IMG/VR virus record: IMGVR_UViG_3300034109_000192
Location: 1-32,285 of that record
Length of the DNA stretch: 32,285 nt
DNA from: a virus
Direction: 5' to 3' (one strand)
Shown here: piece by piece, positions 1-32,285 of the stretch
How positions within the stretch are numbered: position 1 is the first letter of the stretch
Layout: every line of letters starts with the position of its first letter
The notes under the pieces: generated by a model
Databases searched by the model: none
Seen by the model: only the letters and a program-made list of their open reading frames with translations
What the model was told of the DNA's origin: nothing
Made by a program: the position numbers and the translations under genes

Positions 1-2314
1 CGTCGTCAAACTCAACGAGGTCTTCGCCCTGACGGAGGCGGACACCGGCCCCCTTGAGCGCAGCGACAGACGGCTCGCCCTTCTGGGTGAACATCGCCAA
101 CTGTCCGGCACGACGCAGTTCAGCCGCCCCCGGAGGCGGAGTTTCGACGACCGGCTCAGGCAACGGAGTTGCCCCACGGCGCAGGCGCTCTGCCCCTGAC
201 GGACGCGGAAGTTCACGAGGACCAAACAGCGACAACTGCTGCGGCTCTCTAGCACGCAAAGCCCGTGGTCCCCGTACAGGAACAACCTCAGCGGGCGTCT
301 CGGCAGGAACCATCTGGAGTTGTCGCTGCGCTTCCGCCTGCGCGGTTTCCATCTGTCGCCTCTGGGCAACGGCGCGGTCAAACTCCTGCTGTCGCTGAAG
401 AGCCCGGAACTGGTCCGCTATCTGGGTATCGGGAGGCGGTTGCCGGTCCGTAAACCCCATGCCCGCCGGTGGCGGGGGCGCAAACTGGAACGTCCCTTGG
501 TCAGGACTTACGTCCGTAGCCGGGGGTGTAACCATGGGGGGTGCAAAACTATACGGTCCCGCAGCATTCGGGATGTACAGATTGCCCGGAGCAGAAAGCC
601 CCGGAATCTCGCTTGTCGGACCAACCTGCCCAAACATCTCGCCCTGCGTGCCCGGAGCCTGCACGAACGAAAGACTCGGCGGGGGTTCCGGAGGGAGTGG
701 CAGCCCCGGGAACAATTCCTGCTGCCCGCCACTAGCCGGGCGAGTAGCCGGGGGAATATCCGTAGGGGTCAGAATACTGTACGGCCCAGAAGCGCCCGGG
801 ATGTACATACTCTCGTCAGGCGTCTGAAGACCCGGAACCGGCGCAACTGCCCCGGCAGTCTCAAACAACTCGCCCTGCGTACCAGCGGGGGCGTTTGACG
901 GAATAGCGGGAGTAGTCGACTGTCCGGGGTTGAGAAGATTGACCTCCTCTTTGGAGCGCAGATTAGCGGCACCGCCAAGAGGACCGCCGATTGCAAAGCC
1001 CGCCGCAAACGAGTTGATAAGCCGGTCGACGGACTCCGGCGAAGTGAAGTCCTTCCCGCTCAGTCCGAGGAGGAGGCCTTCCTGACCCGCCTCGGTGGTT
1101 CCTTCAGCCACGCCGCCAGCAGCAAAGCCAACACCGAAACGACGCCCGTACTCAAGCCCACGACGCGTAAGAGAAGTACCGGGAGCCATACGAGCAGGCG
1201 CACCAGCGCCGCTAAGCACGCGCCCGATGAGCAAGTACTCAGGGAGAGTTTCGAGTGCAGCGTACGGAAGCGACCCCGCAAGTGCGGTAAGTCGTGCGGT
1301 AGTGTCATCTGCGGTAGCCCCCGATTCGCGGAGTTCTCCATAGATATCCGCAGCGCCAGTTCCGATGTTCTGAGCAAACGACGCAGTCACAGCGCCAGCG
1401 ATACCCGCCGCCTGACGAAGCACCTTGTCGTCTTTGAGCAACTGCGTCTCAGCAGGAGTGAGCACTTCCTTTGCCACGCTTTTCTGCTTGGCAGCATTGA
1501 TACTCTGGCTCCACGCTTCCCTGCCCAGAGCCGCTCGTTTTGCAGCCGCCAACTTGATTTGGTCCTTGAACGCGGATTTGCCCGCAAGCCCAGCGATAGC
1601 ACCGCCGACAGTACCGGCAGGACCAGTGGCTGAACCTACAGCCGCACCAATGCCAGCCGTAAGCACGGACTCAATCAGGTTCGGTCCCTGCTGCGCGAGG
1701 TTGGCTACGAACCACTCGACTGCGTCGTCCCCCGACTGGATATCAGTGAACTGCCGCTCGAACGGTGCGGTCTTGGCGAGGTCGGCTTCCTGCGCGGCGA
1801 CGATGTTCCCACCGAATTCTTCTGCCCCAGCAAGTTGTAGCCCCCGCCCCACAAGCAGTTGCGTGACGTCCACACCACGACCGAAGTTCTTCCGTGCCAA
1901 CCGGGGGATGCTCGGATTGCGGATGCTGTTGGTGTACTGCCGATACGCTTCGGCGTCGAGCGGGGTATATCCAGCGGGGAGTTGTCCGGTGCCCGGCTGG
2001 TTCAACATCTCCTCAGCCTGCAACGCAGTGGCCGCATCGTCGGCGGCGAAGGAACGCCCCTGCACGAACAGTTCCCCGGTGCCCTCGTTGATACCGATGT
2101 CAGGCGGAGGCGGGGCCAGTTTCGGCATAGTGAACTGGGTGCCAGAAACAAGTTGCTCCCCAAGCGCCTTCATCTCGGCGAGTGACCCGCCGAGATTGTC
2201 GATGCCGATACCCGCCGTCGGAGTGAAGGGGGCGTACGGATTCGGAGCCGGGCCAATGTTCATCTTGCCCAGCGTCGGACTGGCGAATCCAAGACCCGCT
2301 TTAGGCTTTGTCAT
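1..2314 (-). CDS. Large internal/ejected virion protein, C-terminus beyond window
   Basis: The frame is open from ATG 2314 to the left edge (about 771 codons), so the C-terminus is missing. Its start overlaps the stop of the upstream gene as TAATG. Residues about 150-480 are rich in Ala and Gly with hydrophobic stretches. The rest is a low-complexity Pro/Gln-rich linker holding a 46-47 residue tandem repeat and several Q-x-x-L/M-F motifs (QLSLF at 224-238, QLAMF at 89-103). Large proteins of this kind at the end of podoviral structural operons are usually internal or ejected virion proteins. That role is inferred from position and composition; no catalytic domain is visible in the part present. 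Confidence 0.8.
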   Translation of the reverse strand, partial: MTKPKAGLGFASPTLGKMNIGPAPNPYAPFTPTAGIGIDNLGGSLAEMKALGEQLVSGTQFTMPKLAPPPPDIGINEGTGELFVQGRSFAADDAATALQAEEMLNQPGTGQLPAGYTPLDAEAYRQYTNSIRNPSIPRLARKNFGRGVDVTQLLVGRGLQLAGAEEFGGNIVAAQEADLAKTAPFERQFTDIQSGDDAVEWFVANLAQQGPNLIESVLTAGIGAAVGSATGPAGTVGGAIAGLAGKSAFKDQIKLAAAKRAALGREAWSQSINAAKQKSVAKEVLTPAETQLLKDDKVLRQAAGIAGAVTASFAQNIGTGAADIYGELRESGATADDTTARLTALAGSLPYAALETLPEYLLIGRVLSGAGAPARMAPGTSLTRRGLEYGRRFGVGFAAGGVAEGTTEAGQEGLLLGLSGKDFTSPESVDRLINSFAAGFAIGGPLGGAANLRSKEEVNLLNPGQSTTPAIPSNAPAGTQGELFETAGAVAPVPGLQTPDESMYIPGASGPYSILTPTDIPPATRPASGGQQELFPGLPLPPEPPPSLSFVQAPGTQGEMFGQVGPTSEIPGLSAPGNLYIPNAAGPYSFAPPMVTPPATDVSPDQGTFQFAPPPPAGMGFTDRQPPPDTQIADQFRALQRQQEFDRAVAQRRQMETAQAEAQRQLQMVPAETPAEVVPVRGPRALRAREPQQLSLFGPRELPRPSGAERLRRGATPLPEPVVETPPPGAAELRRAGQLAMFTQKGEPSVAALKGAGVRLRQGEDLVEFDD
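515..883 (-). repeat. Two-copy protein-level repeat in the large virion protein
   Basis: Copy A is encoded by 743-883 and copy B by 515-652. Both read GTQGE(L/M)F, then a linker, PGL, a YIP..(A)GPYS segment and PPAT. The copies are diverged at DNA level, so this is an old internal duplication within a disordered linker. Confidence 0.75.
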
Positions 2315-4359
2315 TACTGACCGCCTCGCGCATACGACTGTAGCCCAGCAACCGGCTGAGCCGTCATCACGTTGACTTCCACGCCGTCAATTTTCATAGT
2401 ACGACCCGCCGGATTGTAGGTGTACGGCTGACTGCCGTCCTTCGGCGTAAGCATAACAGTACCGTCGCCAAGGGGCGTAACGGTGTAGCCACGCTGCTTG
2501 AGCATTTCGAGGCCCATCTCAACATTACCCTTAGCCTGTACAACAACAACTTCTCGTACCATTGCCGCTTCCTGAGTAGCCCGGGCCACGGCAATCTTAC
2601 TTCTGGTGTCAACGTCCGCCTCGAACAGTTTTGCATTAGCCGCAGCCGAAGCCTGTTGCATGGCGTCACGGTAAGCTTTGTCAAACGAACCCCGAGCCAT
2701 CTGAGTAACTTGGTCCTCAGTAAGCCCCTGTCGATATGCCTGCCCGTTGACCAACACGTTATACGCCCCATCGCTTCGGGGCTGCACTGCGACCTGCATA
2801 CCAGAGTAGTGACTCCACACAGCGGCTAGCCGCTGGGGTGCCCCGGCAACTTGGAGTTCTTGCAGCCCGAGTTCGCCTTGAAGTCGCATGGCATCGTTGT
2901 CAAGCGACAGGATTTGCTGACGCACCTGCGCGTACTCGTTACCCATACCAGACCGCTGGTACATCTGAGCAAGTCGTACCAACTCACCACGCTGCTGCTG
3001 AGCCACCCGCATATCCTGCGTGAGCGCGTTGATGTCCGGAACGTACCCCGGGGTTGCAGGTGCAGTAGGTGCAGTAGGTGCAGTAGGTGCAGTAGGTGCA
3101 GTAGGTGCAGTAGGTGCAGCAGAGGCTGTCGTTTCCGTGCCGCCTGCCACCGATACCCCAGCGCGTGCTGTATTGGGCCTGCTACCCGTGTACGCGTTTT
3201 GAATCGCCTGCTGAATCATCTCGGCAGAGTAAGGAACCGCCGAGTTCTCCTGCTTAATCATGGCGGTCACAAGTGCTTGTGCGACTTGCGGATTCTGCAT
3301 GTCAACCGGAGTATCGGGGCTCACGCCCAAAGCCTTGGACACGTTCCGGATATAGACGTCCGTCTTGTTCTCGTTCGCGGGCGCATACGTCGTAATCATC
3401 TGCCGGGGAGTCACAAGCCCCCGACTCTGATACGTCATCAACTGGCGCGCCATCGCCCGGATACCGTTCTCCGGCGTGTCGAAGACAAGATAGCCCTTGC
3501 CTGTGTCGTCCTTGGCCTTATCGACGCCAACCATGCCTACCCAGTCATCGCCAGACGGGCGAAGGTTACCGGGGTTGTGGTTGCGGATACCGCGAGGACC
3601 AGACGTCGGGCGCTCAGTAGGAGTGGTAGCGCCAGTAGCAACGCCCGGGGTTATCAGTTCGCTGCCGGTTGCAGTGCCTACCGACCGTCCCGTACGAAGT
3701 TCAAACAACCTACGCCGTTCGTCTCCAGCGGCAAGGTCTTGCTGTTCAGCCTCTGCAACTCCACGGAGGGTTGAGCGGGCATAGCCCATTTTATTGCGAA
3801 CGTCTACAAACCAGCGCGGCGGAACGCCTTTACGAACCAAGGCGTCTTTCACCATATTGGCCGTACGCTCGTCGCGTTTACTGATAGCCAAGGCGTATAC
3901 CGACGTCAAATCGGCTACAGAGGCTACATCTTCGCTCCGCTCTACAAAACTTCTCCGCAAGTCTCTTGGAGCATCGCGCAACCGCGTGTATAGCCCCTCG
4001 TACCCATTATCGACGGGTGCAGTAGGCGCAGGCGGGGTCACACCAGCGCGGGCTCCGTTCGTTTCGCCCGGGAACAGTACTTCCGACGTAGTGGCTTCAC
4101 GCCCAAGTTGCTGCCGTGGTGCAGGAGTCTCAGCAACCGGAGCCTCAATCTGCTGTACATCGACGGGGGAGAACGACCCAAACGCCGGGGCGGGCGCGGT
4201 CGGTACCTCCAGTGAAGTCTGCTCGCGGCGGAGCCGTTCCAGACGATTGCGCTCTTCGATTACCAACTGCTGGTCTCGGGCAACTCGCTCGGCCTGCTCA
4301 GCCGCCCGCATCCGGTTTGCGACGATACCTGCACCGCTAAGGACTTCACCGATTTTCAT
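2314..4359 (-). CDS. Virion protein with peptidoglycan-hydrolase-like domain
   Basis: The protein has 681 residues from ATG 4359. The first 60 residues are a charged, probably coiled-coil segment. A central domain (about residues 255-375) begins RNHNPGNLRPSG and continues through W-x-G, GYLVFDTPENGIRAM and QMITTYAP. This is typical of virion-associated muramidase-like domains that open peptidoglycan during DNA ejection. It is followed by an Ala-Pro-Thr tandem linker and an Ala/Gln-rich C-terminal region. It lies between two other internal-protein-like genes, with 3 bp to the upstream gene and a TAATG overlap with the next. The domain assignment is by motif; catalytic residues were not mapped. 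Confidence 0.75.
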   Translation of the reverse strand: MKIGEVLSGAGIVANRMRAAEQAERVARDQQLVIEERNRLERLRREQTSLEVPTAPAPAFGSFSPVDVQQIEAPVAETPAPRQQLGREATTSEVLFPGETNGARAGVTPPAPTAPVDNGYEGLYTRLRDAPRDLRRSFVERSEDVASVADLTSVYALAISKRDERTANMVKDALVRKGVPPRWFVDVRNKMGYARSTLRGVAEAEQQDLAAGDERRRLFELRTGRSVGTATGSELITPGVATGATTPTERPTSGPRGIRNHNPGNLRPSGDDWVGMVGVDKAKDDTGKGYLVFDTPENGIRAMARQLMTYQSRGLVTPRQMITTYAPANENKTDVYIRNVSKALGVSPDTPVDMQNPQVAQALVTAMIKQENSAVPYSAEMIQQAIQNAYTGSRPNTARAGVSVAGGTETTASAAPTAPTAPTAPTAPTAPTAPATPGYVPDINALTQDMRVAQQQRGELVRLAQMYQRSGMGNEYAQVRQQILSLDNDAMRLQGELGLQELQVAGAPQRLAAVWSHYSGMQVAVQPRSDGAYNVLVNGQAYRQGLTEDQVTQMARGSFDKAYRDAMQQASAAANAKLFEADVDTRSKIAVARATQEAAMVREVVVVQAKGNVEMGLEMLKQRGYTVTPLGDGTVMLTPKDGSQPYTYNPAGRTMKIDGVEVNVMTAQPVAGLQSYARGGQ
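3059..3119 (-). repeat. 9-bp tandem repeat encoding (APT)n
   Basis: Six perfect and one partial unit of GGTGCAGTA (plus-strand reading) encode an Ala-Pro-Thr linker just after the hydrolase-like domain. The unit length is a multiple of three, so copy-number change by slippage keeps the frame. Confidence 0.95.
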
Positions 4360-4362
4360 GGT

Positions 4363-5604
4363 TTACCCTTCCTGCTGCTCTTCGTCGCCAGTGCGACGAG
4401 ACATGTCCCGACCGGTGATAGACCCGAACAAGTCTCCAATATTACCAACGCTACTGTCGCGGCGGTTTGCTCGGTTTGTATACATATTTCCAAGCATAGT
4501 CGATTCACTGATGCTGCTCGGGGCCGAACTCGGCATCAGTTGGAGGCCAACCTGAAGCGCCCCACGACGCCCGCTAACACCCTCGCCATATCCGATATCG
4601 TAGGCAGTGCCGACGTTGCGTGCCGTACCAAGCCGATAGCGCCGCTGCTCCGCAGCCAAACGCGTACCAGTAAGTCCACGGGTGCCTTCGCGTTCAGCCT
4701 GCACACCAGCCAGTCGGGCACGACGAGCCGACTGCAACCCGAAGTACTCGGGGTCAAAGTACTTGGCGCTACCCAGCATATCCTGTGCAGCCTGCAAGCG
4801 CTGATTGAACAGCCCCATGTTAGTTGTACGCAGTTGCTCAAGTTCGGCCCGCTGCTGAGCCAGCAAGGATTCCTCTTCCGCCGAGAGCCCGCTGCCGGCG
4901 ATGTACGAACCGGCAATCTGCCCAGCCGCCCGAAGTGTAAAATCTGCCATTTTCTCCGGGGTAAGTCGTTTGGCTACGGCCTGCCCGAGGTCTGAGGATT
5001 TCATCCGCTGCCAGAGTCCGGGAGACTCCGTAGCCGCCGGAGACGCAGTGGTAGTAGCGCCCTGCGTGGGTTGATTTCCCTGAGTTGCTGCTGCGTCGGA
5101 CAACCCAGCGGTCACGGCCGCTTTAGTTCCTTCCCAAGAGGCATTGGAGCCAACGCTAGTACCACGAGAAGCCTGCACAACCGCTTCTTCTAACGGTACG
5201 GACAGCCCGGCACTGGTAGCGCCAGCGGTAGTTCCGACAGTTGTGGCAGCAGTAGCGGGAGCCGCTACCCCAGCGGCGGGGGCACCTGTAGCACCGACGC
5301 GGGCAACCTCTACGGGAGCATTTCCGGCAGCAGTTCGCGCAGCCGCAAGTTGAGAAGCCTGCGTGTACCCACCGATACCGCCAGAGATAGCACCCGCAAT
5401 AGCCGCTTTTCCTACGTCCCCACCTGTTGCGGCAGCGATTGCCGCGTTACCTGCGGCGTTGACTGCTGCGGACGTAACGGTCATGGCCGCGACCGACCCT
5501 GCCGCTGCTGTGCCTTTAAGTAGCGCTCCGGCGACCGCCGGGGCAAAGTACGCAACCGCGATAGCAGCCGCGACGGTGAGAATCTTTTTTACAGACTTGC
5601 TCAT
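4363..5604 (-). CDS. Internal virion protein, Ala/Gly-rich
   Basis: The protein has 413 residues. The first 100 are hydrophobic and small-residue rich, with a strong hydrophobic segment at about 8-30 preceded by lysines. A linker of Ala, Thr, Gly and Val follows, then a Gln/Arg/Leu-rich helical region (about 215-330) and a charged C-terminus ending EEQQEG. The composition resembles podoviral core or ejection proteins that insert into the envelope. The start is ATG 5604, 7 bp after the acetyltransferase-like gene, and the next gene begins 3 bp after the stop. No enzymatic motif is seen; the role is inferred from position and composition. Confidence 0.7.
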   Translation of the reverse strand: MSKSVKKILTVAAAIAVAYFAPAVAGALLKGTAAAGSVAAMTVTSAAVNAAGNAAIAAATGGDVGKAAIAGAISGGIGGYTQASQLAAARTAAGNAPVEVARVGATGAPAAGVAAPATAATTVGTTAGATSAGLSVPLEEAVVQASRGTSVGSNASWEGTKAAVTAGLSDAAATQGNQPTQGATTTASPAATESPGLWQRMKSSDLGQAVAKRLTPEKMADFTLRAAGQIAGSYIAGSGLSAEEESLLAQQRAELEQLRTTNMGLFNQRLQAAQDMLGSAKYFDPEYFGLQSARRARLAGVQAEREGTRGLTGTRLAAEQRRYRLGTARNVGTAYDIGYGEGVSGRRGALQVGLQLMPSSAPSSISESTMLGNMYTNRANRRDSSVGNIGDLFGSITGRDMSRRTGDEEQQEG

Positions 5605-5611
5605 GGTGACC

Positions 5612-6046
5612 TCAATGGAGGGTCATGCGTACGTAGGCGCAGGACTTGTCAAACCCAAACTTCTTCTGGTAAACCAAGGCCCGCGACTGCGGGGTGTAGG
5701 CGTCGAGAAACTCGACTCTGTTTGCTTTTAGCCACTCGATGATGGAGCGCCAATAGGCGTTCTTGAACTGCACCAGTCGCTTGCCCTTTCCGGCAAGCGC
5801 GATAAGGTCCGCGCCTTTGTGCCCGTTGGCGTCATAGAACTGGAAGGCTAGAGCACAAGATGGCGAGCCGTTGTAGAAGCATACGAAGATAGCCGCCAGC
5901 CCGCCTACCCCCAACTCACGGATGCTCTGCGCGCTCATCTCCTGCCGCGCAATCTCATGACTATCGCAGGCCGAAGCAAACAGCGGTTCCAAATGCGGCC
6001 ACAACTCTTCTACGCGTTGCGGGGTCAGCATTTCAATCGAAAGCAT
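5612..6046 (-). CDS. GNAT acetyltransferase-like virion gene
   Basis: The protein has 144 residues. The start is ATG 6046, preceded by AAGGGAG about 8 nt upstream and lying just past the stop of the previous gene. A longer frame would need a TTG codon inside that gene. The layout fits a small GNAT fold: an early helix after MLTPQRVEELWP, a central strand pair (GGLAAIFVCFYNGSPSCALAF), and a C-terminal part with a helix before VEFLDAYTPQSRALVYQKKFGF, which resembles the family's closing N-x-x-A-x-x-x-Y-x-K-x-G-F pattern. Comparable small GNAT-like proteins occur among podoviral internal proteins. Whether it acetylates anything is unknown. Confidence 0.65.
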   Translation of the reverse strand: MLSIEMLTPQRVEELWPHLEPLFASACDSHEIARQEMSAQSIRELGVGGLAAIFVCFYNGSPSCALAFQFYDANGHKGADLIALAGKGKRLVQFKNAYWRSIIEWLKANRVEFLDAYTPQSRALVYQKKFGFDKSCAYVRMTLH

Positions 6047-6047
6047 C

Positions 6048-6809
6048 TTAGGCTCCCTTGTACTTCTCAACCAGCGAGTCGAAGAACTCTTTACCCTTCA
6101 TGTCGACCACGTGCTTGGGGATGACATACTCACCAGTATGTGCCTCGATGATAACAGGTTTGCTGTCACCTCTCCCCTCTACCTTACCACCCTTTGCCAT
6201 GGAAGGGATAGCCGGGCCCGGAGCAGCGGCAGGTGTACCGCCCTGCATCATGTTCTGTCCACCAGTATCTTGCTGGACGGCGCGCGCAGCGAGGAGTAGC
6301 ACCATGACGATGTTCGGGTCGTACTGGTCCGGAAGGTCCCCGGCGGCAGCGATACCCTGCTGCATGGCAAACTGCTTGACGTACGGATACATCTCCGGAT
6401 TCTGTGCGGCCACCGTCGCCAACTGCACGATGGTATTCAGCTCCTGCTGGGTAAGTTCCCCGGACTGAATCTCCTCCATGATGGCAGTGCGAATCTGCGC
6501 CATCGCCTCGGGGTGCCGAGTAGCGACTTGGTTAATCTGCATTTCCATACCCTTGGCGTCCAAGGGTTTCCCGAGGGCAGGGCCTTGCGCTACTCCAGCC
6601 TGCGGAGGCATTCCCGGGACTGCGCCCGGGGGCACGGGCATACCCTCACCGCCTATGAACCCACCGTCTTGGTACGACGGAAGCATCCCCGCCTGCGGCG
6701 CGGCTAAAACCTCCGGCATCTGCGGAGGCTGGACAGGCGGCATCTGCAATAGACTCGCCAAGGCAGGCGGAAGGTCAAGGCTGTTCGTAGACATAGGCGC
6801 GTTGTTCAT
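6048..6809 (-). CDS. Virion structural protein with C-terminal GEYVIP motif
   Basis: The protein has 253 residues from ATG 6809; an upstream TTG at 6815 is less likely. The N-terminal 85 residues are Pro/Gly/Met-rich and look disordered. A helical region of Gln, Ala and Glu follows (about 90-175), then a Gly-rich linker. The C-terminus contains AHTGEYVIPKHVVDMKG, a closing motif common in phage virion proteins near the tail or internal-protein genes. It is packed between two virion genes with gaps of 1-2 bp. The exact role is unknown. Confidence 0.65.
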   Translation of the reverse strand: MNNAPMSTNSLDLPPALASLLQMPPVQPPQMPEVLAAPQAGMLPSYQDGGFIGGEGMPVPPGAVPGMPPQAGVAQGPALGKPLDAKGMEMQINQVATRHPEAMAQIRTAIMEEIQSGELTQQELNTIVQLATVAAQNPEMYPYVKQFAMQQGIAAAGDLPDQYDPNIVMVLLLAARAVQQDTGGQNMMQGGTPAAAPGPAIPSMAKGGKVEGRGDSKPVIIEAHTGEYVIPKHVVDMKGKEFFDSLVEKYKGA

Positions 6810-6811
6810 AG

Positions 6812-7165
6812 TCAAGCCTTTAGCTGATTGATAAGTGTGTTAAGTGTTTCCCGGATAGCCGCGACGTCGTTAGCAAGAGTCTGGACATTTCCGAGCAGCG
6901 TAGTGTAGTCCTCAATGCTGGGGACCGTAACATTACTGACAGTGTACCCGGCACCCTGAGCAGTGACCTGCCGCATGTTCTGATTCGGTGCAGGTACGAC
7001 ACCAATCTGTCCCTTGAACACCGCTCTACCCGGCTGGTCACCACGGGCCCCGACCATGACCTCAACGTTTTCTTTCAGTGCCGAAATGGCCGCAAACTGC
7101 CATGGGTCAATCCCAGCCTGCGGAACGGCCGGTACTGCACTGAAACGTATGACGTTTTTAGCCAT
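6812..7165 (-). CDS. Small probable virion-associated protein
   Basis: The protein has 117 residues, starting MAKNVIRFSAVPAV. ATG 7165 overlaps the stop of the tail gene as TGATG, implying translational coupling. The middle is beta-like (VFKGQIGVVPAPN) and the last 35 residues form a probable coiled coil with a heptad-like pattern (IEDYTTLLGNVQTLANDVAA). I do not recognise the family. The position suggests a small structural or assembly component of the tail or internal core. Confidence 0.6.
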   Translation of the reverse strand: MAKNVIRFSAVPAVPQAGIDPWQFAAISALKENVEVMVGARGDQPGRAVFKGQIGVVPAPNQNMRQVTAQGAGYTVSNVTVPSIEDYTTLLGNVQTLANDVAAIRETLNTLINQLKA

Positions 7166-9660
7166 CACAATCCCTCAAGGCCGAGTGCTGTTTCGGCAAC
7201 TTGCAACTCCCGGATACGGATAGCCGCTTCGACTTCAAACTCAAAACTATCCGACCGGTATCCATTAGGAAGCCTGAACATCTTGCTGTCGTTCAGCCCT
7301 CGCGTAAACGCAAGCGTCTTGTCGACGTATAGTTTGAAAAACAACTGGTACTCGGAATCGAAGGTAGCCGTCGTATTCTCCCAGTTTGTCGCAGTAGCCT
7401 CCCACAGCGTAATAGCCGGATTCGGAGGCGGCGGTCCATAGTCCGCGATTACCCTCGCCGCACCCATGTTGAGGACGTCCTTGGTCTTGAACGTTTTGGA
7501 CTTCCACTGCTGCGTAAGTAGCGGCTGCGTGAGATTATCCCACTCGTAGATGTCCTCGTTGCTGTCTGTCGTGTAGTAGACCTTGTTAGTGCGGGAGTCG
7601 TACCACGTGGCGCTGAATATCTGGTCAAGCGTTACAAACAATCCACCGGCCCGTTCGTCCCGCTCAAACGTAAACGCCCCCGTAGAGTGAGACGCCAAGT
7701 AAACGTCCCCATACGAGGTAGCGACAATCGTCGACGGGTCAAGGTCAGTGTTCCACGTGTCGTTACTGTAGTTGAACTTGGTCAACACCGCAGTGCCAAG
7801 CGAGGAGTAGAACACCAGTCCGTCATGAGAGGCCCATAGGACTCCTCCCATCATGTTGACGATACTCTTGGCGCTCACGCAGGGGTACCGCAAATCAATG
7901 CGTTGCGTCGAATACCCGGCAGCAGGGTCAGACCCCGAAATGATGTAGGGGTACGATTCGGTCAAGACCAGTAGCGCGCCGCTAACAGCCGCGAGCCCGA
8001 CAATCTCGTGCTCCAGCGTAATCTTGTACGCGATGGGCCAAGCGTGCGGCAGGTTGGGCTCCGAGAAGTACACTTCGTTAGCCACGAACCCAGCAAGCAC
8101 GTTGTTCTGGATGGCAACCAGTCCTTTCAGACTTCTCGGCGGCGGGTCATAGGTGTCGCTTTCAAGTGCGTCTTCTAGTAGGCGCGAGTCGAAGTCATCG
8201 ACCAACTGCCAATCCTGTGGGGTCGTAGTACCCCCGGTACCGCGAGGTGCGCCCCAGTAGTACGGCGCATTTGCCCCGCTATACGCAATAGCGAAGTAGA
8301 GTTTGCCGAGGTCGCCGCCCAAGGTGTACGGAATGTCTGGCCCCACCTGAGCGAATTCAAATGTGTAGTCGTCGACAAGGTCCGTGACTACGCCATCGCT
8401 GATATCAAACGTGTCCGCCAAGCGGATGCGGAACTTGTCGTCGATGCCAAGGTTGTGCGGGCGTGGCAGCGTAACACGCGACACATCGTCCGTACGCTCG
8501 ACGGCCTTGATGTCGACCGGGTTCCACAACGTGACAAGGCGGAAGTACTCGGTCCCCGAAGTAGACGGTACTGAACGATAAACCCTAATCCCGTCATACC
8601 CCACCTGTGCAAGCGGCGGGGAGGGGATAAGAGGGTCGTCGACGACTAGCGTTGGTAGATTGGTCAACGTTACGATTTGCCCGTCGCGTATAAACAAGTC
8701 CGCCGAAGGTTCAGATGCGACAGACTCTTCTTTCCACGCTGTGTACCACGTCCAAACATACGTGCGGTTCTGCGTAAGCCCAGCAAGGTCAACTTTTTCA
8801 GCAGACGCTGTTCTAGTAGTGAGCGGGAAGCCGGGGCTAAAGTACGTGAACGTTGTAGCGTTGATGACAGTGCACTCGACACTGGTTGCGTTAAACCCCC
8901 GCAGGTCAAGATTGACGTTACCGCTAGTACTCGCCGTGGCTCCGGCTGTGACAGTAAACTGACTCGAAGAGTTAACAGTAGCCGTAAACGTACCGTCAAT
9001 CGCGTTGCCAGAGGTGAAGTCCAAAAACACGGACGCGCCGGTGCTAAGTCCGTGGTCGGTCATAGTGACCGTGATAGTCGTACCGGTTTGCGAATACGTG
9101 CCAGAAACCGACGTGAATCCTGACACCGTAACGCTGTTCCCCGTTCGGAGTCCATGCGCTGCCGTAGTCACAATCGTTACGGTATTTCCCGCATCCCGCG
9201 CATACGATTGTACAGTCTTAGTTACGAAACTGCTGACTACAGGTGCAATGATGTTGCCCGTAGGAAGTTCCACGCCTAGAGCACGGAACCCGGTATACGC
9301 CGCTGGATAGGGTGCGCCGCCCTCTGTAGCCATTGCGTAGTCGCTGACCTTGGGGTACTCGTCACCGGTGTAGTAAAACCGTTGCTCACGATTTTCGTTC
9401 GTGGTTGCAACAGCGATGTTGACATCCGCCGGCCACGATAGCCATGTGACCGAGTCGTCAACCGGATTCTGGAGCCCGTAAAGCGTCCGGATAGGTTCAG
9501 ACCTCTCGGTACTACCGACCTTGACGGGGCGCGGATAGGGGATGAGGTTGCCCGAGTCCAGCTTGAGATTACGCGCAACTTGGGCAGCCGTGTCCGGCAG
9601 CAACTCCGAAGCAATCTTCGGGGCTATACCAAGGAAGTTTGTAATCTTTACACCGGCCAT
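7165..9660 (-). CDS. Large tail protein (nozzle/tubular-B-like)
   Basis: The protein has 831 residues, starting MAGVKITNFLGIAPKIASEL. The flanks look like a beta-propeller tail protein, with many short aromatic strands (YVWTWYTAW, YWGAPRGTGG, VYFSEPNLPHAWP, GVLWASHDGLVFYS). This matches the size, position and style of podoviral tail nozzle proteins of the T7 gp12 type. Residues about 150-270 form an insertion with two copies of a Thr/Val-rich unit, each with a T-x-x-HGL-x-TG motif, like small Ig- or ring-type modules in fibres. The start overlaps the holin stop as TAATG. The nozzle assignment is by analogy. Confidence 0.65.
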   Translation of the reverse strand: MAGVKITNFLGIAPKIASELLPDTAAQVARNLKLDSGNLIPYPRPVKVGSTERSEPIRTLYGLQNPVDDSVTWLSWPADVNIAVATTNENREQRFYYTGDEYPKVSDYAMATEGGAPYPAAYTGFRALGVELPTGNIIAPVVSSFVTKTVQSYARDAGNTVTIVTTAAHGLRTGNSVTVSGFTSVSGTYSQTGTTITVTMTDHGLSTGASVFLDFTSGNAIDGTFTATVNSSSQFTVTAGATASTSGNVNLDLRGFNATSVECTVINATTFTYFSPGFPLTTRTASAEKVDLAGLTQNRTYVWTWYTAWKEESVASEPSADLFIRDGQIVTLTNLPTLVVDDPLIPSPPLAQVGYDGIRVYRSVPSTSGTEYFRLVTLWNPVDIKAVERTDDVSRVTLPRPHNLGIDDKFRIRLADTFDISDGVVTDLVDDYTFEFAQVGPDIPYTLGGDLGKLYFAIAYSGANAPYYWGAPRGTGGTTTPQDWQLVDDFDSRLLEDALESDTYDPPPRSLKGLVAIQNNVLAGFVANEVYFSEPNLPHAWPIAYKITLEHEIVGLAAVSGALLVLTESYPYIISGSDPAAGYSTQRIDLRYPCVSAKSIVNMMGGVLWASHDGLVFYSSLGTAVLTKFNYSNDTWNTDLDPSTIVATSYGDVYLASHSTGAFTFERDERAGGLFVTLDQIFSATWYDSRTNKVYYTTDSNEDIYEWDNLTQPLLTQQWKSKTFKTKDVLNMGAARVIADYGPPPPNPAITLWEATATNWENTTATFDSEYQLFFKLYVDKTLAFTRGLNDSKMFRLPNGYRSDSFEFEVEAAIRIRELQVAETALGLEGL

Positions 9661-10076
9661 TAGGCTTTACCCTTAATCCTCTCGAACGACCGCATGCCGC
9701 CAAAGCCCAGCATACCACCAAGCATGATGAGGAGGTCGCTGGTGGCGATGACTGGCGGCACCGGCCAGCCCTTGGTAGCCGACATCCACGCGAGCAGGGG
9801 CTGGAGAAGATACGTGTACCCCATACCCGTAACGCAGACCCAGCCAACGGCAGGGCGCCACCCCGCACGAAACGGGTCCGTCGAAGACGCCTCTGCTTCG
9901 TTGACTTTCGTCTGGGCGAGCATGATTTGAAGGTCAGCGTCAAGTTGCTTGAACTCGCCAGCCTGCTGAAGTTTGACAAGTTCCAACTGCGCCTGCGCCT
10001 TGGCCTGCGGGTCAGGAATCACTTTGTCGATGATTTTGAGGCCTGCTTCCAGAATCGGCCCGAGGAGAAAGTTCAT
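9660..10076 (-). CDS. Holin, GTA-type three-TM family
   Basis: The protein has 138 residues. It starts with a short hydrophobic or amphipathic segment (MNFLLGPILEAGLKIIDKVI), then DPQAKAQAQLELVKLQQ and a helical region. It ends with RAGWRPAVGWVCVTGMGY and further hydrophobic segments at about 103-128. This order is typical of the three-TM holin family first described for gene transfer agents. ATG 10076 overlaps the endolysin stop as TGATG. Holins form inner-membrane lesions that release the endolysin, and the neighbouring gene supports the role. Confidence 0.85.
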   Translation of the reverse strand: MNFLLGPILEAGLKIIDKVIPDPQAKAQAQLELVKLQQAGEFKQLDADLQIMLAQTKVNEAEASSTDPFRAGWRPAVGWVCVTGMGYTYLLQPLLAWMSATKGWPVPPVIATSDLLIMLGGMLGFGGMRSFERIKGKA

Positions 10077-10423
10077 CACTTCACCCCGTTATGTTCGAGC
10101 GAATAGTGGTTGCCGTCGTTAAACCGACCACCCCAGCGAGCATCCGCAGCCTGCTTCTCCCACCATTCGCCTAGGGGCTCGTGGTCGCCGGACTGCTCCA
10201 GATACTCGTTGTCCTTGAACAGGTTAAGGTCGATGGCAAGGCGAATCTTGTGAGCGCTGCGCGAATGCCCGTAGCCCTGCTTAACGCCCATGTTCCCGTG
10301 CACGCGAGGGTCCCGGTAAGCGTCTCCGAGAGAGACTTCGTACCCCAGTTCGTGCGCCTTGTCGATGAGGCGGGCAACCATCTTGGCAAACCGCCGCTGC
10401 TTCTGTCCTAAAGTTTCAGACAT
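10076..10423 (-). CDS. Endolysin, M15-type peptidase
   Basis: The protein has 115 residues, without a signal peptide. The sequence has the layout of phage L-alanyl-D-glutamate peptidases of the VanY/M15 type: KQRRFAKMVARLIDKA, GYEVSLGDAYR, then SAHKIRLAIDLNLF and a final DGNHYS. The predicted zinc ligands are H58, D65 and H106. The length is close to the family norm, so it is a single catalytic domain with no cell-wall-binding module. It starts as TAATG with the preceding gene and is followed directly by the holin. It should cleave peptidoglycan cross-link peptides after holin triggering. Confidence 0.92.
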   Translation of the reverse strand: MSETLGQKQRRFAKMVARLIDKAHELGYEVSLGDAYRDPRVHGNMGVKQGYGHSRSAHKIRLAIDLNLFKDNEYLEQSGDHEPLGEWWEKQAADARWGGRFNDGNHYSLEHNGVK

Positions 10424-10734
10424 TACGATGCTCCCAAGTACTTGATGACAAGACCGACGAGGATGCCGAGGAATCCTGTAACGGCTCTATCGACCCATAT
10501 GTTGGTGCGTTTGTTCTCGACCTGCGCCTGCTCCAACTTGGACGTGCGTCCTTCGAGGTTTTCGATAGCGCGGAACGCCCGCTCCAGAGTCTCAGCAGTC
10601 TGGGCCTGCGTCAACTCGACGAGCGCCAACTTCGTGATGGCTTCGGACAACTTGTTTAGGGCTGTCTTGACCTCCGACAAGTCGGCATGCAGAGCGTCCA
10701 GTCGGACAGACAATACTTGATTCTCGGGGACCAT
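10423..10734 (-). CDS. Coiled-coil/TM lysis-cassette protein (XhlA-like or antiholin)
   Basis: The protein has 103 residues from ATG 10734. An upstream extension would need another start inside the preceding gene and has no support. A long Leu/Ala/Glu helical region (about 8-75) carries heptad repeats, followed by a Trp-flanked C-terminal membrane segment (WVDRAVTGFLGILVGLVIKYLG). This matches XhlA-type lysis helpers, which have an N-terminal coiled coil and one C-terminal TM helix. It directly precedes the endolysin and holin. An i-spanin or antiholin is also possible. Confidence 0.65.
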   Translation of the reverse strand: MVPENQVLSVRLDALHADLSEVKTALNKLSEAITKLALVELTQAQTAETLERAFRAIENLEGRTSKLEQAQVENKRTNIWVDRAVTGFLGILVGLVIKYLGAS

Positions 10735-10741
10735 AAAATCC

Positions 10742-10999
10742 TCAATATGCGTAGCCGACACCCGCTTCGGGTAGCCGCAGATTTTGGTTAACGACAAACA
10801 CAGCCGTGGTTCCAAAAGTTGACACGTCTCCTACGTCGAACTGTGAAGACATTGCTACCTGCGAGTTAACGCGCGCACTCACCGTACCCAACGCGGTCGT
10901 AATCGGAACCACTCCAACGCTGAACTGAGACGTATTCATACCGTGACTAGACGGTTGTACAGGCGCGACACGCAGTTCAAATCCGGGTAGAACCGCCAT
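10742..10999 (-). CDS. Small appendage-cassette protein, copy 2
   Basis: The protein has 85 residues and is beta-rich (Val, Thr, Ser). It begins 3 bp after the 294-residue appendage gene. Its N-terminal F-E-L-x-V-x-P-x-x-P-x-S-x-G pattern and its C-terminus (GVGYAY) match those of the 71-residue protein at 11897-12112, which also follows a large appendage gene. The two are therefore probably diverged copies. The family is unknown; a tail-tip or fibre partner is likely from context. Confidence 0.6.
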   Translation of the reverse strand: MAVLPGFELRVAPVQPSSHGMNTSQFSVGVVPITTALGTVSARVNSQVAMSSQFDVGDVSTFGTTAVFVVNQNLRLPEAGVGYAY

Positions 11000-11002
11000 A
11001 AA

Positions 11003-11887
11003 TTACTCCCAGAGCATCGCGCATCGAGAGCCAGTTGCAGTGGCGTCCCCAGTAGCCCGGTTTGAAAGCGTGATATACGTACGCGGGATTGTCCCAATCG
11101 GGGTAGTACTAAACGTTTGTCCGGTTGCAAATTCTGATTCCAAAACAGTAAGCATCTGCGGAACTGGGTAAACTCGCGGCATAGCAGTCCAATGCATAAA
11201 CGCCTGTTGGTCTGTACCAACAAGCGTAGAAGTAATTCCGTGCGGGATAAACGAATACTCGCCAACTGTATTTACGGGTCTAGTGCTATTAGTCTGGAAG
11301 TTTAGCGCTTGAACGCTATAAGTAGAACTTCCGCCCGTAGTAGCTCGTGTGCAGTAAACAGTTGCACCAATATTACTTGGAACACCGTTTTGGTCGGTAG
11401 TCCGACAAACCATAAACTCTCCCCAGGCCGAGTCTGAACCGTACAAGTTATTCCACAGCATTACTCCCAAAAATCCTCTGCCAACCGAATGCGACATAAA
11501 AGATTGTTTAGGGTTAGAAGGGTCAAAAAGATTTAGACTAGTGGAAGGGTGTACAGTTGTTGCCGTAGATACCGTGCCGGTCAAGTTACCTGCACCGTCG
11601 CTTCCTGTTCCTACCGCAAGTCTAAGCCCCGGCGTACTAGATGAACTGCTATTGGTCCCATACTCGATTTTAAGGAAGATAGACGAGTCAGAGAATCGCC
11701 AGATTTCATAGCCGGCATAGGTACTACTAACCGTCGGGCGAATTGCGGTGGTCCAGTTGATTTGCCCGGTATCATTGGTTTGGACAAGTCCTACAAGTCC
11801 AAACGATGTGGACACATCCGACCCCCAAGCACGGAAGTTGGCGTCAGAACTGTGTGCAACTACGATGGACCAAGCGCGAGCAGTCAT
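11003..11887 (-). CDS. Tail appendage/receptor-interaction candidate, copy 2
   Basis: The protein has 294 residues and is rich in Ser, Thr, Gly and aromatics, so probably a beta-structured virion protein. It aligns along its length with the 284-residue protein at 12109-12963. Shared blocks include AHSSDANFRAWG/DHSNDAGFRAWG, DTGQI(N/D)W.TAIRP, YAGYEIWR, ALNF, PRTYI.L and the terminal MLWE. The DNA is more AT-rich and more diverged than its neighbours. The position among appendage genes suggests a distal tail role. The family is not recognised. Confidence 0.65.
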   Translation of the reverse strand: MTARAWSIVVAHSSDANFRAWGSDVSTSFGLVGLVQTNDTGQINWTTAIRPTVSSTYAGYEIWRFSDSSIFLKIEYGTNSSSSSTPGLRLAVGTGSDGAGNLTGTVSTATTVHPSTSLNLFDPSNPKQSFMSHSVGRGFLGVMLWNNLYGSDSAWGEFMVCRTTDQNGVPSNIGATVYCTRATTGGSSTYSVQALNFQTNSTRPVNTVGEYSFIPHGITSTLVGTDQQAFMHWTAMPRVYPVPQMLTVLESEFATGQTFSTTPIGTIPRTYITLSNRATGDATATGSRCAMLWE

Positions 11888-11896
11888 GGCGAATCC

Positions 11897-12112
11897 TCAG
11901 TATGCGTAACCGTTACCGTTATCGGGCGGGCGGAAATTGTACAAGACGCCTTCTACGGGGTACCGGGTAATTAACGAAGTCGGAGGAACCGTGTAGTACA
12001 ACCCAAGTTGATACGCGTCTAGAACCACCCGGAGTACAGTGTATGTAACTCCTGCCGACTGTGGTTCCGCCGGACTTACAGCCAAGTCGTATGCGCGGAT
12101 GAACGTAGTCAT
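11897..12112 (-). CDS. Small appendage-cassette protein, copy 1
   Basis: The protein has 71 residues from ATG 12112, which overlaps the stop of the 284-residue gene (ATGA). It is beta-rich and ends NGNGYAY. The N-terminal YDLAVSPAEPQSAG pattern and aromatic-Gly C-terminus match the 85-residue protein at 10742-10999. It is the second gene of a duplicated two-gene unit. Function is unknown. Confidence 0.6.
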   Translation of the reverse strand: MTTFIRAYDLAVSPAEPQSAGVTYTVLRVVLDAYQLGLYYTVPPTSLITRYPVEGVLYNFRPPDNGNGYAY

Positions 12113-12963
12113 TCCCACAACATCGCTAGTTTGTATGTGTCCGAAGCAGGCGTTCCCGACATGGCAGCACGAGGTATAGTCGAGCTTCCGAGCGCGATAT
12201 ACGTACGAGGCGTCGTTCCGACCATAGTCGTTTGGAACGTAACGCCTTGTCCAATCTCAGACGAAATTACCGTCACGGGGCTAATCAGCGGGTAAACTTT
12301 GGGAATCGCCATCCAGTGGACAAACGCCTGCGAAAACCCCCCAACGAGTGACGACGTAATCCCCCCCGGCACCATACAAAACTCTGCGACAGCTGACGAT
12401 GTAAGAGCGGTTGAGGTACTAAAGTTTAGCGCTTGTGACCGAACAACAGTATTGGCTCTTCCGTAAAATATTGCCCCAATACTGAGGGGACTACCGTTCG
12501 AGTCTACCGGACGAGATACCGCAAGAAATGTATATGCACTTTCACCGGAAACTCCCCATGCAATTCCTAGGCAACCGTTACTAAAACTCAAGTACGAAGT
12601 TCTAGGTGTACCTGTAGCATTATTACCTGAAGTTACCGCTACTGCATCTGAAACAGTTCCAGTGAGGGTTCCCGCACCATTTGTAGAATTACTGATTGCA
12701 ACCCGCCACGCGGGAGAAGTAGTACTTCCCCCGGTTCCGTACTCAATTTTGATAAAGATACCGCTATCCGGGTATCTCCAAATTTCATATCCGGCGTAAC
12801 TAATGGTACCAGGGCGTATCGCTGTGGCCCAGTCAATTTGCCCAGTATCGGAAGTCTTAACAAGGCCAACTTCTGCAAACTTTGCAGATATGTCGACGCC
12901 CCACGCCCTAAAACCTGCGTCATTAGAATGGTCGATAGGAAACGTCCAAGAACGAACTGTCAC
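12109..12963 (-). CDS. Tail appendage/receptor-interaction candidate, copy 1
   Basis: The protein has 284 residues with a GTG start at 12963 that overlaps the previous stop as GTGA. It is a full-length paralogue of the protein at 11003-11887, with the same first and last blocks (FRAWG, DTGQIDWATAIRP, MLWE) and variable central loops. The composition is Ser/Thr/Gly-rich with no TM segment. Tandem duplication next to fibre-like genes fits a surface-exposed, host-interacting virion protein. That is inference; no known receptor-binding fold was recognised. Confidence 0.65.
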   Translation of the reverse strand: MTVRSWTFPIDHSNDAGFRAWGVDISAKFAEVGLVKTSDTGQIDWATAIRPGTISYAGYEIWRYPDSGIFIKIEYGTGGSTTSPAWRVAISNSTNGAGTLTGTVSDAVAVTSGNNATGTPRTSYLSFSNGCLGIAWGVSGESAYTFLAVSRPVDSNGSPLSIGAIFYGRANTVVRSQALNFSTSTALTSSAVAEFCMVPGGITSSLVGGFSQAFVHWMAIPKVYPLISPVTVISSEIGQGVTFQTTMVGTTPRTYIALGSSTIPRAAMSGTPASDTYKLAMLWE

Positions 12964-13460
12964 GGGATTTCCTCCACCATCAACTGAATGCTCACGTTGG
13001 TGAAGCCGGAGTTCGACTGGAGGTAGAAAGTGACGAGGTCTCCCGCTTGGAACGTAAGCGTCGACCAGCCGGTGAAGTTGCTGCTGAACAGCGTACTACC
13101 CGACGTAATCGTCGGCTTGCTGATGCCGCAGATGCTGTGAATGCTAGTCGGAAGCGTAGGCTTCTGAAGTTTCCAGATGTCGATGATGCACGACCCCGCG
13201 CCGCCCTGCGTAAGGACGTTGTAGGAAGTGATTTGACACTTGGCGGCAATCTCGATGGTAGCGGCGAGCGGAGCGACAAGCGCCCCACCAGTCAACGTGT
13301 ACCAACTGGCGCCATGACTACGTCGACGTACCTGAGCTAGCACGCTGTTAATACTGGTCTGTCGGCTTTCGCCGTCCTGCGTCACTGCAATAATTTCAGA
13401 CCCCGTCAACGGAAGTTCTGCTTCCGGCAACTGGGATACACGCTTGTCGATTTCGGTCAT
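12960..13460 (-). CDS. Tail appendage protein with fibre-type N-terminus
   Basis: The protein has 166 residues. The N-terminus (KRVSQLPEAELPLTGSEIIA) followed by VTQDGESRQTSI is a widespread phage tail-fibre or appendage attachment motif. The remaining 110 residues are beta-rich and end in a jelly-roll-like strand series (LTFQAGDLVTFYLQSNSG). It precedes and overlaps the duplicated appendage cassette by 4 bp, so it may anchor those proteins to the tail. Confidence 0.65.
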   Translation of the reverse strand: MTEIDKRVSQLPEAELPLTGSEIIAVTQDGESRQTSINSVLAQVRRRSHGASWYTLTGGALVAPLAATIEIAAKCQITSYNVLTQGGAGSCIIDIWKLQKPTLPTSIHSICGISKPTITSGSTLFSSNFTGWSTLTFQAGDLVTFYLQSNSGFTNVSIQLMVEEIP

Positions 13461-13483
13461 GATGCGAGCCTCAGTAGTAGGGA

Positions 13484-14215
13484 TTACGCGCCAAACGGTT
13501 GCATTACCGCTGTCATTACACCGCGTACGGTGCCCAGATTGGCCCGGGCACGGCGCTCGCTTAGGTGGAAAATATACTGCTTGGCGTGGTACGAAGCAAG
13601 TTCACGGTCCATCCAGTTCTTGTTGGGCATAACCAACAGGTGCTGCAACGCCCCGTGGATGATGACATCTTGTAGTTCGTCGAACATGACCGCGTCCATA
13701 CCGTCGGCAGTCCGCTTCGGCTTGAGCGCCAAGAACATGACTACTTCGTACGAACGCTGGTCGTCAGGAATGGGGTACACCGCAAACTTGTCAGGCGTAA
13801 CTTGGTACATGTTCGCCGGTTCGCCGGTTTCAAACGTGTCGTTTCCGTCACCCAAAAACTCGGTACCGTTTTCGTTCAACATTGCCCCACCGTTTTCCAA
13901 CAGCAGGTTGTAGAGATTCCCGTTCTCACGACGCAGTTTGCCAATCATCTGGTCAAGCGTCAGGCGACGAAGCGGCTTATTGTTAACGTACGCGTCAAAC
14001 ACTGCATGTACGTCCGTACCTTCCGGCTTACTGTAAACATACTGTTGTACATTTGGCTGAAGCGGAAACGTCGGGACCTGATGTCTCCACGCGAGAGTGC
14101 GCTCGCACGCGCGAATAGCCGCGTTGCGGATGTGGGAAACAATCATTGGGTATGGACACCCGGGAACGCTGGGACTAATCTCGTTGACTAGCGTCGAGAA
14201 GTCACGGGTACTCAT
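13484..14215 (-). CDS. Head-tail connector/tail protein, related in position to the adaptors
   Basis: The protein has 243 residues. The layout is an N-terminal helical region (FSTLVNEISPSVPGCP, IRNAAIRACERTLAWRH), then beta segments with YVYSKPEGTDVHAVF, and a C-terminal helical region (ELQDVIIHGALQHLL). This pattern is common in podoviral connector proteins that follow the portal/capsid block. ATG 14215 overlaps the stop of the last of three paralogous adaptor genes. It is probably a ring or tube component below the portal. Confidence 0.65.
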   Translation of the reverse strand: MSTRDFSTLVNEISPSVPGCPYPMIVSHIRNAAIRACERTLAWRHQVPTFPLQPNVQQYVYSKPEGTDVHAVFDAYVNNKPLRRLTLDQMIGKLRRENGNLYNLLLENGGAMLNENGTEFLGDGNDTFETGEPANMYQVTPDKFAVYPIPDDQRSYEVVMFLALKPKRTADGMDAVMFDELQDVIIHGALQHLLVMPNKNWMDRELASYHAKQYIFHLSERRARANLGTVRGVMTAVMQPFGA

Positions 14216-14865
14216 CGGGCTACCTCAGAGGGCTTGGTGTTTTCCTTCAGTCCGAGCGTCCCCTTGGCTTGGAGACTGACGCCTAGCGCCTGCTCGTAGG
14301 CACTCTGGAACTGCTGGTAGCGCGACAGGTCCGCCGTGGGATTCTCGATACCCGAGATGAGCATGAGCACCCCCATAGCCAAGGTGTTCTGGAACGAGTC
14401 CGGAATCAGCGCAATAGGTTGGTTGAGGGTGTAGGTCGGCGGAGTCTGCGCGTATTCCGTGGTCAGTACCACGCCAACGGCGGGCTTGGGGTATAGGTAG
14501 AACCGATTGGGGTTGCGCGGGTGCCGCATGTAGTTGACCGGCGTCCCTGCCGTCGTAGAGCGCCACTGCGGATAGAACTGGTCCATAGCCTCGCGGGATA
14601 CTTCCACTACCGCATCGCCGTCTTTGACGGCCAAGACATTGACCAGATGGATAGCATCGGCAGGCATCGTCTGCTCGACCACGTTGGGATTCGTGGCAAC
14701 GTCCGCAGTAAGCGTAAACAAGTCCGGACGCAGGATAGCCGTCTGCTTGAGAATCTGGTTGACGAACGCCAGCAGCACCGACGCACTATAGGTGTTCGCC
14801 GCCCGCAACAGTCCGTTGTCCTGTGCGATACGCTTCACATCTACAATGATATCGTTAGGAGTCAT
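14212..14865 (-). CDS. Phage adaptor protein paralogue 3 (DUF6682-like)
   Basis: The protein has 217 residues, starting MTPNDIIVDVKRIAQDNG. It shares its architecture with the two genes upstream: an N-terminal VNQILKQTAILRPDLFT block, then E-Q-T-M-P-A-D-A-I-x-L, a YPQW segment, MRHPRNPNRFYLYPKP, a V-L-T-T-E-Y-A strand and a C-terminal helical Gln/Ala tail. The family is often annotated as a phage adaptor (DUF6682, from memory). The start overlaps the previous stop as TAATG. It probably forms part of the head-tail junction. Confidence 0.75.
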   Translation of the reverse strand: MTPNDIIVDVKRIAQDNGLLRAANTYSASVLLAFVNQILKQTAILRPDLFTLTADVATNPNVVEQTMPADAIHLVNVLAVKDGDAVVEVSREAMDQFYPQWRSTTAGTPVNYMRHPRNPNRFYLYPKPAVGVVLTTEYAQTPPTYTLNQPIALIPDSFQNTLAMGVLMLISGIENPTADLSRYQQFQSAYEQALGVSLQAKGTLGLKENTKPSEVAR

Positions 14866-15548
14866 TACTGCGCCTGCTGCGGAGTCCTAGTGCCTTGCCC
14901 CATGTCGGGCACGACTTCCTTATCAATCAAGTCCCGAGTTTGCAGTGCAAGGCCGAGCGACTGCGTAAACGAGTCCCAGTACATCTTGACCTTCATCACG
15001 CCGAGTTGCGTCGGGTTCATCTCGTTTTCAATTGCCACGATGTTGTAGAGCGTACCGTCTACAACCGCAGGCAGGTAGTCATCCGGAAGTCCGACAATGT
15101 TGTCGTTGAGGTTGTACGTCGGCTGAACCTTGACGTACTCGGCCTCAAGCGTCGTACCCGCAATCGGACGCGGGTACAGGAAGTACCGGTTTGGATTACG
15201 CGGATGCCGCATGAACTTTACCGGTGCCGCAGCAGGCTCGATTGCCCAGTTGATGTCGGTTCGGTTGAACTGCGTCCTGTCAACTTCTTCCAACGTGTTG
15301 CCGTTCGTGACTTGGAAAATGTCGACAAGCCGGAACGAATCCGACGGCATCGACTGCATGACGACATTAGGCGTCGTAGAGATAGTAGCCACGGTCGTAA
15401 ACAGGTCAGGGCGAAGCATTACCATCCGCTTGATGGTGTTGTTGACGAAGACCAGCAGGGTGGCCGCAGAGTACGCATCCGGAGTACGCAAGAACGCACC
15501 ATCGCGGACAACACGGCGAACACTGTCAATTACATTGGCAGGAGTCAT
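14865..15548 (-). CDS. Phage adaptor protein paralogue 2 (DUF6682-like)
   Basis: The protein has 227 residues and is the middle of three tandem paralogues. Diagnostic blocks are MTPANVIDSVRRVVRDG, IKRMVMLRPDLFTT, MQSMPSDSFRLVDIF, FMRHPRNPNRYFLYPRPI and AEYVKVQPTYNLND. It overlaps its neighbours by 4 bp upstream and 1 bp downstream, so all three are probably made in a fixed ratio by coupled translation. The C-terminal 40 residues differ most from the sister proteins. Confidence 0.75.
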   Translation of the reverse strand: MTPANVIDSVRRVVRDGAFLRTPDAYSAATLLVFVNNTIKRMVMLRPDLFTTVATISTTPNVVMQSMPSDSFRLVDIFQVTNGNTLEEVDRTQFNRTDINWAIEPAAAPVKFMRHPRNPNRYFLYPRPIAGTTLEAEYVKVQPTYNLNDNIVGLPDDYLPAVVDGTLYNIVAIENEMNPTQLGVMKVKMYWDSFTQSLGLALQTRDLIDKEVVPDMGQGTRTPQQAQ

Positions 15549-16198
15549 TGCGATTCACCCCTAGGTGACTGGTTGACGGCGCCATCTTCGCGGTCAGTGA
15601 TAGCGCGGGATTGAAGGTCAACGCCAAGGCCCTGTGCAAACAACTCGTAGGACAGCTTGGCACGCCCGTTGTTGGCGTATTCGTTGTCGATAGACTCTAC
15701 GGCGAAGATGGTCCCGTCCACCATGGACGGAAAGTATGTATCCGGCAGCACCGCAATAGTTGCCCCGAGGGCATAAGACGGAGGAGCAACTACGTACTCG
15801 GCCACAAGAATTGTACCCGCAATCGGACGCGGGTAAAGAAAGTACGCCCGTGGGTTACGCGGGTGCCGAATGAACTTGGTGGGTGTTCCTGCTGCATCCG
15901 TAGTCCACTGGGGGTACGTTCGGTCGAACACGTCGCGGTCTACCTCTTCGATAGAGTCCCCGTTTTTGTTCCGGAAAATTTCGACCAACCGCGTGATGGT
16001 GCTCGCAAGCGACTGCTCGCAGACGCTAGCAGTAGGCGTAATGTCCCCAATCGTCGTGAACAAGTCCGGACGTAGCAGTGCAATACGCTTGAGCGTCAAG
16101 TTGACGAACCCAAGCAGTACCGTATCACTGTTGCGGTACGGAACACTGTCGTCCTGCGTCAGTCTGCGGACTTCAGTTATGACTTCCTGCGGGGTCAT
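15545..16198 (-). CDS. Phage adaptor protein paralogue 1 (DUF6682-like)
   Basis: The protein has 217 residues and is the first of the three tandem copies to be translated. It begins MTPQEVITEVRRLTQDD and carries the family blocks LKRIALLRPDLFTT, CEQSLASTITRLVEIF, YPQW, FIRHPRNPRAYFLYPRPI and VAEYVVAPPSYALG. ATG 16198 overlaps the stop of the 86-residue gene as ATGA. The single-copy version is widespread in podoviruses; three copies in a row are unusual. Confidence 0.75.
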   Translation of the reverse strand: MTPQEVITEVRRLTQDDSVPYRNSDTVLLGFVNLTLKRIALLRPDLFTTIGDITPTASVCEQSLASTITRLVEIFRNKNGDSIEEVDRDVFDRTYPQWTTDAAGTPTKFIRHPRNPRAYFLYPRPIAGTILVAEYVVAPPSYALGATIAVLPDTYFPSMVDGTIFAVESIDNEYANNGRAKLSYELFAQGLGVDLQSRAITDREDGAVNQSPRGESQ

Positions 16199-16455
16199 TT
16201 CGGCCAGCGCTTCCCAGCTTCAGCCGCCAGTTCGGGATTCGTGAACTGCGGAGGCTCCGGGATATTGGCAGTCTCCAGAGACAGTGCCCCCTTGGTCTTG
16301 CGCTTCTGCTCGACCACCTCGACGACTTCAGGCTTGACGAAACGCTCCGGAAACGCCTGCTCCTCGGTCACTTCCTCACAACGAGGATTGGCCGCAAGAA
16401 TCGGGTGCCAGTCGTAGATAAAGCCGTCTTGCTTGTTTCGTAGATAGCGTGCCAT
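16195..16455 (-). CDS. Small conserved phage protein beside adaptors
   Basis: The protein has 86 residues, starting MARYLRNKQDGFIYDWHPIL. It continues ANPRCEEVTEEQAFPERF and a Lys/Glu/Val-rich C-terminal half. Proteins with this opening often sit next to adaptor genes in related phages, from memory. ATG 16455 overlaps the stop of the Cys-rich gene as TAATG. There is no catalytic motif; a virion or assembly role is inferred from context only. Confidence 0.65.
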   Translation of the reverse strand: MARYLRNKQDGFIYDWHPILAANPRCEEVTEEQAFPERFVKPEVVEVVEQKRKTKGALSLETANIPEPPQFTNPELAAEAGKRWPK

Positions 16456-16568
16456 TAGCGACCCCTATACGATTTGCTAGCAGGCGTCTTTTTGGCGCCA
16501 GCCTTTTTCATGCACTTACCCGCCTTCGCACAGCGGCTAGGCGACGGACAACCGGGACACGTTTTCAT
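16455..16568 (-). CDS. 37-residue Cys-rich basic microprotein
   Basis: The protein starts at ATG 16568, MKTCPGCPSPSRCAKAGKC. Four Cys residues lie in C-x2-C-x6-C-x5-C spacing, followed by a Lys-rich tail. The longer frame upstream overlaps the neighbouring gene in another frame and is not credible. The start lies 10 bp after that gene's stop. The Cys pattern could bind a metal ion, but this is unproven. Confidence 0.6.
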   Translation of the reverse strand: MKTCPGCPSPSRCAKAGKCMKKAGAKKTPASKSYRGR

Positions 16569-16578
16569 AGATTTTTCC

Positions 16579-16851
16579 TTACCATTTGACCTTGTCGGCC
16601 CAGTATGCAGCCGACATCTTACCCTTAGCGATGTTTTTCGCATGTCGGGACTTAAACCGCTCGCGTCGACTACGGTAGGCTTCCGACTCTCCCTCTTTCT
16701 TGGGGGAGCCGCTAACACCCTGCTGCCCGAAGCGAATCAACTTTTCTTTCCCAGCGGCACATGCAAGAACTACGTGGGATTTAGTTGGATGCTTGGGGGT
16801 CCTCTTCGGTGAGTTGCAGGACATCTTGGACTTGTCGATACGACTAGCCAT
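16579..16851 (-). CDS. Conserved small basic phage protein of unknown function
   Basis: The protein has 90 residues and is strongly basic. The N-terminal SCNSPKRTPKHPTKSHVV is followed by KLIRFGQQGVSGSP and a C-terminal AKGKMSAAYWADKVKW. I recognise this order as a recurrent phage/virus protein without an assigned role. The FGQQG and SAAYWADKVKW blocks are the conserved parts. It starts 8 bp after the fibre gene's stop. Its place in the structural operon suggests a virion-associated or DNA-contacting protein. Confidence 0.65.
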   Translation of the reverse strand: MASRIDKSKMSCNSPKRTPKHPTKSHVVLACAAGKEKLIRFGQQGVSGSPKKEGESEAYRSRRERFKSRHAKNIAKGKMSAAYWADKVKW

Positions 16852-16859
16852 ACGTCACC

Positions 16860-18056
16860 TTACGGGGCGGAGTCAACTTCGAACGTGATTGTAGCCGTAG
16901 CCACAACTACAAGTGTGCTTGCATTCCGAATTTCGACGTACAACTCGCGCTGTACGTAGTTATTGGTAGCCGATAGCGTATAGTCCCGGGTAGTACCGAG
17001 ATTGAGCCATGTGGCAGGAGTCGCACCGCCAGTAGTTCCGCCACCGAAGATACCGCCCGGACCGCCGCCCTGCGGAGACCACGTGCCGTAAACCTCGTAG
17101 TTCGATGCCGTACCACTTACGAGCCACTCGCCACTGATAGCAGTTAGCACGCCCGACAAGTTGGTGGCGGATGCCGTGCCCGTGCTAGCCAGCCGATATG
17201 TCGCGGTAGCGGTACCTCCAATACCAGACAGTGAGAAGTTGTCCGCTGTCCTATTGCTCAGCACCACGTCATTCGAGACTACCGTGGGCGTTTTGATTAC
17301 AACAAACGACAGAACAACCGCTTCTGAAAGAGCCGAACTAGTGGTCGCGTTAAACAACGTGATTTCGCATGACCCGGCGGCTACGGCGGTCACGCTAACA
17401 AGGTACGCGCCAGAGGTACCACCGGATTTTACACTGACGACAACCACATCGCCGGCTTCAATTTTGCTGTTAGTAAGGGTAAACGCTACGCTAGTTTGAT
17501 GCGCTAGCGACGCATTGTTCATCGTAATTTGGCCGCACAAGCGGTTAAGCGTCACGCCGGTAGACTTGCTCGTAGCCTGACCAATGCTGCCGCCGGTACC
17601 GACGCCGTATCCAAAACCTGACGTAGCCCGGACAGCCCCGCCGGTAATGTTTGCGTTGTTGGCCGTTTGCACCCCGAGGGAACCGATGCCAAGGTTCGTA
17701 CGGGCATTGGCCGCAGTAGACGCCCCGGTACCGCCATCGGAAATCGGCAAGTCGCTTAGAAGCCCAGAAAAAGACACCCCACTAATGGTGCCACCAGCAA
17801 TGTTGACCTTCTGGATGACGACCGAACCGGTGCCATTGGGGGTAAGGTTGATGTCGCCGTTCGTGTTCAGCGACGAAATCGTGTTGCCGTCAAGGCGGAT
17901 GTTCTCGACCGAAACTGACCCAGTGCCGACTTTAAGCGCACTCGCAACGCCGGTGCCGCCGTAGACAGTCTTCTCGGTACTAGTAAGCCCCCCGTCAACA
18001 TGGAGTAGTTGCGGGTAGGTAATGGAAATCGAACTGCCAGTAAGAGTTGTAGGCAT
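16860..18056 (-). CDS. Fibre-like structural protein
   Basis: The protein has 398 residues from ATG 18056; the longer frame begins at TTG 18068. The N-terminal third contains repeat-type motifs NTISSLNTNGDINLTPNGTG and ISDGGTGASTAANARTNLG, which are hallmark sequences of phage fibres. A beta-rich region follows with an Ig-like segment near 220-300 and a Gly-rich loop (GGGPGGIFGGGTTGG), then a closing YVEIRNASTLVVVATATI strand set. It is separated from the 122-residue gene by a stable hairpin. It may be a head fibre or a tail fibre, as it lies closer to the capsid genes. Confidence 0.75.
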   Translation of the reverse strand: MPTTLTGSSISITYPQLLHVDGGLTSTEKTVYGGTGVASALKVGTGSVSVENIRLDGNTISSLNTNGDINLTPNGTGSVVIQKVNIAGGTISGVSFSGLLSDLPISDGGTGASTAANARTNLGIGSLGVQTANNANITGGAVRATSGFGYGVGTGGSIGQATSKSTGVTLNRLCGQITMNNASLAHQTSVAFTLTNSKIEAGDVVVVSVKSGGTSGAYLVSVTAVAAGSCEITLFNATTSSALSEAVVLSFVVIKTPTVVSNDVVLSNRTADNFSLSGIGGTATATYRLASTGTASATNLSGVLTAISGEWLVSGTASNYEVYGTWSPQGGGPGGIFGGGTTGGATPATWLNLGTTRDYTLSATNNYVQRELYVEIRNASTLVVVATATITFEVDSAP

Positions 18057-18069
18057 TATTAGCCCCAAG

Positions 18070-18095
18070 GGGGGTGGAGCCGAAGCCCCACCCCC
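18070..18095 (-). promoter_or_regulatory. Intergenic hairpin with C(UUCG)G loop
   Basis: In the minus-strand RNA an 11-bp stem (one G-U pair) is capped by a UUCG tetraloop with the classic C-G closing pair. The G-U pair would be an A-C mismatch on the plus strand, so the minus transcript is the functional one. There is no T-tract, so it is more likely an RNA stability or processing element than a classical terminator. Confidence 0.75.
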
Positions 18096-18110
18096 TAACC
18101 GTTAGACGTC

Positions 18111-18479
18111 TTACGACGCCATGATTACCCAGTTGGTCCCGTTGCTGACCAGCATAGCCCACGTACCAGCGGTACCTGCAAGAATCGCAGTACCGGCAGT
18201 AGCAGAACTAATCGGCAGAACGTTAGACGCATTCGACACCACGGTCTGGGCAGCAATCGTCTTGATGACGATGACCCGCCCGACAAACGACGCAGCCGCC
18301 GGAAGCGTGACCGTAATCGAACCTGTACCGTTACACACGATAAAGTTCTCAAGGGCACCGACCGTAAACGACGTAGTCTTCGTTACCGGGGAATCCGCCG
18401 AAACACGCACCGAATCAAGAACGGCGTTACCGCTATTGATACGGACGTTATCTAGCGCAATACCACTATAAACACCCAT
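18111..18479 (-). CDS. Small fibre-domain structural protein
   Basis: The protein has 122 residues with a SD (AGGAG) before ATG 18479. After a short N-terminus (GVYSGIALDNVRINSG) it consists of one beta domain with the phage-fibre pattern SITVTLPAAASFVGRVIVIK, later GTWAMLVSNGTNWVIM. This domain usually forms the C-terminal end of larger fibres; here it stands alone. It sits between two UUCG hairpins, after the decoration-like gene and before the 398-residue fibre gene. A capsid or tail fibre component is likely. Confidence 0.65.
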   Translation of the reverse strand: MGVYSGIALDNVRINSGNAVLDSVRVSADSPVTKTTSFTVGALENFIVCNGTGSITVTLPAAASFVGRVIVIKTIAAQTVVSNASNVLPISSATAGTAILAGTAGTWAMLVSNGTNWVIMAS

Positions 18480-18496
18480 GTTAGTCTCCTAAGAGA

Positions 18497-18512
18497 GGGG
18501 GCCGAAGCCCCC
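18497..18512 (-). promoter_or_regulatory. Intergenic hairpin with C(UUCG)G loop, second copy
   Basis: The minus RNA reads GGGGGC-UUCG-GCCCCC, a perfect 6-bp stem between the stop at 18520 and the SD of the next gene. It has the same loop as the hairpin at 18070-18095 and no T-tract. It lies just after the highly expressed capsid genes. Confidence 0.75.
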
Positions 18513-18519
18513 GCCCTAA

Positions 18520-18963
18520 TTAGGCAGCCGCGTCGGCCACGAGCGCCCAGACCCGAACCTTCGCCACGTCAACGCCGTTGTTATCGAGCGTGACACGGAT
18601 AAAGGACGCGTTTGCCGAGTAGTACGGCTCGGCAAGAGCCGAGGCCGAATTCGACGAGGCATTCAGGTCGAAGTTGCTGAGGTAGCGGGTAGCCGAACCG
18701 GAGTCACCCAAGTCCACCGTGGCAGTGGCACCCTCAACCGTCAGCACCTGAGCGCCAGCGGCAAGGACCACGGAACCAGCGGGAAGCGGGATGACCTCCA
18801 GCGTGTCCGTCGACGCAAGCGCCGTAGCGCTAGCGGCAGAACGGGCAGCCGCGATAGCCGCAAAGTCGAGGACAACCTCGAACTTATGCACAGCACCACG
18901 GGTGGCTTCCGGGAACGCCGCCGTTCCCTTATTGAAGCCCAACGAATCAGTATAAGCAGCCAT
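18520..18963 (-). CDS. Probable capsid decoration or minor head protein
   Basis: The protein has 147 residues, rich in Ala, Ser, Val and Thr with few Lys. It starts MAAYTDSLGFNKGTAAFPEAT and continues as a beta domain (EVIPLPAGSVVLAAGAQVLT, ATVDLGDSGSA), ending VRVWALVADAAA. It starts 18 bp after the capsid gene with a good SD (AGGAGTAATT). The position directly after the capsid gene and the compact beta fold suggest a decoration protein, but this is inference. Confidence 0.6.
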   Translation of the reverse strand: MAAYTDSLGFNKGTAAFPEATRGAVHKFEVVLDFAAIAAARSAASATALASTDTLEVIPLPAGSVVLAAGAQVLTVEGATATVDLGDSGSATRYLSNFDLNASSNSASALAEPYYSANASFIRVTLDNNGVDVAKVRVWALVADAAA

Positions 18964-18981
18964 TTGAAATTACTCCTGCGA

Positions 18982-19908
18982 TTAGGCGAACTGGACGACG
19001 GCCTGAGCCAGGGCTTCCGGCTTCACGACCTTGTAGCCGTAGACCTGCAAGCCACGAACGATGTTACCAAAGGTCGACTCCGACCGGATGGTCTCCATGT
19101 TCGTCATCTGCGAGGCAAAAGTAAAGCCCATCTTGGTACCCGCGATGACGCTGAACTTGCCCGCCGACACGTTGAGGTTGTGGCTGACGTACACCGTGAA
19201 CCGGTCAATCATACCCAAACGACCGTTGCGGACGATGGAGGTGCCGTCGCCCGTGAGCGAAGCGTCCTTGAGTTCCGACTTCTTGATGAGACCAGCCATA
19301 CGGGCCGGAATCACCACGAAACGGCCCTGTTCGGGGCAGTTAGCTTCGTCCAGCACGGTGCCGAGGTCAACCAGAAGGTCAACCACAGCGGTCGTACTCG
19401 TAGCGCCATCCTTGGTTACGGTCAGCGGAGCGCCGGTCGTACCGAGGTTAAACGCGCTGCTGATACGGCCCGCAGTCGCACCCTTGTTCTGGGCACTGAT
19501 ACCCGGAAGGATGTCGGTCAGAACGCGCTGGTCAATCTTGATTTTCATCCGCTCCGAGGCGTCCTTGGTCCACTGGTCCATCAGGGTGATGTCGGACTGC
19601 ACCTTGTCCACGTCGTCCTCGACGCAAGCGAAGTACTCGCCCTTGTCGATGAGAAGCTGGATTTTCGGCTTGTCCGGGTTCTCGACGGTCAGAGTCTGAC
19701 CCTTGACGTAGTCGCGGATGGTGATTTCCGGCGTCGTGCGGATGTTGACGGTGTCGCCGTACTGACGGATTTCACCCTCGTAGTCAGTGTTCGAGATAGC
19801 CGCGAGCACGGTGGCGTCGTAGAAATTCTCGATGAGTTTGCCCGACCAGAGTTCCGGGATGAAGTTGCCGCTGTAATTCGGGCGGCCCGGGGAAACAGGA
19901 TAAGACAT
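18982..19908 (-). CDS. Major capsid protein
   Basis: The protein has 308 residues. It starts MSYPVSPGRPNYSGNFIPEL and continues with AAISNTDYEGEIRQYGDTVNIR, an E-loop-like beta segment, then a helical spine (SDITLMDQWTKDASERMKIK). Further blocks include NCPEQGRFVVIPA and GLQVYGYKVVKPEALAQAVV at the C-terminus. The layout and its place between scaffold and decoration-like genes match HK97-fold major capsid proteins of P22/podovirus type. It has no N-terminal prohead propeptide like HK97, consistent with a separate scaffold. Confidence 0.88.
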   Translation of the reverse strand: MSYPVSPGRPNYSGNFIPELWSGKLIENFYDATVLAAISNTDYEGEIRQYGDTVNIRTTPEITIRDYVKGQTLTVENPDKPKIQLLIDKGEYFACVEDDVDKVQSDITLMDQWTKDASERMKIKIDQRVLTDILPGISAQNKGATAGRISSAFNLGTTGAPLTVTKDGATSTTAVVDLLVDLGTVLDEANCPEQGRFVVIPARMAGLIKKSELKDASLTGDGTSIVRNGRLGMIDRFTVYVSHNLNVSAGKFSVIAGTKMGFTFASQMTNMETIRSESTFGNIVRGLQVYGYKVVKPEALAQAVVQFA

Positions 19909-19927
19909 GGTAAAAACTCCTTGCTAA

Positions 19928-20965
19928 TTACGCATTAAGTTGGATGCGATTTTCCCGCTGTGCAGCGAAAATGTCGCGTTCGATTCGGGCCCGCTCCTGT
20001 TCCTTGCCGCGATACTTACCCTGTCGCACATCACTGAAAAACTTCTGGATGTCTGACGGAGTATAGACCTTAGCCTTGTTGGACGTCGGGGTTCCGGCGT
20101 TTTTTGCACGACCGGGGGTTACCTGACGCTCCAACTCTGAAGTAACAGAAGCACGCCCAGAGGGCTGAGCAACAGTGGCTTGTCCAGTTTTATCAAGCCA
20201 AGTGCGGAAGAAATTAGCCACGCGGGCGGCATCAAGCCCCCGCTGGGCATCCTCAAGGTACGTCTGCCTGCTGATGTTGGTAAGAGGGTCAACCTCCAAC
20301 AACCAAGTCTGGAAGTCGGCGTTGTCGTTTACCTCTCGCCAGTTCGGCACGGTGGCCGTGAGCGTGCTCCAGAACTGCTGTTCAGCCGAGACCGCCTGCC
20401 GCTGAGCGACAGCCTGAACCTGCGGAACAACGTTAGTCTGGAACTGCGACAGCGTCTTTTCGAGTTGCGCGATGCGACTAGCGACGGAACCAAGTTCCTC
20501 GCGGGTCACCTTACGCATCACTTCGAGCGAATCGCCGTACTCCTCAACATCCTTATCCGTGACCAATCGCTCGGCCTGCGGAGTCTGGGGCGCTGAAGTA
20601 GTTTGCGGCTGGTTCGCCATCGACGCCAGCAACTGCTCCATCTGCTGCACTCGCTGCTGCATTTCCCGGTTCTGCGCGTGCAGGCGGGGTACCTCAGCGT
20701 TGTACATACCCTGAAGGGTCTTGTATTTCTGCAAGACCGTCTCTTCCGACACTTTGTCATCACCGGCTTTCTGCTCAACTGCCGGTGAAGGAGCAGCATT
20801 CTCCGCACCATTCTCGTCGGCTGGGGGAGTGTCTACATTGGGAACCGGAGGAGTCTCGTCGGTCGGGGCACCCTGCCCCTCCTGCGACTCACTACCCGCA
20901 TTCATCTGCTTGTAGATTTCCTGTACAGCCTCGGTCTGCTTACGAATTTGCTCTGGAAGTGCCAT
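19928..20965 (-). CDS. Scaffolding protein
   Basis: The protein has 345 residues, highly charged and helical. The N-terminal 100 residues are Glu/Gln/Pro-rich and disordered. Then come coiled coils (YKTLQGMYNAEVPRLHAQ, NREMQQRVQQMEQLLASM) and a central helical segment. The C-terminus is basic and helical (DIQKFFSDVRQGKYRGKE and onward), as expected for a scaffold region that binds capsid protein. It is followed by the capsid gene after 19 bp. No protease is seen, so the scaffold may be recycled as in P22. Confidence 0.82.
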   Translation of the reverse strand: MALPEQIRKQTEAVQEIYKQMNAGSESQEGQGAPTDETPPVPNVDTPPADENGAENAAPSPAVEQKAGDDKVSEETVLQKYKTLQGMYNAEVPRLHAQNREMQQRVQQMEQLLASMANQPQTTSAPQTPQAERLVTDKDVEEYGDSLEVMRKVTREELGSVASRIAQLEKTLSQFQTNVVPQVQAVAQRQAVSAEQQFWSTLTATVPNWREVNDNADFQTWLLEVDPLTNISRQTYLEDAQRGLDAARVANFFRTWLDKTGQATVAQPSGRASVTSELERQVTPGRAKNAGTPTSNKAKVYTPSDIQKFFSDVRQGKYRGKEQERARIERDIFAAQRENRIQLNA

Positions 20966-21004
20966 GTTACGCTCCTATCGGTATGCGTGATTAGACGGCG
21001 AGTC

Positions 21005-21220
21005 TTATGACTTTGCCGCTAGGTCAGGGGCATCTTTGGCGAACTTAAGTAGTTCGCCCAACACTTGGCAGCGCCCCTGTGAGACTGCCGGGTTGTTCAG
21101 TGCGTTCGGAAGGTTCTCCAGTTCGTGCGTTCGCCAAGCATCGAAGAACTTCAGCAGTTCCGGATACTGGCGCACCGCCATCGCCATGGACTTTACAGTC
21201 TCGGGCTCAGGGCGAATCAT
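21005..21220 (-). CDS. Small protein between portal and scaffold
   Basis: The protein has 71 residues. It is helical and charged, with LLKFFDAWRTHELENLP in the middle and LGELLKFAKDAPDLA at the end. ATG 21220 overlaps the portal stop as ATGA, so translation is coupled. Such a gene is common between portal and scaffold in podoviruses, but I cannot assign its function. Confidence 0.65.
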   Translation of the reverse strand: MIRPEPETVKSMAMAVRQYPELLKFFDAWRTHELENLPNALNNPAVSQGRCQVLGELLKFAKDAPDLAAKS

Positions 21221-23277
21221 GCCGCCCCACCCGGGCCACGAACTGTCGTAGCCTCAACCCCACCTTTGGGAGCGCCGCCCGGGAACGTCGGAGCCGGTGC
21301 ACTAGGAGCCGTCGGCTGCTGTTCAGCCGCAAGCGCCATCGTCTTAGCCTCAACGCGACCCATGTACGCAGCCTTTTCCCGAGATGGGATAACTTCGTCC
21401 ACTGGCATCTGAAGACCTTTTGCAACCTCCCGCAGAATTGCGGCTCTTCCATCCCGGCCGAGGATTTCGGCGTCAATCGGGTTGGCGGTCGCATTGAGGA
21501 ACTCGATGCGCCGGAGGTTGACCGTTTCTTTGACGGCGAGGTTAATCGCGCCTTTTGCGACAATCTCGACGTCCCCTTTGATGCTTTCGTCTTCGTCATA
21601 CCGCATATTATACAGAAACTGACGCGTGACAACAGGTTTTACTACATCCGAGTCAATGTGCATCACAACTTGACGTATTCCCTTGCCCGCCGCACCCATG
21701 AGCATGGACAGGCCAGACGACGTACGACCAGCGCCCTGCACGTCCATATCGCCGTAAACGTACCCCGGAATGCCGGAGTGGTCGTCGGCCAGACGGCTGA
21801 ACTTGTCGTACACAGCCATAAGTTCCTGGACGTTGCTGTCCGGCTGTGTGAACCGGATGGCCGGTGCAGAAGACCCCAGCGGGTCGTTCGTGACCTGCCA
21901 GATTTTCCACGGTTGAAGGCTGGTGATGTCCTCGTTCGGCGGGATGCGCTCAATGTTGACTTCGACCTGTGGACCGGACGAGATGCCCATGTTGTTCACC
22001 AAGGCGCGGGCAGCCGCGTTGCAGATACCCTGCAAATCCTCGATGATTTTCGGGATTCCCTTACCCCAGAACGCTCCGGGACACTTGATGAACGATGTCT
22101 TGCAGTACGGCTTCTCACCCAGCGGGTCGTAATTCAGCACTGCCTTGATGACGTAGTTACCCACCAGCCACACGTTTGCGTCGTACTCCCGCGCCGGGTC
22201 CGGGACGTCTTCCTCGGTAAGGCCCCACTCAAGAAGCATCTTGCCGCTGACCTTACCCCAGAATTCCAACGCGTCGAAGATTTCGGTCGGGCGCGTATAC
22301 GTGTAGTACTTGCGCTGTTCCTCATTTTTGATAAGTTCGACATCTTCGTTAATCCACGACTGCCCGTTGCCAATCTCCAGCACTTTGCGGATGGCTTCGT
22401 CGTCGTAGCCTGGCACACCGATGAGGTCTGCCAAGTCGGTACGCGTGAGCGGATGATGCTCGAACAGGTACCCATCGTTGATGTCTTCAATGCCGGGCTC
22501 GGGGAAGATGCGGAACGGGTCGACCCGCTCATATTCGGGGGCTAAGCGCTCAATAGGCTCGATAACCCGCTGCCCGGTCGGCAGTACCTTCCACCCAATG
22601 CTGCGCTGGCGACGCACCACGGGGCCCTTGAGGAACGCAGCGGGGTAGGTGACAAGGTCAGTCACGAAGTTGTTGAACGACTGCTCCCAGCCGCCCTGAG
22701 CGAACTGGTCTTTGATGCGAGTCGCCATCTTGTCGGCGCGGCTCTGGGCTTCCGCCATCACGCGGAACCGGTAGTCCTGACTCACCATCTCGCGCAATTC
22801 CAACATCTCGGCCTGCGTAGGTGCAGTACCAAGTTCTTGTACGATTCTCAGGACTTTCTCGGCAAACTCGGATTCGATTTCCTTGGCCTGCACCGGCGAC
22901 AAATCGGGGATAGGCGTAGCCTGCAAGTCCCACGGAGGCGCTCCGCTATCGAGCAAGATATCGCGCAGCCAGCTCTCAGCGGCGCGGCACTTGACCTCGG
23001 TAATCATCATGTAGACTTCCGAGCCGCCCTGACCCCGGATGGCGTTCAACTTGTCCTGTTCGTACTCGCCATTGCGCTGCCGCAACGCACGCAACATCTC
23101 GGTTTCGATAGGCTTTTTCGCAATTCGCGCTGCATCCCAGCACTCGCGGAGATGCTCAGCCAGTCCAAGAATCAGCGGTTGATTCTGGCGACTTTCAAGC
23201 GCTTCGTCAGCGGCAGCCTTCTCCTGCTTGGAGAGGTCCGAGTTGCTGACAACACGAAGGAAAGTAAGTCCGGCCAT
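21217..23277 (-). CDS. Portal protein
   Basis: The protein has 686 residues from ATG 23277; the frame extends further upstream but crosses a promoter and terminator. The layout fits large podoviral (P22-type) portals: an N-terminal helical region, then beta-rich wing blocks (RRQRSIGWKVLPTGQRVIEP, YERVDPFRIFPEPG). The core has PYCKTSFIKCPGAFWGKGIP, NAAARALVNNMGISSGPQVE and GYVYGDMDVQGAGRTSSGLS. A Pro/Ala/Gly C-terminal tail follows. It forms the dodecameric ring at the packaging vertex and should work with the terminase genes just upstream. Confidence 0.9.
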   Translation of the reverse strand: MAGLTFLRVVSNSDLSKQEKAAADEALESRQNQPLILGLAEHLRECWDAARIAKKPIETEMLRALRQRNGEYEQDKLNAIRGQGGSEVYMMITEVKCRAAESWLRDILLDSGAPPWDLQATPIPDLSPVQAKEIESEFAEKVLRIVQELGTAPTQAEMLELREMVSQDYRFRVMAEAQSRADKMATRIKDQFAQGGWEQSFNNFVTDLVTYPAAFLKGPVVRRQRSIGWKVLPTGQRVIEPIERLAPEYERVDPFRIFPEPGIEDINDGYLFEHHPLTRTDLADLIGVPGYDDEAIRKVLEIGNGQSWINEDVELIKNEEQRKYYTYTRPTEIFDALEFWGKVSGKMLLEWGLTEEDVPDPAREYDANVWLVGNYVIKAVLNYDPLGEKPYCKTSFIKCPGAFWGKGIPKIIEDLQGICNAAARALVNNMGISSGPQVEVNIERIPPNEDITSLQPWKIWQVTNDPLGSSAPAIRFTQPDSNVQELMAVYDKFSRLADDHSGIPGYVYGDMDVQGAGRTSSGLSMLMGAAGKGIRQVVMHIDSDVVKPVVTRQFLYNMRYDEDESIKGDVEIVAKGAINLAVKETVNLRRIEFLNATANPIDAEILGRDGRAAILREVAKGLQMPVDEVIPSREKAAYMGRVEAKTMALAAEQQPTAPSAPAPTFPGGAPKGGVEATTVRGPGGAA

Positions 23278-23318
23278 AGTTACTTTGATATCCCTTACCG
23301 CACTGCGCGGCAGGAGGC

Positions 23319-23345
23319 AGTATACACAAGATACTGGGCTGTCAA
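23319..23345 (-). promoter_or_regulatory. Sigma70-like promoter for portal/capsid operon
   Basis: On the minus strand TTGACA (23345-23340) and TATACT (23324-23319) are separated by 15 bp, a bit short of the optimal 17. The predicted start near 23312 lies just downstream of the terminase terminator and leaves a 35-nt leader before portal. The position between terminator and gene supports it. Confidence 0.6.
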
Positions 23346-23368
23346 TACCCAGACTTTTAAACTTTTTG

Positions 23369-23407
23369 CCCCCGGGATAAAAAACCCCCGGGGAGTTAAC
23401 CCGGGGG
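23369..23407 (-). terminator. Intrinsic terminator after large terminase
   Basis: In the minus RNA the arm at 23407-23400 (CCCCCGGG) pairs with 23393-23385, with a 6-7 nt loop, followed by T6 (23384-23379). A third G-rich arm at 23376-23369 could compete for pairing with the second arm, so an alternative fold is possible. It lies 44 bp past the terminase stop. Confidence 0.85.
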
Positions 23408-23450
23408 AAGGGGGTGAAGAACCCCATGGAGGTGACGAGTGGCGATAGTA

Positions 23451-24839
23451 TCAGGTCCAACCGTTGGCGGCAACCCGCTTGACATCACGTTTTTGTGCAA
23501 AGTTACTGCCCTGTCCTGGGCTGTCGATGTGAAGCATCAGGTACTGGAGCGCCTCAGCCACGTGCGAGTGCTTATTCTTCTCGATGTCCCCGTCGCCCTT
23601 GGGCTTGTACCGGTACCCGCCCATCATGGCGGCCTTGAGTTGCGTACAACGGGGGTCGATGAGGAACCCCGGGTCGCCGTCCACCTGACGCATGAGGAAC
23701 GCATCCACCGCGTTGATACGCGCCGAGACGCTGTTGGTCCGCGCCGAGATGACCTTCAACCCCTCCGCCTTGATGATATCCACCGCGCTGCGCTCGTCGG
23801 TCTGCGCCCGTTGCGTACCTGCCGGGTCGGTTACAACCAGTATGGGAGCCCCCGGAAACCGTTCATAGATGCGCGGTTTGAGTATCGTACGCACGAACCG
23901 CTGCACGCCCATATCAAACGATACACACTCGTCTAGAATCAGTGCGCGCCCACGCGGGTCCTGCTGCCCAATGACCGCCGCCGGGGTAAGGCCTAAGTCC
24001 ATCCCGATGATTACAGGTCGAACGCCGTTCATGATGGGCGTTAACTGCGACTTAGCCATGTGGTAGTCGGGTCGGAAGTACTTGTAGATGGGTGTGCCCG
24101 CGAGCGACAGCCCGTACTCGCCGTCGATGTAGACCCGGATGTAGTCGTCCCCGCGACCTTGAGTGTCGTAGTACCCGTCGGGCAGGTTCTCGATGTTCTC
24201 GGCGTAGGGACTGCGTCCGGACGGCTGCTTGAACACCTCCCACCCATTGTTGTTGGGCGACACGCCGTCTTTGGGGTCCAGTCCTTCCATCTGGTAGAAC
24301 CACCAAGTGTCCATGGTTGGCGGGTTGGTATCGCCCCACATTCCGTGCCACGTCGGCCCGCCGTCCTTCTTGGAGGGAAAGCGTCCGATGCGCTTGGACA
24401 TTGCGTCCACGATGTCGGGGTGGATATCGCGGCACTCGTTGAACCACGCGCCGGTAAGTTCCAGCGAGTTCAGGTTGGCAACGTCATCCGCATCGTCAAG
24501 GGCGCGGAACATGATTTCGCACTCGACGTCCCCGACGTTGAAGAAGTACGTCTTGGTCGTACGCATGAACTGCCCGCAGTCGCCCGGCGGAAACCAGTCG
24601 AGGAACGTCTTGATGGTGGTGTCCTGCAACTGCCGCGCAGTCTCGCGGACGACCGCGAAGCGGGTGCGCCTCTTGCCCCGCTCGTCTGGCATCTGCATGG
24701 ACGCACGCCGGATAATCTCGAAGCAGCACGTGACGCTCTTGCCCGAGCCGACAGGCCCCATAAGCACGCGCATCTTGGCGTCAGCCGCCATGAACTTCTT
24801 GCCCGTAGGCGGAGGCGTGTAGTCGATTTCAAGCGCCAT
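23451..24839 (-). CDS. terL: Terminase large subunit
   Basis: The protein has 462 residues from ATG 24839, preferred over TTG 24848. It has Walker A GPVGSGKS at about 28-35, a Walker B-like LTGAWFNE at about 128-135, and FRALDDADDVANLNS between them. The C-terminal nuclease half has IIGMDLGLTP, an ILVVTDPAGTQ strand and HVAEALQYLML near the end; its acidic residues would hold the metal ions. It powers packaging through the portal and cuts the DNA. The start overlaps the 73-residue gene by 11 bp. The gene is followed by an intrinsic terminator. Confidence 0.93.
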   Translation of the reverse strand: MALEIDYTPPPTGKKFMAADAKMRVLMGPVGSGKSVTCCFEIIRRASMQMPDERGKRRTRFAVVRETARQLQDTTIKTFLDWFPPGDCGQFMRTTKTYFFNVGDVECEIMFRALDDADDVANLNSLELTGAWFNECRDIHPDIVDAMSKRIGRFPSKKDGGPTWHGMWGDTNPPTMDTWWFYQMEGLDPKDGVSPNNNGWEVFKQPSGRSPYAENIENLPDGYYDTQGRGDDYIRVYIDGEYGLSLAGTPIYKYFRPDYHMAKSQLTPIMNGVRPVIIGMDLGLTPAAVIGQQDPRGRALILDECVSFDMGVQRFVRTILKPRIYERFPGAPILVVTDPAGTQRAQTDERSAVDIIKAEGLKVISARTNSVSARINAVDAFLMRQVDGDPGFLIDPRCTQLKAAMMGGYRYKPKGDGDIEKNKHSHVAEALQYLMLHIDSPGQGSNFAQKRDVKRVAANGWT

Positions 24840-25050
24840 CGGACGCAAGTTCCACGAGTTGGACCACGAACGCCCGGGTCTTCTTGCCGTTGCGCTTGGT
24901 CTTGGCTATCTGCGTCCGGAACGAAATCCCGGCGTCTTTCAACGCAGCGGTGAAGTTGTGGTACTCCACGGAGTTGTCGAACACTGCGGCTTCGTAGCCG
25001 TCATACGTCGTGTGAAACCGCCTGCTCAAGTGCAGGGGAAGCGTCAGCAT
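24829..25050 (-). CDS. Small gene between the terminase subunits
   Basis: The protein has 73 residues from ATG 25050, with SD GGAG 7 nt upstream. It overlaps the small terminase by 50 bp and the large terminase by 11 bp. The C-terminal half is basic (FRTQIAKTKRNGKKTRAFVV). The alternative longer frame through the small terminase gene has no support. The family is not recognised; a small packaging or nucleic-acid-binding protein is possible. Confidence 0.6.
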   Translation of the reverse strand: MLTLPLHLSRRFHTTYDGYEAAVFDNSVEYHNFTAALKDAGISFRTQIAKTKRNGKKTRAFVVQLVELASDGA

Positions 25051-25492
25051 AGTCTGTCTCCGTGAGGTCGATAACGCGTGCATCCTCGGGCGAATTGCCG
25101 AGGTTGATGGTGATGCGTACTCCCGCGCCGCCCTGCCCGTTGTCGGTGCTGTCCTTGGGCTCAAGCCCGGCCCACTTGACCGTCGACTTGATGAGGTCGG
25201 CCTTGACCGCAGGCGACACGCCCGGGTCGTGGATGAGGAGGTAGGAGGTGCTGAGGAGTTCCTCTGCCTGCGCCCGCGCCTTGAGCCGGAACGTGAGGCC
25301 CTTGTCGCGGATTTCACCACGCAGGATTTCGACCTTTTTGAGGAACACCGGGTCGGCTTTGTAGCCAAGCATATCGCTAGCGGTCAGGTTATGCCGGGTC
25401 ATGACCTCGGCCATCGTCTCGCCACTGCCCTCAAGCGTCAGCGCGACGTCAAACGCAAGCCGGTCGGACCACTTGGTCAAGCCAGTTCTCAT
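25001..25492 (-). CDS. Terminase small subunit, probable
   Basis: The protein has 163 residues. The N-terminus contains a helix-turn-helix-like part (DVALTLEGSGETMAEVMTRH followed by NLTASDMLGY), then a long helical segment (FRLKARAQAEELLSTSYLLI) suited to oligomerisation. The C-terminus is a beta segment (GAGVRITINLGNSPEDARVI) and an acidic tail. This layout and the position ahead of the large terminase fit a small subunit that recognises phage DNA. No convincing SD precedes ATG 25492. Confidence 0.75.
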   Translation of the reverse strand: MRTGLTKWSDRLAFDVALTLEGSGETMAEVMTRHNLTASDMLGYKADPVFLKKVEILRGEIRDKGLTFRLKARAQAEELLSTSYLLIHDPGVSPAVKADLIKSTVKWAGLEPKDSTDNGQGGAGVRITINLGNSPEDARVIDLTETDYADASPALEQAVSHDV

Positions 25493-25523
25493 GCGTAAGT
25501 TATATCAAGGCTGGTGAAGATGG

Positions 25524-25880
25524 TCAACTGCCAAGGCGTTTCTTGTGTTCGCGCCAATGGAGTATGCGGTGACAGTTCGAACAGAGCGGGATGCACTTGG
25601 ACTCTGCTTCACGTATCGCGGCTGGAAGGTTGTTGTTGCGTAGCAACAGGTTTATCGAGCGTTTGTTCTTGCGTACCACGTGATGGAAGTCGATGACTGC
25701 TGGATGTGATGCGCCGCATTTCTTGCAGGCTTTGCCGGCCTTGTACGCCACCCACGCTTGTCGTAATGCCTGCTTTCGGACCGCAGCCCGCTTGATGTAC
25801 CGGGGGGCATTTTCCTGGTAGTGCTTGCGGGAGTAGCCCGGCTGCTTAGCCCGTGCAATATCTTTGTCTTTGTACGGCAT
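25524..25880 (-). CDS. HNH endonuclease
   Basis: The protein has 118 residues from ATG 25880; the TTG at 25901 gives a longer form. The zinc-binding Cys pairs are C52-x2-C55 and C100-x2-C103. The nuclease core has DFHH at 64-67 and the block LCSNCHRILH with N102, H104 and H108. The first 50 residues are basic and probably bind DNA. HNH nucleases beside terminase genes often help process DNA ends in packaging; a free-standing homing-type nuclease is the alternative. The gene is the first of the minus-strand module. Confidence 0.85.
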   Translation of the reverse strand: MPYKDKDIARAKQPGYSRKHYQENAPRYIKRAAVRKQALRQAWVAYKAGKACKKCGASHPAVIDFHHVVRKNKRSINLLLRNNNLPAAIREAESKCIPLCSNCHRILHWREHKKRLGS

Positions 25881-26117
25881 GGGGGTGGAGTATAGCAGCA
25901 ATTCAGTGCGCGCAATGTACTTACAAACTTTACATCGTTGAAAAATTGGGTCGTGTTATGTGCGGTTTACTACCTACACGGGGGGGCCTGCGTCGCCAGT
26001 CCATGTACCCCCCCTCCCCCACCCGCCCATGCGGGCGCGAGCCGCCCGCGACGCCTGCCGCGACGCCTGCCGCGACGCCTGCTGAACCGCTAAAACTGCC
26101 GCCGAAACTGGGCAAAC
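25881..26117. other. Divergent intergenic control region
   Basis: This lies between the leftward late genes and the rightward early genes. It contains ACTTACAAACTTTACAT at 25919-25935, which recurs inverted at 27256-27273 with one extra A. It also has a G-tract near 25981-25987, a C-rich tract at about 26006-26027, and a 12-bp tandem repeat. No credible gene is seen; the frames across it are proline- or glycine-rich artefacts. Confidence 0.65.
26047..26082. repeat. 12-bp tandem repeat, three perfect copies
   Basis: CGCGACGCCTGC is repeated three times head to tail, ending 36 bp before the -35 box of the early promoter. It is non-coding by my reading. It may bind a protein or be a slippage product. 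Confidence 0.9.
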
Positions 26118-26146
26118 TTGACACGGTAACGGATTGGTGCTTTACT
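26118..26146 (+). promoter_or_regulatory. Early promoter P1
   Basis: The -35 box TTGACA is at 26118-26123 and the -10 box TTTACT at 26141-26146, 17 bp apart. The predicted start near 26153 leaves a leader of about 75 nt before ATG 26229. The -35 context (AACTTGACACGG) is repeated at the second promoter at 27608. Confidence 0.75.
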
Positions 26147-26228
26147 TGAATCGTCGGCGGCGCAAGCCTAACCCGACACCGGAAGCCACCGCGCAACCGG
26201 AGTTCCTTAACAACCTGATAGGTGCAAT

Positions 26229-26492
26229 ATGAGCGACAAGCTCACATGGGTCCCGGTGTCCCTTAACACGCCGGAACTGGTGGACCTCAACCAGAGCCGT
26301 ATCACGGCTGAAGGGGTCGCCGCCGAACGCCGCAAGGTGTTTGTGGAAAAGGCCACCGCGCATCTGGCGAGCAAGGGTGTCACCGCGCCCGCCGGAACGC
26401 GTCTGGTGTTCTCCTTCAACTACGGGGTGGCCATCGCGTTTGCCCCGATAGCGAAGGGCGGTAAGGGTGGCAAGAGTTCCATCGAACTCTAG
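26229..26492 (+). CDS. Small early protein, first gene after P1
   Basis: The protein has 87 residues with a weak SD (AGGT) before ATG. It has an N-terminal helical part (ITAEGVAAERRKVFVEKATA), then AGTRLVFSFNYGVAIAFAPIA and a Gly/Lys C-terminus ending SSIEL. The C-terminal strand-like part resembles that of the first gene behind the second promoter (LLFGYRFGNFAIAVV, ending NAISL), suggesting distant paralogues. Function unknown. Early position and small size fit a host-takeover or regulatory protein, which is inference. Confidence 0.7.
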   Translation: MSDKLTWVPVSLNTPELVDLNQSRITAEGVAAERRKVFVEKATAHLASKGVTAPAGTRLVFSFNYGVAIAFAPIAKGGKGGKSSIEL

Positions 26493-26503
26493 CCAAACGG
26501 GAA

Positions 26504-26525
26504 GGGGCGGCCACGAGGCCGCCCC
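26504..26525 (+). promoter_or_regulatory. Intergenic hairpin upstream of 30-nt repeated leader, copy 1
   Basis: A perfect 9-bp stem GGGGCGGCC/GGCCGCCCC with an ACGA loop is followed directly by the leader with the strong SD AGGAG (26522-26551). The same leader follows a different hairpin at 26829-26851. No T-tract is present, so RNA stability or processing is more likely than termination. Confidence 0.75.
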
Positions 26526-26548
26526 GACCTTAACCGAGGAGAAGTGTA

Positions 26549-26821
26549 ATGCCGAAGAGAACGAAGCAGCGCGACCGGGACGCGGAAATCCTGGCCGAGC
26601 AGGAACGCGTGTTGCGGCAGATTGGGGAACTGGAAGCAATCTACATGGCACTGCCGTTGACGCGTGGCCAATGGGAAGAAATCAAGGCTGCGCGGGCGCA
26701 GATTCCGAACCCGGAACGAGACGCCGAGGTCGCCGCAGCAGTGATTCGCGCGAGGAAGCGATTTGCATCCATCGCGTTTGCGACGAAGCAGTACGCCGAC
26801 ACTAACGCGGCGCTGCTGTAA
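26549..26821 (+). CDS. Small early protein, charged helical
   Basis: The protein has 90 residues. A Lys/Arg-rich N-terminus leads to a helical region (RDAEILAEQERVLRQIGELE) and then LTRGQWEEIKAARAQIPNPE with a second basic helix. This is compatible with a coiled coil or a nucleic-acid-binding protein. The SD is AGGAG, 8 nt before ATG, in the 30-nt leader shared with the next gene. The family is not recognised. Confidence 0.75.
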   Translation: MPKRTKQRDRDAEILAEQERVLRQIGELEAIYMALPLTRGQWEEIKAARAQIPNPERDAEVAAAVIRARKRFASIAFATKQYADTNAALL

Positions 26822-26828
26822 ACCGGAA

Positions 26829-26851
26829 GGGGAGGGACCACCAACCTCCCC
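26829..26851 (+). promoter_or_regulatory. Intergenic hairpin upstream of 30-nt repeated leader, copy 2
   Basis: A 7-bp stem GGGGAGG/CCTCCCC with a 9-nt loop precedes a leader (26848-26877) identical over 30 nt to 26522-26551. The stem sequence differs from copy 1 but the structure is kept, so pairing rather than sequence may be what matters. Confidence 0.7.
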
Positions 26852-26874
26852 GACCTTAACCGAGGAGAAGTGTA

Positions 26875-27030
26875 ATGGCTATGAAAGTCTACATTGGTAG
26901 GTTCGTAAAACTCCGGTTTGGACCTCGCCGCTACTGGCGAACGGAGTACTGCCGAGTCGGTCACCTGATACTCTGCACCACGCGGGTGTTGGGCAACTGG
27001 TACTGGATTCACAGCAAGCGAGGGTTCTAA
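26875..27030 (+). CDS. 51-residue basic aromatic early protein
   Basis: The protein starts MAMKVYIGRFVKLRFGPRRY from ATG 26875 with SD AGGAG in the repeated leader and ends with TAA 27030. It is rich in Arg, Trp and Tyr (RYWRTEYCRVGHLIL, GNWYWIHSKRGF), so it could bind RNA or DNA or a protein. It is followed 9 bp later by an intrinsic terminator. The family is not recognised. Confidence 0.7.
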   Translation: MAMKVYIGRFVKLRFGPRRYWRTEYCRVGHLILCTTRVLGNWYWIHSKRGF

Positions 27031-27038
27031 CTTTACAG

Positions 27039-27068
27039 CCCCGGGTTAACAGCCCGGGGTTTCTTTTT
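27039..27068 (+). terminator. Intrinsic terminator of first early unit
   Basis: The stem CCCCGGG (27039-27045) pairs with CCCGGGG (27053-27059), loop TTAACAG, followed by TTTCTTTTT. It resembles the minus-strand terminator after the large terminase, which shares CCCCGGGTTAAC. Confidence 0.9.
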
Positions 27069-27248
27069 GTCATGTCTTAAACCTAACACTCACCGGGGCT
27101 CTTTCTTACTCCCATACGTCGGGGGGTCCTCGCTTGCCTGACAATCCGCGCGTATTATACTTAATGGCTTAGCATACATGACACAATCTAAATGCCTCGG
27201 CAACAATCTATCCGAAACTTGACGCGAAATTTGAAATTTACCTCGTCT

Positions 27249-27264
27249 ACTTTACATGTAAAGT
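27249..27264. repeat. 16-bp perfect palindrome, copy 1
   Basis: ACTTTACATGTAAAGT is self-complementary and is repeated exactly at 27381-27396. It is preceded by TGAAATTT-type sequence in both copies. It is a likely dimeric repressor or activator site. The copy here overlaps the 18-nt element that recurs inverted at 25919-25935. Confidence 0.85.
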
Positions 27265-27316
27265 TTTGTAAGTGCTTGATTTGCCACAAGTAACCAGCAA
27301 GTACTGAAGAAGAGTG

Positions 27317-27339
27317 ATATAAATAATATAAATAATATA
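27317..27339. repeat. A/T tandem repeat, possible unwinding element
   Basis: The 9-mer ATATAAATA occurs twice, with a third partial copy ATATA. It lies between the two palindromes in the most AT-rich part of the region, as expected for an easily melted element. Confidence 0.7.
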
Positions 27340-27380
27340 CTGTTTTTGTGTATACCCTTTTAGCGATTTTTGAAATTTCG

Positions 27381-27396
27381 ACTTTACATGTAAAGT
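27381..27396. repeat. 16-bp perfect palindrome, copy 2
   Basis: It is identical to the palindrome at 27249-27264 and 132 bp away from it, flanked by a different downstream sequence. Confidence 0.85.
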
Positions 27397-27607
27397 GCTA
27401 TAACCCCAACTCTGTAGCGCCTTATTACTTCAAAAAACTTAGATTATTTAGATTGTTGCCCCCAACCCCTTGATTCCTATAGCATTTTCACGATATATAC
27501 ACCTTAGATTGTACATAGATTGTTCCGCAACTACTTAGATTGTGTAATCTTGAGGTTACCACCACAACCCTAACCCCTCCCCCCTACCCCCCTCCCCTTC
27601 CCCGAAC

Positions 27608-27636
27608 TTGACACGGCGACCGGGCCGTGCTGTAAT
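27608..27636 (+). promoter_or_regulatory. Early promoter P2
   Basis: TTGACA at 27608-27613 and TGTAAT at 27631-27636 are 17 bp apart. The context ACTTGACACGG matches P1. An 8-bp inverted repeat (GGCGACCG at 27615-27622 and CGGTCGCC at 27650-27657) spans the -10 region and could be an operator. The predicted leader is about 70 nt. Confidence 0.8.
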
Positions 27637-27714
27637 GTTCTGGCCTCGGCGGTCGCCCCGCTGATGGCGCAAAGAAGTGTATAGTAAAAACTTAACATGG
27701 AGCACTAGACTAAT

Positions 27715-27996
27715 ATGTCAACCAAAGCAAAGCCGAACTTCGTGGCTGTCAACGAAGGGTCCCTCTCCTCCGATGCCCAGTCGCTTCTCGCCAAGAAGCG
27801 TGAGGCCGATAAGCAGTCCGCTGCTTACCGTGCGGAGTTGGAGGCCATCGTCACCAAGGCCGCTATCGCCAAGGGCCTCGTCAAGGCCGACCAGACGCTT
27901 CTGTTCGGTTACCGCTTCGGCAACTTCGCCATCGCGGTGGTGAACAAGGCCGATGTGGAGGCCAAGAGCGCTTCCAAGAACGCCATCTCGCTGTAA
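27715..27996 (+). CDS. Small early protein, first gene after P2
   Basis: The protein has 93 residues. A Lys/Glu/Ala-rich helical N-terminal half (LLAKKREADKQSAAYRAELE) is followed by LLFGYRFGNFAIAVVNKADV and an end of NAISL. The second half is similar in pattern to the P1 leader gene at 26229. The SD is weak (GGAG 12 nt upstream of ATG 27715). It is the first gene of a long rightward unit. Function unknown. Confidence 0.75.
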   Translation: MSTKAKPNFVAVNEGSLSSDAQSLLAKKREADKQSAAYRAELEAIVTKAAIAKGLVKADQTLLFGYRFGNFAIAVVNKADVEAKSASKNAISL

Positions 27997-28072
27997 TCGT
28001 CAACCCCCAACATCCTGAGCATGATGTAAAACTGCTCACTCACTACACATTACACAACTGAGGTATACACCG

Positions 28073-28306
28073 ATGAAGTTGACAGTAGACGAACTGTACG
28101 CCAAGTACCTGACTGCCAAGCAGGAGGCCGATGATGCCTTGCGGGTTTACACTGCTGCTCTTGAGGCCGCTAAGACCGGGGAGTCGCCCACCGCGTATTC
28201 CTACGACCACTCTTGGAACAACCTCCGCTACTCCGAACAGGTCATGAGGGACGCATGGCGCAACTGGCAGAAGGCCAAGCATGGCCCCAAGTGGGGGATG
28301 CAGTGA
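28073..28306 (+). CDS. Small helical early protein
   Basis: The protein has 77 residues with SD GAGGT 8 nt before ATG. It is Ala/Glu/Tyr-rich and probably mostly helical (DELYAKYLTAKQEADDALRV), with an aromatic C-terminal half (SWNNLRYSEQVMRDAWRNWQ). Its stop overlaps the next start as TGATG. The family is not recognised. Confidence 0.7.
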   Translation: MKLTVDELYAKYLTAKQEADDALRVYTAALEAAKTGESPTAYSYDHSWNNLRYSEQVMRDAWRNWQKAKHGPKWGMQ

Positions 28307-28551
28307 TGCTCTGCTTCATGTCCAAGACCAACACGGCCCTTGTGCCGCTCAACGCAGCGGTGAAGTCTCTGGAACTTTACGCCCTGTCCAAGTACGAGGA
28401 GGGTGGCCACTGGGTCTACGAGACCTACAGCACGGACGACTACATGGCTGAACTCCAGACTGCCAATGGCAATCTCGACGAGGCCAAGACGCTTCTGCGT
28501 CGGTACTGGCAGCGGTGCAACGAACAGCAAGCCGAAACTCGGTGGGAGTGA
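28306..28551 (+). CDS. Small early protein
   Basis: The protein has 81 residues from ATG 28306, coupled to the previous gene as TGATG. ATG 28318 (MSKTNTALVPL) is an alternative start. It is helical, with LNAAVKSLELYALSKYEEGG, DYMAELQTANGNLDEAKTLL and a Gln/Arg end. The family is not recognised. Confidence 0.65.
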   Translation: MLCFMSKTNTALVPLNAAVKSLELYALSKYEEGGHWVYETYSTDDYMAELQTANGNLDEAKTLLRRYWQRCNEQQAETRWE

Positions 28552-28553
28552 AC

Positions 28554-28706
28554 ATGGAACCCTACGACATCAAGGTCATGCTGACCAACAACGGATTCTG
28601 GTACACCTACTGGTACTTGACTGGGCACAGGTACTGCGTGAGGAAGTACGCCCTCTGGCTGATGTGGGTGGCGTACTGGGCTAAGTGGCCCGACCACGCT
28701 CCCTGA
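28554..28706 (+). CDS. 50-residue aromatic-rich protein upstream of ribozyme
   Basis: The protein starts MEPYDIKVMLTNNGFWYTYW, with SD GGGAG 5 nt upstream, and is very rich in Trp and Tyr (ALWLMWVAYWAKW). The C-terminal half could be membrane-associated. Its stop is 5 nt before the hammerhead ribozyme, so cleavage would leave this coding region at the 3' end of the upstream RNA piece. The family is not recognised. Confidence 0.65.
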   Translation: MEPYDIKVMLTNNGFWYTYWYLTGHRYCVRKYALWLMWVAYWAKWPDHAP

Positions 28707-28710
28707 TACA

Positions 28711-28760
28711 GGTCGAAACGCCGAGAGGCGTAGTGGCGTGATGCGCCACCTGATGAGACC
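28711..28760 (+). ncRNA. Type II hammerhead ribozyme
   Basis: All core parts are present in type II order. Stem II 5' strand GGUC is at 28711-28714 and GAAA at 28715-28718. Stem III CGCC/GGCG is at 28719-28722 and 28727-28730 with GNRA loop GAGA. U28731 pairs with the last A of GAAA and the cleavage-site nucleotide is A28732. Stem I GUGGCG/CGCCAC (28733-28738, 28744-28749) has loop UGAUG. CUGAUGA is at 28750-28756 and the stem II 3' strand GACC at 28757-28760 pairs with GGUC. Cleavage is predicted after A28732. Stem II is only 4 bp. It lies between the 50-residue gene (stop 28706) and the gene at 28788. Confidence 0.93.
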
Positions 28761-28787
28761 ATTCTACAACATACGGAGATACGAAGT

Positions 28788-29039
28788 ATGGCTGAGGTCA
28801 ACAAGGCGAAGAAGAACCAGTCCACCCACAACAAGGGCAAGTACACGGCTCAGTACGGCATCACTTGGAACAACAAGCGTCGTGCCATCACCAAGCACCT
28901 GACGGCTCTCAAGGCCGCTCTGGTCAACGCCACCACGGAATCGGGAGTTCTGTGGGAGCGCAAGACTCGGAACATCACCGCTGCCATCGCTGCGGCGGAG
29001 GCGGCTCTCAAGTCCCTGCCGCTCAAGAAGGGGGGCTGA
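28788..29039 (+). CDS. Small basic early protein downstream of ribozyme
   Basis: The protein has 83 residues. It is Lys/Asn/Thr-rich at the N-terminus (AEVNKAKKNQSTHNKGKY) with an Ala/Leu-rich helix later (KHLTALKAALVNATTESG, ITAAIAAAEAALKSLPLKKG). The SD is GGAG about 10 nt upstream. After ribozyme cleavage this gene would be near the new 5' end, whose first nucleotides form the stable stem I hairpin. The family is not recognised. Confidence 0.7.
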   Translation: MAEVNKAKKNQSTHNKGKYTAQYGITWNNKRRAITKHLTALKAALVNATTESGVLWERKTRNITAAIAAAEAALKSLPLKKGG

Positions 29040-29042
29040 CCC

Positions 29043-29186
29043 ATGCTCCCCTACATCGGTCTGGCGTTCGTCATCGGTGGGTGTGTGATGTTCTCGGCAG
29101 GGAACGCGATGGCTTCGGCTGTCGTGCTCATGTCGTCCATCCTCACCGTCGTCATCGGTGTCCTGTTCATGTTCGTGGAGGACTGA
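29043..29186 (+). CDS. 47-residue membrane microprotein, copy 1
   Basis: MLPYIGLAFVIGGCVMF then SAGNAMASAVVLMSS and VVIGVLFMFVED: two hydrophobic segments with little charge, ending in an acidic tail. The next gene encodes a paralogue, with the same start (MxPYI), Gly-Gly turn and E-D end. The stop-to-start junction of this gene and of the next one reads GACTGACCCATG. Function unknown; a small membrane or lysis-control protein is possible. Confidence 0.75.
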   Translation: MLPYIGLAFVIGGCVMFSAGNAMASAVVLMSSILTVVIGVLFMFVED

Positions 29187-29189
29187 CCC

Positions 29190-29336
29190 ATGTTCCCGTA
29201 CATCAGGTTCCTGTTTTGCGTCGGCGGCGGCGTGTTCTTCGGTAGGGGGATAGAGACCGGCAATTACGGCATGGCCCTCTACGGCGTTCTCGGTGTAGTC
29301 ATCGCTTCCCTGCTGCTCATGGTCGAGGAGGACTGA
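29190..29336 (+). CDS. 48-residue membrane microprotein, copy 2
   Basis: MFPYIRFLFCVGGGVFFGRG, then a Gly-rich turn and GVLGVVIASLLLMVEED. It is the paralogue of the previous gene, with two hydrophobic segments in the same place and the same acidic end. The SD GGAGG is 8 nt upstream, encoded by the VED codons of the previous gene. Confidence 0.75.
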   Translation: MFPYIRFLFCVGGGVFFGRGIETGNYGMALYGVLGVVIASLLLMVEED

Positions 29337-29339
29337 CCC

Positions 29340-29534
29340 ATGCGTGAGGAGATAACTGTCGTCAAGCCCATGAAAGACGGCGTAGAGGTTACTGACGGGG
29401 ATATCAGCATCCCTGTGTCCATGCTCCGTCCCATCATCCAGGCGGTGTACAACCGGGCTTACACTCGGGGGTTCATCTTCGGCTTCGGTACTGCCCTCAC
29501 CGGGGCGGTTGTCTACTACATCCTCGGAGGGTGA
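29340..29534 (+). CDS. Small protein with C-terminal TM segment
   Basis: The protein has 64 residues. A soluble N-terminal part (EEITVVKPMKDGVEVTDGDI) is followed by a C-terminal hydrophobic stretch (GFIFGFGTALTGAVVYYILG). The SD is AGGAGG. It starts 3 bp after copy 2 of the membrane microprotein. Possible membrane anchor; function unknown. Confidence 0.7.
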   Translation: MREEITVVKPMKDGVEVTDGDISIPVSMLRPIIQAVYNRAYTRGFIFGFGTALTGAVVYYILGG

Positions 29535-29535
29535 C

Positions 29536-29739
29536 ATGACCGAGATGACCAGAAAGGAACTCATCGACGCTATCGTCAACCGCGTCATCACCAACATCTG
29601 CGAGGACTACGACGGTGGTCTGGAGGCGTGGGTGGAGGATGTGCTGAAGGACGGACGGATAGGCGCACCGCTGAACAAGATGTCAGACGATGCGCTGCGG
29701 GTCCGCTATACGCAACTGATGGAGGAGGACAAGGCGTGA
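29536..29739 (+). CDS. Small acidic protein
   Basis: The protein has 67 residues from ATG 29536, with SD GGAGGG. It is acidic and helical (TRKELIDAIVNRVITNICED, VEDVLKDG), with a final RYTQLMEEDKA. Its stop overlaps the GTG start of the next microprotein. The family is not recognised. Confidence 0.7.
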   Translation: MTEMTRKELIDAIVNRVITNICEDYDGGLEAWVEDVLKDGRIGAPLNKMSDDALRVRYTQLMEEDKA

Positions 29740-29816
29740 CCAAGTGGGAAGCATCCGCTATCGCCCTGTCCATCGGGGCGTTCCTGTTCGCCACAGTAAC
29801 TTGTTGGCTAGTCTGA
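29736..29816 (+). CDS. 26-residue single-TM microprotein, GTG start
   Basis: GTG 29736 overlaps the stop of the previous gene as GTGA and follows SD GGAGGAGG 8 nt upstream. The product begins TKWEASAIALSIGAF and ends LFATVTCWLV, which is one TM-length hydrophobic run. It is short, but the SD and overlap give it support. Confidence 0.55.
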   Translation: MTKWEASAIALSIGAFLFATVTCWLV

Positions 29817-29829
29817 CGGGGGGTATGTC

Positions 29830-30060
29830 ATGAGCGACACGGACTCGGGTGTGCTATGTCAATCCTGCAACCTGCGGCGTATCAATCCGCACCGCTTTGA
29901 TATCGGCTACACCACTTGTATGCCTTGCGGCGAGAAAGCCGCCAAGAAGCGTAAGCACACCATCGTGCCGGTTCACAAGAGTGGCTACATCGTGGTGTCG
30001 AAAGAGTCCAAGGAACTGTTGACTCAACTCAACCGCCCCGGTCGGGGCAGCGATTACTAA
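29830..30060 (+). CDS. Small zinc-ribbon-like protein
   Basis: The protein has 76 residues. It has two Cys pairs, C-x2-C near residue 10 (CQSC) and C-x2-C near residue 30 (CMPC), then a Lys-rich part (EKAAKKRKHTIVPVHKSGYI). The spacing fits a small zinc ribbon. A nucleic-acid or RNA-polymerase partner role is possible but not shown. Confidence 0.7.
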   Translation: MSDTDSGVLCQSCNLRRINPHRFDIGYTTCMPCGEKAAKKRKHTIVPVHKSGYIVVSKESKELLTQLNRPGRGSDY

Positions 30061-30072
30061 CGGGGGACGACG

Positions 30073-30294
30073 ATGGACAAGACCATAGACAACACCCCCT
30101 TCCTCCGGTGGCGACACCTGATAGGGACCGACCCGGCCTATACCAAGTTCATAGCCCGCCATGTTGCGATGAAGGGGCTACAGGAGAACTTGGATATCAG
30201 GATGCTACTCGCCGACATCTACAACTACGAGTACACCCGCCGGAATCAGGTGGCCCTAGTGCTCGACAAGATTATGGGAGGCTTTGATGGATGA
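30073..30294 (+). CDS. Small paralogue pair, copy 1
   Basis: The protein has 73 residues. The N-terminal FLRWRHLIGTDPAYTKFI and C-terminal DIYNYEYTRRNQVALVLDKI, followed by MGGF, match copy 2. The C-terminal coding sequence includes GGGAGG, which serves as SD for copy 2, and the two genes overlap by 8 bp. It probably folds as a small helical protein. Function unknown. Confidence 0.7.
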   Translation: MDKTIDNTPFLRWRHLIGTDPAYTKFIARHVAMKGLQENLDIRMLLADIYNYEYTRRNQVALVLDKIMGGFDG

Positions 30295-30514
30295 CTACGA
30301 TGAAAAACCTTATGCCACCCCGTACAGCCGTTGGCGGCGGTTGATAGAGAAAGAGCCGTACTACAGCAGGCACTACGACCTTGTGTATACGAGGTACACA
30401 GCAGAAGGTCCGGTACCCGGAACCCGTATCGACAACAGCGAAATATACAGTTACGAGGTTACCCGCAAGCACTCGGTGGCTGCGGTGCTCGACAGGATTA
30501 TGGGTGGCCTATGA
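30287..30514 (+). CDS. Small paralogue pair, copy 2
   Basis: The protein has 75 residues from ATG 30287. It matches copy 1 in SRWRRLIEKEPYYSRHY and EIYSYEVTRKHSVAAVLDRI, then MGGL. It has an extra loop (AEGPVPGTR). Its end overlaps the next start ATG 30511, so translation is coupled. Function unknown. Confidence 0.7.
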   Translation: MDDYDEKPYATPYSRWRRLIEKEPYYSRHYDLVYTRYTAEGPVPGTRIDNSEIYSYEVTRKHSVAAVLDRIMGGL

Positions 30515-30729
30515 CCAAACCCATGAAGTACATCAAAACCGGGAGTCTGTGGTCCAAATCGTATAGTGCGGAGTACTCGGCTATCTGGAACAAGGAGATA
30601 CCGCTCGAAGCGGACCGCAAGAAGTTCATGACCGCCGACATGAGTCGCCGCAGGGCAGTTTTTGATGTTTATGCCAGTTTGTATAGCGGCGAGACGATTG
30701 ACTCCTTGTCAATCCCGTGGGGGTGCTGA
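30511..30729 (+). CDS. Small early protein
   Basis: The protein has 72 residues: MTKPMKYIKTGSLWSKSY, then YSAIWNKEIPLEADRKKF and FDVYASLYSGETIDSL. It is coupled to the neighbours by overlaps at both ends (ATGA upstream, TGATG downstream). It is basic and aromatic. The family is not recognised. Confidence 0.65.
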   Translation: MTKPMKYIKTGSLWSKSYSAEYSAIWNKEIPLEADRKKFMTADMSRRRAVFDVYASLYSGETIDSLSIPWGC

Positions 30730-30935
30730 TGGGACTGGTCATCAGTAATGTACAGCGTGAAGCACTGCGGATATGGGCTGGTAGTCCGTACGACTTCCAG
30801 TTGGAGATTACGGAAAAAGAAGCCAAGCAGTTCTTCCACTACGAGCAGTCACGCGTCAAACGCGTGACAAGTTTCTACCATACAAATGTCGGAGGTACAG
30901 ATGCAGACATTCATGATAGCGCACAGTCATTATAA
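30729..30935 (+). CDS. Small early protein overlapping the glycosylase-like gene
   Basis: The protein has 68 residues from ATG 30729: VISNVQREALRIWAGSPYDF, then EITEKEAKQFFHYEQSRVKR. The last 35 nt overlap the next gene. It contains a 9-bp hairpin in the RNA. The family is not recognised. Confidence 0.6.
   Translation: MGLVISNVQREALRIWAGSPYDFQLEITEKEAKQFFHYEQSRVKRVTSFYHTNVGGTDADIHDSAQSL
30848..30868 (+). promoter_or_regulatory. Strong hairpin before the glycosylase-like gene
   Basis: GTCACGCGT and ACGCGTGAC are perfect 9-bp arms with a CAA loop, within the preceding gene and 24 nt before the SD of the glycosylase-like gene. There is no T-tract. It may regulate translation or RNA processing. 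Confidence 0.65.
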
Positions 30936-31365
30936 GACAGCGCGGGACTTGGACGATAAGCGGCTAGGTAAGCAGCGCGTCGAGACCAAGCAGATTCTCC
31001 GTGCTCTGGAGGGTCGTACACGGGGATGGGTCAACCATCCTGCCACCAAGATGTGGGAAGGGTGCGAGTACGCACTCGCCGTCTATGGGTGGATTATGTG
31101 CAACGAGTGGACCGAGCGTGGGTTCAAGGACACCCTGACCGCTTACTTCACCGAGCGTCAGGCGTACTACCTCAAGTTGCATTTCCTGTTCGGCAAGTCC
31201 ATATCCGAGCCGTGGTGGATGGAAGAACTGGATACCTACGGCAAGGTCATCCAGTCACACCGCAGCAACTTGCTGCGTAAGAAACCAGATTTCTATGGGA
31301 AGTATTCGTGGAAGGTCAACGATGACCTTCCTTATGTGTGGCACAAAGGCAAAAAGGAGGAATGA
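30901..31365 (+). CDS. Pyrimidine-dimer DNA glycosylase-like protein (endonuclease V family)
   Basis: The protein has 154 residues. ATG 30901 follows SD GGAGG closely; the ATG at 30886 is not needed. The core KTARDLDDKRLGKQRVETKQ, followed by NHPATKMWEGCEYALAVYG and EWTERGF, is the typical pattern of the Pyr_excise family, which includes relatives of T4 endonuclease V. The conserved Glu is probably E28. It may remove UV photoproducts, or be a family member with another role. T4 uses a Thr at position 2, whereas here Gln2-Thr3 would follow Met, so activity is unsure. Confidence 0.75.
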   Translation: MQTFMIAHSHYKTARDLDDKRLGKQRVETKQILRALEGRTRGWVNHPATKMWEGCEYALAVYGWIMCNEWTERGFKDTLTAYFTERQAYYLKLHFLFGKSISEPWWMEELDTYGKVIQSHRSNLLRKKPDFYGKYSWKVNDDLPYVWHKGKKEE

Positions 31366-31547
31366 TGAAGCGTTTGTTCATGTTGAGACGCGGAAAATCC
31401 GGCTCCCCTGTCAAGGGGGAGGACGGAGCCGTGATGTATTTCGGCAACAAGATGGAAGCGAAGAAGGCGAGGGGCAACCCCGAGAACTCGGAACTCGTCG
31501 TCTCTTTCGGTCCCGACCACAACAAGTTCAAGCATGGAGGTAAGTGA
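31365..31547 (+). CDS. Small basic protein
   Basis: The protein has 60 residues from ATG 31365; ATG 31362 is only 1 nt from SD GGAGG. It starts MKRLFMLRRGKSGSPVKGED and includes AVMYFGNKMEAKKARG. It begins on the stop codon of the previous gene and ends 1 nt before the ATPase gene. It may act with the ATPase. The family is not recognised. Confidence 0.65.
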   Translation: MKRLFMLRRGKSGSPVKGEDGAVMYFGNKMEAKKARGNPENSELVVSFGPDHNKFKHGGK

Positions 31548-31548
31548 A

Positions 31549-32285
31549 ATGCGTCCCACTCTACTGAAGACTACTCTCAAGTCCCTGTTCCCCCTCGGTC
31601 GCACGGTGTGTATCGAAGGCCCTCCGGGTGGCGGTAAGACCACCGTCGTGCAGGAGAACGCCAAGGAACTGGGTGTGCACTACATCGAGAAACATCTTCC
31701 CACGATGCTCGTCGAGGACTGCGGCGTTCCCGACATGATGACCACCAACAACTCGTTCGGCTACAAGATGCCCGACTGGTTCCCTGCCAAGGGGAGCAAG
31801 TGGGACGACGGTCGCGGAGGTGTCCTGTGCTTCGACGACCGCAACCAAGCGGGTGCTGACCTCCAGAAGGTTCTGGCGAACATCAGCCAAGCCCGCACCC
31901 TGCACGGTGTCCCGATGGCGGACGGATGGCAGGTCATCTCGACAGGCAATCGCCAGTCTGACCGGGCCGGTGCCAATCGTGTGCTGTCGCATCTCCGCAA
32001 CCGTGAGACGGTGTTGGAGTTCGAGACGCATCTGGACGACTGGACTGCGTGGGCTATCGACCACGGTGTGAAACCCGAGGTCGTCTCGTTCATCCGGTTC
32101 CGTCCCGGTCTGCTGCATGACTTCGACGCACAGCGTGACCAGAACCCGACGCCCCGTGCATGGGTTGAGGGTGTGTCTGCCGTGCTCGGTATCGTGCCGA
32201 GTGAGGCCGAGTACGAGTCCTTCAAGGGTGCTGTCGGCGAGGGTGCTGCTGCCGAGTTCGTTGGCTTCGTGCGTATCTACCGCAA
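31549..32285 (+). CDS. AAA+ ATPase, MoxR/CobS-like, C-terminus beyond window
   Basis: At least 245 residues are present and the frame is open to the right edge. Walker A is GPPGGGKT at 24-31 and Walker B is VLCFDD at 92-97, followed by RNQA and the helix DLQKVLANISQA. Sensor 1 is the Asn in VISTGN at about 134. Arg residues near 136-152 (RQSDRAGANRVLSHLRNR) may be the arginine finger. MoxR/CobS-type ATPases usually remodel a partner with a von Willebrand A domain, and such a gene would be expected just right of this window. The exact role in phages is unclear. Confidence 0.88.
   Translation, partial: MRPTLLKTTLKSLFPLGRTVCIEGPPGGGKTTVVQENAKELGVHYIEKHLPTMLVEDCGVPDMMTTNNSFGYKMPDWFPAKGSKWDDGRGGVLCFDDRNQAGADLQKVLANISQARTLHGVPMADGWQVISTGNRQSDRAGANRVLSHLRNRETVLEFETHLDDWTAWAIDHGVKPEVVSFIRFRPGLLHDFDAQRDQNPTPRAWVEGVSAVLGIVPSEAEYESFKGAVGEGAAAEFVGFVRIYR

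Follow-up and report, generated by a model that had tools for sequence, protein, structure and literature searches.

Locus and element

The window, meaning the whole 32,285-base IMG/VR virus record that was analysed, comes from an uncultured phage. Its leftward genes encode a portal/head-tail adaptor, the large terminase, the major head protein and an internal virion protein, a structural gene set on the basis of which the phage was taken to be podovirus-like; the closest annotated terminases are less than 47% identical. Host assignment from matches to the terminase gene (terL) in genomes was rejected, as these fell in two unrelated MAGs, an actinobacterium and Paraglaciecola. Just after terL, at 23377-23438 (-) and at L002:119-180 (-) in a related contig, a weak sub-threshold Rfam resemblance to anti-hemB was found that is probably a conserved terminator-like hairpin. 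A series of small rightward genes, mostly of unknown function, starts at about 27.7 kb. A strong terminator-like hairpin at 27037-27061 (+), followed at 27134-27394 by a region rich in promoter-like sites (8, as against 1.8 expected over the scanned stretch), likely marks the start of the rightward unit. From gene order alone, the unit diverging from the leftward structural genes, it is plausible that the transcript is an early one.

Features of the locus:
28554-28706, +, upstream small gene of 50 aa (MEPYDIKV...), an open reading frame with translation, stop codon at 28704-28706
28710, +, A28710, directly 5' of stem II, predicted partner in a tertiary A-U Hoogsteen contact
28711-28714, +, stem II strand 1 GGUC, 4 bp with 28757-28760; pair 2 is G-C, and A-U in L001-L003
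28715-28718, +, core GAAA (G12 A13 A14 A15.1), invariant in alignment A1
28719-28730, +, stem III hairpin CGCC-GAGA-GGCG, 4 bp, extended to 28731 by the closing pair A28718-U28731
28732, +, H17 (A28732) by motif position; predicted cleavage between 28732 and 28733
28733-28749, +, stem I hairpin GUGGCG-UGAUG-CGCCAC, 17 nt; pair 4 is G-C, and C-G in L001-L003
28750-28756, +, core CUGAUGA, invariant in relatives
28757-28760, +, stem II strand 2 GACC, paired with 28711-28714
28770-28790, +, leader hairpin CAUAC-[GGAGAUACGAA]-GUAUG, with the Shine-Dalgarno sequence GGAG (28775-28778) in its loop and the start codon in its 3' arm
28788-29039, +, downstream gene of 83 aa (MAEVNKAKK...), without a known family; homologs in L001-L003, L129 and L130
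30886-31362, pyrimidine dimer glycosylase (PF03013) in the rightward gene series

Read base by base, 28711-28760 (+) forms a complete type II hammerhead with three perfect stems. The CUGANGA pattern is present as CUGAUGA, together with GAAA and the UH site U28731 A28732, and the core-adjacent pairs 10.1-11.1 (G-C), 1.1-2.1 (G-C) and A15.1-U16.1 (A-U) are intact. Loops close stems I and III while stem II is open, which is the type II permutation. Stem I pairs GUGGCG (28733-28738) with CGCCAC (28744-28749) over 6 bp around loop I (UGAUG, 28739-28743), in which U28739 occupies position 1.7 and a U28739-G28743 wobble is possible. A complete type II hammerhead with stems I, II and III of 6, 4 and 4 bp had been claimed in a sequence-only reading of this DNA, and all the bases named in it, including the cleavage site predicted from the motif after A28732, were confirmed. 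The same holds for its location between two small rightward genes (28554-28706 and 28788-29039): the element lies inside an 81-nt gap, 4 nt after the upstream gene and 27 nt before the downstream one, with both flanking frames on the same strand. The functional element should take in A28710 besides 28711-28760.

Two phage hammerhead forms and a predicted A-U contact

A lax script that accepted all three hammerhead permutations was run over the window and matched the element only; the same rule gave 39 matches in 8732 simulated windows, roughly 0.0045 per window. A covariance model was built from 31 phage hammerheads, none of them from the window or its relatives; it scored the element at 64.8 bits (E ~7e-21) and the hammerheads of the related contigs L001-L003 at 68.7-69.1 bits. 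The next-best match in the window reached only 12.5 bits, so that the element is a single copy in a record that may be incomplete.

A wider sample was obtained by a degenerate pattern scan of IMG/VR that returned at least 120 stretches and, having some stem bases fixed by the pattern, is a sample rather than a census. The fetched loci contained, among the matches listed, 151 distinct, fully paired type II hammerheads in which stem II length and stem I size were tightly linked: 74 of the 151 combined a stem II of 4 bp or more with a stem I hairpin no longer than 18 nt, 64 combined a stem II not exceeding 3 bp with a longer stem I hairpin, and 13 were mixed. The first form, to which the window belongs, is here named subclass A. 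The published pseudoknot, in which loop I pairs with the tail, was found with at least four Watson-Crick pairs in 43 of 63 hammerheads of the pseudoknot type (shuffled mean 14), and in 7 of 66 of subclass A, where it showed no excess over the shuffled-tail mean of 5.2, both among the matches listed. Such a pseudoknot is common in type II hammerheads but not universal, and is no requirement for membership. It was rejected for the window, as the tail AUUCUACAA holds no complement of loop I; L002 and L003 could form four loop I-tail pairs, in a subclass without excess of these among the matches listed.

A different contact is suggested by the bases of subclass A. The base 5' of stem II was A and position 1.7 was U in the same 62 of 66 members among the matches listed, and the other four (L024, L027, L056 and L080) had A at 1.7 and U or C at the -1 base, as well as U as the first tail base, which other subclass A members listed do not have there. 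In L027, L056 and L080 the A and U of the two positions are swapped. The association between the -1 base and 1.7 (Fisher p 1.4e-6 among the matches listed) is indicative only on account of shared ancestry; neither position served in hit selection. The tertiary contacts solved for the full-length hammerheads of sTRSV and Schistosoma share a single pair, in which an A at the stem II end is Hoogsteen-paired with the U next to residue 1.6 (PMC2553840). The bases required of a full-length hammerhead with this contact are both present in the window, namely A28710 at the outer stem II end and U28739 beside residue 1.6. In the solved structures, of types III and I, the A sits in a closed stem II loop (in sTRSV it is the last A of the tetraloop), whereas A28710 is an unpaired base 5' of the open stem II of a type II hammerhead. 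By this analogy we infer an A28710-U28739 tertiary contact, with which the ribozyme would have the requirements for fast cleavage at low magnesium.

No hammerhead was reported by Rfam in the window, at the gathering threshold or at E up to 5 or 10. The family RF02276 (Hammerhead_II) has core and permutation in common with the window, but its model does not match it; the element, like most members of subclass A, falls below the gathering threshold of 37 bits. In 29 scanned sequences RF02276, at its gathering score, recovered 23 of the 31 hammerheads of the pseudoknot type but only 4 of the 39 in subclass A, overlooking 35. The lack of an Rfam match therefore does not count against the window element, and the standard RNA-family library misses a large hammerhead subclass. 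We give even credence to a joint reading in which phage type II hammerheads would come in two architectures, one with stem II of at most 3 bp and a loop I-tail pseudoknot, the other with a 4-bp stem II, a 17-nt stem I hairpin and a single A-U contact from loop I to the 5' base. The second would occur in many phages, be about as common as the first in the sample (among the matches listed), be nearly invisible to Rfam and act as a standard intercistronic cutter.

Intact, half-deleted and absent copies in relatives

The relatives L001-L003 were found by searching IMG/VR with the downstream protein, which is 44-68% identical in them. The hammerhead directly precedes the homolog of the downstream gene in L002 and L003; in L001 a 104-aa gene, unrelated to the downstream gene, intervenes. 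The genes upstream of these hammerheads are not homologous to that of the window, homologs of which were found only in L125, L129, L130 and L133. Gaps that MAFFT had misplaced in the tail and in stem III kept RNAalifold from recovering stem II in the four-sequence alignment A2, and pairs were therefore compared by script. Between the window and L001-L003, pair 2 of stem II changes from G-C to A-U and pair 4 of stem I from G-C to C-G, stem III gains one pair and a new loop, and H17 changes from A to C, while all core and loop I bases are unchanged and no pair is broken. The sequence-only reading had proposed covariance in related phages as a check, and stem pairing is indeed kept in the three contigs, with a compensatory change in stem I and another in stem II. 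With three distinct sequences in the comparison the covariation is modest, but it is what selection on the fold predicts. Fully paired cells (100%) in alignment A1 stem from hit selection and were not counted as evidence.

Chance alone would not be expected to place the element before homologous genes of three further contigs. A chance hammerhead-like sequence or an inactive relic would fit the less common A at H17 (6 of 66 subclass A hammerheads among the matches listed) and the lack of an Rfam report; it is very improbable in view of the E-value of the model, the covariation in relatives, the presence of the tertiary-contact bases and the share of subclass A that Rfam overlooks. The local fold has a z-score of -2.83 and its minimum free energy structure is the hammerhead pairing. 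In a 170-nt context the hammerhead fold lies 3.5 kcal/mol above the minimum (4.8-5.4 in relatives) in secondary structure energy, in which tertiary contacts are not counted. Cleavage may thus be incomplete, or may depend on co-transcriptional folding and ribosome traffic. Stem II also has a competitor in the hairpin CCUG-AUA-CAGG (28702-28712). The window ribozyme is real and very probably functional.

In L129 and L130, whose terL is 86% identical to that of the window, the leader hairpin and the downstream gene are retained but only the 3' half of the hammerhead, GCGGCACCUGAUGAGACC, is present (L129:1319-1369 (-) and L130:6690-6740 (-)), joined at its loop I end to the stop codon of another gene. 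By its sequence this copy is a natural, presumably cleavage-dead version, and with the intact ribozyme of the window and L001-L003 it makes a natural pair before the same gene. About 25 terL-linked contigs reach at least 4.7 kb upstream of terL, and in those besides L129 and L130 (~23) nothing matched the model. Half-loss and absence together indicate that the ribozyme is accessory and dispensable in some lineages, and any benefit would be conditional. Distant blastn searches of annotated phages with the region and with the ribozyme alone gave no match. The L002 query matched only Streptomyces phages (E = 8, 21 nt, the first part of the ribozyme), which was discarded as chance level.

The ribozyme is followed by the leader pattern CAUAC-GGAG-NNNN-GAA-GUAUG. 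It is exact in the window and, base for base, in four other contigs (L001:4585-4605 and 4983-5003, L002:4822-4842, L003:4500-4520 and L125:775-795 (-)), with a U-G wobble variant in L129 and L130. The leader precedes three different genes and is duplicated in L001 around the inserted 104-aa gene; it may serve translation, or may be a recombination joint that these loci share. It is possible, though doubtful, that the ribozyme cleaves but matters mainly to the downstream gene, as its 5' leader module, setting with the leader hairpin a defined 5' end and tuning translation of the MAEVNKAKK protein, the upstream gene being irrelevant. This would explain why ribozyme, leader and downstream gene stay linked as upstream genes vary (window, L002/L003, L129/L130) and why the leader is so well kept. 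However, in L001 the ribozyme and leader precede the unrelated 104-aa gene and the downstream gene carries its own leader without a ribozyme, the leader pairing lacks a compensatory double change, the start codon constrains its 3' arm, and the hairpin is stable by only -2.4 kcal/mol. A pairing after cleavage of stem II GACC (28757-28760) with GGUC at 28796-28799 (codons 3-4), which would enclose the leader, was seen in the fold; it is not put forward here, as L001 does not have the sequence.

Position between genes and predicted use

The 151 hammerheads among the matches listed follow a strong positional rule. Their 5' end lies at a median of 1 nt past the stop codon of an upstream same-strand gene and their 3' end at a median of 23 nt ahead of a start codon with a Shine-Dalgarno-like motif. 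Within these matches, 87% lie no more than 40 nt from the upstream stop, as compared to 25% of random sites and 26% on the opposite strand, and 85% no more than 60 nt from a start preceded by such a motif (random sites 30%, opposite strand 10%); none of the multi-copy contigs listed mixes strands. The genomic setting had been thought new in the sequence-only reading. This did not hold, as the same-strand position between genes is typical of the matches listed and type II hammerheads in phage intergenic positions were reported in 2011 (PMC3088659). In that study, Perreault et al. described type II hammerheads, hammerheads that border single prophage genes or short gene blocks, and intergenic phage examples (PaP3, Bcep176), observed cleavage in vitro and in vivo for some as well as cleavage of natural phage-type polycistronic transcripts, and already proposed intercistronic processing. 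Those hammerheads share with the window the open stem II, the core and the intergenic place in transcripts; the emphasis there is on clusters, whereas the window holds a single copy without the loop I-tail pseudoknot. The window ribozyme is thus a solid further example of a kind and setting known since 2011. Added here are the predicted A-U contact, the poor coverage of subclass A by Rfam, the rule of position and the natural pair of intact and broken copies. The field has yet to establish what hammerheads do in prokaryotes (PMC6155905).

We consider it highly probable, on the strength of the sequence comparisons, that the element is a full-length non-pseudoknot type II hammerhead with an A28710-U28739 contact, used for intercistronic self-cutting of phage mRNA. 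The ribozyme would be part of a polycistronic mRNA and would cleave itself after A28732 during RNA synthesis. Of the earlier proposal that the mRNA is split between two small genes, the sense-strand position fits, and cleavage itself is a prediction. The stem III hairpin, carrying a 2',3'-cyclic phosphate, would form the 3' end of the upstream message. The stem I hairpin, with a 5'-OH, would open the downstream message, which covers the 83-aa gene onward; next would come the leader hairpin, in which the Shine-Dalgarno site lies. Hairpin ends slow mRNA decay in general bacterial mRNA turnover. The likely use would be intercistronic processing, whereby the two cistrons are uncoupled and the hairpin at each new end may slow decay; a role in stability or stoichiometry is hypothesized, and an effect on expression would follow from cleavage.

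Intercistronic processing fits the gap position of the 151 hammerheads among the matches listed and the copies in Streptomyces phage Celia (L211, MN062705.1, 34000-50493), reached through the chance-level match of the L002 query. Celia, a cultured phage in which the role is testable, holds at least 10 type II hammerheads in gaps of the leftward unit (genes 58-78), absent from the feature table of the record. By the covariance model many phages hold 5-24 copies, all on the coding strand and in gene gaps (24 matches in the L035 record, G004, and 11 in the L013 record, G003, all on one strand in each contig). The window, with its single copy, is not such an array, which is a point against this explanation.

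The element could instead be a passenger, neutral or under weak selection, that is tolerated at gene boundaries, where cleavage between cistrons would do little harm, and is maintained mainly by horizontal exchange. It is patchy in the clade, the downstream gene is intact in L129 and L130 despite the half-deletion, and similar ribozymes occur in L104 and L212, which have no tblastx match to the window. The L104 hammerhead lies between genes and does not differ from that of the window in stem II, in the stem III hairpin or in loop I, but it has another stem I and C at H17, and its contig shows no detectable gene homology. We regard this explanation as unlikely, since selection on the fold is indicated by the compensatory changes between the window and L001-L003, in which the core and the tertiary-contact bases stay the same, and since the copies in many phages keep to the coding strand in gene gaps.

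Two further contigs are of note. The L212 hammerhead (L212:379-426 (-)), in a contig without homology to the window, is a near-exact match in stem I and loop I to the phage group of the window, but an additional U separates its core from stem II; exchange or convergence is suggested. At L079:10002-10065 (-) a type-P5 twister ribozyme (RF02684) was found on the same contig and strand as three type II hammerheads.
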